Below, piece by piece: positions 1 through 64,000 of a stretch of 64,000 nt of DNA. The position numbers were made by a program, and so were the translations under genes. Under the pieces are notes generated by a model that saw nothing but the letters and a program-made list of their open reading frames with translations, had not been told where the DNA came from and did not search any database. Origin of the DNA: Eremomyces bilateralis CBS 781.70 (taxonomy: Eukaryota > Ascomycota > Dothideomycetes > Eremomycetales > Eremomycetaceae); contig NW_022985082.1 in the NCBI RefSeq assembly GCF_010015585.1, positions 487,150-551,149 of the forward strand, written 5' to 3'. How positions within the stretch are numbered: position 1 is the first letter of the stretch; each line of letters opens with the position of its first letter.

Positions 1-3000
1 TCTCAGATAAGCAGCTTGAAGTCGGACCGACTTTGGGGCAGAACACTCCTCCTGTATCGCCGCCATGCCTCTCAGCACAAGGGGACGCAACAGCCGACCC
101 CGACCCTCATCGTAAAGGACCACCTCCTCAGGAGCCCCCTGAGTCGAACTCTAAGCCCACGGACCAAAATGCAGATGATCTTCGACGCTCCTTGTCAACA
201 CGGGAAGGCGCCATCAAACCACCTCTCTCACCAGTGCAAGAAGTCTCATCGATTGATGGTCATGCGGAGCCAACACCTCCCATTGTTCCATCCAGCTCTT
301 CCAAAAACCAAGAAACCAAAAAAGGCCCACGACTTAGCAAGTCCTCGCCGCATATCGCATTCAAAGGCGAGGCGGCGAATACGGTGGTCCGACGGCCGGG
401 CCTGAACGCTCGCCCCCAGCTGGTCATTCCGGAGGACAACTCTCTGGATTCCTACGTCCCAACAGCTCCGTTCGGTTTCCCAGACACTCAGAATGACGAT
501 ACAGACGACCAGCCCAGTGCGAGCGCGCAGACTAGCGCAACCCTCGTCTCAGCGCAGTCCACTGCCCCGACGACGGCATCTCCCCCATCGTCGTCGGAAA
601 AGAAAGGGATCTCTGACACGGTGACCAGGAAGACAAGTCTCAAATCCGTGCCACCGTTGAAAGAGACTGGGACGGGGTTCATCTACTTCCCCACGCAGGA
701 GAGTCCGATCCTGCAGCAACCGTCGATATACACGGTCGAGACGACCTCCGCGGCGAAGATCTACCTCGAGACGCACTTCGATTCCATCCTGTCCGCACCG
801 ACTGCCCCTCGGACGCGGCGTCGACAGGAACTCGAACAGAAATTGCAGGCATACGGGGTGAACGACGGACAAAGAGAGAGGGCTCTACACCACCTTGCGA
901 GAGCGGAGTCGAACCATCTACGGCATGTTCGGGCCGTCAAGACCAAGTCGGCACTCCGGACGAAGACGAGGAATGCAGGTGTGGTGAGCATTGCGGGATA
1001 CGATATCATCCGTGTCCTTGGGAAAGGCAGCTTCGGTGTCGTTCGTCTAGTGCGAGAGTCCTCGGATTCTTCAACATCGGTGCCATCCGCCAAGGGGAAG
1101 TCATCCAGTCACTACCAAAGCACCTCGTCGCAACGAGCGCAATCGACTAGTACTACCGGATCAACTCCCAAACTCGCCGGCGGTCCCAGCCCGAAATCGC
1201 AGCTCTACGCGATGAAAGTCATCCGCAAATCCGACATGCTCCGCAACTGTCAAGAAGGACATCTGCGCGCCGAGCGAGACTTCCTCGTGGGCTCCGAGGA
1301 TTCCAACTGGGTTGTCCCGCTTGTTGCCGCGTTCCAAGACGATTCGCATCTGTATCTTGTCATGGAATACATGGTCGGCGGCGACTTCCTGGGGCTACTC
1401 CTCCGCGAAGACGTGCTCGACGAGCCAGTGGCACGGTGGTACATCGCGGAGATGATCCTATGCATCGAAGAGGCGCATAAGATGAAATGGATCCACCGCG
1501 ATGTGAAGCCGGATAATTTCCTCATCGACGCAAAGGGTCACATGAAGATCTCAGATTTCGGGCTCGCTTTCGATGGCCATTGGAGTCATAACCAGCAGTA
1601 TTTCAACGAGAGGCGGTATACCCTACTAGAGCGTCTGGGCATCCATGTTCGCGGCGACTCTAAGGACGAGGTGGACGAAGGGGATGGCGGGAGTGCAAAG
1701 AAGTATCATCGCGCCCTTCATCGCTCGGTGAGTACTCGTTCGTGCAGCCATCGTCGCCAGAATGAAGGAGTGCTGGACTACCTCAACCGGACCGCGAAAC
1801 GTCGCCTGGCCAAGAGCGTTGTGGGCACCAGCCAGTACATGGCGCCCGAAGTCATCCGTGGCGAAGACTACGACGGGCGCTGCGACTGGTGGAGCGTCGG
1901 CGTGATCCTGTACGAATGCCTGTACGGCTGCACCCCATTCTTCGCCGAAGACCGCGACAAGACCAAAGCGCGCATCCTACGCCACGAAGTGGAGTTGCAT
2001 TTCCCCACGCGTCCACGCCTCGCTCGACCGCAATCCCTCCGCCCCGTGCAGCTCCGCGACGTTTCCCCCTCCGCCATCGACCTCATCTACCAACTCCTTC
2101 AAGAACGCCAAATCCGCCTCTCCAGCCGCCGCTACCGCGCCAACGACGTCGTCCCCCAACCAGCCAGCTACCGTGCTTCCTCCCACCTCGGCTCCTCCAT
2201 CCGCGGCTCCTTCCGCGACAACCTCGCCTCCTTCCGCCACCAACTCCACTCCCACACCCACGGCCACTCCCCGCACCACTGGCCCTCTGCGCCCCCACCC
2301 GCCCACCTCCGCTTCCCTCCCCCGGGCCTCCCGTCCCCCAACAGTGTTACCGAGCCGCTCCTCCCCCGCGATTTTGCCTTCGACAACGACGCCGAGGACA
2401 TCAAGCGCCACCCGTTCTTCCGCGGCATCGACTGGCACCGCATACCGACGTCGCGGCCGCCGTTCGTACCGGTCGTACGCGCGGGGCAGGGCGTCGATAA
2501 GTACTTCGATAAGGAAGAGGAGATTCTGAACTCCACCTCGTCCACGGACGATTCATCGAGCGAGGAGTCGGTGAAGGGGTTCGATGACCTCGAGCCTGGC
2601 GCCGCGGATCGCAACGATGGGACCGTCGTCGGCGACGGCGCGGGCGAGCATCTGGCCGGACGGTTGATTGGGGGGGGGATAGTCGGCGGGCCGCGGATCG
2701 CGAAGAAAGGGAAGCGGAAGCGGGATCAGAAGCGCGCGCGCGACAAGTTGATCCGTGATCCGACGGTGGGCAAGCGCGTGCTCGAGCTGCGGAAGAAGGC
2801 GGCGTTCTTGGGGTACACGTATCGGCGACCGCGGTTCGCGGGGTTGGATGAGGAGGGATGGAGGGAGATGAGGGCGGATTGGAGCGTTTGTGTGGATGGG
2901 GCGGGGGAGGTGGAGAAGGAGGGCGGGGAGGAGGAGAGGGGGGGAGAGGGGAGTGCAAGGAGGAAGACGAGGGGGGTGAGGAGGTGGAGGAATGGGAAGA

Positions 3001-3041
3001 GTTTGGTTCCGAGCGGGACGGTGTTGCCGGTGACGGACTGA
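1..3041 (+). CDS. NDR-family AGC serine/threonine kinase (5' end outside window)
   Basis: The frame is open to the left edge of the window, so the true start lies outside; the first codons visible are not a start. Counted from the edge, a Ser/Pro-rich leader of about 325 residues precedes the kinase domain: glycine loop GKGSFGVV (~335), an inserted Ser/Thr-rich loop, catalytic lysine in AMKVIRK (~400), HRDVKPDNF (~498), DFG (~518), a long insert between DFG and MAPEVI (~613), as in NDR/LATS kinases. A second low-complexity Pro/Ser/His insert sits before HPFFRGIDW. The C-terminal hydrophobic motif FLGYTYRRPRF is the NDR signature phosphorylation motif. The family acts in Hippo/MEN-like morphogenesis and cell-cycle pathways and needs a Mob co-activator. 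It most resembles the fungal Ppk35-like branch rather than Cbk1/Orb6 or Dbf2, judged from the HWSHNQ-type segment after DFG. It is convergent with the next gene. Confidence 0.9.
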   Translation, partial: SDKQLEVGPTLGQNTPPVSPPCLSAQGDATADPDPHRKGPPPQEPPESNSKPTDQNADDLRRSLSTREGAIKPPLSPVQEVSSIDGHAEPTPPIVPSSSSKNQETKKGPRLSKSSPHIAFKGEAANTVVRRPGLNARPQLVIPEDNSLDSYVPTAPFGFPDTQNDDTDDQPSASAQTSATLVSAQSTAPTTASPPSSSEKKGISDTVTRKTSLKSVPPLKETGTGFIYFPTQESPILQQPSIYTVETTSAAKIYLETHFDSILSAPTAPRTRRRQELEQKLQAYGVNDGQRERALHHLARAESNHLRHVRAVKTKSALRTKTRNAGVVSIAGYDIIRVLGKGSFGVVRLVRESSDSSTSVPSAKGKSSSHYQSTSSQRAQSTSTTGSTPKLAGGPSPKSQLYAMKVIRKSDMLRNCQEGHLRAERDFLVGSEDSNWVVPLVAAFQDDSHLYLVMEYMVGGDFLGLLLREDVLDEPVARWYIAEMILCIEEAHKMKWIHRDVKPDNFLIDAKGHMKISDFGLAFDGHWSHNQQYFNERRYTLLERLGIHVRGDSKDEVDEGDGGSAKKYHRALHRSVSTRSCSHRRQNEGVLDYLNRTAKRRLAKSVVGTSQYMAPEVIRGEDYDGRCDWWSVGVILYECLYGCTPFFAEDRDKTKARILRHEVELHFPTRPRLARPQSLRPVQLRDVSPSAIDLIYQLLQERQIRLSSRRYRANDVVPQPASYRASSHLGSSIRGSFRDNLASFRHQLHSHTHGHSPHHWPSAPPPAHLRFPPPGLPSPNSVTEPLLPRDFAFDNDAEDIKRHPFFRGIDWHRIPTSRPPFVPVVRAGQGVDKYFDKEEEILNSTSSTDDSSSEESVKGFDDLEPGAADRNDGTVVGDGAGEHLAGRLIGGGIVGGPRIAKKGKRKRDQKRARDKLIRDPTVGKRVLELRKKAAFLGYTYRRPRFAGLDEEGWREMRADWSVCVDGAGEVEKEGGEEERGGEGSARRKTRGVRRWRNGKSLVPSGTVLPVTD

Positions 3042-3397
3042 GGGAGGATGGACTGGTTGGAGCGCTCGGTTTGGGGTTATTGATTAATGGCGTTTTTGTT
3101 TCTTGTTTCTTGTTTCTTGCGATTCCAGAATGATACCTTTATTGCTCCTCTTTTTTGCATTTTTGGCTCTTCTACATCGTGATGGCTCGGGGATTGGTGT
3201 CGATTGTATTCCAGCTCGCGGGATTCCACGTACATGTTCCGCCATGGCGCCCTTCATTCCACACCCGATCCAAGCTGATCTCACTCTCAATCGATGGAGC
3301 AGGAAATGTCCTCTTGATAACTCATGATCTTCATCCCCCCGAATTCAGATCCCCAGCCCAAACGTGATATCGTCTCGTCGTCCCACCGTCCGTTCGT
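3042..3397. other. Intergenic, convergent 3' ends
   Basis: About 356 bases between the kinase stop and the PYM stop. It should carry both 3' UTRs. It begins with short TTGTTTCTTGTTTC-type T-rich repeats near 3096-3120 and shows no further gene. Confidence 0.6.
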
Positions 3398-3997
3398 TCA
3401 CCCGGCCGACTCTCCCTTCCGCTCCGCATTCGCATCGAATCCCAGCGCGTCCAACTGCCGCACCAGCTCCTGGATCTTGATCACCTTCGCCACCTGCTCC
3501 GGCAGCAGCGAATCCCCCTGGTCTTTCTTCGCGCGCAGCTCCCGCGCCTGTCGCAGCTTCTTCGCGATCTTCCGCGCCTCTTTCTCCTTCGCGTCCGCCG
3601 CACTCGGTTCCGGCGCCGTCGCCGTCTCCCCGCTCCCCGCTACCACAACCGGCTCGGTCGTCGCCGTCGCCGTCGCCGTGTCCTCGCCGCCCGCATCACT
3701 CCCCCCCGCCGCAGCAGCTGCCTTCCTTCTCTCCCTCCTTTTCGCATTCTTTCCGGCCTTCCCCTCCCGCTCCGCGCCCACCGCCTCGGCGCCGGGGACG
3801 CCTCCGGCGTAGCGATTCTTCCAGGCCTCAGCGGTGCGGTTCTTGTACACTTCGACGTCCTCCGGGGGGCGGTAGCCGGGGCGGACTTTGATTTCTTTGC
3901 GGACGGTGCCGTCCGGGCGGACGGAGGAGGGGATGACGCTGGTACCGGCGCGGTCGGTGGTGATGCCGGATTTGGAGGGGTTCGTGGGAGGTGGCAT
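3398..3997 (-). CDS. pym1: PYM (partner of Y14-Mago), exon junction complex disassembly factor
   Basis: A single-exon protein of 199 residues. Residues ~10-52 carry the Mago-Y14 binding (WIBG) domain: SGITTDRAGTSVIPSSVRPDG followed by KEIKVRPGYRP and EDVEVYKNR, which is the diagnostic pattern. The middle is low-complexity, Lys/Arg then Ala/Thr-rich. The C-terminal third (about 140-195) is a charged helix, KEKEARKIAKKLRQARELRAKKD, ending in a conserved-looking LVRQLDALGF segment; in animals this end binds the small ribosomal subunit. PYM removes exon junction complexes from spliced mRNA. The ATG at 3997 is chosen because the WIBG domain follows within ten residues. It is transcribed divergently from qcr9. 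Confidence 0.9.
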   Translation of the reverse strand: MPPPTNPSKSGITTDRAGTSVIPSSVRPDGTVRKEIKVRPGYRPPEDVEVYKNRTAEAWKNRYAGGVPGAEAVGAEREGKAGKNAKRRERRKAAAAAGGSDAGGEDTATATATTEPVVVAGSGETATAPEPSAADAKEKEARKIAKKLRQARELRAKKDQGDSLLPEQVAKVIKIQELVRQLDALGFDANAERKGESAG

Positions 3998-4605
3998 TTT
4001 GGATTTGGTGGTCGGAGGGATGGCAATGCGGATTGTAGAGGGTGTTTAGAGAGGATGGGTGGAGGTGAGATGCGCTTGAAGGGTTGAGGGCGCGGTGTGG
4101 GATATCAATGATGGTTGGTGCGGGATATATGGATGATAGAGGTCTACGGTTGATGAAGGATTGGAAAGAAATGGTAGATTTATGGCAATCAGCTCATAGG
4201 AAGAAGATCATCATCGTCTCAGGACATTTGAACGTTCCATGGAGACATTCCTCATTCCTGTGCGGGCTATCGGGTTATCTATCGATAATCATGTGTTGGA
4301 CGAATGTTTCCGGTTTGTCGCCAGCGGAAGATTGGTGAAGGGAGAAAAGTTTATGCCTGATGATCAATATTTAATGCCTGAGGCAAAAACAATCCTTCAC
4401 GCTCAGACCATCTTCAAACCTTCGATGATGGATCCTCGAACCCGATGAACCTCGCTTCTTGAAGTCTGAAGTTGGATCTTTCTCTCCTCCACGTGAACCA
4501 GCAGAATCGACATCTCCTTAACCCATCGGTCCGTTGCCATTGAATTGAGGGAGTTCCTCGAGATAACCTCCGTTGTCGGAATCCAGGCGCAGTCAATCCA
4601 TCACA
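3998..4605. promoter_or_regulatory. Shared divergent intergenic region between pym1 and qcr9
   Basis: About 608 bases separate the two start codons. No coding signal was found; several short open frames here lack conservation or splice support. The region presumably holds both promoters. Confidence 0.5.
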
Positions 4606-5018
4606 ATGGCAGTGAGTTGTTCCGGTATAACCCATTGAAGTGGTTCCACGAACTAATTGTCCTTTCCCAGCTCTCCCAAACCCTTTATAAGTATGGGCTT
4701 ACCGAATCCGCAATGGCCGAGTATCTAACCGACGGTACAGCACCTTCTTCCGAAGCAACGCAACGATGCTGGGCCTTGTTTTCGGCACCGCCTTCGGTGG
4801 CTCGCTGTAAGGCTTGCAACTCCCCATAGGCGAACCTATCTAACATCATCCATCAGACTTTTCAACGGCACATCAGACCGTATCTGGGACAGCATAAACC
4901 AGGGCGTATGTACTCTCCCTTTGACTTGAATGCGACTTGATCGTGCGGACGACTGACTCCATCCCAGCGGCAATGGAAAGACATCAAGCACAAGTATGTG
5001 GATGCGGCGGAGGAGTAG
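4606..5018 (+). CDS. qcr9: Cytochrome bc1 complex subunit 9 (Qcr9), five coding exons
   Basis: Exons 4606-4611, 4671-4690, 4741-4806, 4857-4905 and 4968-5018 join into a 63-residue protein; introns are 59, 50, 50 and 62 nt, all GT..AG, with CTAAT/CTAAC-type branch sites. No exon exceeds 66 nt, so no long open frame marks the gene. The product has the Qcr9 pattern: YNTFFRSNATMLGLVFG (membrane helix), then DRIWDSINQGRQWKDIKHKY and an acidic C-terminus. Yeast Qcr9 is 66 residues with the same KTFFKRN and LWKDVK landmarks. The protein is a single-pass inner mitochondrial membrane subunit of complex III, next to the Rieske protein. The first coding exon is only six nucleotides (Met-Ala), so its exact position is the least certain part. 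Confidence 0.88.
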
Positions 5019-5912
5019 CGACATACTCGACCATGATCAGCGACGAAATTGGAGCGGAGGAGGGGTGGCAAGAGCTATAGATTGTGTATATCTGTGTACT
5101 CTATAGACGAACTCGAAGTTCAACCACATTTCGCTCGACGGACCCATATTGTGCAACATAGGGCCTTGCCCACGTTCTTGGGCGTGGTTCCATCTCCATT
5201 TGGTGTCTTTCAATGCCACCTCGATCGAATATGTGACCTGGATTCTGTCGCTAGGTGACATCCTCCGCTGCCGACGGGATTCTCAGCAAGGAAGCTGAGA
5301 ACCACGATAACGGAGATGGTGAACGCCACACTAGGCTCTCCAAGTCGCTTCGGATAAGAAATGGGCAATCATTGCTCCATGTTCACATGCCTTGCGTACT
5401 AGGTAGGAGATGAATATCAGATATCAAATAGTGAGGGATGTCGCAAGTGATTGAGTGGCTAACATCAATGTGAAGATGGACACAAGAGTACATGTAAATT
5501 CGCCGAGGACTCCATAGTTAGCCCAGTAACACCAAGGCATGTAATGTTCAGGAATCTAAAATTCTTCGGACAATAGATTATCTGGTCCGAAATCAGGGTG
5601 AATATGGCTTGACTTGGACAGAACTAATTACCTCCTCACCACCGTATAAATCAAATCGAATCGAAGCCCGACTGCCTGAAACATCTACTGTACCGTACAG
5701 CGCAACCTGACAAGCCCAGCCCCACGCCTGACGCCTGAGACGCCGAACGCCACTTTCTTCGACATCATCCATCACCCTGACATAACCACTCATAAAAACA
5801 TTGTAATATTGGACAACTACTCCGCCTTTCAACCGATTCAAAGATTGTCCTTGAAATCTCCCATATTCCCATGGAGCCCGTCACACACGGTTGAACTTTA
5901 CAGGTGGTCGAT
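5019..5912. other. Intergenic between qcr9 and ubr1
   Basis: About 890 bases with no gene recognised. TTTACAG at 5897-5903 just before the ubr1 start looks like a splice acceptor, so the ubr1 leader may contain an intron. Confidence 0.5.
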
Positions 5913-8900
5913 ATGTCGTCCTCGGACGCTGAGAATCGGCTCTACCGCAGCCTGGGGCAACTTCCCGCGGCCCACGACAACCGATACTGCGAATCTGCAA
6001 CGCAGCAACTCTTGGAGATACTATTCAGATCCTTAGCCGGCGACGATCCAAACTATCTTGGCTACTTCTTCCCTCCGACATCCAATCCCGCCGCCCTCAA
6101 ATGGAGTTTAAGAGCAGCACAGGGCGCCGTGGAAGGCGCGGAATACACGGAGGCCGCGCGCGGAACCGCCTGCGGACACATCTTCAAGGCCGGAGAAGCG
6201 TCATATCGGTGCAAGACGTGCACGAATGACGACACTTGCGTGCTATGCGCCAAATGCTTTGAAGCTTCCGATCACGAAGGACATATCGTGTATGTCTCTA
6301 TCTCACCAGGCAACTCTGGCTGCTGCGACTGCGGAGACGACGAAGCCTGGATTCACGCACCGCTCTGCAACATACACTCCCCGCTCCCAAACAGCGCTCC
6401 CGGTGCGAAGGCGGCAGGTAAGGCCAAGGAGTCGTCGGATTTACCGCCGTCCGTGGTAGAGGGGATACGCAGGACCATTGCGATCGCCTTCGACTACCTT
6501 TGCGATGTATTTTCATGCTCCCCGGAACAACTACGGCTACCTAAGACGCTTGAGACCGTTCAGACCGACGAGGTCCAGTCACGACTTTCCTCCCGATGGT
6601 TCCCCGACGTTCCTGGATGGAGCCCGAGCTACGAGGCATGCAACGAGTTCGCGCTGGTCTTGTGGAATGACGAGAAACACACAGTGGAAGACGTCAAAGA
6701 GCAGGTGGCGCGAGCTTGCAAGGTTTCCAAAAAAATCAGTTACGAGAAGGCGCTGGAAATCGATGACGTCGGCCGAAGCGTGATCATACATTCCTACGAA
6801 CTCAAGGACCTTCTCCGGATGGCGTCGATTATCGAGGAGATCAAACTCACCGTCACCGTACGATCGGCGAGAGACACGTTTCGCGAGCAGATGTGCGAGT
6901 TCATCATCAAGTGGATTTGCGATATCGCGGGCTGCAGCGCTGGGAATGACGCTCATATCCTCCGGAATACCATATGTGAAGAGCTATTAAAGCCATGGAG
7001 AACAGGAAGTAAGGCACATCACGCATATATTGGAAAAGATGGGATCGATGATCACGCAAGCGAAGACAACCTAGAAGAAGAGCTTCGAGGTGGCTATGCA
7101 TCTCGAGCACGCATTGTTAGGATGGCACAGCAGTTAACTAGAACAGGGCAGGGCCACGTCATCCAAATCGCGGGCGGCGCACAAATCATCCTCGGAGAAG
7201 CGCATGGCCTGCTCGAAGAGTTGGAGGCCGAGAACGAAGACCGAATGGACGTGGACCAAGCCGATACCGGAGAACGAGAAAGCGATATCGATGTCGATAC
7301 ATCGGATGGACTCGAAGACCCGTCGAGGACAGTTGGACCGGTCGATTCAGTCGTGCATCCAGCCAGACGGGGCTCTGCACTCCCTTCGATGACGCCGAAT
7401 CCCCGAAGAGGGAGAACATCCAGTGTTCCGATGCCACTTGATGTCCCAAAGACGCCCAGGCCGGTACATGCCAGCGGTGGGAAGCCAATGCCTCCTTCAT
7501 ACTGGCTGGAGAAACCAGCTGGCTACGGGCGGCAACCCGAAGTCCCTATTGAGGAAGACCTCTGGCAGAGAGTTCGGTTGGATTACTTGATCCTCTACGA
7601 TTTGCGGATGTGGAAGAACTGCCGGATCGACGTGCGAGATGTCTTCATTAGCACCGTGGTCACCCTTCCTTATTTCAAGCGGTTGATGGGTCTTCGATTT
7701 GCCGGACTCTACACCCTCCTTGCGCAGCTCTACCTGATTGCGGATCGCGAACCCGATCATTCGATCATCAATTTATCACTGCAGATGCTCACCACCCCGT
7801 CCATCACCGCGGAAATTGTCGACCGAGGCAATTTCTTATCGAACCTGATGGCAATCCTCTACACGTTCATCACTACCCGACAAGTTGGATATCCATCCGA
7901 TGTGGACCCCAACGCTATTCTTTCGCTGGAGCAAGGCACCGTCACGAATCGCCGGATCTACCACTTCTTCATGGACATGAAGTACATGATGAACTCTAGC
8001 CTGGTTCAGAGCCTCATCCGAGACAATCCGCAGTATTTACTGCAATTTTTGGATCTCGTCAAACTCCATCAGGGAATCGTCCCCAATGTCCGAGCGCTGG
8101 GAGAGCATGTCGAATTCGAACCGGAGACGTGGATCAGCGCGTCCATCATCACGAGAGAGATGAACCGGCTGTGCCGTCAATTCGCTGAATCCTTCTGCTG
8201 GAGACCGGGCGGTGACAAGGGACCGATCCGCCGCGCGATCCGAGAGACGGCCAAGGTTGTGATCATCAATTCGATAGGAGCGGAGCGAGCGCGGTTCGTC
8301 CAGTCCGAGATCACCAGTCCCGTGCGCTTTGACGTCTTCCCTCTCTCCGAGTTCCATCTCCAATACGACTCCGACAACCCCGTCGGCTTTCGAGTCGTAC
8401 AGTACGATGTCGGTAAAGAGCCGATGAGTTTCCATCATGCTCTACACTACACGTTCTCCTGGCTCGTCGACCGCGCCAAATGCATGGACAACGAGGAATT
8501 CCGTGCGTGGATCGATTTCACCGCGCAAGACCTCCGCGCGGCGCCCTCACCTCCGAACGCGAATATCCCGGATTTTGTCCCGCATGACTATCTCCTGGCC
8601 ATGTTCGACTTCCCACTGCGCGTCTGCGCATGGTTGGCGCAAATGAAAGCCAACATGTGGGTGCGCAACGGCGTGACGCTCCGCCATCAAATGCAGACCT
8701 ACCGAGGCCACACGCAGCGAGACTTGGCGTATCTCCGAGATATCTTCTTATTACAGCTCGCGCTCGTCGTCTGCGATCCGCAGATGTTCCTCGCGACCAT
8801 GGTCGATCGATTCGACCTTCGTGACTGGGCCATGGGGAATTTCGGGACGATCAAACCCGATCGCGACGAGCTCCAGATGCTGGAGATGGCCGAGGAATTC

Positions 8901-11900
8901 GTTCACCTGCTCATCGTGCTGTTGATCGAGAGGACGTTCCTTCTTCCCATTGAGAATCCGAAGGAATCCCACGTCATGGGAATGCGCCGTGACATTGCGC
9001 ACATTCTCCTCTTCCGACCCTTGTCGCATTCGGACATCACGCAACGCATGTCCGAGAAGGTCCAGGACTCCGACGAGTTGGCGGACTTGCTCGACCAGAT
9101 GACTCAATATAAAGCCCCCGAAGGAGTGTCGGATGTCGGAACCTTCGAGCTCAAGAAAGAATTCATCGCTAAAATCGATCCGTACATTCCACAATACACC
9201 CGCAATCAGCGGGAAGAAGCCGAGAATATCTACAAGCGGTACATGGCGGAGAAGACTGGTACACCGGTCGAGGAAGTCGTATACGAGCCCAATCTCCTGC
9301 CTTTGGAATCTGGCATCTTCAAAAACCTAGCGCACTTCACGAAAACCCCCATATTCATTCAGATCATCTTCTACTTCCTGGAGCTATCGCTGGTGTACAA
9401 GGTCGAGATGACGAACATTTCGGCGGCGAAGATGGAGGTATTCCTCCAATTCGTACTCACGTTGATCCTCATTGCTGTCAACGAGGACCACGACGGAAAT
9501 GGATTCGTGGTTCCTGCATTGTATGCGTACTCCGAGTATTCCGACTATCGCCCGGATACCAAGATCATCTCGGCATTGCAATCGATCCTGGCGTCGAAAC
9601 GGTACGAGGCGTGTGCTCCCAAAATTCGGCTGATTTTGAAGCGGATGAAGGAGAAGAAGCCAGAGGAGTATGCGGAGTGTTTGGAATCCCTCGGCTTGTC
9701 GTCGCCGCTTTTGGACCCCTCCGAGCTTCACCAAAATTCGGGCGAGGCCGACAAGGAATTGAAGAAGAAGCAAGCCCTCGAACGCCAGGCGAAAATCATG
9801 GCGCAATTCAAACAGCAGCAGAACAGCTTCGTTCAAAATCAGACCTTCGATTGGGGAGAAGAAGATTTCAGCGACCTGGACGACGATTTCGAGAAGGTGG
9901 AAGCGGAGGAGACGGAGGAGGTTCGAAAATTCCCCACCGGTACATGCATCATGTGCCAAGAGGAGACCAACAGCGACCGCCTCTACGGAACCTTCTCGTT
10001 CATCTCCGAAAGCAGCATCCTACGTCAGACGCCCGCGTTGGATATGGACTGGATCGAGGAAGTCCGCGATACGCCCATCAGCTTGGATCGGTCCGCGGAG
10101 AGCATCCGCCCGTTCGGCGTTGCCGGCAAAAACCGCCGCACCGTCGAGAAATTTGACGCCGACGGGAACGTCACGATCACGGAGCGGCAGGAATTGGCGA
10201 AAGGGTTCCCATCGAACTATACCCGCCGTGGGCCAGTCGCGACAGGTTGTGGCCACCTGATGCATTGGACATGTTTTGAAGATTACTTCCAGGCGACCCA
10301 TCGGAGACACCTGAGCCAGGTCGCACGGCTCCATCCGGAACGGCTGGATCTGGGGGAATTCGAATGTCCGCTCTGCAAGGCGTTGGGAAATGCGTTCCTT
10401 CCCATCATTTGGAAGGCGCAGAAGGTGACGCAGGTGGGACAGGATTCCACCGATCTAAACGATTGGGTTGTGAATGCACTTCCGCAGTACCTGGCAAGGG
10501 GCTTCCGGGAGGAAGAGACCACGCTCACCAAGAAGCTGGATACGGTGTCCAAGGCATTGCAGCAAGAGGACACCTTCATCAAATACGGGTCTCAGGAGTT
10601 TGCCGGTCCAGTGTCCTCAAGGTTGGCAGATTATAGCACCTACACCGGCCCGATCGTGCAGCAAATCGCGTTACCCGATCCTACCACCGGACAACTCTCG
10701 CATGCATTCCATATCCTCTCCCCCACGCCTTCTGGTCCGTTGGACGCTCTGAGAAGCGTTCCCGTGTATCCGCTGCTGGAGCTCAATCGGGCATATATCC
10801 GACTCAACACCACGTTGCGGTTAAACAACATCCCTTCTCGATATGCGCTGCACTCCATGCGGCCGACGGAGGCCCTTCCAAACACCGATGCGCTCATGCG
10901 CGCTGTGGGATTCTCCATTTCCGCTGCGGAAATCGCTCAACGAGGCGTGGAGTCGAGTCCGGGAGCGACACTACTCGAGAAGGTACCCGAGCAGACGTTG
11001 ATACACTTACGCATCGTGTCGGAAACCGTCAAATCCTACATTTCGCTCGGCTGCATCCGCAGCGAGACGTCGCCCATCACCAGCAAGGAGTACACGCAGA
11101 CCGTGTTTCGACAACTCCAACTCCTCTTCCCTGCACGGCCAGAACTCGGGAACGATGTCCCCGCCACACGAGGCCTTGACACCCTCTTGGGCCAGGATCC
11201 ATTCATCTTCCTCACCGAATGCGCTTTTGGTATCGTCCCCGCACTGAACATCGATCTGCGTGTCGTTATGCGATTATGCTATCTCGCGGAAATGGTTCGA
11301 GTCATCCTCGCCTTCATGCACCGAACCGTGCTGCCGAAGCATCATGTCCAGTTCTCGGATTCGCAACGGTGGACGAAGCAACCGACCAGGCCCGCTGAAG
11401 CGCGCAGTTTCCTCAAGTTCTATAAGATTGTTTCGAAAGCGCTGTTTCCGACCGGTCCGGCGCCGTCGGACTGGGATCTATCGTCTGTCGAGGGTATGAC
11501 GCCATTCATCTACTCCATGATGGCGACATACATGCTCCCGTTCTTGCGGAAGTGCATGATCCTCATGAATGTCAAATTCGCCACGGAATTCCCAATCGTG
11601 GATTCAGGTGCGGACGAGCCGGAGCTGACAAGGCTAGAGAGAGCGCTCAATTTCCCGAGCATGTATGAAATCACCCTGGATGTCATCGGCAACTCGGAGA
11701 ACCCAACCCATAGCGACGAGCCTCTGTATGGGATCGTTCGTAGCTGGATCAAGCATTACCATGAGGAGTGGGCGGATAAGGTTATCCCGGTGGCGCCCGC
11801 CCCTTATCCCAAACCATCGCCGGTCATCCTCGCTCACCCTGCCATTTTCGAACTCATCGGTCTTCCTCGGATCTACGATACCTTGACCGTCGAGGCATTT

Positions 11901-12407
11901 AAGCGGAACTGTCCCACCACTGGACGATACATGACCGACCCGGTCGTGTGCCTGCTCTGTGGCGAGATATTCTGCAGTCAGGCCGTCTGCTGTCTGTCTG
12001 AGCGGAAGCCCGGATCCCGTGAGCGCCGTGGCGGATGCAACCAGCACCAAATCAAGTAAGTTTAACACCCCGAGCAATCCCACCATCCATCCAGCCGCTA
12101 ACCCCCGTTCTTCGCTAGGTGCGGCGGCACCACCGGCATGTACATCAACATCCGTAAAGGCATGGTGATCCTCCTCAGCACGCAGCCCGAGCAGCAGGGC
12201 ATGTCGATGGGCTCCTGGGCAAACGCGCCGTATCTCGACAAGCACGGGGAAGCGGACCCGACCCTCCGCCGCCATCATCAGCTGTTCCTCAATCAGAAGC
12301 GATACGACGTGCTGTTCCGCCAGCTGTGGCTGAACCACGGGATCGCGAGCGCGATCGCGAGGAAGTTGGACTCGGAAAATAGCAATGGGGGTTGGGAGAC
12401 CACGTGA
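5913..12407 (+). CDS. ubr1: Ubr1-type N-recognin, E3 ubiquitin ligase of the N-degron pathway
   Basis: Two exons, 5913-12055 and 12119-12407 (63-nt intron with GTAAGT donor), give 2143 residues, normal for fungal Ubr1. The start is the first in-frame ATG (5913). Domains in order: UBR box at ~86-157 (CGHIFKAGEASYRCKTC, then GCCDCGDDEAW), which binds type 1 N-terminal Arg/Lys/His; ClpS-like domain at ~246-295 (FALVLWNDEKHT), for bulky hydrophobic N-termini; a long helical middle; RING-H2 at ~1345-1490 (CIMC, GCGHLMHWTCFEDYF, CPLC); and the C-terminal UBLC cap at ~1975-2143, with further Cys residues (CLLCGE, CSQAVCC). Without the short second exon the protein would lose most of the cap, so the splice is well supported by frame continuity (QHQIK joins CGGTTGMYI). 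It works with an E2 of the Rad6 class. Confidence 0.95.
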
Positions 12408-13167
12408 GGCTGATGGGGAGGAGGAGCTACACCGTTGAGGAAACAATCCGTATGCATACCCGGATGGTTGGATGGCATTGGGATACCTACCGGGACGGGA
12501 TTCTACGACACGGCGAGACGTTTAGGATGCGGTGAATGGGTCTGATCCTTAGCGATGGTATTACGATCCATGATTTGTATAATAGATAATTCAACAATCT
12601 TCAGATTACCTTGGGTGTCCCAGGCCGCTGAGGGCTATCCTTCGGTAGGTACCAGTAGCAATAGGAGAAGGTTGCCGATTGGGGTGTCGTTTTTGCCACA
12701 CTTCCTCTGTAGAATATGACCGAGGTTCATCAATGTCCTCGTGGGGAGGAGCGTAGCTGGGGCTACAACAAATGCTTCGAGATTCTCTATCTCAGTATTC
12801 ATATCAGTAGTTGGGATCATAAATGGATCATAAATGAAGACTACGATATGCTAATCATTCCCTAGTATATTAGAAGAATAAACTGCGCGAGGGGTGAGAA
12901 AAAAGGAGAAGGATACAACCATAGACTAGTTAGACCAGAGTCAATTATTATCAAAGTCGCGACCATTTTTTAGTAAATCTGTGACGTTGATAGAGAGGAA
13001 TCGTCGATTAGGTAATGCTTGAACACATTAATGCCTGAGGTGCCAAGTACACAACACAAATCAAAATTTTGAAAACACACCAACATCGAAATTCTCAGCT
13101 ACCTCCTTCACCACATCAAAAATCAATATAAAAACAAAAAATATACGCTCAATATTGAGCTTCATAA
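12408..13167. other. Intergenic, ubr1 3' flank
   Basis: About 760 AT-leaning bases with no gene seen. It includes the ubr1 3' UTR. A T-rich run (13133-13142 and nearby) directly follows the tRNA on its own strand, as expected for a Pol III stop. Confidence 0.4.
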
Positions 13168-13262
13168 TGGACTAACAGCGAATTGAACACTGGACCTCCC
13201 CCATTCGCGCTCGCTCGAAGCGAGTATGCTAAGGGGGCGCTCTACCACTGAGCCACAAGCCC
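13168..13262 (-). tRNA. tRNA-Ala (anticodon AGC) with a 23-nt intron
   Basis: Read on the minus strand from 13262: acceptor GGGCTTG, D arm GCTC..GAGC, anticodon stem CCCCC/GGGGG with loop TTAGCAT, T arm CAGTG-TTCAATT-CGCTG, acceptor TTAGTCC and discriminator A. The A-box (TGGCTCAGTGG) and B-box (GTTCAATTC) are good. The intron, 13204-13226, lies between positions 37 and 38, the canonical place for nuclear tRNA introns. The G3:U70 pair, the identity mark for alanyl-tRNA synthetase, is present. The acceptor stem has one U-U mismatch (6:67) and a second G-U pair (7:66), so reduced function or decay is possible. Confidence 0.85.
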
Positions 13263-13976
13263 TAGATATTTGAAAAGTCACCTGTTCTAATATTCGAAGG
13301 TGGCGATGGAATGCACCATGCTCCACAGGCTCAGGGATATTAAGCATTGTGGAGACTCGAAGTGGTGGGACTTGTCACTGGGCCCTTGGGAGAAATAATT
13401 AACCCTCGATGTCCGATAAGTGGTGATAACTGATCCGAAAATCTTGCGGTCGGACTAGCCATAAAGGGTAAGGAGACTCATCTATTCACTATTGTCCCTC
13501 AAGGCCTCAGCCCTCAACTTACTTCTCAGCAAATACAATACTTCTTGGGGTGAGGGGAGACGCACGCCCAAGGGATCGACACTGATTTTCACCACCAACC
13601 AGCGGACACCAGTACATATACTTAGCCTAGATGCATCATGGTTTGCAAATATGAGCTAACCAAAGGTTCTCAAGCCCATTCTCCTCGTGTCTTGCCTAGG
13701 GAGAGGTTCGGGAATCCATCGCCCCCTTCACTCTATCTCCGTCCGCTTTTGGGTGAACCTCCCCTTCTCTTGTTTTCACCTCAATAACCCCACTTGACGA
13801 TAAATATTGGGAGTCTGGACATTCTTCGACTCCTATCACGTATGGGAGTCTCTGTAGCATTTACTCGTGTAGATGTGTCATATATCGTCGCACATGCACT
13901 GAACTGACTGGGAACTGGATAGTTTGTCCTCAACCATGTGCTAAGCCTCCATTAATAGTCATGACTGGGGATCCAT
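13263..13976. other. Intergenic, nothing recognised
   Basis: About 710 bases without a supported gene. A short frame opening at 13638 (MVCKYELTKG) begins rather like the small proteins further right but lacks their shared cysteine motif. Confidence 0.4.
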
Positions 13977-13982
13977 TATATA
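13977..13982 (+). promoter_or_regulatory. TATA-like box upstream of mini-ORF 1
   Basis: TATATA, about 173 bases before the ATG at 14155. The intervening sequence is pyrimidine- and CA-rich like a fungal leader. Confidence 0.35.
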
Positions 13983-14154
13983 GCGTAAGAGTGTTCCAAA
14001 TCTTCCTTATTTTCGTTGTGAAAGTACTAGAACACTCTGCCAAATCATCACCATCATATTCCCATTACCCCCTGAGTCTCGGGTTTCTTTTTGCGCGCCA
14101 CCTACCAACTCAGCGGCCAACAAGAACTTCATTTGGCCTAGGATCCAAAGCAAA

Positions 14155-14304
14155 ATGTGCGAATATAGAGGAGGTCAACGGATCTTGGACTGCAGCAGCC
14201 CTTTTTGCCCCGATTCTGTCTATTACCGGCCACAGCCCGAATATCGTGGGCCACAGCAGTCCTTTTTGCCCGGATTCCATATATTACCGGCCACGGGTGG
14301 ATAA
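14155..14304 (+). CDS. Mini-ORF 1: small protein with D-C-x4-C-P-x-S motif
   Basis: A 49-residue single-exon frame starting MCEYRGGQRILDC. It shares with mini-ORF 4 the start Met-Cys and the segment GQ[RK]I[LA]DC, and then carries DCSSPFCPDSVYY. The second half comes from a diverged tandem copy of the motif region: in another frame the bases around 14252-14288 again encode SSPFCPDSIYYRP, so the protein may originally have had two copies of the motif. No signal peptide or membrane segment is seen. No known family is recognised. The resemblance among the small frames of this array is what supports coding; alone it would not be called. Confidence 0.4.
   Translation: MCEYRGGQRILDCSSPFCPDSVYYRPQPEYRGPQQSFLPGFHILPATGG
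14200..14300 (+). repeat. Diverged tandem duplication inside mini-ORF 1
   Basis: Two copies of about 50 bases, each containing CAGCAG[CT]CCTTTTTGCCC and ATTACCGGCCAC, lie head to tail. They are in different reading frames relative to each other. Confidence 0.65.
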
Positions 14305-14456
14305 CGACGTGTTTCGGGTTTCCATGCTCAGACCAAAGGCGCGTTCTAGGAGCTATTGGTTAGGATATATTTTGAGCTGCGGGCGCCCTACATAGTCATG
14401 TAATAATTCATTCTAATAAGACATGAGATAAGACCTGGCATCTTCTACCCTACTTG

Positions 14457-14463
14457 TATATAA
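14457..14463 (+). promoter_or_regulatory. TATA-like box upstream of mini-ORF 2
   Basis: TATATAA, about 263 bases before the ATG at 14726, farther than in the other members; a leader intron or another promoter is possible. Confidence 0.25.
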
Positions 14464-14725
14464 CTTGTGCTAGAAGACATGTGAAATGGGACCCAGTCAT
14501 CACCGTTACTTATTCATAGTCAGCGTTCTTCCCATTCAACCAACTTTATTCCTGTTATAGGTTGCTTGAACATACTACTACTGTCGATTTTTCTATCAGT
14601 ATTAAGAGGATTCATTCAACGTCTACGGCAAATCCCAACATTGATAATAGATTTATCTCTTCATAGGTCTCCATTCTTCAGGACGCCCTCTAACCATATC
14701 ATCGATCCTCTTTGCATGCGGCAAT

Positions 14726-14851
14726 ATGGCTGTAATACTTGAATCCTCTGATTCAACGATCAATTCGTGTACGTTCGACGAGAGCAGCACGAAGACCCAA
14801 GACTGCTTTTGTTCCGTTTGCCCCTACTCAATCATGAGGGGCCCAGATTAA
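14726..14851 (+). CDS. Mini-ORF 2: small protein with D-C-x4-C-P-Y-S motif
   Basis: A 41-residue frame ending in the motif segment TQDCFCSVCPYSIM just before its C-terminus. The N-terminus (MAVILESS) resembles that of mini-ORF 3 (MAYFFESG). The stop is followed one base later by another ATG (14853) that opens about 19 codons and then a consensus donor (GTGAGT, 14910) with an acceptor near 14964, but the spliced frame soon stops. No known family is recognised. Coding is inferred from shared residues with its neighbours. Confidence 0.4.
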   Translation: MAVILESSDSTINSCTFDESSTKTQDCFCSVCPYSIMRGPD

Positions 14852-15036
14852 CATGGAAAATCCGACTGTGATCAATCTCCTCCGCATAGGCTCTGAGGCG
14901 GACTTTATTGTGAGTAACAAAATCCGGGCCGAATAGTCATAGCTAATATTGCATGGCAATGCAGGGACACGGAGCGGATTCGTGACCCCAAGATGATACA
15001 AAAGACCCTGACTGGAATATTATCCAATGAGTCAGG

Positions 15037-15043
15037 TATAAAA
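15037..15043 (+). promoter_or_regulatory. TATA box of mini-ORF 3
   Basis: TATAAAA with a CCAAT pentamer (15024-15028) just upstream, 129 bases before the ATG at 15166. This is one of the best-formed promoters in the array. Confidence 0.45.
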
Positions 15044-15165
15044 ACCCCCCATCGCCCAAACGAAGCCACCGAAAACCGGGTTCTTCTTCAAGAACCTCTC
15101 TGTTCTACCTATCTTGCTTTACAAGCATCATCCCCATCAGCTAAGATACCGACCGACAACCCCAA

Positions 15166-15330
15166 ATGGCTTATTTTTTCGAATCAGGCGCATACCTGGT
15201 CGACCCCTACTTTCAGGGTGCCAAAGAGGACTGCGATAATGGCAACTGCAAGCACTCGGATCACCAGAAGCCTGCTCAAAACGTGTCTTCAGAGAATACA
15301 ACGCGAGACAACGCTACAAAGGGTCCCTGA
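15166..15330 (+). CDS. Mini-ORF 3: small hydrophilic protein with D-C-x4-C-K-H-S motif
   Basis: A 54-residue frame in a good start context (CCCCAAATGGC). It starts MAYFFESGAYLVDPYF, then KEDCDNGNCKHSDH, and ends in a polar Asn/Thr-rich tail. The motif is D-C-x4-C-K-H-S, with Lys where neighbours have Pro. The clean promoter and start context make this the most gene-like member. No transmembrane segment or signal peptide is visible, so a cytosolic or nuclear protein is likely. No known function is assigned. Confidence 0.45.
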   Translation: MAYFFESGAYLVDPYFQGAKEDCDNGNCKHSDHQKPAQNVSSENTTRDNATKGP

Positions 15331-15995
15331 GCCAACAAGGGGTACGGATTAGAATATGTAGCCGTAGTCTCATCAATGCAAAAACACTCCACTTGAAGAT
15401 TAAATTTGCAAGATAGTCGCGGATGGTTGTTCTAAACCAAGACATACATATGTCCTGAAGTGTCTCTTTCCTCTGTTCAGCCGCCATGATCCTACCTTGG
15501 GGTACTCCATGGTCCACTGTTTTGCACTGAAACATGTAGACGACCACCCTTTCCCATCCGCCAATGGTTGGCATGAAACGAGGTCTGGCTTATGCCTTCG
15601 TGTCGATTATTAAAGTCCTTTACTCCCACGGTATAATAATTAAACCTTCCGATAACGAATACAACTCGGCTACCATGAGCAAGGCCATATATAATATTAT
15701 AGGGCTCTGGGGACAACTTACCATACTGAAGAGTAGGAGCAAGGAGACATTGATCGAGTGATGGGGGGCTACCAGGGCCTCCACAGTGAAGATATTGTTA
15801 ACCCTCTTGGTGATAGTACAATTTCACGAAAGGATCGACTCGAGTCGGTGTCGGGGAAAATATCCATACTTTCGACTGTCTTTGATTGGGTTCCGTTGAA
15901 TAAAGCAGGGCGCGTCGTATCTACACTCTTATTAAACTTTAACCAAATTGGTCGACTGACCACTAAATTAATGAATATTACTCATTTCTTGAGGA
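15331..15995. other. Intergenic within the mini-ORF array
   Basis: About 665 bases with no supported gene; moderately AT-rich. Confidence 0.3.
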
Positions 15996-16003
15996 TATAA
16001 ATA
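15996..16003 (+). promoter_or_regulatory. TATA box upstream of the frame at 16112
   Basis: TATAAATA, 116 bases before an ATG, followed by a CA- and CT-rich leader. Confidence 0.4.
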
Positions 16004-16111
16004 CGCGCTGACCACCACTGACTGCATCTAAAAAAAGTCATCCAACACACTAAGCTTTCGTCATACGCATACCTACAATAATTACTTAGGTATCTTCATC
16101 CAACATCTGAA

Positions 16112-16276
16112 ATGCCCCCTTCAGACAATACGCGATGCACCTGTGGTGTGAGACTCCCAACCGTCCCATGCCATGTTGTGTTCATCGAAGGCTTTAGACC
16201 TGAAGAAGAGCAATTCCAGTTCAGTTTGCTGACTAGAATCCGATGTGCGTACAACTTTATCGTTGTGAATCGCTAG
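16112..16276 (+). CDS. Possible mini-ORF (weaker member): small Cys-containing protein
   Basis: A 54-residue frame beginning MPPSDNTRCTCG, with PCHVVFIEGF, which loosely resembles CPHSILFIEF of mini-ORF 5, but the shared D-C-x4-C spacing is missing. Position, TATA box and size match the array; the sequence match alone is weak. It could be a diverged member or chance. Confidence 0.25.
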   Translation: MPPSDNTRCTCGVRLPTVPCHVVFIEGFRPEEEQFQFSLLTRIRCAYNFIVVNR

Positions 16277-16474
16277 GAACCTGTTGGTAGTTAAGGAAGA
16301 GTGGTGAGGATTCATACTGAGTCTTTAGTAGTCATGCCCCTGTCCTTCAGACTTCTGGCCATGGGACATGGTGATGCATTAATGAGGCATTATATCGATG
16401 TCTCTTTCTAGTAATATCGAACGCTCGTTGAGATTGAGCATTGAATCAGAATAATATAGCTTGTTCCCGGCAGG

Positions 16475-16482
16475 TATTTAAA
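16475..16482 (+). promoter_or_regulatory. TATA-like box of mini-ORF 4
   Basis: TATTTAAA, about 153 bases before the ATG at 16628. Confidence 0.35.
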
Positions 16483-16627
16483 GAAAGGGAAGGCCCCTTG
16501 CGGTAGCTAGTACTACAAACCAAAAGCTTTTTAAAGGAGTGTACACTGCATTCCAAATATCAGTTCACCGCCAGACGGAAGAAGCCACAGCAGGCCAACG
16601 ACGTTTTCTTACTCCCTGAACAACGTC

Positions 16628-16759
16628 ATGTGCACCTTGGACCAAGCAGGGCAGAAGATCGCCGATTGTGGGCAGTCCTGGTGCCCATATTCCGTGTGGT
16701 ACTCTCCTTTCGGCTGGGTATATAAACTTCAAAACCAGGATATTCCTCGCAAAAAGTGA
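16628..16759 (+). CDS. Mini-ORF 4: small protein with D-C-x4-C-P-Y-S motif
   Basis: A 43-residue frame. It begins MCTLDQAGQKIADC and continues GQSWCPYSVWYSPFGW, then a basic tail (RKK). Met-Cys start, GQKIADC and CPYSV align without gaps or with one gap to mini-ORFs 1 and 5. It is rich in aromatic residues after the motif. No known family is recognised. Confidence 0.4.
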   Translation: MCTLDQAGQKIADCGQSWCPYSVWYSPFGWVYKLQNQDIPRKK

Positions 16760-16983
16760 CATGACCGCTCTTACGCTGGCTTCAGTTGCAGGCGGTATTG
16801 GCAATAGATATCGGTAACGTGCGGCAAATCATGCAGGAACTGAACCGGAGAACGGGAGGATGCATTGTGTGTGACGGAGACGTACGATAGAGCAGCAGCT
16901 GACCTCGTTGGTCATACTAATATTTGCCAGAGTCAAAGAAATGCTCACCGGTTCAAGAAATGACTCTGGAGGAGTGGTTTGGA

Positions 16984-16990
16984 TATAAAA
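16984..16990 (+). promoter_or_regulatory. TATA box of mini-ORF 5
   Basis: TATAAAA, 215 bases before the ATG at 17199, followed by a CT/CA-rich leader typical of well-expressed fungal genes. Confidence 0.4.
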
Positions 16991-17198
16991 AGAAAGCGAT
17001 TATGCTCATGTTGTTCGAAGCATTTCAGTAACCAAACGCAGATCGACCATTCATTATCAGCGACCAACAACCAGACTCGCACTTGGTCACACGACCAAGA
17101 TCATTATCCTTCCTCCGCTCACGAGCCTCCCCCCTGACGCATCAACGACCGATACATTTTATCCACAAGACGACTTCCTCCGCTCTCCTTCTCTCGCC

Positions 17199-17300
17199 AT
17201 GTGCAAGCCACAGGCTACTGGCACACCGAAGCAGGACTGTTTCCAGCACACCTGCCCACATTCAATCCTCTTCATCGAATTTGTGGAATATGGTGTGTAA
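17199..17300 (+). CDS. Mini-ORF 5: small protein with D-C-x4-C-P-H-S motif
   Basis: A 33-residue frame starting MCKPQATGTPKQDC, then FQHTCPHSILFIEFVEYG. It aligns residue for residue with the start of mini-ORF 4: Cys2, Gly8, Asp-Cys 13-14, Gln16, Cys-Pro 19-20, Ser22. A GTAAGT overlaps its stop, but the only nearby acceptor would make a 37-nt intron, too short to trust, so the single-exon reading is kept. No known family is recognised. Confidence 0.4.
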   Translation: MCKPQATGTPKQDCFQHTCPHSILFIEFVEYGV

Positions 17301-18355
17301 GTGACCATTTCAACCGACACTCCTTGCTTGTAGGAATATGAAGCTAAGATTGGTTGTAGTGACAAAGTTAGCAAGTCATCAACGAAGATAGCTCAAGTGC
17401 TCAATGATATGATGAGTCAACTACAGCATATTAACTAGCTTAATATGATGAATGAATTGTATGCGGAGTGGACGGTAATGATGATGTACGTTCGACTGTT
17501 CTATGAACTACGAATTATGAACCACTGGAAAGTACTTGGACAACCTGAGAAAGGAAATCAAGTGCGGGACGGCCCGCCATTAGGGGCTTGGAGCCAAATT
17601 GCTGGGCGCTGGCGAGTGGCCAAGCGCAAAGCGGTTCATCATACAATTAGAATTTTCCCAATTTTCCACCGTCCATTGCAAGATTATGGTTTTTTACTTA
17701 AAATATTGTTCTTTTTATTGGGGATTGAATACTGGTCGTACGTTCAACTTCATTTGTTTGTACAAATACACGTAATGTAATATATATACAAGGCCGCCGC
17801 AATTACATGCTAGATTAAATATATTGGTCCCAGCCCTGTACGTATCGCACCAGCCGCCAGGTACTCTGAAGAGTATAAGGGTTATCAAAACCGGTTGCCA
17901 CTTAATTGCATTTGAAATACCTAAATGGAGAACCGATGAACAACAACGGTACTCGATGGCGGGATTCTCCTAGAAAGAGAAGGAGAGTCCTATTAACACC
18001 TGGGGAAGTCAAGATCCTTATCAGCTGTTCTTCTGCCTGGATACTAGAACATTTCGCTGAACGAACTTCTTGCCAACATGATGTAGTAATAAATATTATC
18101 CATAGAAACCCCATTATGAAAGTTCGATTCTGGAGTTCTACATCTGCTCACTACTGATGCGCCTGGTGCTATTAATTAAGCTCGTCGTCACCTCGCAAGT
18201 CCCACCAGCGGGCAGCCAGGAGAATCGTAACGGTGAGTAAAGCCAAGGCAACGAAAATGATAAATACTAGCTGCTTTATTAAATATAAGGTATCTTATGT
18301 ATCACATTCAAACTACGTCAGCTCAAATAAAATCGAAATGTCTAAAATCACAATT
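17301..18355. other. Intergenic, nothing convincing
   Basis: About 1.05 kb between the mini-ORF array and the end of the 2H phosphoesterase gene. AT-rich; small open frames exist but none shows conservation or promoter support. Confidence 0.4.
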
Positions 18356-19675
18356 TCATTTCCTCCCAAATCCCTTCCCGATCACCACCGTCTCTCCATC
18401 CCCATACCAAAGCCTCCCCTTCCTACAATCCAACCCCCGCTCCTCCCCTACCACCCATTCCCCTCCCTCCTTAATCTCCCTACCGGCCTCCTTTGGCCAA
18501 TACTCCTCCCTCAACCACGAATTAATCTCCTCAATCCTTCCCACCACCTGCCGCATTTTCTCTCGATCAACGCCGTTCAGTATATCCCCATCGACGCTTA
18601 ACTCTTCCGCATGCACGAATCGCCCGACCGTTAGATGTGCGGACGGGACTACATATCGCGATGCAACCGCCACGCCTGCCGCCTCAGCCAGCGCATACAG
18701 GTCGCGTCGGAGGTGGTGGTAAGTAAAGGTATCCTCATCCACAGCGTCGCCGACTGGAGTTGCTTCTCGAGCAGCTGGAACGAAGCTGAGGGCGATGGCA
18801 GAGGTGTCGTAGCCGATTTGAGGTTTGATGAGATGCGTGCGGTGGGTGGAGGTGTAATTGACGATGTCGCCGGCGGATGGAGCGAGAAGATCGACGAGGG
18901 AGGCGATCTCGGGGGCGGTCTTGGAGTGGGTAATTTCAAGGGCAGTCATGTGGAGGTTGGGGAGGGGCATGAGCCAGAGTTCTGGAGGCAGGAATTAATA
19001 AAAATGGTTAGCAGTATGGAGGGGAGGAGTAATCCGGATGATGAGGATGAATAAAGAACGCGAGCCCAGGCGTGTTGGGAGCATCACGGCGTATCTCCTC
19101 GCGTGCCATTTCGAAGAATTACTCTCGAACCGCACCAACAGCACTAGCTGGCAGTCTACACAATCCCATGGACGGCGCAGAACACACCAATGCGAGTGAA
19201 TTTACCTCGTTGCGACCGGCAACCAACCACACGCGCACATGACTCGTTCCCGTGCTCACGTGTAAAACCGCAATATCAACTTACTCGGCATCACTTCCCT
19301 CAACCTCCGCTGCACTTTCGCGACCAACTCCCGTACATTCACTGGTGGACGCGCCCAGAACACTGTAACAATCGGTTCCTCGTCAGTAGACGTTCCGGCG
19401 AAAAAATTATCGTGTGTGAGTTCATTGCTAGTCAATTGGAGTGTTGGCGTACCCAAACAATTCCTCGGATCCTCAAACCTGGGTTGCGTCTCCAGCGCGT
19501 GCAAGATCGGATCGATCACCACGCCAGAAAAGTCGTCTGCGAGTAACTTCGCTTTCTGCTGCGCGTTGCGGACCGTGCGGTGCGTTTCGTAGCGGGTTTG
19601 GATTGATTTCTGGATGTGGAGTGAGTTGGGGAGGGGTTGGTGCGGTGAGGGGAAGATGCACTTCAATTTGGACAT
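18356..19675 (-). CDS. 2H phosphoesterase (RNA ligase / cyclic phosphodiesterase-like)
   Basis: Two exons on the minus strand, 19675-19285 and 18981-18356, encode 338 residues. Both 2H signature motifs are present as H-x-T: NLHMTALEITHS and AHLTVGRFV, with the usual spacing. Upstream, VFWARPPVNVRELVAKVQ then joins LWLMPLPNLHM across the intron in perfect frame. The family hydrolyses cyclic or 2',5'-phosphodiester bonds in nucleotides or RNA; the substrate of this fungal branch is not known. The start at 19675 is chosen because homologous proteins begin shortly before the THRTVRNAQQKAKLL segment; the frame is open further upstream to 19831. The intron is 303 nt, much longer than others in the window. 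Confidence 0.8.
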
Positions 19676-22010
19676 TTGGTGCGTTTGGGGAAGATGTGCG
19701 GCATTTGGGGGCATATCGGAAGAATGGGAGGCCAAATTAGATGCTGGGGTTTGTTTGGCGGTGTTTGGGAGGTGAAAGCGGGGTTGGTGAGGACTTAGGA
19801 GCACGAAGGACATACGGGATTGTCGTTGCATGCGGCGATGAGAGCGTCGTATGGGTTGGACGAGACCCCATTGGAGTCGCCCCTAACGCCACTTAAGTCT
19901 TCAAAGGTCGCCATAGGGTGATCCGTGATCTCAAGATGATATGAGGAATTCAAGACAAATTTGGGCTTCACGACATGTATCTTTATGGTTTCCTGAGTCA
20001 GGAGGTATTTTCGCTCAGCTGGGGAATATGCGGTGACATTTGTGGCGGATTGACTCTAGGCTGGTTTGAAGCAGGTACGCGGGCTTGGCGATATCTTGGT
20101 GGCCGACAAAGGTGGTATCTTCAGGTTACTATCATGTAGCTTTGTCAGCGCGGGATGGGAACATCATGTTAATTCATGGCTAATTTTGACCAAGTTTGGC
20201 TAATTTTTGATTATAAATCGATGTGGAGGGCAGAAATGAAAGATTCAGCTGATGGCGGAAAGGGGAGACCGTGGTGGACATGGTGGTGGTGATGGACTGT
20301 GGTGGAAGAGCGCCCCCTGGATTTCTCACTCTGACTTCCGTTGGTCATTTCTACGACATTTTGACACAATTCACAAACGACCACACCAGGGAAGCGAGCG
20401 AGTAAACAGGGCGTCGAAAGAACCGGTTGGTACTTTTTGCATTCAAGTAATCCCAGGTAAAAAGGGTGAGCAGTAGATCGCCCCCTGAATCCCTATCCCG
20501 ACTTTCGTTGACCATTTCTACGTTTTGACACGAACTAGCACATCGGGGAAGCAAGCGAGGGAGGGAACAGGGCATCAAAAGGACCAGTTGGAACTTTTCC
20601 ATTGTAGTAGTAAACTAAGGTAAAAGGGGGCGAGTAGTAGCGTAGCAGTCAAGGGCTGAATAATCCATCCCCTCCCATTCCATTTCCATTCCGTTCCATC
20701 ATCATTAACATCGTCATCCATGTAATCGGGTGGCTGTGCGGTGTTTGTAAGGTAGGTTAGGTAAGGCAAGGTGAGAGTTTTCCGATATGTGATATGCGGG
20801 TAATAGGAGTTCCCGGTGTCACTGGGAGAGAAGAGAAATTTCAAATGTGCGAGAATAGCTTCGTGAAGCCACCACCCAGCCACTCCATCTCCACCATCGC
20901 TCATCATCAAAGACAGCGCGAATCCCCCGTCATTTCAACCCATCGACCGCCCGCTCCGTCACCCTTCCCTCTCTTTCACTCTCGCCTCCTCCGCCGAAAA
21001 GTTAGAAACGAAAAGCGCAGTAATGGAGAGAGAAAAATGGCATGGTCATAACGGTCATTTCGTTGAAGTAGCAAGAAGATTTGTCACTGTAAGGTGGGGT
21101 AGATTGATAGATCCCATTGCCGCAAGGCAGGTAGGAACATCGGATGGTTGGAGGTTGTCGTTTCGTGAAGAATACATAAGAGATAGCAGAAACAACGGGA
21201 GATGTTGGGTTTTGATGAGTGAGATTCGATGATGCGCGTGTATATGTGAAGGTATATGTCGTCGAGACTGAATCGCCAGTTGGTAATGTTCGGTACATAT
21301 TTGTTGCGCGTTATTCGCATCGCACATTTGCATGCATCGAGAAAATTCGTGTATACGTCGTTTTTTTGGTCATCCATGAAATTCCGAATCAACGTGAAGG
21401 AAAGGAGGGTGGAAAGCTTTTCGCGTTTTCCCGGCGTTAGACCTTCCCGCGTTTGTGGCTGGCGTGAAAGGCTATTTTCGTGAGGCCGGTTCGGATTTTG
21501 AGGTTTGCGGATCTTCAGTTCGGCCATGCGTGAATGTGAGAAGGAGAAGAAGGCGAATCGAGAGTAGGTGAGAAGATATCAGAAGCAGGGTTGAAGCGTT
21601 TTTCGCATGCGATCATGACGATGCCGATGATTGAATGCCCACCGAAAGCCCGCCCAAAACAAGTCGTCGCGGTGTCGTGTTGTGTTCCATGCCCAGTCTA
21701 TCGCAAGTCCTGGCCAAGAAAGCAAGAAGAAGCAGAAGGAAAAAAACGCTCAGTGAGCAAATGTCGAAGGAAATGAAACCAAAAAAAAATCCAGAGGCGC
21801 GCTTCGTTCGTTGCGTCAGATAAAAAGCCCAGGTGATGGTTCCCGCAGGTCTGCCAAGCCAAGTTGCTCGCGTTTGCTCATCGCTCGTCGTTTCGTCCCG
21901 TTCCGTTTCGTCAGACATGAAAATCCGCACGCAAATCGCAAAGGCCACCAATGCACCATTCGTTGAGCCGTCGCTCGTTCAGGCACAACTCCGCCTCTCT
22001 CACACTGCCA
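19676..22010. other. Intergenic between 2H phosphoesterase and stuA
   Basis: About 2.3 kb including the phosphoesterase promoter and stuA 3' UTR. It contains the tandem duplication listed separately. No conserved gene was found on either strand. Confidence 0.5.
20311..20642. repeat. Diverged tandem duplication, two copies of about 165 bp
   Basis: Copy 1 runs 20311-20478 and copy 2 20479-20642. Both begin CGCCCCCTG, then share CATTTCTACG, TTTTGACAC, GGGAAGC[GA]AGCGAG and end GGTAAAA.GGG.GAG.AGTAG. They differ by many substitutions and small indels, so the duplication is old. Confidence 0.7.
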
Positions 22011-24185
22011 TTATCGCCTCGGCTGCGCGATCGGCCGCGACCGTTGCGCGCTCTTATACGGACTCGCGCCACCGACCGCACCGCCAACGCTGTCCTCCCG
22101 GATTGTGCGCTGCCGCTTCAAATCACTGCCGGGGGCGTCCACATCCTCGTGCTTATACTCGTCGTCGTCGTCGCGCATGCGCTTCATCCCCGTGGAGACC
22201 ACGCCGTTCGAAGCGCCGTACGCGCCGGGGACGGCCTGTGGATGTGGCGCGTAACCAGTGGCAGGATATGAGTCCGGGCCACCGGCGCCGTTGGAGCGCG
22301 GGTCGGAGACGACGTTGTAGAGCGTGGAGGTGGATTGCTGGGCTGGGCGGTGGGAGGGGGCGGTGGGGCCGCCGTAGTTGGGGGTGGCCCATTGGGGTTG
22401 CACGGGGACGGTGGAGCGCGGGGTGGCGCGGCTAGAACCGTTGACATGGGCGGGGGAGTGGGTGTGGTGGGTGAGTTCGGGGGAGAGGTGGGGGTGGTCG
22501 GTAGGATGCAGGGGCGCGGGCTGGACGGGGGCGGTGGCGGAGGGGTAGGTGTAGGTGCCGCGGGTGGCGTCGTATTGGGCGTGGGCGCTGTAGGCATGGG
22601 GATCGTGCTCGGAGGCGGCATGGTCGTCGTGGGGAGCGCCGCCGTGGTGAACAGGATCACTGTGAGCGTAGCCGGAGTCGTGTTTCATTTCTGTGGAGGG
22701 GTTAGATGAGTTGGTGGGAACATTTGAGGTGTGAAGGACAGTGGATGGGGGAGGCATGTCGCTGATGGTGTTGGGATAAGATGATGATTGAGGGAAGGGT
22801 TGGCCGAAGCGAGATCCGCTGGGGGGATTCGAGGTGGTTATACTGACCTGGTTGGCTGGGCGCCGCTGTGTAAGACTGACGGGGCGTCTCATACGTCTGC
22901 GACGTCTGGTATTGCTGCATCGAGTTGATGGCGTTCGCGGGTGGAGTAGTGGCCGGCGTGGTTGGAACGGATCGTGCATTGCTCAATCCCGTATCGATCG
23001 AAAGAGGCTGGCCACTGGCTTGCATGCCAGGAACATTGGACCATTGGCCTTCGTATGCGCTGCCTTGCGTACTCATGCCCATAACGCTGGACGCGCTCGT
23101 GGGTGGCGTGGGGAAGGTATGGGCGCGACCAAGCTCAGGTCGGCCACTATGAGAAATACCCCCTGAAGGCTGAGGAGCCGCTGCAACGCTCATGGAGTGG
23201 TGGTGATGAAGACCGGGCGTTCCCGGAGCTTGGGTACTTTGTGGGAGATATCTAGCATCCCTTCGCGTAGCCGCGAACGCTCCGGCATTCAACGCCGTTC
23301 GCGGTTGGTTCGGGGGATAGAGCAAGGCACCGATATCATGGACAAAAAGGGGATAAAGCAGCTCGGTGATTTTCTCCTTGTTCGCAAATTGTAAGGCACG
23401 ATCAAAGGGTATCCTGCAACTGGTTAGCTCATGACTGGTAAAAAAAAGCTGTGGAACCCATACCAGACGCCCTTAAGGTGCATAGGGCCGATCTTCACCA
23501 CATGTCTGGTCTTCTCGCTCTTCAAGATGCCATCTCGTCGTCCACGCGTCATTCCAGCCACATTCAACAATTTGGTACCGTTGATCATGTGATTGTCTAA
23601 TTCCAGATTAGCCCTAGTGCATCAAGGGTACACGAAAATCAATTGCGCGTTTTGGGAGCTGGCTCTTACCTTCTCGCCTTGCAACACAGATGCCCTTCGC
23701 CTCGACCTGGAAGCAAAGACTCCCCTCATCCTCCCACAACGTCGCCGTCACACGCGGCTTCATTCCTGGAGGGGCAACTTGTCCCGTAGCGTCGTACGGG
23801 CGCTCGGCGCGGTTGTACGGGGCGCCACCTATCGAAGTCACACCGGTGGCATTTGAAGCCATGGCTGGAGGTAGAGTTAGCGGATGTGCAGGAGAGCAGG
23901 ATATTCAGCACACCGCCGAAGGAAATGCGATGTAGACATACCTGGTAGCGTCATCGGCATCAAGCTACTGCTCATTGACGATGACGGTGGATAGGCTTGT
24001 GGTTGCTGATGTTGAGGAGCACTGGGATATGCATATGGCGCTGTATAGGATGTTGGCGTGGACGAGTACGTCTGCGGCAACGGCTGCGACTGATATGGCT
24101 GATAGTGCCCCATGGCCGGCGGTGGTCCCGTTGACGGCACATGTGGCTGCGCATGCACATCGCCGTACGGCTGGATTTGATTCAT
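22011..24185 (-). CDS. stuA: StuA, APSES-family developmental transcription factor
   Basis: Five exons on the minus strand: 24185-23942, 23864-23670, 23596-23464, 23413-22848 and 22690-22011, giving 605 residues (A. nidulans StuA is of similar size). Introns are 77, 73, 50 and 157 nt. The N-terminus ([11 protein letters not shown]) is the typical StuA start. The APSES DNA-binding domain spans exons 2-4: [73 protein letters not shown]. The Ser/Pro/Gln-rich C-terminal half ends in a bipartite nuclear signal (GMKRMR ... LKRQRT). StuA controls conidiophore architecture, sporulation and secondary metabolism through StRE sites. The frame stays open upstream of 24185 to an acceptor-like site at 24582 (TATCCCCAG on the minus strand), so a longer isoform from an upstream exon is possible. 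Confidence 0.95.
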
Positions 24186-27100
24186 GTTGTAGGCCTCCGG
24201 ACAAGGATATCCCTCTGGATTCTGCGGCGGGTACGGCGATCCGTTCTGGCCTAGTGCATGCAATGCGTGACCGTTACGGGTCGAATGAGGGGTGCTCTCC
24301 GGTGAGGGCGTTTTGAAAGTGGCGGCGTTGCCGTTGACGGATGAAGAATAGGACGTGGCGGACCCGACACTATCGTGAGCGCCGACGGAACCTGAACTGA
24401 ACGATCCACCCCGAGGCGACGAGGACGTCGATGAACTCGCGTGTTGTATCTGAGGGAGTCCGGGAAGGCGCTCACTCGATACAGCAGGGCGTGGCGTGTA
24501 GTGCGAATTGTACCACGACGCGTCGACTGTGCCTCGAGGGTGGACCTGCGAAATCGACGGGAGCTCCAGCTTTCCGGTGTTCTGGGGATATGGGCCGCAA
24601 GGGCCAAAAAAGAAATTAGGAGAGGTGGACTTCACACGATGGTGAAGTTGATCGGGCACGGGTTAGCGCAAGATCAATTCTTGCGTCGATGCCTAGCAAC
24701 CGGACCCGTGGGTAGGAATTGGAAGGAAGCTCGATTGCAGGATCTGTGCACGTAACCGGGAAGCGAGCTGGATCCGGAATGGAGGATCGACAGCAGGCGG
24801 CAGGTGATAAGAGGTGGATGCAGGACACGACGGGCGAGCTACTTCCAGCTTGCACCAACGGTCTTGAAAGTCCTTCGAAGTTTGCTCCTGGGGGGATCGT
24901 GTCGAGAATATGAGACAATGTCGTCCTTTCCAGCCTTTACCCCGAAAACACGTGGGCAAACAGCTACACCAAAGGAGAAGAGAGAACGAGGGAAGAGGTG
25001 GAGGGGGGACGAAAGAAGACTGGAGCGAACAATTGGACCCGAAGCGGGAACGAGAGCAAGCTCAGGGATCGTCTGGTGGGCGCGACACCGAAGTCACCCA
25101 GTGGCGTCCGTTGTCGTTGGGGGAGAATGGTGGTCTGGTGGTACGGAGCGGCGAATATCGTGGCACGAAAGAACCGATGAATGGCCTTCTCTCTTGCTCT
25201 GCGAGGATGGTGAAGGTTGCCGCTTAGCGGTGGGGTGTGTTGGGTTTCGAAGTCTCGGGTCGTACTAAAAACAACTGGAACGCTTCAATGCTGTGACGAA
25301 GGGACGGGCAATCGTAAAAAAATCGTGTCGTTGCAACTTTGCAGGAATATGGTTCGTGATCGTCCAGACGAGATGAGTTGCTGATGATCTGCGGCGGGTC
25401 GTTTCTTCCTGATGTTTCGTTTCGCGAGCTTTTGTTTCGCTCGAATTGTAAAGTATCTTTTCTCAGCTCTTCTGTAATTGACTTGACAGCCGGACCCAAC
25501 AGAAAGTCGTAAAGATGCAATCCTTGCGCGATAGTTGAGGGCAGTGATAGAGGGTGGGGAAGCTGCCTTCTGGGAGATGGAGCCGTGGGAGGTCAATTCT
25601 AAACGTATTTCTTCGTTCCAGGTCGTTAAAGTCGTCGCACGTCGTTGGTCTCGTTCCAATCCAACCAACGTCAATCAACTGTGACAAGCATCCAAGGTCA
25701 TGTCAGCTCCAATGTACAGTACGATGGTGTTTTATGATAAGGCGAGTAGCTCAACGGTAACAGAGAAGCGCATGCATGCAGGACGGGAGCACCAACACAT
25801 TCACGTCTATGGTGTGGGAACAGCACACAACGATGCAGGAAGGGAAAGCGCCGCAGATGGGCCAGGGGGGTAAGGGAGAGAAATCTTTTTCTCACGGGGA
25901 GGTTGGTGAGAAGGGATAAAAGAAGGAAGAATTTCAGAGGAGGTTGGGATAGAAAGGAAGAGAAGCGGCAGTGGTCCAGCGTGAGTGAGAGAGTGGTGGA
26001 GTCGAGAGGAAAAGGCGCAATGATGGCGAATGAGGGAAGAAGTGGAGGGGTTGGCGGAGGAGGAGAAGCAGGGTTAAAGGAAGAGAGCGAGGAGGAATAG
26101 AGGGAGCGAAAGAGTGCAAGAGGGAGAGGAGGGTGGTGGAGGTGTTGGAGGTGTTGGATGGGCTGGTGGAGGAGATGGGATTGGGAATGTGGTGGTGAAT
26201 GGTGGACGGTCGTGAGAGCTTCAGAGCTTGAGAGAGAGCTCTCCGCGTGCGTGAGTGAGTTGTTAGAGGAGGCTGGGTGACTGGGTCTGGTCGCCGGGAT
26301 GAGGCCAATGCTGGTTATGGGCCGGGCGGTCGGTCGGGGGTCTAGGGGGGATCTAGGGGGGTCTAGTGCTAGAAGCCGGGCGCAGGAGCCACCACCAGTC
26401 CACCACCCATGACCCTACCCCACCACGCCCACCGACCACCATATGTCCACATCGACCACCACAAACTCTCCCTCTCACGCACACACTCTTCTATTCCAGC
26501 CAACAGAGCATTCAACACCATCCACAATAACATAATCAGAAGCGAATGGATGAGACCGTGAAATCCAGCAATCAACATCATACCGGAGAACCACAGTAGC
26601 TTGTAGATCCAAGAAAGAAAGAAATCAGATGTGCTTATATCCGCGGCAACTCACCTAAAAGTATTCTTTGACCACGTTGATAACTTCCTTACCCTTCCTT
26701 GCCACTCTCTTTGAAGATAACGGAATCGAAAAAGTTTGATGACGATAGCGGCCAACGCCAGAAGCCACCACTTCACATTCGACCACCACGCCTTTCCTCA
26801 GAGGGGAGAGAGATAACCGACAAGCACGTCCCAGCACTCAGCAGCTGTCAGTACCACAGTCAAAACTCCACCCAGTCTTTTTGACTTTCAACTGTCTAAA
26901 GCCACACTAGACCAGTCGTACCGTCGTCGAACGAACCCTCTTTGGCCTTCTTCACCAAGCGTCCGTTATTCCAACCTTCCGCTTTTACCACGGGGAATCG
27001 ACCAGGATTCACTTTCGCGGTATCAGTCGCGGTGCTAGGATCGCGCACTACGATTGGTTGGCGTCTCGGAGCGGTCGTTGGCTGAAGTTAACGGTAAGAA

Positions 27101-28600
27101 ATCGTCGGAGTGCAGATAAGGGGAATTCGGAAAAGTCGGGAGGATTAGCAGAGCGGATCCCGGGCCTCCGGAAAAGTGACTCTCCGATTCAGGGTTAGGC
27201 CGGCGACGGTAACGGGGGTTGTCGCCGCGCCGGTCCCAGCGTTTGCAAAGGATTTGCTTGGTTGGTTCGGGTCTGGGGTTGGGATGCTTCTGCCAACGCA
27301 ATGCTCGAAGAATATGAATCCTTATTCCGTTCCCCCAGGCTCGTCGGCTTCGATCTGACCAGAGAACCGTCGTGTCAAGAAATCCGACTTATCCGCTGGA
27401 ACCTGGATCGCAGATGATGCGGCTCTTTCGTGTGCGCAAGCGAAAAAGGTACCGCTTTCTGCGACTATGCGTCGTCGGTGTGTGTGGTTGCGTAGTCCGC
27501 GTTGCGTTTCGCTACTGCTGCTGTTGCCGGATTGAACCACGAAACAGAAACGGCGGTGCGCAGTGGGATGATGGTGTGGCGGGGTCGTGGAACAGGAAAA
27601 TGCGTCAAGCAGTGATGCTGGGCTTTTTCCGGCGATCCTTTCTCAGTGTCTCAGTGTCGCGGTCCTCTCCCGTACAGTGGAGATGGGGTAAGAATAGCAG
27701 CAGTACTCTGCAGGATTAGAGATAACCCGTATAGAAAACGGGACGAAACACGGCTGCCGACTTGGTATCTCAGTGGTCCAGCTCCTTGGGGAAACGTGGA
27801 ATGGGGAACCTGTCTTTCTTGCTGATATGTCGGTCGGCTTCCCTTACCTGCGTGGCTGCATGTGCTGCTTTTTCGATGATCTCGCTTTACATGCGAGCGG
27901 GAAAAGGAAATATTATGGGTCCCTTCTCGCCGAAAAAGAGCTCTGGAGAAAAATACTGTTGTCTGTTTGGGATATTGTTCGATCACTTCGCGGCTTTGCT
28001 GTCCCGTCGTCTCCAATTCGTCTGGTTCCGACTGATTCGACGAAATCACGAAATCACCCCCTTTTGTCCCAATCCGCGAAACCAGCAAGAACACCGCAAT
28101 TGACTCCTCAAAAGCCTATGGCAGTCAGGAAGAATAAGCTCCACCCTCTCAAAGAACCGACCATCCCAAATCCGACGCCCTGCACGCGCCGCTCCGTGGT
28201 ACCAGCGCCGGCCTAGGATTCGTCTTGTTGGGATTTAGCAAAAACGACCCTGCCGTGGCCCACGTCCTGCAGCTGTGCCGCACCGCCTGCAGCCCTCTCG
28301 TCGCGCCTTGGCCCCACCAGGGAAAGCCTGGCCTCTCTGCCTCTCACGCTGGCTCGCCCGCCTCCACGAGCGCTGTCGTGTCCAGCAGTGAGCCAGTCGC
28401 CATCTGGTCGGAGAGAAAGGGTCCGTGACCAGCGGCAGGGAACGGCACAGTGCTGTCCTGTTGTCTGCTCCGCGCTCCGCTGTGGACAGTGGGCGTGCTG
28501 CCACCCAGGAGGGCTGGGCTGGTAGGCTAGGGACGCCGGCTGCACTATGCACTGCTCTCGGGAGCGGAGGGATTGTTTGAGGGGAGACAGTTGGACGGCG
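24186..28600. promoter_or_regulatory. Probable long stuA leader and promoter region
   Basis: No conserved coding exon was recognised beyond the possible extra N-terminal exon (24186-24581). stuA genes in other ascomycetes have long, complex leaders with upstream reading frames, and this block has many short upstream ATGs on the minus strand; the assignment rests on position. It contains a G-rich block at 26324-26361. Confidence 0.4.
26324..26361 (+). repeat. G-rich repeat, candidate G-quadruplex
   Basis: GGG at 26324-26326 is followed by runs of five, six and six Gs separated by TCTA and ATCTA (26336-26361). Four runs with short loops satisfy the usual G4 pattern. Confidence 0.5.
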
Positions 28601-31600
28601 AGGGTGGGTGATTGCAATGTAGGTACGGGTGGAGGACTGATGAACCGTGTAAAGATGTCGCTGTCGTTCTATGAATGGACAATCGCCCTCTACTTGCTCG
28701 ACGGTGACTCGTAAAGAAGTGATGGATAGGGCAGGGAGAGCGAATGCAAGTGCGGCTCGGGGCGAGGTTGAGAGACACGCAGCGGCATCATTTCTTCGTT
28801 TTTGGATTTGTTACCGTGGTTCCTTGATCCTTCACACCCACTTCGGCCATCTCATCCCAGTTCGGCAGATGAAATTGACATCGGCCAGGATACAGGTTTG
28901 GAAGGGAGTGGAGAGCTTTCTGCCATTCAGACTGCAATCCCCCATTCCGACTGGTTTACGGGCGGAATAGGGAGACTCAGTGCTTCCCGAATGAGCACAT
29001 CACTTCAATTTACTTGGTGGATAATACTGACCTATCTCCGTCCATAATGCCCATCGTGGACACGAGTAACTTCCACCCTACGGTTCTTACTCGTCCTTCG
29101 GACAGACCAGGGTTTTAAGTGATCATCATCATCTGGCTGTCATCCTCAGCAGAACAGGCATCGATCGATGCCAGACTGTGTCGCCAGACTGTGTCGCCAG
29201 ACTGTCGCCCACTGTATTCAGTGGCGTCCGAAATTCGTTCGCGCCGGACATTTTCCAGTCAGACAATCAAAGACCCCTATCGTTGAAATCCCTAGCTCGG
29301 GATGTGTTGGCATCCTCTCCAGTTGCTCAATGCTTCGTCGGGAGCGATAGCAGCGTCCAGCATGTAAGGCACCAGATACGAGACAGGCTAGCAAAATCAG
29401 AAAACCGATCGGTTTCTCGGTCCCCACGATGTCCGGCTGCGCTGTACGTCTTCCGTTAGCGCGACTCTACATCGTTCGTCCGCTCCTCCCAAGTTTCATG
29501 GAATTGATGGAAGTGGATATTGGACGGGGACCCTGCCACCCGCTCGGTCAAAGAAACCAAGACCCTCTGGCGGGCATCAGGCAAGGTATTAGGAACCCTC
29601 CCCTGGGCTGCAGACCTGCAGTAGAACATGCACACCAGGTCCCAAGCGAGCCCACCAGCACCGCGTCCCGAACCTCACGTAACCGTCTCACGCCCAACGA
29701 CCGTATTCGAGAAGCCTTCTGACTGCACAACATCTGAGGCCACGATTTCGATCGTCGTTGCGTGATGCGTAATGCGTAATGTGATAACCGAAATTGGATG
29801 GCTCTTCAGTCTTCACTATCGTTCATTACCGGAGACGAGCATAATCAAACCTCTTGCCCAGTAGGAGTTGTGAGAATGGGATCGATGGTGCCTGATCCTG
29901 GCCCCAGCCATGAGCAGGTAGCAAGGGCGCTCGGAAGACGCGAGCGATTAAATCCCCTTGGTGGATTTGTCGCCGCCACCAGAGCCACTTGTCCATCGGG
30001 ATCTGAGACATTCAAAATCAACAGACAACGACCACCGCCTCATTCAATCATACCGTGACGGAATTCCGTATGACTCCTGAAGCGAGTGTGCATGGTAAGA
30101 GAAGAGGATTCTGATATCCGCTCCATCATAAACCACCCATTCGGTTCGCCTAGGGATAATGGAATATCCACCTGATACTTCCCCGACTCAAATGTCCGGT
30201 CAATACATACTAACTTACCTAAGAAGTGATGTTTTAATAGTGATAATTCGCTCAGAAACCCCACTTCCACCTTTGCGATTCGCGGATTCGGCATTTCAGA
30301 TTCCAGATCGAACGATTTCTTCATCATACTATGTAGATGCTCATGGTTCATGAAGCCAAATGCTCATGTCAGCATCTTCTCGAGCTCGAACCAATCATCG
30401 TCGCGAGGGCCGAGAAACCAACATTTCATGCAAGGGCATTCCCTACCGTGGATGCATTTGCCGGCGATGGCGGAGAAGGTTGCCATATGAGTTTCGAAGT
30501 TTCGAAGCTCGCTTACTCGAGAAACGACAATGCAGCGGGAATAGCCGCTTGTCTTAGATATGATCAATGAAGAATCGATAATCTAATTGGGGGGAATGAC
30601 AGTAGATGACGGCATGAATGGACTTCAGTGTGATAGTGCCTGGTAGGTGGAATCAGTCAATCAGTACAAATTACTTGTTGGGATTTTTAGAACTGAGATA
30701 ACTCGCAGAAGGCACCACGACGCCATTACTTACCACTGAACGCTGTCAAGGGGCGAGACGGAGACAAAGTCGGTTGTGTACGGAGACTCCAAATGCGGAC
30801 GTCCAAGCGAGGGCATTGATATTGATATTGAGCAGAACCAGCCAGTTGGGTCGTTACGCGTCTTACCAGATGAACCGGCCCGATTCTAAATTAAAGACAT
30901 ACACTTCTTTTGAACATTCGCATGAACAATCGCGTTAACATGTCTACAGATCGGTTCAAGGCGATACTCGCTAGCAACTGTGTTGAAGTTTGAATAGATA
31001 GAGTGACGAGGGGAAACTGAATGGTTCTAATTGTGGTGAAGCGGGGTGAAAAAACCCGCCATCTGATTGGCTGGATACAATTTCCCTCCTCTCCACGTTG
31101 ACTACCGACATTCCACCCTTCACGAGCTTCAACTCATCATCTGGTTTGGTGAACCACGGATTCTTAAGATCATCCCGAACCATCTACTGTGTTTCATTCC
31201 AGCGCCATGGTTCAAGTTTACCAAGCCCTATATAAATCATCAAGTCTGTTTTGGGTTTACAACCGGCGAATATAGCATCATCCGTTCTCTTCAAAGTGAT
31301 GGTGGGAGTTCTGTTAGTGCGGACTCCATGTACCTCGGCGATTCACCAGCATGTCCCGCTAAAGTCTTGTTAGAGCTTCTATCAGCTTGCCTAAACCGAC
31401 TAAGATCACCAGTTACCGGTAGTGCTTGATATCAAAGCTGGTCTCAACAATTGAACGTCAGCTTCTCGCTCAACCTGGTACCTCTCCATACACTACCAAG
31501 TCACTTCCTCCTTGCATACCAAGACCTAAATAGCCACTATCATTGTTAGTAGTCTTCATCCCTGTTTCTATGAACGAGTCCCCTCTCGCAAGTCGCAAGT

Positions 31601-34600
31601 CGCAAGATGGAACCATGCTGCCGACGAGCCGACGATCCTAGATTACAGATACGGTCGTTCGAAGAACCATGTTCACGCAAAGCTGTCGTGTCGCACCACG
31701 GGCAGGTCAGAGACCGTTGCTATTATTACCGGGAAGTTCAGCCTCCGGCGTATCTTTCGTACCGGGTGTTGCAAACAGCAAATTACCCGCCGAGATAGAC
31801 CCCAGGATTCGACATCGTAGCTGAATCCTGAATCCTGACGGCCGACGGGTGCCAACCGTCAGAACTACAGTGGTTGCGCCATTTGACGATCCCGCCGCGC
31901 CTTCGTTTGATGGCGGATCCGGGAACGACTACTATGATGGCTTGCGGCACAATATGATAAACATCATATGAATGTCGTGTATCCAAGTGAGGAAATCCGT
32001 TCCCAAAACTATGGGGTTGATGGTCAATATTCTCTATTTCCCGGGTTAATCTCGCATGCTGTAGCACCGAGTTTGATTTGCTCGTGGCACAATGTGTACG
32101 GTCGTTTCGAGATCCCTGGGAGTGGAGCGCTCAATTGGGCTCTCCATGATCCATCCCTTGCGAAGTTGCGATGGAGCAGCAAGAAAATTGCAGACGGTCT
32201 CGACTCTCGACCACCCTTTGGTTGTCGTGTTCCAAGTGAAAGCCTCGGGACCAAAGTTGTGTCCTGTGCAACCACCACGACCCGATGGACCTGGAAATCG
32301 TTGAGGACTTTCTAACGTTTCTATCAAGGGATTAGGAAAATTCTTCACCATAATATGCGACAAAAGCAAACCCTGGAAAATGGCTTTCTTTTTCGAGATT
32401 TCCCACCTCCTTGCTTGGCCAGTGCGGCCGAAGACCAACAGACGCATCTCGGGTAGATCACAGCATGCAATATCCTGTAGCCTGTCCGGCTGCTGTATGT
32501 ACAAGCGGAATTAAACTCGCAGTGCAGCGGGGCAGGACACAGGAACTGCAGATCCCCATGGTCACCTTTACCTGTCTCATTTGCTGGGTCATCTTCTCAC
32601 ATCCCATAATGTGTTCACGGGAAACCCAGGACCTCTATCATGCAATGCATTGACGGATGCCGCCGATGAAACCGCCGTGGACCAGGACGAAGCCATCCGG
32701 ACCAAATCCCTTAGTTAACATGATTAGAACGGCTCCGTGGGATGGCTGCATTCCTTCAAACGCTCAGATCCCGATCTCGAGGCGGCCTGCGGGGCATCTA
32801 GTTCCGGGCTTGCGGATATTCTCTTTCACCTCGATATCCAGGATTCGACTGCCATTTATCGACTATGGTCTTTGTGGATGGGCACGCGACGCAAGGAATG
32901 CCTGCTTCATGTGTCACTTTTGGTGTGTGAAAAGGAAAATTTGTTCACGTGGAGGAACAGCCAACTGAAGCCGCAGTCGCACAGCATCCATTTCACCCAT
33001 CAACATGTCCCTGGGTTCATTTTCAATGCGAGCATATCCGAGGTCAAATTGAGACAATGCCTCATGAGCATTCAATATGACTCTCATCCCTAGCATGGAG
33101 CCGAGTTGCTAGTACATTGTCTGTCGAAACTAGTCGAACGGGACCGAAAAAGTCCTAGTTAAGTTATCCTTCAAAGGTATTGGGTAGTCAGATGACGTGA
33201 CATAATTTATTCTTAAAGACAGCTAGAACATCAAGCAAAAGTCAAAAGTTCAAACTTCAGAGAGTTGGTTTATTGAGGGCTGGCGAATGGCGACCACTGT
33301 GCTGGTATCACTCAACCATCATTCCACCGGATACACCGACCACCCAATTATTGAATAGGAACACAAGCACCACCCGTTGCTTTCGGGTCCCAAGGTGCCA
33401 GAATATTACCTATATTTGTCCTAACTTTATTGATATTCCGATTTCGAGTTGTTTCAGTGTCATCATCAATAGATGTGGGGTGGAAGGTCAGCAGTGGAGA
33501 CTTCGAAGTTCGAACTGAACATCAAGCTTGTTCCTTGCAGTCTGTCTCTGGGTCGGAAAGCTGCATTGGCAGATTGGCCTAATGGAATCATGGAAGCCGT
33601 TTAGTTATTCAATTGGCCAAGTTTCATATGCTTTCGAGCCGCCGTGCATGGCATGGCGGAGAGAAAAGCCTCGCTGCATGTCCCCATATCTTCGGGAACA
33701 AACCACGCTGCGTTGGTTCGGATCGGCAGACTCGTTCCTCCTCGTCCGTTCCCTTCCAAGTCACTTTCCCTACTTGGAGCTTCCAGGTGCGACATGCCGA
33801 CATCAGAGGGAGGAGATAAACATAGCAACGTTGATAGGGCACGACATGGGCTCATAGCTCGAATTGGACGCTGATGAGGAATTCCAACACCATCAGCTGC
33901 AAGCAAGCGCTGCTGGCAACCACTGAGCCTTGTCGAGGAAGCGCACACGTCTCCTCAGCGTCTGCACTCTGCATCTCTGGCCAGGTGATCTCGCTGCGAA
34001 CCTCGTGGTGATTATGTTCTGCTGGGGAATGCGAGTCTAACTGGATGTCACGCACACATGTTGTTTCATCCATCTTTATCGTGGCATTCCCTTCGCAAAT
34101 GGATCTGATGTCTCAAACCTTCAATGCCAACTATCATCCACCAGACTCGAAGGCTCGGTGGTCATCGCTTCCCATAGTTGAATTCAGTTCTTTCGATGTC
34201 TCGGCCCCATCATCAACGTTGACCGGAACTCAATCAGGCAATAGACCCTGGTCGGCCAGAGCGATGAATCAACCAGGTCCGCCTGTATCCGTCTCTCGCT
34301 GATCCGATTTCCTCCAACCCGCTCTAGTGCAGAAGTCGCGATAGTCGAGGCTCAAGAAGCTGCCACGAACCAGAGAGCGGGATGGCGTTGGCGACTTGGA
34401 GGGGGTGGGCAGATTGATGAATGGGAGAGTGGGTCTGGACGGAAATGCCCCAATCACGACTGGCCACGTCCATGCCGCGAGCTGTGGGCTGTGACCGTTA
34501 TCGGGGCGGAAAAGGAAAGCTCCCCAGCCACCTCTTTTCTATCCCCGGTTCTTTGCTGTCGAGAACCAGGATTCCTTTTCGTATAGCTGAGAGGGAGCGG

Positions 34601-36759
34601 GTGTGGAAGCCGGTGGCTGATGGAGATGATGTTCACTGGATGGCGGGGTCGAGACCTTGCGGACATGTGGGATTCGAGAGGCCCTCGAGGGCTTCGTCCG
34701 GGACATGGTCCGTTTGCTGCTGGACGTCTGACCTTCGGGTACTGTACGACCGGTTGGCAGACAATTGGATCGAGTTGTCGAGATCTTGGATCTCCCTGGA
34801 TTCAGATTCAGATAGCACGATGCTCATGGCGAATCATTGTCTAGCGAGACGGTCATGCACACTCCCTTCGAGTTATAATGAAGCAGGTAATGAAGACACA
34901 ACATCTCGATACCCCACACACTTCCCATGGGATTGGGTGTAGACCGTGTAAATTCCGCTTGGATTGGAGAAAAGCCTTAGGACTTCCAAGAGGTTGCCTA
35001 AGGGAGGCTGTTTACTAGTTACTGCGGTTAGTTGCTGAGGAATGATGCTGGAGGGATTCGAGTACGAGATCATCGATTGAGCAAAAACCCCGCATAAGAT
35101 TCGTCCAACATGCTCGCTACATTCTATAATATTGAAGCCGAGCATCGAGATTCAAGAAGTCAACCATGAACCATCCCTGGCTTGCCACAAAAGAGCACAA
35201 CGCCCGCAACCCGACTACCCCACCGTGAGCATCGAGTCGATGGCGAGACTTTTCCAATTCTTCACGAATCCCTCACCGCCCTTTTGGATGTTATCCCTTC
35301 GATTCGATGAAACAACCATCGAAGGAAGTTTGGGGACGGCTTGGTCGATTCCGGAAAACCCACCAGCCAATGGTTCATCCCGGGCTTCGTCTGTTCATAC
35401 TGTCCTCCCCGTTCCGTCTCGGCTCGCTTTGTTGAGTTCCGGGAGGTTGGATGCACAAGATCAGCCACAATCACGAGTGATCTGGTACACTAGGACACGG
35501 ACGGACTGTTGTGGTGCTCATCGTTGGCGATGGTGGTGACACGACTTCTCTCACTGCTCGATTGCCTGTGCTTCGGTTCCATATTGTTAATGAGTGACGG
35601 TGATGTGATAGAGTCTTGAGACGTTCGTATCATATGGATTATCGGATACTGTATCAACCTCGCATGTCCATCACCCCCACAGCCGTGTCCTCTCTTTGCT
35701 TGTCTCAATGGTTCCCATAAGATTCCGGATTCGCATGCCATCCCGAATCCCCAATTGTCTTGCCTGACGCAAGAGCAAGGATTTACGGGCACACATATTG
35801 TGCTGTACTCGGGTCGGTCCCGAAACACAAAAGCCGCAGGGATCGAGAACTTGCGTAACAAAGAAACCCACGCACAATGTACGCCTTCGCGCAGAGGACA
35901 GGTGAAGCATCTCGTCCCAAAATTTCCTGGACTTCAAACTTCGGGCGCGGGCAAGGGATCGAACGCCTTTGTTGCCCACCCTTCATCCGGACTCACTCTG
36001 GAACGCACTCTGGAACGCTTCTGCGAGCTGCCCCACGGTGGTTCTTGCGGGATGGTGCACTGCTCAATAGACTGTCATATGTACGACATGCATACTTGAC
36101 ATACCTACCCACTGACCTGCGTGCGCCATGTAGTATGTACCGTCCATGAGCTGTAATACGACAGTGGTACTTGACGGGACGGACCCATGACAATATGACA
36201 TGTCTTCTTTCTCTTTCTTCCCTAGCATAATTTCGGTCAAGGTCCGCTGAACATCAGCAATGTCGGGCGCGGAATATTATCTTCCTTCGACGCATGATGT
36301 TTTCTGCTAGGGGATTAGGGATTGGTTTTCGTCTTGCTGCGGACCACGGGCCGGAGTATTCCGTAGATCGTTAGTGCAGGTGGGCTTATGCGGACGGTGC
36401 AGTAGCTTCGTTAATATAGAGAAGCATTTTTGTGAATTAGTTGTAATCCGATGTTCGAGAGTCGAGAAAGGACTGGAGCCCCTGAGACCAGTAGTTCGGT
36501 GAGATGTATCACAACTCGAATAGCATCGCAACGTATGGGAGTAGTTGTATTCAACCGCTAGTGATTAATGCCGTCGATATATGATGCTATAGTATGAGTT
36601 GATGTTCCCTAAGATATGCAAGACTTCATTAATACTGAGACGAGTGCGATAGCGCGAATAATTCAACTCATATATAGACGCTTAAGAAGAGACATGCAAA
36701 AGCGATTTAGAATCGAATAGGTCGTTCGCATGTACAGAATGTATAGTTGACTACCAACA
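28601..36759. other. Gene-free region between stuA leader and DDHD phospholipase
   Basis: About 8.2 kb with no recognisable protein or RNA gene on either strand. Base composition is ordinary, not the extreme AT-richness of RIP-mutated repeats. Small tandem repeats occur (29170-29206). The longest frame (34421-34942, 173 codons) has no recognisable domain. Confidence 0.5.
29170..29206 (+). repeat. Short tandem repeat, 13-bp unit, nearly three copies
   Basis: GCCAGACTGTGTC occurs at 29170 and 29183, and a shortened GCCAGACTGTC at 29196. Confidence 0.85.
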
Positions 36760-39700
36760 CTACTCCTTCTGTTTCTTCAAGAACCGTTGATCTGCTAGAA
36801 CTTGCGAGATCATGAAATGAGAAACGTCCTCGTCGCTCCAATAGCTGAGATGGCTAGCAATGCTCGCAAGAATTGAGATGTCAAAAGCGCCTCTGAACGA
36901 TGTTAGCAACGAACCTGTACCCTTGAATGACTGATAGGACTTACTCCTGAATGCTATAATCGACCCGCCCATTTGAATTCAGTGCCCTCACTTTCGCCTC
37001 CTCTTTCCTCAACCTCCTCGCCTGCTCCTCCATATCCGATTTCTGCTGCTTCTCATCCGCCCCGTCTGACACCCCGATGCTTACCGCTAGTTGCTGTTTC
37101 TGAAACCCAGCGTACAGTGTCTGCATGCCGGAGTCGATCAGCGTCGGTGGTCGCTCGCCATCTTCCCCCTCTTGTACCGAGCGCTCTAGCATCTGCGCAG
37201 CGAGGGCTTGTTCTGGCGTGAGGCCATCGGTCGGCGCACGTTTCAGACTTGGAGGCTTCTTCAGCGCCTTTTGCTTCGGCAACGGCTTCAACTGATCCTG
37301 GGGCTGGTCTTTCGCCTCTGAGCTCGACGCTGCAGACGGATCGATTTTATTCAACGGGTTCTTCGGATCTGCTTGCTGCGATGCCGGGTTAATCGAAGAC
37401 GGAAGATGCGAGCCCAGCTTCCCCGCATTATCCGCAGTAATACCCAGGCTGCGATTCAGGAGGTTGCTGGCGATGTTGCTAGCGAAGCTGGTCCAGTAGT
37501 CGGCGACGCTCTGGCCGACGCGGGCGCCAATGCCTGATATCCCCTGGCTTGCGGGAGCACCGAAGATGCCTTTCTTCGTATATGGAAGCGGTTGAGGTTT
37601 CAGTGTGGACATGGCGGGGGAGATCAACGGCTCCAGACGATATGCGATGGGATCGGTAGGGTGGAAGACGTTGAACACACGGTTTACTCGTGGCGAGCTT
37701 CTTGTATTTTCGTGGAATGCACTCGATTTGCTTGTGGTCGACGTTTCTGGAAGGTCGGAGGTAAGGAACGGGTCGTCAAAAACACCGAACGGAGTTTGAC
37801 TGGGCCTGGCATGGGGATGTGATCTGCCCACAATGGTTCGTCCTTTCAGCATCTGGAAGAGACCGATCGGCGATCCCAAGGCGAAGAAGTCTGAGACCGG
37901 GAAGTCGAGTTGAAGTAGGCGATCGCGTTCTTCGTCACGGGTTGATCGTCGGCGTCGAGGAGTGGTACTCTGACTGGCACGGCCGGCGCGGTCGTCTTTT
38001 TGAGCACAGAGGATGTCGAACATGATCGCAGAGCCGAGAGAGTGGCCAGCAAGGCTAACCTTGCCGCGGAACGTTGGGTTTCTCTCCTTGAAGAGCTGGT
38101 AGATGCGATTGACCTCCTGTAAAACTATTCGTGAGATGTGTGGCTTGTAGGCGGGACTCTGATATAGAAGAATATCGAGAGCCAGGTCGGTGATCAGGTT
38201 GCGCACTGCAGGAACACCGTCGACGGTTATAGACTCAAGATCAGGATACTCTTCCTCGGAGTAGTCGGATTCGCCCAAATCGTGTTCCTCGCGGTTGTGC
38301 CGGAGACTTTGTTTGGGGAAGTCGAGGAGATGTCGCCAGCAGATGGGGAGGACTTGGACTCGGCTATTCTTCAGATCCTTTTCTAAATCGGAATTCAGAG
38401 CCTGGAGGTCCGCTGAGTCATTGTATACTGTCTTGAGCGTCTTTCGCAAGGTATTGACGTCTTGAATGAAGTTGACACTCTCCAGTCGAAGCCCAAGCCT
38501 CTGGCCAATGCCATGGGTGACGAGAATAAGATGCTCAATCGGACGAGCCTGATCCTCATCGTCCTCCATTTTGTAGTCGTTCGTGATCTCTTTCTCTTCC
38601 TGCTTCCGGATCGCCTCCTCTTCATTCGCTGGGACACTCGGATTCGTGACAAGATTTGACAGTTGTCTTTGTAGGTTTTCCCTTCTCATCTCATGCGGCG
38701 ATTTATTATTTTCCTCTCTCTCTACAGCCACGTCTCCAGAAATATCCGTCTCTATCGGCTGAACTTCAGGCTTTTCGGTGGATGCTGGCTGCGTCGACGA
38801 ATCCTTCCCACCCTTCCCATCTTTCGGATCTTTCAGCTCTTTCTTTAACGCGGATTCATAACCCCTGACAACTTTGGTGCCGGCGAAATGGCCTCCCCCG
38901 GCGAACCTCTCGTATACTGAGCTGCTCAATTGCACTAGGAAATCATCTGTGATAATCCATGCCGTTATTGCATCTTCATACGTGACAACTGACTTCATGT
39001 GATCGCCAAAAAGTCGTACCGTGCGCTTGGAGGCGGGGTTTTCGCCGCCAGCGTTCTGTTGTAGTTCGGCCACTGCCTCCTCCTTTTTCGCGTTATTGAC
39101 TTCCTCCTCCTTTTTCGGGGGGTCGGAATTTGTCCTTATTCCGCGATTCTTCAACGGACCATCTTCAACCCTGATAGACGTAGGTCTCAATTTCGTTTGC
39201 GAGGATGCCTTTTCGGTCGCCGCTTTTTTCAACGGAGTCCTCCAGGGAGCAATCTTGAGATATCCCTGTTCGAGTTGGGTAGCCAAGTTCTCATCGCATG
39301 GCCGGGGACCGGAGCTATCGACAAAAAACCACGAACCGCGTCGCACGTCGTACGCAGGTCCCAACCAGTATGCAGGAGCCAGCTCGCGCTTTTCTATATC
39401 GACATCGAACAAGTAGTCCTCATTCACTGGCACGGTACCCTTCGGCGACTCGTTCGGATTTTCCGCTGACACGCTTCTTAACCGGCCAGGGGTTCTCGTT
39501 TCCTCCTCGTCTGCTAGCCTCTGGAATGACGCTTCGATGGACCTGGAGTCACTTGCGGAAAAGGGGGTGTATTTCTTCGGGACCTGGGGCTTCTCATTCG
39601 GGGCCGGTTCTGTAGTGAAGGGTTTACGTTTTGGTGCCTTGATCCAGTCAGTGATTAGGGGTCCGTTAATCAACTTATAGGGGAGTGTCCCTTACATCTA

Positions 39701-39962
39701 CAGCATGATACCATTGTGCCGTCAGCAGAGGACAATCCTCCGGGTACACCTTTCTGCTCAACCAATGTAGCCGATTGACAATATGATCACCCCCTTTCTG
39801 GAGCCCCTGTGCCTGCGGCTCACCCGCCTGCACCGCTCCTTCTGAGCTCGTTTGTGCCTGTGGTTTGGGCGTCGCGCTTTTCGAACCCCAAGGTGATAGC
39901 TGCATTAAGCTCGCGGGAATATATGAGGCCGAGGTCGGCCTATCTTTAGGGGGCGTCGCCAT
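36760..39962 (-). CDS. DDHD-domain phospholipase (PA-PLA1 family)
   Basis: Three exons on the minus strand: 39962-39696, 39637-36945 and 36892-36760; introns 58 and 52 nt; 1030 residues. An N-terminal WYHAVDAPKRKP segment crosses the first splice in frame. The central hydrolase region has HLILVTHGIGQRLG and the serine-hydrolase elbow GHSLGSAIM at about residue 620, followed by DFFALGSPIGLF. The DDHD domain ends across the last splice as RVDYSIQEGAFDIS and DEDVSHFMISQ. Family members hydrolyse phosphatidic acid and other phospholipids on ER, Golgi or mitochondrial membranes. The start at 39962 is the first in-frame ATG; the frame is open a further 77 codons upstream, with basic, MTS-like residues but no ATG, so an upstream exon encoding a targeting signal is possible. 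Confidence 0.9.
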
Positions 39963-40509
39963 TATCGGCGTGCCGGCCAAGCCGGCTGTGCGCTCTTTTT
40001 GCCAAAGAGAGGGAGGAATTGGTGATTTGGCACGCGGACGCCAGGTTGCGGGGAGACGTTGGGGGAGGAGTCGGGAGAGGTGGGAGTGGGCCAACGTGGC
40101 TGGGGTGATGGACAATGTGGGATTGAGTGCTGTTGACAAAACGACGCTACATTGACGAATGATAGGATTGAGGACCCCTAAGCGTATTAAGTATCCGAAG
40201 CGTTATCTGTTGTTGTCGCGTGTCCGTAATATCTAATCCCGATATCGTGCCTGGATTACGATATGCCAGGATGCCGAAATGTTTGATCGAGTGACGTCGA
40301 CCCTGTGGCTGTGCACGAGCAGTGGCTTGAACATTCAAAATTCACCCAGTCACGTGTCATATCATACACCTGACGATACCTGATTTCGAGTGAATCTTAT
40401 CTTTCGGTACTGCTAGTTAGTTGTACCTAATTTAATTTATTTACGGGAGGGATATCCAGATATTCCCTCCTTACTCACTATATGCATGTAAAATATCACG
40501 CAATTCATA
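39963..40509. promoter_or_regulatory. Divergent intergenic region, DDHD phospholipase / DUF1917 gene
   Basis: About 550 bases between divergent starts, with a possible undetected first exon of the phospholipase near 40139-40190. No separate gene is seen. Confidence 0.4.
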
Positions 40510-41626
40510 ATGGCTGGTCAAGCCTCTGGAGGAGAGGATGGGTGGATCTCGGAGGAGTCCAACTTTTGTGGTTCGCTATATTAAGCCCCGTGTCACATCC
40601 CCTGATAATGTGGATCTCTAACACCAAGAGCAGGGGATGAGGAAACGCGGGAAGCACTTGAACAGCAGATCCGGAATTCCAAGCCAACGGAGTTCCTCGA
40701 CGTTTTCAAACGATACCCAAACAATCTCGCTGCGAGAGTCACCTCTGAAAATGAAAATGACCAGGTGAGTATTGGAGCCCTGTTGTATGGTCACGCAGAA
40801 CCATGTTGCTTATCATCATGAATAGAAAGCTGCGAGCGACGCAAAGCCGAACCAGTGGTTCGAAGGCGACAAAGCCCATCGTCAGCCTAACGAGACGGTC
40901 AAGCGGTTCCTCAAGCGCATGCCGCCGCTGACCACTGTTGGATCGACTGTTCTCCCATGGCTCTTCGTCGATGGCCCCGACCCTCATGTCGACGAGAGCA
41001 CCGAAAGGGATCTCGGAAAATTCACCGAACTTGGCGTCGAGCTGCAGAATCAGTTCATGGAACAGAAGAGGAGAGCCGAGACAGCCGATCCGAACCGGCC
41101 AAAGCAGACCATCACCAAGATGCTAAAGCCGGATCGCGATGCGTTGGTAGAAGGAATCCGAGCCATCGCGAAAGAAAATGGCATCCTATTCGGCAAATGG
41201 ATGCTCTTCCCGCCGCTGGAAGACCTCCCCCGCATCTGGCGGAAGGTCTGCGAAGGCGTGATTGCCGGGCAGCTGGGGCCGCAGGCAAAAGTCGCGACGG
41301 CGGACTTCGAAGGAGATCCGAAGATACGCGTCATATGTATCTACACCAAAGACTTCGACAACCAGGATGATGTGCTGCGGGTGCTGCTCGGCCTGAAGGA
41401 CTTGGGGATCGTGTCGGAGACGGATTCAAGGGGGATTTACTACAAAGCAGACGCGTATACCTACCTTGACATCAAGTCGGACAACCCGTTCGGGATTCGG
41501 GCAAGTATGTACTCCAGTCGAGACGTGTTGAAGGCCAAGGAATTGAAGCGGGGGAGAGCCGACACGAACGGGATGGGAGGGAAAACGGGGAAGAAGCAGG
41601 TGACATTGAGCCAGTTTATGAAGTAA
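40510..41626 (+). CDS. DUF1917 / BLES03-like protein (UPF0696)
   Basis: Exons 40510-40570, 40634-40764 and 40826-41626 give 330 residues. The family, known in animals as BLES03 (C11orf68), has an eIF4E-like fold and no settled function. Landmarks are GDEETREALEQQIR near the start, QWFEGDKAHR, VGSTVLPWLFV, LFGKWMLFPP and the C-terminal VICIYTKDFDNQDDVLRVLL and YYKADAYTYLDI. The first intron uses donor GTTCGC, which is unusual, but it is the reading that preserves the conserved F-x-G-D-E-E; a donor three bases earlier (GTGGTT) would replace the conserved Gly. The C-terminus ends QVTLSQFMK, which resembles a PIP-box-like tail; this may be coincidental. Confidence 0.85.
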
Positions 41627-43203
41627 GAACTGATGAGAAGTTCATGACGGATCATATCCCGGCGTTAGTACCAGTGGGTTTCAGTTCTATACCGACGAGC
41701 GCCGTCTGCAGCGTTTCCAGTGTTGAGGTCGTATAGAAATTTACGCGTCTGTACAGCTTACCTGGATCTTGCGTGCGTTGATCGGGGTCGATAATGGCAA
41801 AGGCCTAAAATTTGGGCAACCTTGTTAACTTGCCTCGATTCGTCCATGAGTTGAGTCATCCTCATTGTTCGGCCAGGTCTCCGGCGTCTAAGTGAATAAT
41901 GCTGTGCCATGTCATTCACATAAGCCATACTACGTACTACGTAGTAGAGTGAGAGGTTGGCGGCACCAAACGCTTGAGTGGAGGATCCAACAAGATGGAG
42001 ACTGAGATAAGCACAACGCAAAAGCAAAAATTTCTACCAACTCCTCGAAGATTAAGCTTTGGTATGCGAGACACCGCAACCCCCTGCTCGATTGGTTCAA
42101 CGACCATGCGATATGCAGTCGACAAAGTCCAGACAAGCGAGACAGGGAACCCCCGTCCCATCCGCATCCAGCAAAGATGGCTGAACTGACGATCGTGCGG
42201 AACAACGAACGACGATTCGACTCGTCAGACCGCGGCAGGAGCGCTCCAACGCCCAGTGAAGTGCGAACACGACACACGCCACCTCCAAGTCTCCAGGACT
42301 CAACTGGAACCATCAGAATACAAGGTGGGGAAAATGAGATAAGATCAGAGAGGTCACGAAAACCAAGCAAACGACGGTCGGGAACATGCCCTTTCATAGT
42401 TTCATTTCCAAGGCCAGTCCTCCGGGTGGATCGTGGGACGCCATACCGCAGGTGGCTTGAGCCTGGAGAGTTGAGAACGGATGAATGGATCCGTATTATG
42501 GATGCGAATTAAGCGTTGGCGTTGGTGGTGGACTGGTGGTGGTGTCTGATGCCCGCAAGCCGCAAGGCCGCAACCATGCAGAATTGCAGATGGCGCCGGC
42601 CCGCATCCTTGCTGGCTTCGCGTCCATGTGATGGGTCTGGTTTCTTTTTTGATTGCGAGGAAAAGTGCGGGGCGATTAATTTGGGGCTTTTGGGAATTGG
42701 GGGGGTTTGGCTACCGGACTTGGTTAAGACTGATCGGTTGGGCTGCTGATTATGGTTGGAAGGAAGTTGCTGGTTGTTGGAATGATTCGCCTGGTACGGA
42801 ATACAAGCCAACAGTTGCTCACTGAGTTGTCGACTGGTCGTGTGCTGCCGAGTCTGGTGAGCGGAGCGGAGTGTAGCGGGAGTGCTGATGTTCCTGTTAG
42901 AGGTGGAGTGGGATAAGCGGCGGCAGTCCGGCACACCATACAGCGGAGAGCCAAGACCCCGGTAGACGGTAGTGCAGCGGGCCCCCTCTTAGCCCTCTAC
43001 CATTGCATCCTCCACGCGGGAAACGCAGGTGCAGGGAACGTGAAAAAACCGTCCAACAACGTCTGGTCTTTGGCTTCCCCGTCTCCCCCCCCAAGTCCCC
43101 AAGTCGCTTACCCAGTGGATGACCGACGAGCGACCAGCGACAATATCCGATCCGGCTCGAGTCGCACCCACCTCCGATCGAATCGTATTGATTGATCGTA
43201 ATT
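41627..43203. other. Intergenic between DUF1917 gene and SS18-like gene
   Basis: About 1.6 kb with no recognised gene. TACTACGTAGTA-type short palindromes occur at 41931-41950. A 111-codon frame at 42177-42512 is unrecognised and is not called. Confidence 0.4.
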
Positions 43204-44805
43204 ATGGATGCCTATGCGAGTGATTTCCCGCAGCACCAACCCTTGCCGTTCAATCATGGTCCGCCGCCGCCTTTCCCTCAGCCCATGCCTGGTGCTGCCC
43301 AGTCGTACAATCCCAACTTCCCCCCCTCGACCCCAATGATGCATCCTGCTCAGCAGCAGATGCACTATCTCCACCAGCGCGGTACGTATTGCTACCCACC
43401 CTTCGGTCCCGAGACGTTTAAGCATGTCGTCCGCTGCCGCATCCGCGTGCCTGGGCGTTTTAGCTACCGGGAGCGTTGGAGGTTGACCGCCCTAGCTGCG
43501 TGTGACGGCATGATGGCTCCTTCGATCCGCTCATCCAGGCCTCTGGGACATCGAACTTCCAAATCGGAGGCAGCGTAGTTCGCAGATCGACCTTGAAACT
43601 AACATGCTCTCATTCAGGAACCGTCCAGAATCAAGCGTTTTTGCCGCAACAGCAGCCCCATCCACCGTTTTCGAGCCCTCAACAGGTCCCTCTCACGTCA
43701 CAAGCATTCATACCGTCGAGTTCGCAAGCGCCTCAATATCCCCCGTCTACGCAGCAGCAATTCCAGCACTTCCCTCCACCTACGGCGCCGCAATTTCCTC
43801 CGCATTCGCAGCCACCCCCACAGTCTCCCGCCCACATACACCAACAGCCCCCTCGACCACAACAGCCGAGTCCACAATCGATACCGCTCCAATCGCAACC
43901 TCCGCTGAATGCGCCGTCATCCCGAAACACGACACCTATATCGACCGCAACCGCGCAGTCAGGCTCCGTGCCGGGGCTAGTGGAGGGCGGCAAGATGCAT
44001 CCGAGTCAGCATACTCCGACTCAATCATCCACCCCTCAGCAGCACACGCCAACTGCTCAGAAACCAGGCGGTCCTACCACTCCTCAATCGCCGAATGGCC
44101 CGTTGCCCGTGGATCGAAAGCTCATGGAGCAGAGAATCGAAGCCCTGTTAGAGATCAACGGGGAGCTTCTCCGTGAAATGATCGACCTCCAATCCCAGGG
44201 GAAAGGAGGCGGCATGCCACCCCCTGCGACCCACGACGCGGAGAAAAAGGACGACGATAAGTTCGCGTCGCCGGAATTCGTCGAGTGCGTATATCCCCCC
44301 TCCGACAACCACATCCTCCCAATTCTCAATCCACACCGCTAACCTCCCTAGACTCATGAAACGCTTCCAAGCCAATCTCGCCTGGGTCATCTTCTGGCAC
44401 GAACGCGCCACCAACAAAGGCAAACCCGGCCAACAAGCACCCCCTGGCCCCATGATCATGACCCCGCCGGCCGGCTACGACGCCATCGCCGAGCTGTACG
44501 CGAAGATGGTCCCGCTGTTCAACGGCTGGAAAGGCCCGACGCCGAAGCCGCCGGTGCCGCAGCAGCAGGGGACGTCGAGCCCGCAGACCGCCATGTCCGC
44601 GCAACAAATGCAGGCGCAGCGCGCGAGGATGGCCGCGCAGATGCATGCGCAGCAGGCCGCGCAGATGGCGCAACATCAGGCCGCGCAGCAGCAAGCCCAA
44701 CAGCAGGCGCAATTACAGGCGCAACAACAGGCGCAGCAGAAACAGATGCAACAGCAGCTGCAGGCACAGCAACAGCAGCAGCAACAGCCGCCGCCGCCGC
44801 AATAG
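43204..44805 (+). CDS. SS18/Snf11-like SWI/SNF chromatin-remodelling subunit, Gln-rich
   Basis: Exons 43204-43381, 43618-44284 and 44352-44805 give 432 residues; introns are 236 and 67 nt. The first half is a Pro/Gln/Ser-rich disordered region. The SSXT-like core lies at ~255-320: KLMEQRIEALLEINGELLREM, a Gly/charged spacer, then SPEFVELMKRFQANLAWV, which crosses the second splice in frame. The last ~100 residues are Gln/Ala-rich (for example QQAQQQAQLQAQQQAQQK). Snf11 (yeast) and SS18 (animals) use this two-helix unit to attach to the SWI/SNF ATPase module; the Q-rich tail is a typical activation surface. Confidence is high for the family and lower for exact orthology. Confidence 0.75.
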
Positions 44806-45624
44806 CGAATCCTCATCCGAGGATCTCGTATGACGTCTCTGGGATTGGAGTCTGAAACGATGGAACGAGCGTCGTGTATATACCTATTGGACCTACGGGG
44901 ATGGTTTTTTTGGCACTGCGAATCTTTGATGCGGGACCCGGGATGGATGGAGTACATGTTATGCAACAGCCGATGAGCCATGCCGCTGGGCATGGTTATA
45001 CAATGCTCGGCGAATTTGATAGTACGGACAAGACACGACACTTTCGGTAGCGGTATATCATGATTGTTCGGAATAATCGGCTGTGGATGAGGGACTTGTT
45101 TCGTATGGTCCTATTTGGACGACTGGTTGAGTTCTGTGTCTCATGCGTTCGGTAAGGAGACTCGGTGGTGTAGGCAAGGTAGGAATTATAACAGTCTGTT
45201 CGACCTACCGGTACGGAGTATATTCCTGCCAATCCTTCGCTTACATCGGCCAGTAATTCGATTTCTCGGGGTCCGGTTTATACGCATAGCCTCCTATAGT
45301 ACTCGTCCAAAACCCCCGAACGTTGTACAGATATGTTGCTCCTACTATACCTATCCATGGCCAGTACCCCTATTCTGTATCAATTGTTGAATTGCCTTGG
45401 CATACTTTCCACCTCACTCGAGGTGGGGCGAAGGTAATATGGCAGCAACAATGTCAACCCATCTCGCACCACTATCGCCCACATCACCAGCATCAAGTCG
45501 AAACAACTCCCAGGCTCATCTTGGTTTCATATCACTACCGTCCAGCAGGATGATTTAAAGACAAGTTTGCGAACCCCTTCTTGCTACCCATCCACCATGT
45601 CTCCATATGAACCCTCTATCCAGG
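44806..45624. other. Intergenic, convergent 3' ends
   Basis: About 820 bases between the SS18-like gene and the secreted hydrolase stop. No gene recognised. Confidence 0.5.
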
Positions 45625-46576
45625 TTACGCCCAGTTCTTGAACTGATGCTCCGCGTAATCCGGCAATCCACCCTTAGTCGTGAACTTCGCCTTGACGCTG
45701 TCATCACCCTTGAGGTGCCAGTTCAACCACTCGACGGCCTGAACCGCCCATTTACCGCCATTTGGTTGCGACATCGTGCCCTGGTGCCCGACGTTCTGAC
45801 TGAGCAGCACCGCCGGCGCAGCCGTGAGGGCGTTGAAATCCGCGAGTCCCTAGAATCAAGTCAGCAAATGCGGTCTAAGATGCCGAACCGGGGATTCAAC
45901 GCCCTACATTCCGGTACGCGATGTCGCGGCTGCCACCGAGGAAGTAGATAATCGGGGTTTTCAGTGTCGCGGCAAGCTGGCCCCGCAGGTCCGCCGCATC
46001 GCCCAGCAGCCCGCTGTTAAAGATCACGGTGGTCTTGACACGCGGATCCTGCGTGGCGGTGTACGCTTGCATGCCGCCGCACGACTGGCCGGAGGACGCG
46101 ACCTTCGTGACGTCTACCTGAAGCGTCCCGCTCTGGGCCGCCTCGGCCGCCCAATTGATGCCATCGAAGATGTCGGTGCTCGTGGAGAACGTGACCTCGT
46201 CGTTCCCTGACCGTCCGTTGGCAATAACGACGTACCCGTGCGACGCAATCTCTGTTAGAAGAATGCCGTGCGTCTGACCCAGGGCGAGGCAGCCGCCGTT
46301 GCCCCACACGATGAGGGGAAACTTGGCATCCGCTGGCGGCTCCTTTGGCGCGTAGATCGTGTGGTTAGCGAGGCTGGGGTCTTCGTACCATCCGGCCTTG
46401 TATTGACCTGAGCCTCCGGAGGCGTCGACCTCGACCGGCGGTTTCAGTCCGCCCAACAGCGTCTGCAGGAACCCCCCAACACCAGTGGTCTCCCCACCAT
46501 TGAAATCGATGAAATTGGGGGGGTACTGGGCGGCGGCCAGAGTGGCTAAGAGTGTGCTTGCGAAGACAACCCTCAT
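45625..46576 (-). CDS. Secreted alpha/beta hydrolase (esterase-like)
   Basis: Two exons on the minus strand, 46576-45908 and 45849-45625 (58-nt intron, donor GTAGGG), encode 297 residues. The start at 46576 gives a clear signal peptide, MRVVFASTLLATLAAAQ. The oxyanion strand reads PLIVWGNGGC, the nucleophile elbow GQSCGG (Ser165), an acid candidate Asp in GGSRDIAYRNG at the splice junction, and a late His in VGHQGTMSQ, as in fungal secreted hydrolases of the chlorophyllase/PAF-hydrolase-like group. Natural substrate is unknown; ester hydrolysis outside the cell is likely. It is the first of several degradative genes in the right part of the window. Confidence 0.85.
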
Positions 46577-46803
46577 TTTGGAAAGCTCGTTCTCGTACAC
46601 CGAAAGGAATGTCAGAATAGCGAAAGGGGATTTGTCGGTGGATTCTGTACAAACGTTAGAGAGTCAGTGAGAGAAGAGCTTTTTATATCTCGTGTCCTTC
46701 GACGATGACTATCGGAAATGCCAGATTGGTTTAGCAGACGCAAATGCTGGCTGGACACTTCTTGAGTGTCTCGACCAACCCGTTTCTACGTTGGATGACT
46801 TTC

Positions 46804-46980
46804 AGTAGATTAGGGCTGGACACGAATAAGGAATTTGGCTATTCGTATTCGACTTTTCCTCTTGAACGATTACTCGCATTCGACTTTTCCTCTTGAACGA
46901 TTACTCGTATTCGACTAAGTTTTGAGACGTTTTATTCATATTATTCGCGAATATTCGTGTCCAGCCCTACTGAGTAGATT
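46804..46980. mobile_element. hAT-type MITE with 17-bp terminal inverted repeats
   Basis: AGGGCTGGACACGAATA at 46812-46828 is exactly repeated in inverted orientation at 46952-46968. The 8-bp direct repeat AGTAGATT at 46804-46811 and 46973-46980 fits a hAT target-site duplication, though four extra bases (ACTG) lie between the right inverted repeat and its flank. The element is about 160 bp with no coding capacity and encloses a 31-bp tandem duplication. Confidence 0.75.
46848..46916 (+). repeat. 31-bp tandem duplication inside the MITE
   Basis: Units at 46848-46878 and 46879-46909 start TTCGACTTTTCCTCTTGAAC and differ by one base (CGCA/CGTA); a third partial unit follows at 46910. Confidence 0.9.
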
Positions 46981-47107
46981 GGATATTGAGGTCTCTCGGA
47001 ATTTCCGAGCGAGATCCCTACTCCGGGAACTCCGACCTTAATAGTCGCGATATTGATTCGGATAGCGGACGGGACTTGCATTATGCCGTCCGATACATGT
47101 TATCAAA

Positions 47108-47139
47108 CTCTTGAGATTTCATTCTCTTGAGATTTCATT
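47108..47139 (+). repeat. 16-bp direct tandem repeat
   Basis: CTCTTGAGATTTCATT occurs twice in tandem without change. Confidence 0.9.
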
Positions 47140-47268
47140 CTCGCTAGGCATTCCCAGTGTAATCCACACGCCAATATCAGATCAATAGTGCTCAGTATTC
47201 TCCTTTGCATCGGCACTCATCCGAGGCTGGCTGCTTAGGATCCAATAACATTTCTACATACCTCATCT

Positions 47269-49587
47269 CTATACAATGTCACCCCTACTTAACCCTTGAA
47301 TCCCACTGGCACTCACATCTTGCTCCACGTCGTCGAGCCACATGGGAAAATTCTCGTCAAAGACATTGAATTCAAAGTGAGGATCGCTAAAACCATCGGC
47401 TAACCATGGAACTGAAGGTTCTAGCGGAGCTGAAGCTGTTTGCGATCCTGATCCTCCATCCATTTGGCCGGCGAGGAGTTCACCGACCAGCTCACGGGCG
47501 AATTTCCCAATATTTCGAGCCACTCGGCACTCCTCCATGGCTCCAAGGATTTCGATGGCTTGATTTATGTATAACAAATTTGCCGAATATGGGCGTGTCG
47601 TCACCGGTTCGTGATAAAACGCAGACAAGATGATTGATAGGCCGAAGGTGAGGTATGTTGTATTATTCCACCTGTTCCGAATCGGTCCGTTAGTTCTGTT
47701 TCATACGTTGACTTCTTGACATACCAGGATCGGAAGAAATGATGCATACGGTATGCCGAGTGAATGGACTTGATGATGTCTACCGCGGCATCTTTACAAT
47801 TTTGGGCGTAGGCGGTGAGCCGTTCCACTTCTTTTCCGTTCCGGAGGCCCCTTTGCCCATGTAGGAAGAACAAGTAGAAGAGGACGATTCGTGCATGTAA
47901 ATATCCTAGGGATATTAGCTCAAGGTGCTTGGAAGCTGGTGCGTTCAGTGGAATGAGGACTTACTCAAATTGAGCACGAGCATTTGCAACTCTGGCCAGC
48001 AGTGGTTGTCGAGCATCAAGCGTGGATTTGTTGTTTCCGAGCGCGAATTAGGTCGAATGTTGGCTGGAAGTCGCGCTAGCCAAGTGCTCAAATCGTGTTC
48101 GTACTCGCTGGCTCTTTGAAGTTTCTCTGAGAGACCAGTGGGTTCCCAGTAGATGTTCTTTGAGATTTGTCGCAGGATTCGAGACAGCCCGAGCATTGCT
48201 GGGATAATGGTAGTTTCCGTCTCGTTGGGTTCGCTGATCGATGGCGGCAGTCTGTTGTGGTAGGAGTCCAATCCGAGTATGTCGGGTCTACTTATGTTGA
48301 AGCTAGACTCCGTTTCCAAGGAATAGAGGGCCCACCATGTTCGAGATACGACAAGACTGGGAGAGTCCTGTGGAAAACCACGCTCGCGGAACTGTGCTAG
48401 TCGATTAATACCCGTTGAGAAAGCCGTCCGGAGAGCGGTTCCTAGGTATGTATATGCCAAGTTTGGATTCAGTTGGTGCTGACAGACTTGTGACATGATG
48501 ATTAAAGCCTGGATTGCTTCTAAGTCGTTCAACGATCCTGGCCTGCCCATCGTCAACTCGGCTCTTTCGAACAGCGTAAGAGTCCACGCATTCCTATCCA
48601 TTCCGTTAATGGAGCCTTCGGTCCAAGTCCGGGTCAGCACACCAAGTGACAATACCGCAAAGTACAACGCCTTGAAGCTCTGGTGGATTGGTATTCCATG
48701 ACCAGTCCAGAGCGAATGGCAACGCTCAAGGAACACGTTTTGATCGATAATGGGATACACGTAATGCAGGGTTTTAAAGTAGCTGTCAATAAAGAGTAAC
48801 GCGTGGAGCGGATAGTAGTTCTCTTCGACCAAGTTCGGACTTTCTCGCAACTTCATGAAGGCTTCGTTTTGAAACTCGCTAATGACCTGTCGATTGGCAA
48901 ACCCAGGAGCAGGATGCCTACCACATCCATTGTTTGAACTGCTTTCCTTCATCTTCACCAGGCGGTAAAGAAATGCTAGCGACGATGTTGGACCGTGGAA
49001 CTCGAAACTCCTTGTCGAACCGTTGATGTCCATGACTTCATCGGGGCTATTTTCCGCGATGTCCTTGTTCTGATCGCCCGTGGGAGCCCCCGCCGCTGCT
49101 CTGGAGATAGAAGAGTCGCTTTGATTCTCCCCATGGATTGGGCGTGGTACGTTCTGAAGTGACGGCTGTGCTCCAGCCTCTGGCGCGGTGTTTCCGGTTG
49201 GTGTCAAGTCCGTTTCGTGTTGCTGTGAGGTTCCTAGAAGACGAAGTGCAGCCTTAGCCCGTTCGAGAGACTCCTCCAACTCCTTTACATATCTACCAAA
49301 GCCATAAGTGTTCCGTAATAATATAGAGCGCCGATATTCCTTACCGGATGGAATACTCGGAACGTCTCACAGTACCGTTCGGCTCCCTCTGGAAGATGCA
49401 TTCTCGGCCCTGTCCTTTTGCCGCAATTTCGGTTAGGCGAGAGGAGTCTGATGGGACAGAGCCACTTACTTCGACAATGAGAACATGGAATATGCCCATC
49501 GCACTTGTACTTTTTCGCTCGACAGGTGTTACATGCCTGAGCTACGCGTGGGCGTCTCCCTCTCTCAACCGGCATATTTGTCTCCAT
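47269..49587 (-). CDS. Zn2Cys6 fungal transcription factor
   Basis: Five exons on the minus strand: 49587-49470, 49414-49345, 49292-47965, 47905-47725 and 47671-47269; introns 55, 52, 59 and 53 nt; 699 residues. The binuclear cluster is complete only after splicing: Cys19, 22, 29, 35, 38 and 45 in the pattern C-x2-C-x6-C-x5-C-x2-C-x6-C (ACNTCRAKKYKCDG, PCSHC, RRQGREC). It is followed by a short coiled-coil (YVKELEESLERAKAALRLL) and a fungal_trans middle-homology region with ALLFIDSYFKTLHYVYPIID and FERAELTMGRPG. The C-terminus may instead splice at 47319 (GTGAGT), which would end the protein a residue or two later. The gene is divergent from the AA9 oxygenase, which makes it a candidate local regulator. 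Confidence 0.9.
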
Positions 49588-50584
49588 GTCGTCTGCACTG
49601 AGAGACGGTCATGATTGAAACGGGAATTCTGCGGGTTTCCATGATGACATGCGTGAACCTAAGCAAGAGCACTTGGAGGATATTCGTCATAAGCTAATCT
49701 AATCGATCCCGTGTTTCCTCCAGAGTGATGTTTCCTACAAAGTGACGCGAGAGCATGGGAGATTGAGACAACAGGCACGTACCTTAGCATTTATGGTACC
49801 CCAGATGATTGGATAGTCTTGATACCTAAGCTCGTTCTGGCAATATTAGAGTAGTTACCACAAGCCCGTCCTGAATAAACTCCTGATACAGGCAAATGTT
49901 TGGTAAGGTGGTTGGTCTAACTTAGTTAAGTGAACCACGTTCCATTTAAATTTAGTAAACTCCAAAATCGAGTGCATAGGTGCCGAATTGCAACAGTCTC
50001 TTCCCTAGGTTGACAAGAGAAAGCTATATGCGCCCCTCAGCGGCTGTCCTGGTCTTAGATTGGTGGGGGGATTTAATCTTATCATGGAGCTGAGGCTCTT
50101 CATGGCCACTTCCCACCAATCTTTCAGCATCTGGGTTTCGTCTGGGTTTCGTCTGGGCGTTAATCAATAATTAGGGGCATGAGCTCGGGTTTTCCGAACC
50201 ATCGCTTGAGAACGAGTAGTAATAATGCAATTGCCTTCGGTGTAGGCACATTATTTAGCAACATCGACTCTCTTTATGGGAGGCGAAAAGCTCAAGTTCT
50301 CCGCGCTTGGATGGACTCCTGGTGACGGGAGTCAATTCATCTAACTTCTATTTGGAAATTCCGAGTCTTTCTGTGTGTTTTCTTATTGCTTCATTTTGCG
50401 GATATGTTGTGATCGACTAATATAAATAGCATCGTATTGCTTACGTCTTGAGCTATGTCTTGCTTACTGCCTCCCTGGATCCCAAGTCACTCCATTTCGA
50501 GAGATCTAAGTTCTCCGAGAGATATTGATCTAAAGCGAAGACCGGACGACTAGCTTGGATTCATTGAGCTTCACTGTTTCCAAC
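49588..50584. promoter_or_regulatory. Divergent promoter region between the Zn2Cys6 factor and AA9 LPMO
   Basis: About 1 kb. A TATAAATA box at 50421-50428 lies 157 bases before the LPMO start. A GTGGGG near 50061 matches the CreA carbon-repression consensus, but one hexamer is weak evidence. An 11-bp unit TCTGGGTTTCG is repeated at 50130-50151. Confidence 0.5.
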
Positions 50585-51853
50585 ATGAAACCTCCCACTA
50601 TGAAGACTGCGAAGTTCTCAATGCTTTTTGCGGGCATTGCTCGTGCCCACTTTGCTCCCAAAGAGCTCATCATTGATGGAAACAAGTAAGTGGCATCTAG
50701 TATTGGGGTTTACTCGATTATAATCTTCCGACGCTCTCCCAGATATCCAGCACGCGATGCCAGGTTAGATGACTACGTTGGTGCTATGCGTATCGAGTGG
50801 TCTTATACCGACAATCAGAATTTTACCTGGATGGCATTGAACGACGTGGAATCTCAAGGAATCGCTTGCGGCAATAATCCCGAAGCTCCACCACTCAAAG
50901 CGGTTGCGCGAGCAGGTGCAGATATTACAATCCAATGGACTGAAATGGTCGAGCATCACTGGGGACCATCGATGACGGTAAGCAGATTTGGAATATTACC
51001 TCTAGAGGACAAGTCTGGACAACTAATATGAATGCTTTCAGTACCTTGGAGCGTGGAGTCCAGGCCAGAGTCCGCAGAGTGTCGACTTCTTCAAGATCAA
51101 TGACAAAGGCTACGATGCATCACAACGTGAGTGAAGCTTCTTCGGGTATGGACTCAGCAATGGAGCACTAACCTGTGGGATAGGTCTATGGGCAAATGAG
51201 TTGATTATCAACAACGGTTTCCGAGACCAGCTCAAACTTCCCAGCGATATCAAACCGGGATTGTACATTCTCCGGACGGAGCTCCTATCTCTCCATGGCA
51301 ATGGGCAGACGATGAATCCAGGCCTGAAAGGTTTGCCGCAGTTCTATACGCATTGCTTCAATGTTGAAATCACCGGAAATGGTAGTGTGATCCCTCCAGG
51401 AGTACGTTTCCCGGGTGGATATGCGAAGAATGATCCAGGAGTCACATTCGTGCTTGGGACAACGTCTCGGTACCCATCATACGTGAGTATCCCCCAAATA
51501 CCGCCTTAGAATGGACCGAACTCAAGATTCACTAGCCTGTACCCGGTCCACCTGTCTATGAAGGCGCATACGATCCGCCTGTCGGTCCGAAACCAGTCGT
51601 TACCCCTGAAGAGGTCGGTACTTTTCCACCGAACTTCGAACTACAGTATCAAGCGCTCCTCAAGCAAATCACTGCATTTTCAGATAAAGCGGTTGACTTC
51701 TTTAACGGGGGAGGGTTCTCTCTCACCTTCTTTTCTCGGCATGAGGCGGAAGGCAAAGAGCTGGTCAAGCAGCGGGCCGAATTGAGGCAAGAAGCGATCA
51801 AGCTGGGTCTCGCGGATCCGAACGAAGAGATGCAGAATTCGGAGATATTCTAA
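50585..51853 (+). CDS. Secreted AA9-type lytic polysaccharide monooxygenase with C-terminal extension
   Basis: Exons 50585-50685, 50743-50977, 51042-51126, 51184-51482 and 51536-51853 give 345 residues; introns are 53-64 nt. The signal peptide ends ...AGIARA, so mature residue 1 is His22 (HFAPKELIIDG), the first half of the copper histidine brace. The second brace histidine is His106 in EHHWGPSMTYLG, and the axial Q-x-Y is Gln193-Phe-Tyr195 in PQFYTHCFNVEITG. Other AA9 landmarks are LWANELIINN, LPSDIKPGLYILRTELL and FPGGYAKNDPG. The enzyme oxidatively cleaves cellulose or related glucans. Instead of a cellulose-binding module, the last ~105 residues form a Pro-rich linker (PVPGPPVYEGAYDPPVGPKP) and a charged helical tail without known domain. 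Confidence 0.88.
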
Positions 51854-52059
51854 ATGGCAGAAGCGATTCGGCCGCTAAGTTTTGAAAAAGGGGTATTGGA
51901 GATCCCTGGAGATGTACAGTCATGTAGTTAGTGTATCAAACTGCCGCAATTATATGAAGGTTGTGAGATTTTCCGCTCCCTTAGTCCTTTTCTCTAAGTT
52001 GGAACAACTTCAACGCCTAATTTGTTCTTTCTCTCATAGGTCTCGGCGTAGAGGATATT

Positions 52060-53165
52060 GGTCGCCTTCCAGATTGTCTTTACACATCATATGAAGAAGC
52101 CTACGATGCTCTTAGGAGCCATGGGATGCAGCATGGCTACGGCTTCCTACTCAAACGGACCAAACCTCACCCTTCTGATGCGAAGACACGATATTGCTAC
52201 CACAGTCATCGATCTGGAAACTATCAGTCAAGAGCAAGGGTTCTAAGCACAAGCACACGCTGAATAGGGTGTGCTTTTAGGTTTGTTATATTCAAGAACA
52301 AAAGGAGGTTCTACACAAGCATCACAACCACCCCCCGATCACTTCACTCTAGTGCGCATAATGGCTACCGCAGGCATACATCAGCACAGAAAGGCATGAT
52401 TGAATCAATGACATATGCCGGAGTACAGCCGATGCAGATAATGGCTGCCATTCAAAAGAAGGATCCGGACACGCTTGTCTCTGCCACCGATATTCGCAGC
52501 GAGGGGAAGGCAATTAGAGAGAAACACTTGAATGCGAGGAGTCCGATTGAGACATTACTAAGTGACCTGTCTACGCCGGAATGGGTCTTCGCTATCAAGA
52601 AGGATGCGGATCATCATCCTTGTCCCGGCCTCTTTGAGAAGGTAAACGGTCTTCCATGTCATCATACGCTGCGAGATGTGATGAATTATGGATCAACGTT
52701 ACGACTAGATCACCTTTACGACGACCATTGGCGCTATCAGCATAAGAAAGGACGGTCAATAAGCCTCTCTCTAAGGCCATATCAATATATCCTGGAGCCG
52801 CTTCCTGCTCAAACAAGAGGTGTGCCGAGGAGGAACGAGGTATCAACTCGTCGAGATCCATCAGCCCTTGAACGACGTGTACCACCTTCTCTTCCTTAAT
52901 CCAAAGACCAAACACTTGCTGAGGTCTTACAACACATAAACACCTCTGTCGCCGTGCCAATTCCTACATCTGCTCTACCTGCGAATGCTATAACTACTTC
53001 TATATCTGTGCCAATCCCTGCACCTGCTCCTATATCTTCCCCTGTCTCTGTTACTGTGTCTGCCACTATGGCTCGATCCCCTCCACAGTCTGCCTAGAAA
53101 CCTCCGTCGTTGGAAGAGTTCTTTACTAACATCGAGCGTCGGCGGATTTAGCCTATTCTGCATGA
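52060..53165 (+). pseudogene. Relic of a Mutator-like (MULE) DNA transposase
   Basis: Transposase-like stretches occur in order but in different frames. At 52075-52250 there is YTSYEEAYDALRSHGMQHGY and FLLKRTKPHPSDAKTRYCY (N-terminal DNA-binding region). At 52350-52600 comes the segment with GMIESMTYAGVQPMQIMAAI and DPDTLVSATDIRSE. Then it jumps directly to LPCHHTLRDVMNYG and DDHWRYQ, the end of the SWIM zinc finger (about 52640-52760). A C-terminal PPSLEEFFTNIERRR trace follows near 53103-53150. The catalytic MULE domain is missing, so the copy is internally deleted and also frameshifted. It sits directly behind the LPMO gene. Confidence 0.75.
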
Positions 53166-54239
53166 CTGCAGTGATTTTAGTAGAGTATAGTGACCAATTT
53201 TTTGGCAGAGACAGGGCAAGAAAAGGACCCCACAGAACTGATTAAAGCACGGAATATGCTCTCGCTACATGCGAGGTATATGCTTCCTGTACTCCAATAA
53301 TGGCATGGAATTATGACTTTGGAGATATGGAAGCGTCTACGCTGAAAGATTTGCACAAGTCAAGGCTCAAAATGCTCTTCTTGAGTCTTAGGATGTGCGC
53401 GGAGAGCGCCCTAAGCGCGCTGCAGCAGAGACTGCATCAAATGTTTGGAAAGGACTCGGTCTGCGCAAGAGACAGCTACGTCAGTAGAAGATAGGCTTCA
53501 TAATATGAGCAGCTATGAAGGTTCAAGGGCCGATTGCTAGAAGGCTTCCTGCAATAGTGAATAGTCCTTGGTAGTAACAATGAGGCCTCGCGAGGTCTTA
53601 AAAGGAGCTTCCGCAGATAATATCTTGAAAGGAGCTACAACAACTTTTTGAAGAATAAGAAGCCGTCTAATGAACATGATCTCGATACCCAGTTTATGTA
53701 ATTATACCATGCTAGTAAGAATTGGGTTAGCGTTGGGGACAAATCTCACCAGCCTACCACAAATTTACCATTGCAAATCTTATAAAATAGCTCCAGGAAC
53801 AGCCTGCTTTTGTAGGATTTCTGTTGAACTAACGGACGATAAGCTTCTCCGAACCAAACTCATCAAGATTTTGAGATAGCTCTAGAAAAGCAAGATTAGA
53901 ATATAGAGTAACCACGGTCTTAAAGGCGTTCCTAACACTGCCATGTTCTTTCTTCTTAGTACAAAGGTATGCCAGACTATTCTGGAAACACAAACTTCCG
54001 CCAGGCCTTTCCAACAATTTCTGCTCTTGAGGATCGTCAATCTATCTGCGCTCTTTTGGAATCTAACGGTGTTTTCCCACTGTGTCGCTGCATTAATCAT
54101 CTGATTGAGCGAAACCGCTATTTACAACTGTGAGCAAACGGTCTACCTATCCCTTCTGCCTCAGGCCGCAAGGCCATACCACACAGACTGGGCGAAGCCT
54201 TATCTCAGCTTGGGCTCAGGCGGTATCCAAGCCATGACC
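53166..54239. other. Decayed repeat-like sequence, unassigned
   Basis: About 1.1 kb of AT-rich sequence with fragments of open frames (53300-53494 and others) and no intact gene. It looks like further transposon debris between the MULE relic and the helicase fragment. Confidence 0.35.
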
Positions 54240-54263
54240 CTGGTTATGCTAAACCATAACCAG
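54240..54263. repeat. Perfect 9-bp inverted repeat (hairpin)
   Basis: CTGGTTATG and CATAACCAG are separated by six bases. Confidence 0.85.
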
Positions 54264-54571
54264 ATTAGCCCCATGTTTAGCGTGAAATTCACTCAGCTGA
54301 CTGCAACTGTCTTGGGTACCGTCTGAGAAACTCGTGCAAAACCTCAATAGACGGGTGCATGGCGAGATGTAGTAGAAATGACGAGATGGCGAATAACATC
54401 ATACGGTAAAGTTGCGCGGGCTCCAAAAGTTGATGAAATATAGATAAGGGTTTGTTAAACCGTCCTATGGCTTTTAAATATCAATTTGCTAACTGTTTAA
54501 TCTATAACTAGAGTTTTAAAACTACTTGTCGTGTCGTTATACGTGAAAGCTCAATCTCCAGATCTGCCTCC

Positions 54572-55167
54572 ATGCGAGTGAAGCGACGGCAAGGTCGCTC
54601 TTATCAGCGTGAAACCTCCCTATACCAGAATCCAGCCTCTGTACAACCATTTCCTATCGAGAAAACAACTGAAGAACGGATATCCATAATTGCAACGACA
54701 CCAGAGAAAGAGTTATGCTCGGTACTGCAAGATCTAGTCAAGACATGTCTGATACGAAAGAACATCAAATACCAGCATGATCTTACATTCCATGGTTTGC
54801 AGCGACTCCTGGGTGGCCGGCTCCCACGTATCAACCGGGTTCGGACTCTTCAACAAATTGTTTTTCGGCATGGGGATACTATTGTCTCTGCTCAGACTGG
54901 TTTTGGGAAGAGCATCATCTTTTATGCTATCCCAATCTTTATCGGCAAAATTGCCATCCAGTTGATCCCTTCAAGCAAGCTTGGAGAGGAGCAGAAGAGG
55001 TCAGGCCTTGCCTTGTTACAGCGGAGACCAAGCGCACGAATCCGAACCTGTTAAAGGAGATTGCAGCTGGATTATACACCCATATCTTGATGAGTCCTGA
55101 GCAAGCAGTTAGCGACGAGTTTCATGATTTGCTGTCAAACCCTAGTGTCAAGGACGTAGACACGTAG
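54572..55167 (+). pseudogene. 5' fragment of a RecQ-like (DEAH) DNA helicase gene
   Basis: The open frame to 55054 encodes a RecQ-like N-terminus: GLQRLLGGRLPRINRVRTLQQ, the Walker A region SAQTGFGKSIIF, and IAIQLIPSSKLGEEQ. After a small frameshift near 55000 the next frame continues as expected for the family: VTAETKRTNPNLLKEI and YTHILMSPEQAVSDEF, stopping around 55165. The whole C-terminal helicase half is absent. Fungal genomes carry many truncated copies of such helicase genes, often near repeats. The fragment is flanked by diverged inverted sequence (54188-54223 and 55643-55680). Confidence 0.7.
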
Positions 55168-55203
55168 TGATGTTGTCTCGAATACGTGCATTGTACTACG
55201 TGT
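55160..55203. repeat. 9-bp inverted repeat at the break-point of the helicase fragment
   Basis: ACACGTAGT (55160-55168) and ACTACGTGT (55195-55203) form a perfect inverted pair exactly where helicase similarity ends. Confidence 0.8.
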
Positions 55204-56295
55204 GAAAGATAATATTAGTACAAAGGAGGAAGATCCATCAAGCGGAGTCTTCCTGATAACTTTTACAAAGCACGTAGACGTTGGTCATGTGATGTCATGT
55301 GATATCATAACCGGCCAATGTCTGAACCGTGACGGACTGTAGAGTGGTTGGATTGGCCCTAAAACTTGATGAAATGTAGAAGTCAACGTGTAGAATCAAT
55401 TTCTGATAACAGATTAGCGATAAACATTCAGTATCGAGTACGCTTAGCGATGGGAGTTCCCTCACCTATTTCATGATACGATCTTTCACGCATCCACATA
55501 AAGTCTGTAGGAGTCTCTCAGACGGCAGTCGTGCCTCCTGCCTTTATAGCATATGATTGGTCAATATTTAGTGGCGCATGCTAAAAAAGATGCTAGGCTT
55601 CAATGGGTATAGCGGAGCCTCATATTGGCCAGGGGGCACGATTGCCGGCTGAGTCCCAACTGAGATAAGCGAAGCCCAAGACTGTCACAAGAACTTGTAG
55701 TTACTTGGCGAGTGATTCACTTAAATGCCCATATGTCAGTAAATGTTCATTTAGGTGTAGTAATTGATTAAGATTTAATGATTAAGAATTCGAAGATAGG
55801 GCATTAGATTTGCATTGACTTTGCAGCTATAGCATTAGGAAGCACTCTGCGTATGGCTACAGGCAATCTAGGTTGTAGGGATCGGGGGACATTATAACAA
55901 GGTAGGACCTGTGCTCCGGTGGGGGATGAATTATGTACTGGGATCCTTTGTAGTAGTTAGGCTAAGTTAAGCTCTAATGGCACGGAACCGTTAGTTAAGT
56001 AGATTTTCTACTGATCTTGATTGAGATTTAAATATATCTAATTTATCTAGCTACAAGGAGCATCATGCTCTCGAGTCCCAAATATAATATAATCCCCGTA
56101 CGGAGCACAATTCAGTATTATTGGGCTATAAGACACTTTTTCATGTGAAAATAAGAATGCATCTTCTTCATGTGAGAATGAGAATAAATATGTTATAAGA
56201 TGGCTGGTACTCACTCTGACCTAGGGGGTAGACTTTTCTCTATTATGACTTAAGAGCCGTATCCTTAACTGATCGTTCATTGTTAAGTACTTGAT
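55204..56295. other. Intergenic before the lipase gene
   Basis: About 1.1 kb of AT-rich sequence with no gene. It contains the right arm of the diverged inverted repeat (55643-55680) and presumably the lipase promoter. Confidence 0.4.
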
Positions 56296-57580
56296 ATGCT
56301 GCTTCTTTCTTTTGTTCCTCTGGGACTTGCGTCCCTTTCTTTCGCGTTTCCAGTCACTGAAAAGGCTGACTTAAGCGTTCCTGGCGTGTATGTTACCGAT
56401 ACATACATAGACCATCTTGGAATTAAAAGGCAAAACAGTAAGGCCATCAGTTCGGAGCTCCACGATAGGCTCGTCTATTACTCTGAATGGGCTACGGCAG
56501 CATATTGTTCTCCGCAACAGGGCGAGACTGGGGGGAAAGTGTCCTGCCAAACTTCTAAGACATGTGGTCGTGTCGAGAAGTCTGACACAAAAATCTATAG
56601 CACGTGGCTCAAGTAAGTGGTCGCCCCAGTGAGTCTTAAAACTCTAACGTGCTGGTTTAGCATTGGCAACAATTCAGCCACCGGCTTTGTCGCCGCCGAC
56701 CATACCACGAAGAACATTATCATCTCTATGCGCGGATCCGTAGCCTTGGCCAATTGGGTAGCCGACCTTAAATTTTTCCAAACGGAGTGTGTTGACGGAT
56801 CAGTCGTCATAGGACCGGGCTTTTGCAATATTGGATTCTTGGGGTTCTGGCAGCAATCTAGGGAAGCCGCAGAGGAAGGTCTTGCGCAGGGATTGCAGGA
56901 AAACCCAAGTTATAATATCGTCATCACCGGCCATAGTCTGGGAGCAGCGGCTGCCGTGTATGGAGCCAGTTATCTCCGCCAGAATGCCCAGTATAAGGAC
57001 AAGATAGTGGAGTCGGTATGATATCCCCCCCTTTCCCCTCTATAAGACCTTAAACTGACACCATATGTCTTAGTTTTCGTACGGGCAGCCTCGAGCTGGA
57101 GATGAAGCATTTTCAAAATTTGTCACTGCACAAGGGAATAATTATCGCGTCACCCACACTAGCGATGCCGTCCCAAAGCTGCCTCCAGAGAGTGGAATTC
57201 AGGGCACGCTTGGCTTTGAAACATACAGCCACATTGCTCCCGAGTACTACATTTCGGACGGCTTGGGCATGAACATCAACAATATTCACGTCATCGACAG
57301 CGGATCTAGCAACGAGGGTAACGCTGGTACAGGCCAGTTGAAGTTCAATATTGTTGCACACATCCAGTACTTCCAGAACAACATGTACTACTGCGTTTTA
57401 CCCCTACCTGATCTAAGCAGTATAGGTATAGGTTATCCAGATGGGACGAAGAGGAGCATCGATACCCTCGATGCTAACAGGACCATCACAGATATCGATG
57501 ATACTGTCAATAGGATCCTCGATGAGAGATTTGGACCGGACATATGGGGAACATCTTCTTTCGAGCCTTTTTTGCAGTAG
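56296..57580 (+). CDS. Secreted class 3 lipase / feruloyl-esterase-like
   Basis: Exons 56296-56612, 56661-57015 and 57074-57580 give 392 residues; introns 48 and 58 nt. A signal peptide (MLLLSFVPLGLASLSFAFPV) starts the protein. The Lipase_3 fold is clear: YSEWATAAYC, the segment NIIISMRGSVALANWVADL, the elbow GHSLGAA (Ser198), the acid in THTSDAVPKLPP (Asp255) and the His in YSHIAPEYYI (His277), the catalytic triad of Rhizomucor-type lipases and FaeA. FSYGQPRAGDEAF follows the second splice. Expected role is extracellular triglyceride or aromatic ester hydrolysis. A C-terminal ~85-residue extension after the triad is longer than in the smallest family members. Confidence 0.9.
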
Positions 57581-58846
57581 TATCACCTACTGTGACAGTC
57601 TTGGGCTTTGCCCAGTCTGTGTGTTGTGACCTCGCGGCCTACCATAAGGCAGAAGGGAAAGATGTAAAATAGCAGATCGCAGTGAGAGAGGTCTTTTTCT
57701 TTTCTCTTTAGCAAATCCACAGCATTTCAGCTATATTAAATCCTTAGTGGTTTGAGCCTTCACGATTTGATTTTGCTCATTTCTTCCGAAGAAAGCTTGC
57801 TTATACTGATATCCAAAATGGCTTGAACGGATGGATGTACGTCGAAACTAGCAGTTGAGCGAATAATTTCCATCATTACTAGCGCAGGGGGAAAATCTCA
57901 CGGGGGGGAGGGAAATCTCAAAAACGGGGGGGAAAGTGTCGCAAGATGCCCCTGTTGGTTTCTACTGCCCTAACTTTCCTTTCACTGCCCATTACCCCTA
58001 GGCTAGGCCTATTTCGGACAGCTTAGTGTTTTCCCTTGTATTTAGTTATCTTCAACTGTTTTGCTAGCTAGATCTCCTTTTTGGAGAGACAATGGGAATC
58101 GTCAAGGCCAACTTGCGTTGTGACTCTACAGCAACTGAGCTAAAGAAGCAAACGTGCTTAATCATCACCCACGCGTGATGCGACAGAAAGTCTCACCAGC
58201 CTTATGAAACCGTGTCTGATACCAAACTGTCTGTCGATGCATTTGATTGGATGTTGAAATACGGAATACGAGGTAAGTGGCTGGTCTGGAAACGGGATAC
58301 CTTAGGCATCTTGTCGCACGTGATGTGCTAAAATGGTTCGGAGTGAGGTGCTGTTGTTACAGCAGCGAAGTTGTTTGTATTGTGTGTTGTGTGTAAGTTG
58401 TGTGTTCTAGCTGAATGCCTGGTCCCCCGGACCTACAGATATACGAGAGTCACGGCAAGATTATTAATGCAGTTTGTAGCCTTGGACTCCTAGAACTCAT
58501 GCCTTGGCCTGCGACACATCTCTATCCTGAATGAAGCCGTTCATTGCCCAGACCTTGATAAATATACATCATTATTGGTTCCGCATGGTCTCATCATCTG
58601 CTCGTTGTTGAGTCTTTGGTTTCAAACTTTTTTGGATTTCCTGCCGTCCTTGATTATTATACCTGCTGCTCTCTTCCCTAAGCCTTTGATCCGTTCGCCA
58701 ATTGCCCAGAATAGCAAATTGCTATTACATCGTACACATCTACATTCAACAGCAGTAGTTATTCCCATCCCAATTAGATAATAATCATCTCTCCAGCTCA
58801 TCTATCCATAAAAATCCATACTATCAAACCCACCCCCCCTCTCCCA
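57581..58846. other. Intergenic between lipase and HSL-type esterase
   Basis: About 1.27 kb. It contains the G-rich block at 57887-57932. No gene recognised. Confidence 0.5.
57887..57932 (+). repeat. G-rich repeat, candidate G-quadruplex
   Basis: G runs of 5, 7, 3 and 7 lie at 57887, 57902, 57910 and 57926, with AAATCTCA repeated in the two long loops. Confidence 0.55.
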
Positions 58847-59938
58847 ATGCACGTCCTCTGGTCCCTCATCCAACCCACCCTCTCCGCCCTCTCCCCCTCC
58901 CCCCTTCCCTTCTCCCTCCGCTGGCGCCTCCTCATCTTTCAACCTCTCACCGCCCTCATCTTCACCTTCAAAGCCCTCCCCTGGATCCTTACCCCCAACT
59001 CCTACTCCGTCCACCACCTCCCCACCCGCGCCAAACACTCCCTCCGCACCCTCGCTTTCCAGCCCCCATCCCGCCCCACCCCTGACTCCCGCCTTCGCCC
59101 CCTCGTCCTCCTCATCCACGGCGGCGGCTTCGTGGGCGGCCTCCCCGACATGCTCGCGGAGTTCGCGCAGACGATCGCAAGAAGGACCGGCGCTGTCGTT
59201 GTCGCGCCGACGTATCGCCTTGCGCCGCGGTGGAGGTTCCCCGCGGCGATTGACGATGTGGATGATGCGGTGAACTGGGTGGTGGAGAATGCAGAGAAGG
59301 AGTGGGGCGCGGATAGGAGGTGCATCACCGTGTGTGGGTTGTCGGCGGGAGGGAATTTGGCGTTCGCGACGAGTTTGGGGAGGAGGGAGGTGAAGGGGTT
59401 GGTGACGTTTTATGCGCCGGTAAGTCTGATTTTGCTTAATAGCTCCGTATCATGTTTGGTTGATGATTGGGTATAGGTAGATTTGCGGTTACATCCTAGG
59501 GCGAAGCCTCGCCCGGACAACTTTCCCAAAAGCGACCCCCTGGGCTTCTTGCAAGAGTTATATGATACGTATGCGTCTGATGCAAAAAAAGAGTGCCCCG
59601 AGGACCCGAGATGCAACCCGATTTTCGCGCCCCTGGACGACCTTCCGAGGAATATCTTGCTGCAAATACCGAAGATCGACATCCTTCTGCATGAGCAAAC
59701 CGTCTTCGTGGAGCGCTTACGCAACGAGGCCCGGGGGAGAGGCGAGCTTTTAGAGGATGGAGAGGAGGATTTGGAGGGGAATAAGAGAAGGATCATGGCG
59801 AATTTCTATGAGAAAGGGTTTCATGGGTGGGTGGAGTTGTCAAAGACGATGGTGGATCAGGAGAGTTGGACGATGGCCACGGAGAGTTCGTTCGACTTCA
59901 TTAATGAAGTCAATGGAGCGAATGGTTATGCTTTTTGA
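58847..59938 (+). CDS. HSL-family alpha/beta hydrolase (lipase/esterase fold-3)
   Basis: Two exons, 58847-59419 and 59477-59938 (57-nt intron), give 344 residues. The HSL oxyanion motif HGGGF starts at His91, the nucleophile is Ser166 in CGLSAGGN, and the acid and base are Asp259 (IPKIDILLHEQ) and His307 (GFHGWVEL). The N-terminus has a hydrophobic stretch (RWRLLIFQPLTALIF, ~25-50), which may be a membrane anchor rather than a cleaved signal, so an ER- or lipid-droplet-associated esterase is likely. The first 300 bases are unusually C-rich at third positions compared with the second exon. Substrate is unknown. Confidence 0.88.
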
Positions 59939-60513
59939 AGTGACAGGTTTGTCTTGGATGGCGATCGGAGTTCTCTGCTTTTCTGAACTGTGATCCTACC
60001 TCTTTCCTTATTGGCGATACGAACATAACCCCCTGTTTATAAGATAACCCCTCAGCTTTGAATGCTACTCTTCTCACACCACTCTTTACTTCACATTCAT
60101 GCTCATCCCAGAGCTTCGATTATTCGAATCGATAGAGTCTTGAGTTGGATTGCTAGGCACTGTGTCCCCCCTCCTTCGACTGAAGCGCTAATATGAAACT
60201 GATGCTGAGAGCCTACCAAAAGACTGCCGACCACAAGCTAAGCTTAGCTGCGATGCTTGAACGAGTTTCTCCTTAAACGTCGCCTAGATATCTTGCATGG
60301 GCAGTGACGGCCGCAGGATGAGTGATCTCACTGATATCCGGCTTGCATTCCCGACCCTTCGAGAAGGATGGATGGAATAATCAGTGCCAGCGGCGGAGCG
60401 GCAACATGTTCGACATTGCTTGACGCCGAACTTCTGCGGTCCGATGGTTAGATCAACCAGCCACTCAATTCCATGTTACTTGACAGAGCGTAGCCGGCAG
60501 ACAGTGTAGAGAC
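59939..60513. other. Intergenic, convergent 3' ends
   Basis: About 575 bases; nothing recognised. Confidence 0.5.
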
Positions 60514-61917
60514 TCATGTTCCCGTAGCAGATATAGTGGCACACCGATTTCCATCCTGCGGGCCCGTTCTCCATACGCATAGGAGCTTATCATAAAAGCT
60601 GGTGGAAACGAACTCCGCTCCTCCTTCTTCTTTCCAAAGATGGCCGTCGGCGCTCGGAATAGCTGCACTGGCATAGTTCATGCTCTTATGCTCCTCGAAC
60701 CGTGCAAGGACATCGATGCTCCATATGTCATTTTCGAGTTTAATCTCAACGACACGGACACCGGCGTACATGCAGCTGACCAGAACCACCCACGAAACAC
60801 GGTCATTCGAGGCGTCCATTGGGCGGTGTTGCGTGCGTGAAAGCTCTTGAAGCCTCCAGACTCCTCCTCCGAGGTCCAGTTCCGTGAGAACGGTGGGTCG
60901 GCCCACTGACGGCACGGAAACCGCTCGGATGTGATCATCGTAGCTCCCTGTTAACATGATGGATTTCGACAAGGGATAAATCACCGTGACTCCTGCTTGA
61001 TGGATCCGTCTGTCCACTCGTTGTACCGGTGCGCCTACGCTGAATTTGTCTCCGTCGGAATGTGCGGCAAGGAAACCACTGCAGTCACTGACCCGAAACG
61101 TCGCATCATCTCCTCCTGATAGAACTGATATTCCGTCTATGGACGGCACGACGTACCATGCTTCGAGATCATGGTTACATATCGTCATGAGCTTCTCGGT
61201 GTCGCGATAGTCTACACTACGCGGTTCACTTTCCGGGCTGATCGCTGGACTTGAGAGATCGAGCACGCAAAGGATTATTTCTCCAGTCGACAATGCTGCA
61301 CAGATGATGTTCGGATCTGTGTGGAATTGGAATGCGGTCACCAAGATGGTTGGTGGCGCAACTTGATGGAAGGTCTGTTCTTGAAAACGGGTTTCGGTTG
61401 ATGATTTGGTGGTTTGACGTAGCTTATACGAGACGAGACTACCGGTTGATAGAGCGGCGACGAGGATGGGGTCTGACCCTTCAACACGATTCGACGACTC
61501 TTGGAAATGGAGGTCAAGAACGCTGGAGGTATTGAAGGCCACTCTTTCTAGATACTGTCTATTCGTAATAGTCAGTGTAAATGCCCAAGGATAGCAAGTG
61601 ATATGAACCAAAAATTGGACTCCAAGAGACAATATTTCATTTCATGGATGGGTAGGGATATTCAATGCAGTTCATGACTTATAAAACATTACATACATAT
61701 CGCCCTCAGACCCAATAATCTTCATGATATCTATGGCGCCCGATCGAACTTGCGCCTTTCCATGCTCTTCATTGTCTTCATCTTGCTTGTCGAGATGATA
61801 ATATCCCACCACAAAATGGGTGGTATCCCAAAACTCCAAACAACATGGTTCGTAATCCAGAGTCACTCGGTTCAGTGTCTGAACTGAATACCTTACTGAT
61901 GGCTCGGATTCTTCCAT
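60514..61917 (-). CDS. dph7: Dph7/Rrt2 WD-repeat diphthine methylesterase
   Basis: Two exons on the minus strand, 61917-61697 and 61558-60514 (138-nt intron), encode 421 residues (yeast Rrt2 is 387). Exon 1 holds the N-terminal blade with YEPCCLEFW and THFVVGYYHLDK, an acidic loop and RSGAIDIMKI; the splice continues GDI-QYLERVAFNTSSVLDL. Later blades show ILVTAFQFHTDPNIICAALS, SGGDDATFRVSD, HQAGVTVIYP, MLTGSYDDHIRAVS and the final FVSTSFYDKLLCVWR. The HxAGVT...GSYDD arrangement is characteristic of Dph7, which demethylates diphthine on eEF2 to allow the last amidation step of diphthamide synthesis. The intron is longer than usual, so a small extra exon cannot be excluded. Confidence 0.85.
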
Positions 61918-63105
61918 TGCGGCGTGCAAATAGAGGGAAATGTTGGTCGTTAATCGTAGCAGAATCCAGCCAAAGACGTAGCCAGAGTTGAGCTTCGGTG
62001 GGGACACCAACTAAAGGATTGGGTACATATGAGCAGGTCAGAAGCTACAGGTACTTATGCCCATTCGTCCTGGCGATGGTTCATAATATTCATGAAGTAT
62101 GAAGATGAAGAGTTCAAGATGGAAGTACCATGCTGTAGCGTAGCAAAAGCAGTCTAACCCGTAATGGCAAAGCACACGTCATTCATACTTGAATTGGATT
62201 TTGATATTACAATATTCGATGGTGTGGTTTAATTAGCGCGTTTATTCCCTTACGACTTTTCCATCTTTGTTCTTTCCTCTAATCCGTAAACTCTCCCCAT
62301 CTAATTACATATTTTCGAAAGAATTGCGAAATCTCCTCTCCGTCCACGTTCCCGCCCTTCGCCTCCTTCACCCTCCTCGCCTTTCCTTGTGCCTTTTCCC
62401 AACGGGCTCCTGTCACCGAATCGCTCCCCCTACTCGCTCGCGCATGACTGACACGACTCCTCTCCCACCTGCGACTAGCCTCTGCCGCAACAGAAGGGAC
62501 AGAAGGGCCGGCCGCGGTGACCTCGAGGCATTTGAAGACCGGAAGAACGTGTCGATAAGCATCGTGTGCCAAAACCAAGCCGGCTTGGAGAGTAATCGGG
62601 ATAATTATAGAGGGTGAGGTGAGCAGGGCGGCAGAGGTACCGGCCGTAACCAGTCTAAAAACTCCACAATCAAGGGTTCCTAGTTCGACGAAGGATGGAG
62701 GATAATATTTCTATTTCTATTTTCGCGCTTATTATAAATAGAGTCAACCAGAGTCTTATAAGACATTGCTTCAAATTTAGAGGGCGTACAGCGCCCGTTG
62801 GCCGCCGGAATGGAAAGGTAGTTGATGCTCGCTTTCGACACGGTGTTGTCGAATGGTCTTGGCGTTAGCTCCGCCCTACCTTTGCAGCCGACAGCTGCTC
62901 TCTAGCAGTGGACAGCAGCAAGGCAGGAGTGTTGATTGGCGAGCTTTGCAAATGGATTCGCTACTTGAGGATGAACCTCATCTGGGTACTTCGTACAGAC
63001 ATGAACTCACTCCCAGGCGTTCGCATGCCCACGTACAGAGCAACATGCGCCAGAAGAGAGCAACAACCGGCAGCTAACAAAACTTAACCTCGCGACTCCA
63101 AGCTC
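61918..63105. other. Intergenic between dph7 and the NACHT gene
   Basis: About 1.2 kb with no gene supported. Both flanking genes point away from it, so it holds both promoters. Confidence 0.4.
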
Positions 63106-64000
63106 ATGTCAGGCAGCACTCAACTCATTAGCGGTGTGTCCGCCAACCAGAATTCGCAGGTTGTAGCTGGCACTATCCATGGATCTGTGAACTTTGGGAG
63201 CAGCGAAAGTGAGAGTGCTTAGTTGGCTGTGGCCTCAAAGCAGCAGGAAGCTGACTGGCAATCTAGACTTGAACGATGTGCTCAGCTCCCTCCCCACCTC
63301 AGAGGACGCGCCGTTCAATACATACCAGCGACAACCCGACCCGGCCTGCCTTCCCGATGCCCGCGTTGATCTCCTTCAAAAGATCTACATCTGGGCTGAT
63401 GGCCGAGACGAGCGCTGTATTTTCTGGCTGAACGGCTTGGCCGGCACGGGCAAGTCGACAATTGCGCGCACTGTCGCCCGCAGGCGCTTCGATGAGCAGC
63501 AACTCGGAGCCAGCTTCTTCTTCTCGCGTGGCGGTAGAGATGTCAACCATGCAGACAAGTTCATCACGAGCATTGCGTGGCAGCTGGCGAACAACATACC
63601 CTCTCTCCACCAGCACATTTGCGATGCCATCATAGAGCGCCGCGACATTGCGAGTCAGTCCCTCCGCGACATTGCGAGTCAGTCCCTCCGCGACATTGCG
63701 AGTCAGTCCCTCCGTGACCAGTGGCAGCAGCTTATCCTACGTCCACTATTAAAGCTAGGTGAAAACGGCGGCCAGTCCTCGTACACGTCGTTGATGCGCT
63801 CGATTAGTGCGACGGTGACAATAATATCCGGATTATCATACACCTCTTGGCTGAAGCTCGATTATTAAAGACGGTTCGACTACGAGTCTTGCTGACCAGC
63901 CGATCTGAGATTCCAATCCGATATGGATTCCGTCAGCTACCGAATGCGAATCTCCAGGATATTGTACTTCACGGCATATCACCCTCAATCGTAGATCACG
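63106..64000 (+). pseudogene. Broken NACHT (NLR-type) receptor gene, cut by window end
   Basis: Exon 1 (63106-63208) encodes a 34-residue N-terminus with NQNSQVVAGTIHGSVNFG, similar in pattern to fungal RHIM-like/PP amyloid signalling motifs. A 58-nt intron (GTGAGA..CTAG, branch GCTGAC) joins it to exon 2 at 63267: SENLNDVLSSLPTSEDAPFN. The NACHT core follows: RVDLLQKIYIWADG, Walker A FWLNGLAGTGKSTIART, then LGASFFFSRGG. A 24-bp unit is repeated three times (63641-63712). Near 63780-63790 the frame shifts; similarity continues in another frame through the Walker B region (VVDALD), where an in-frame TAG replaces the expected Glu codon, and on to LLTSRSEIPIRYGFRQLPN and IVLHGISPSIVDH at the edge. 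The receptor is therefore probably inactive. WD or other C-terminal repeats lie outside the window. Confidence 0.75.
63641..63712 (+). repeat. 24-bp tandem repeat, three exact copies, in the NACHT coding region
   Basis: Units at 63641, 63665 and 63689 each encode RDIASQSL in frame. They are identical, so expansion is recent. Confidence 0.95.

What the first reader, a model, noticed from the sequence alone, without database searches (positions are those of the whole stretch)
14155..17300. Array of tiny paralogous genes with a shared D-C-x4-C-[PK]-x-S motif
Five short + strand frames in 3.1 kb (starts 14155, 14726, 15166, 16628, 17199; 33-54 residues) share D-C-x4-C-[PK]-[HYD]-S. Pairs share more: GQ[RK]I[LA]DC in the first and fourth, QDCF..xCP[HY]SI in the second and fifth, Met-Ala-x3-Glu-Ser starts in the second and third. 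A sixth frame (16112) is in register but weaker. Each has a TATA-like box 115-265 bp upstream. They lie below usual annotation size limits and match no family I know. Sequence pattern and promoters are seen; that they are expressed and related is inference. A small metal- or redox-linked peptide family is one possibility.
Basis: partly seen in the sequence, partly recalled or inferred. Interest (0 to 1): 0.78.

Follow-up and report, generated by a model that had tools for sequence, protein, structure and literature searches.

The report
Fungal tandem array of tiny genes
A stretch of what looks like a fungal chromosome carries four, probably five, very small related genes in a row, each with its own promoter-like box and most with three conserved cysteines, of no family that I could match; what they do is unknown, and binding through the cysteines is the likeliest guess.

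Summary
D-C-x4-C-[PK]-x-S occurs five times in the six-frame translation of the window, all in these + strand frames; 60 dinucleotide shuffles average 0.05, maximum 1. Without using the motif, of 33,217 pairs among 259 ATG frames of 30-60 aa, the best three and four of the best five are pairs among frames 1, 2, 4 and 5. Between these four, codon positions 1-2 stay alike while position 3 is near the level expected from composition. Leaders are poor in G and mostly ATG-free, with TATA-like boxes upstream. So these are most likely real, anciently duplicated coding genes of a fungus. Frame 3 is a probable, diverged member: a profile of the other four misses it. Frame 16112 is unrelated in sequence. 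No convincing family match in Pfam, NCBIfam, PHROGs, PDB, viral contigs or prokaryote genomes; no fungal genomes were searchable, so conservation between species is untested, and so is expression. The products show no obvious signal sequence and do not fit metallothioneins. An intracellular thiol- or metal-binding peptide family is my best guess; that function is inference only.

The parts
14155..14304 (+). g1: 49-aa frame, MC...GQRILDC-x4-CPDSVYY; core member
   Evidence: pair with g4 ties for first of 33,217; left-out profile E 0.008, modest, but the best-scoring frame outside the training set
14726..14851 (+). g2: 41-aa frame, CTFDESSTKTQDCFCSVCPYSI; core member with an extra Cys (CxC)
   Evidence: pairs with g4 and g5; left-out profile E 1.2e-5
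15166..15330 (+). g3: 54-aa frame, EDCDNGNCKHS; probable but diverged member, lacks the first Cys
   Evidence: not found by the profile of the other four (E 41); pairwise p 0.002 with g5, 0.048 with g2 anchored
16112..16276 (+). g6: 54-aa frame with similar leader features but no sequence relation to the family
16628..16759 (+). g4: 43-aa frame, MCTLDQAGQKIADCGQSWCPYSV; most typical member
   Evidence: left-out profile E 7.4e-11
17199..17300 (+). g5: 33-aa frame, MCKPQATGTPKQDCFQHTCPHSI; core member; a GTAAGT donor at 17297 overlaps its stop, so it may be longer when spliced
   Evidence: left-out profile E 5e-6; several candidate acceptors
14243..14294 (+). second copy of a 52-nt piece of g1 (14182-14233), spacing 61 nt, 83% identical, in another frame; reads SSPFCPDSIYYRP
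   Evidence: its frame scores E 1.9e-4 against the five-sequence profile, which contains g1 itself
13977..13983 (+). TATA-like box upstream of g1 (-178)
14457..14463 (+). TATA-like box upstream of g2 (-269)
15037..15043 (+). TATA-like box upstream of g3 (-129)
15996..16002 (+). TATA-like box upstream of g6 (-116)
16475..16481 (+). TATTTAA box upstream of g4 (-153)
16984..16990 (+). TATA-like box upstream of g5 (-215)

Best explanation
A tandem family of four to five real, very small protein-coding genes on a fungal chromosome. They arose from one ancestor by old duplications, lie on one strand and have separate promoters. Each makes a peptide of about 33-54 residues (g5 perhaps longer if spliced) without an obvious signal sequence, with a conserved N-terminal head of about 25 residues (in four of five C-x10-11-D-C-x4-C-P-x-S) and a free, fast-changing tail. 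Supported here by sequence statistics: relatedness and coding constraint of g1, g2, g4 and g5, and gene-like leaders. Inferred: expression, an intracellular site, and function. The mechanism I think most likely is that the conserved thiols, with the Asp, bind a metal ion or pair with a thiol partner; the head is the working part and the tail tunes the partner. Separate TATA-type promoters would suit induction by stress or development. I put about 0.85 on real related genes and about 0.3 on the thiol or metal mechanism; the score is for the whole.
For: Motif 5 of 5 in the array, shuffle mean 0.05. Motif-free pair ranks 1, 2, 3 and 5 of 33,217. Left-out profiles find g4 (7.4e-11), g5 (5e-6), g2 (1.2e-5) and g1 (0.008), each the best frame outside its training set. 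Codon positions between g1, g2, g4 and g5: identity 0.48 / 0.53 / 0.35 at positions 1 / 2 / 3 against 0.26 / 0.25 / 0.29 from composition; 32 of 57 same-residue comparisons use different codons. No long DNA repeat joins the units; the only repeat over 26 nt is inside g1. Starts have 9-19 G in the 100 nt upstream against a mean of 22.8 at other ATGs (p 2e-4), and for 5 of 6 starts the nearest upstream ATG is 139-230 nt away (p 0.004 for six, 0.010 for the five family frames). No strongly hydrophobic N-terminal stretch.
Against: No transcript, ribosome or orthologue data. Synonymous codon preference is only mildly gene-like: the five rank above 28-32 of 35 background frames. g3 is not found by the profile of the other four. 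g1 carries a duplication with 61-nt spacing that shifts its frame. Long ATG-free leaders are not unique: 13 other ATGs of 101 in 12.5-18.3 kb also have 110 nt or more, and g2 has an out-of-frame ATG 10 nt upstream. Boxes at -215 and -269 are far from the starts. Three shared Cys are few for a four-ligand zinc site in one chain, and g3 lacks one. AlphaFold gives no confident fold. The alignment was made on residues, which favours positions 1-2.
Confidence: 0.5

Rival explanations
1. The frames are first exons of longer spliced genes; splicing removes the apparent stop and adds a second exon.
For: A consensus-like donor (GTAAGT, 17297) overlaps the stop of g5; the scan listed 10 candidate introns with donors at 17297 or 17293, among them 17297-17371 (scored highest together with 17297-17391) and 17297-17359, which would add about 21 or 25 residues. 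By eye, a weaker GTATAT donor in g4 could lead to a frame ending in a CxxC.
Against: Donor and branch weights were recalled, not trained. The scan listed no intron for g1, g3, g4 or g6 at its cut-offs, and for g2 one that would remove the motif. The candidate second exons of g4 and g5 are not alike (p 0.37), and translations downstream of the heads show no similarity above shuffles (best 37, shuffle median 34).
Confidence: 0.25
2. The genes are metallothionein-like metal buffers.
For: Small, no obvious signal sequence, cysteine-containing; g2 has D-C-x-C-x2-C-P, which resembles the ends of some fungal metallothioneins (recalled, not tested).
Against: Cys content is 4-10% and only one CxC occurs in the five peptides; no Pfam match of that kind.
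Confidence: 0.15
3. They are decaying remains of a formerly larger or functional family.
For: The frame-shifting internal duplication in g1, the diverged g3 and mild codon bias.
Against: Four heads keep their residues while third positions drift, and leader features look gene-like.
Confidence: 0.15
4. They are precursors of modified peptides or secreted effectors.
For: A conserved head with a variable tail, in an array.
Against: No signal-like stretch by hydropathy; no peptide-modifying enzyme domain seen in the 35 window frames scanned with Pfam, which are not all frames of the window.
Confidence: 0.07
5. Chance similarity among random short frames.
For: The motif was picked after reading; the loose form DC-x4-C occurs 10 times in the window, 5 of them outside the array.
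Against: The motif-free ranking and the left-out profiles.
Confidence: 0.02

Closest known systems
Fungal metallothioneins (features recalled)
   Same: Tiny, cysteine-bearing, no obvious signal sequence; g2 has a D-C-x-C-x2-C-P run
   Different: Far fewer Cys and only one CxC in five peptides; aromatic residues present; shared head C-x10-11-DC-x4-CP-x-S
Small proteins of unknown function in Aspergillus fumigatus conidia (PMC3424117; abstract and the section on dormant conidia read)
   Same: Precedent that very small fungal proteins, many of them without assigned function, can be abundant
   Different: No sequence comparison was made. The named examples Grg1 and ConJ have orthologues in other fungi, and the section says only one third of the conidia-enriched proteins lack homologues beyond close relatives
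Thioredoxin-like TXD17 family (PF06110)
   Same: g4 residues 8-24 align weakly around SWCP (E 0.058)
   Different: 13.5 bits against a cut-off of 23.1, 17 residues only; none of the other peptides matches

Membership tests
Fungal metallothionein | High Cys content with repeated CxC/CC motifs (recalled) | tested here: not met
   Cys 4-10%, one CxC in five peptides
Fungal metallothionein | Binds Cu/Zn/Cd through thiolates | not testable with these tools
   needs the purified peptide
TXD17-like thioredoxin (PF06110) | Reaches the Pfam cut-off over the domain | tested here: not met
   13.5 bits vs 23.1; profile positions 28-43 of 119
Secreted small cysteine-rich protein or effector | N-terminal signal peptide | tested here: not met
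   Best 12-residue mean hydropathy near the N-terminus 0.13-1.27 for the five; a crude measure, no dedicated predictor was available
Ribosomally made modified peptide precursor | Modifying enzymes close by | tested here: inconclusive
   None seen in the 35 frames scanned with Pfam; many frames not scanned
The array as one gene family | Members more alike than other short frames of the window | tested here: met
   For g1, g2, g4, g5; g3 weak, g6 not met

The most novel reading that the evidence does not exclude
The peptides are substrates or ligands of the N-degron ubiquitin ligase UBR1, whose gene is the nearest large gene identified upstream. Three of five start Met-Cys, so removal of Met would expose an N-terminal Cys that could be oxidised and recognised, making the array a set of redox- or oxygen-timed microproteins in a fungus.
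Probability: 0.03. Interest if true: 0.85.

Novelty: new member of a known kind. Interest (0 to 1): 0.4.

Why it matters
If expressed, this is a protein family below usual annotation size limits, found as a tandem array from sequence alone. It would suggest that arrays of related micro-genes can be missed in fungal annotations, and it gives a simple thiol motif that can be tested.

Tried and rejected
Prokaryote and viral relatives: alignment A2 (g4 and g1 only, two of the five) in viral contigs (26 pattern matches, none confirmed) and in GTDB genomes (38 matches, none confirmed); UBR1 in viral contigs, to see whether related fungal contigs are held there: no pattern match. RNA element: Rfam shows only a tRNA, and four of the six leader regions, folded with their starts, are not more stable than shuffles (z from -0.89 to 2.14). 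Second-exon similarity: not significant. Structure: one AlphaFold job, no confident model, so no fold search was run. Shared upstream word TAGTCAT: 4 of its 7 window copies lie upstream of g1-g4 on the + strand, but it was chosen after looking. Substitution pattern in the g1 duplication: 3 synonymous and 4 residue-changing codons of 17, too few to weigh. Literature: eight answered searches, of which I saw the listings; none lists an evident description of this motif, for five spellings of it, found 0 papers. The library holds only PMC papers under CC0, CC BY and CC BY-SA, so this is not proof of absence.

Full report
What the window is. Pfam matches point to a fungal chromosome: a UBR1-type N-recognin at 5904-12059, a protein kinase, a DDHD protein and a Fungal_trans regulator, a Mago-binding protein, Bles03, an alpha/beta hydrolase and an NPHP3_N protein. 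That it is a filamentous ascomycete is my inference. No genome is held for it, and the collections at hand hold prokaryotes, viruses and plasmids. The positive evidence below therefore comes from within the window.

Is the pattern real? The five frames and the quoted sub-motifs are present. The strict motif occurs five times in six frames of 64 kb, all in the array; 60 dinucleotide shuffles gave a mean of 0.05 and a maximum of 1. Looser forms are less special: DC-x4-C occurs 10 times in the window, five of them in the array, against a shuffle mean of 3.15 and maximum of 7. To avoid the choice of motif, I aligned all pairs of the 259 ATG frames of 30-60 aa, leaving out pairs whose starts lie under 200 nt apart (33,217 pairs left): g2-g4 and g1-g4 tie for first (score 69), g2-g5 is third (57) and g4-g5 fifth (52); the fourth (53) is a pair from elsewhere. 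Profiles built without one member find g4 (7.4e-11), g5 (5e-6), g2 (1.2e-5) and g1 (0.008), each as the best-scoring frame outside the training set; g3 is not found (E 41 with the profile of the other four). g3 is therefore a probable member only: local p 0.002 with g5, 0.045 with g1, 0.11 with g4 and 0.26 with g2, and 0.048 with g2 in a start-anchored alignment. g6 at 16112 is not a sequence relative.

Are they coding? Between g1, g2, g4 and g5 the aligned heads are 48%, 53% and 35% identical at codon positions 1, 2 and 3 (159 codon pairs), against 26%, 25% and 29% expected from composition. Of 57 same-residue comparisons 32 use different codons. Shuffles of the codons reach the observed identity of positions 1 and 2 in none of 5000 trials. 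The alignment was made on residues, which helps positions 1-2, and g3 was not in this count. The only repeat over 26 nt in 13.0-18.3 kb is the one inside g1; other listed pairs are short and two-copy. So the duplications look old and the residues kept. Synonymous codon preference is only mildly gene-like: the five rank above 28-32 of 35 background frames, and above 23-32 when all codons count.

Promoters and leaders. A TATA-like box lies within 116-269 nt of all six starts; I did not test box placement against a null. Nine of the 19 + strand copies of TATA[AT]A[ATG] in the window lie in 13.0-18.3 kb, against 4 on the minus strand of that stretch. For five of six starts the nearest upstream ATG is 139-230 nt away; g2 has an out-of-frame ATG 10 nt upstream, itself 230 nt from the next. 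One-sided p is 0.004 for six starts and 0.010 for the five family frames, but 13 other ATGs of 101 in 12.5-18.3 kb also have gaps of 110 nt or more; of those 13 only one starts a frame of 30 or more residues (12716). G is low in the 100 nt upstream (9-19 against a mean of 22.8, p 0.0002). g6 shares these features, so it may be another small gene of different descent.

Anatomy. The shared head of g1, g2, g4 and g5 is C-x10-11-D-C-x4-C-P-x-S; in g1, g4 and g5 the first Cys is residue 2. Sequence after the heads shows no similarity above shuffles. g5 may be spliced from a GTAAGT donor at 17297, with several possible acceptors. g1 holds a 52-nt direct repeat at a spacing of 61 nt; the second copy reads SSPFCPDSIYYRP in another frame, and that frame scores 1.9e-4 against a profile that contains g1 itself.

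Function. Pfam gives only a sub-threshold match of g4 to PF06110, NCBIfam only one of g6 at 0.075, PHROGs only one of g3 at 0.23; the PDB sequence search gives none. AlphaFold on g4 with five sequences gives mean pLDDT 52 and pTM 0.19. There is no obvious signal sequence by hydropathy. With reduced intracellular thiols, binding of a metal or of a thiol partner is the simplest reading, but it is inference (about 0.3). A link to UBR1 through an exposed N-terminal Cys is a long shot: three of five peptides start Met-Cys, but g2's equivalent Cys is internal and g3 has none.

Precedent. PMC3424117 (abstract and the section on dormant conidia read) reports small proteins, many without assigned function, as prominent in Aspergillus fumigatus conidia; its abstract calls them lineage-specific, while the section says only one third of the conidia-enriched proteins lack homologues beyond close relatives. 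No sequence link was tested.

Verdict. A real, small tandem gene family, possibly lineage-restricted (untested), new only in the sense that no library at hand describes it. Expression and function are open.

Noticed in passing
14182-14294: 52-nt direct repeat inside g1 with a spacing of 61 nt, which puts the second copy in another frame while its residues still match part of the family head.
   Followed up: partly
13168-13262 (-): tRNA gene with an insertion near the anticodon loop, found by Rfam but not by ARAGORN.
   Followed up: no
5904-12407 (+): UBR1-type N-recognin; a frame at 12138-12404 after its stop has gene-like codon use and may be its last exon.
   Followed up: partly
63640-63718: 3.3 copies of a 24-bp repeat, 98% matching, inside a frame with an NPHP3_N match.
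   Followed up: no
13956, 14393, 14934, 16329 (+): TAGTCAT occurs upstream of the boxes of g1-g4, always on the + strand; the other 3 window copies are on the minus strand.
   Followed up: partly
28791 (-), 29628 (+), 34706 (-): Three other short ATG frames score well against each other (53, 51, 44); possibly a dispersed repeat or low complexity.
   Followed up: no
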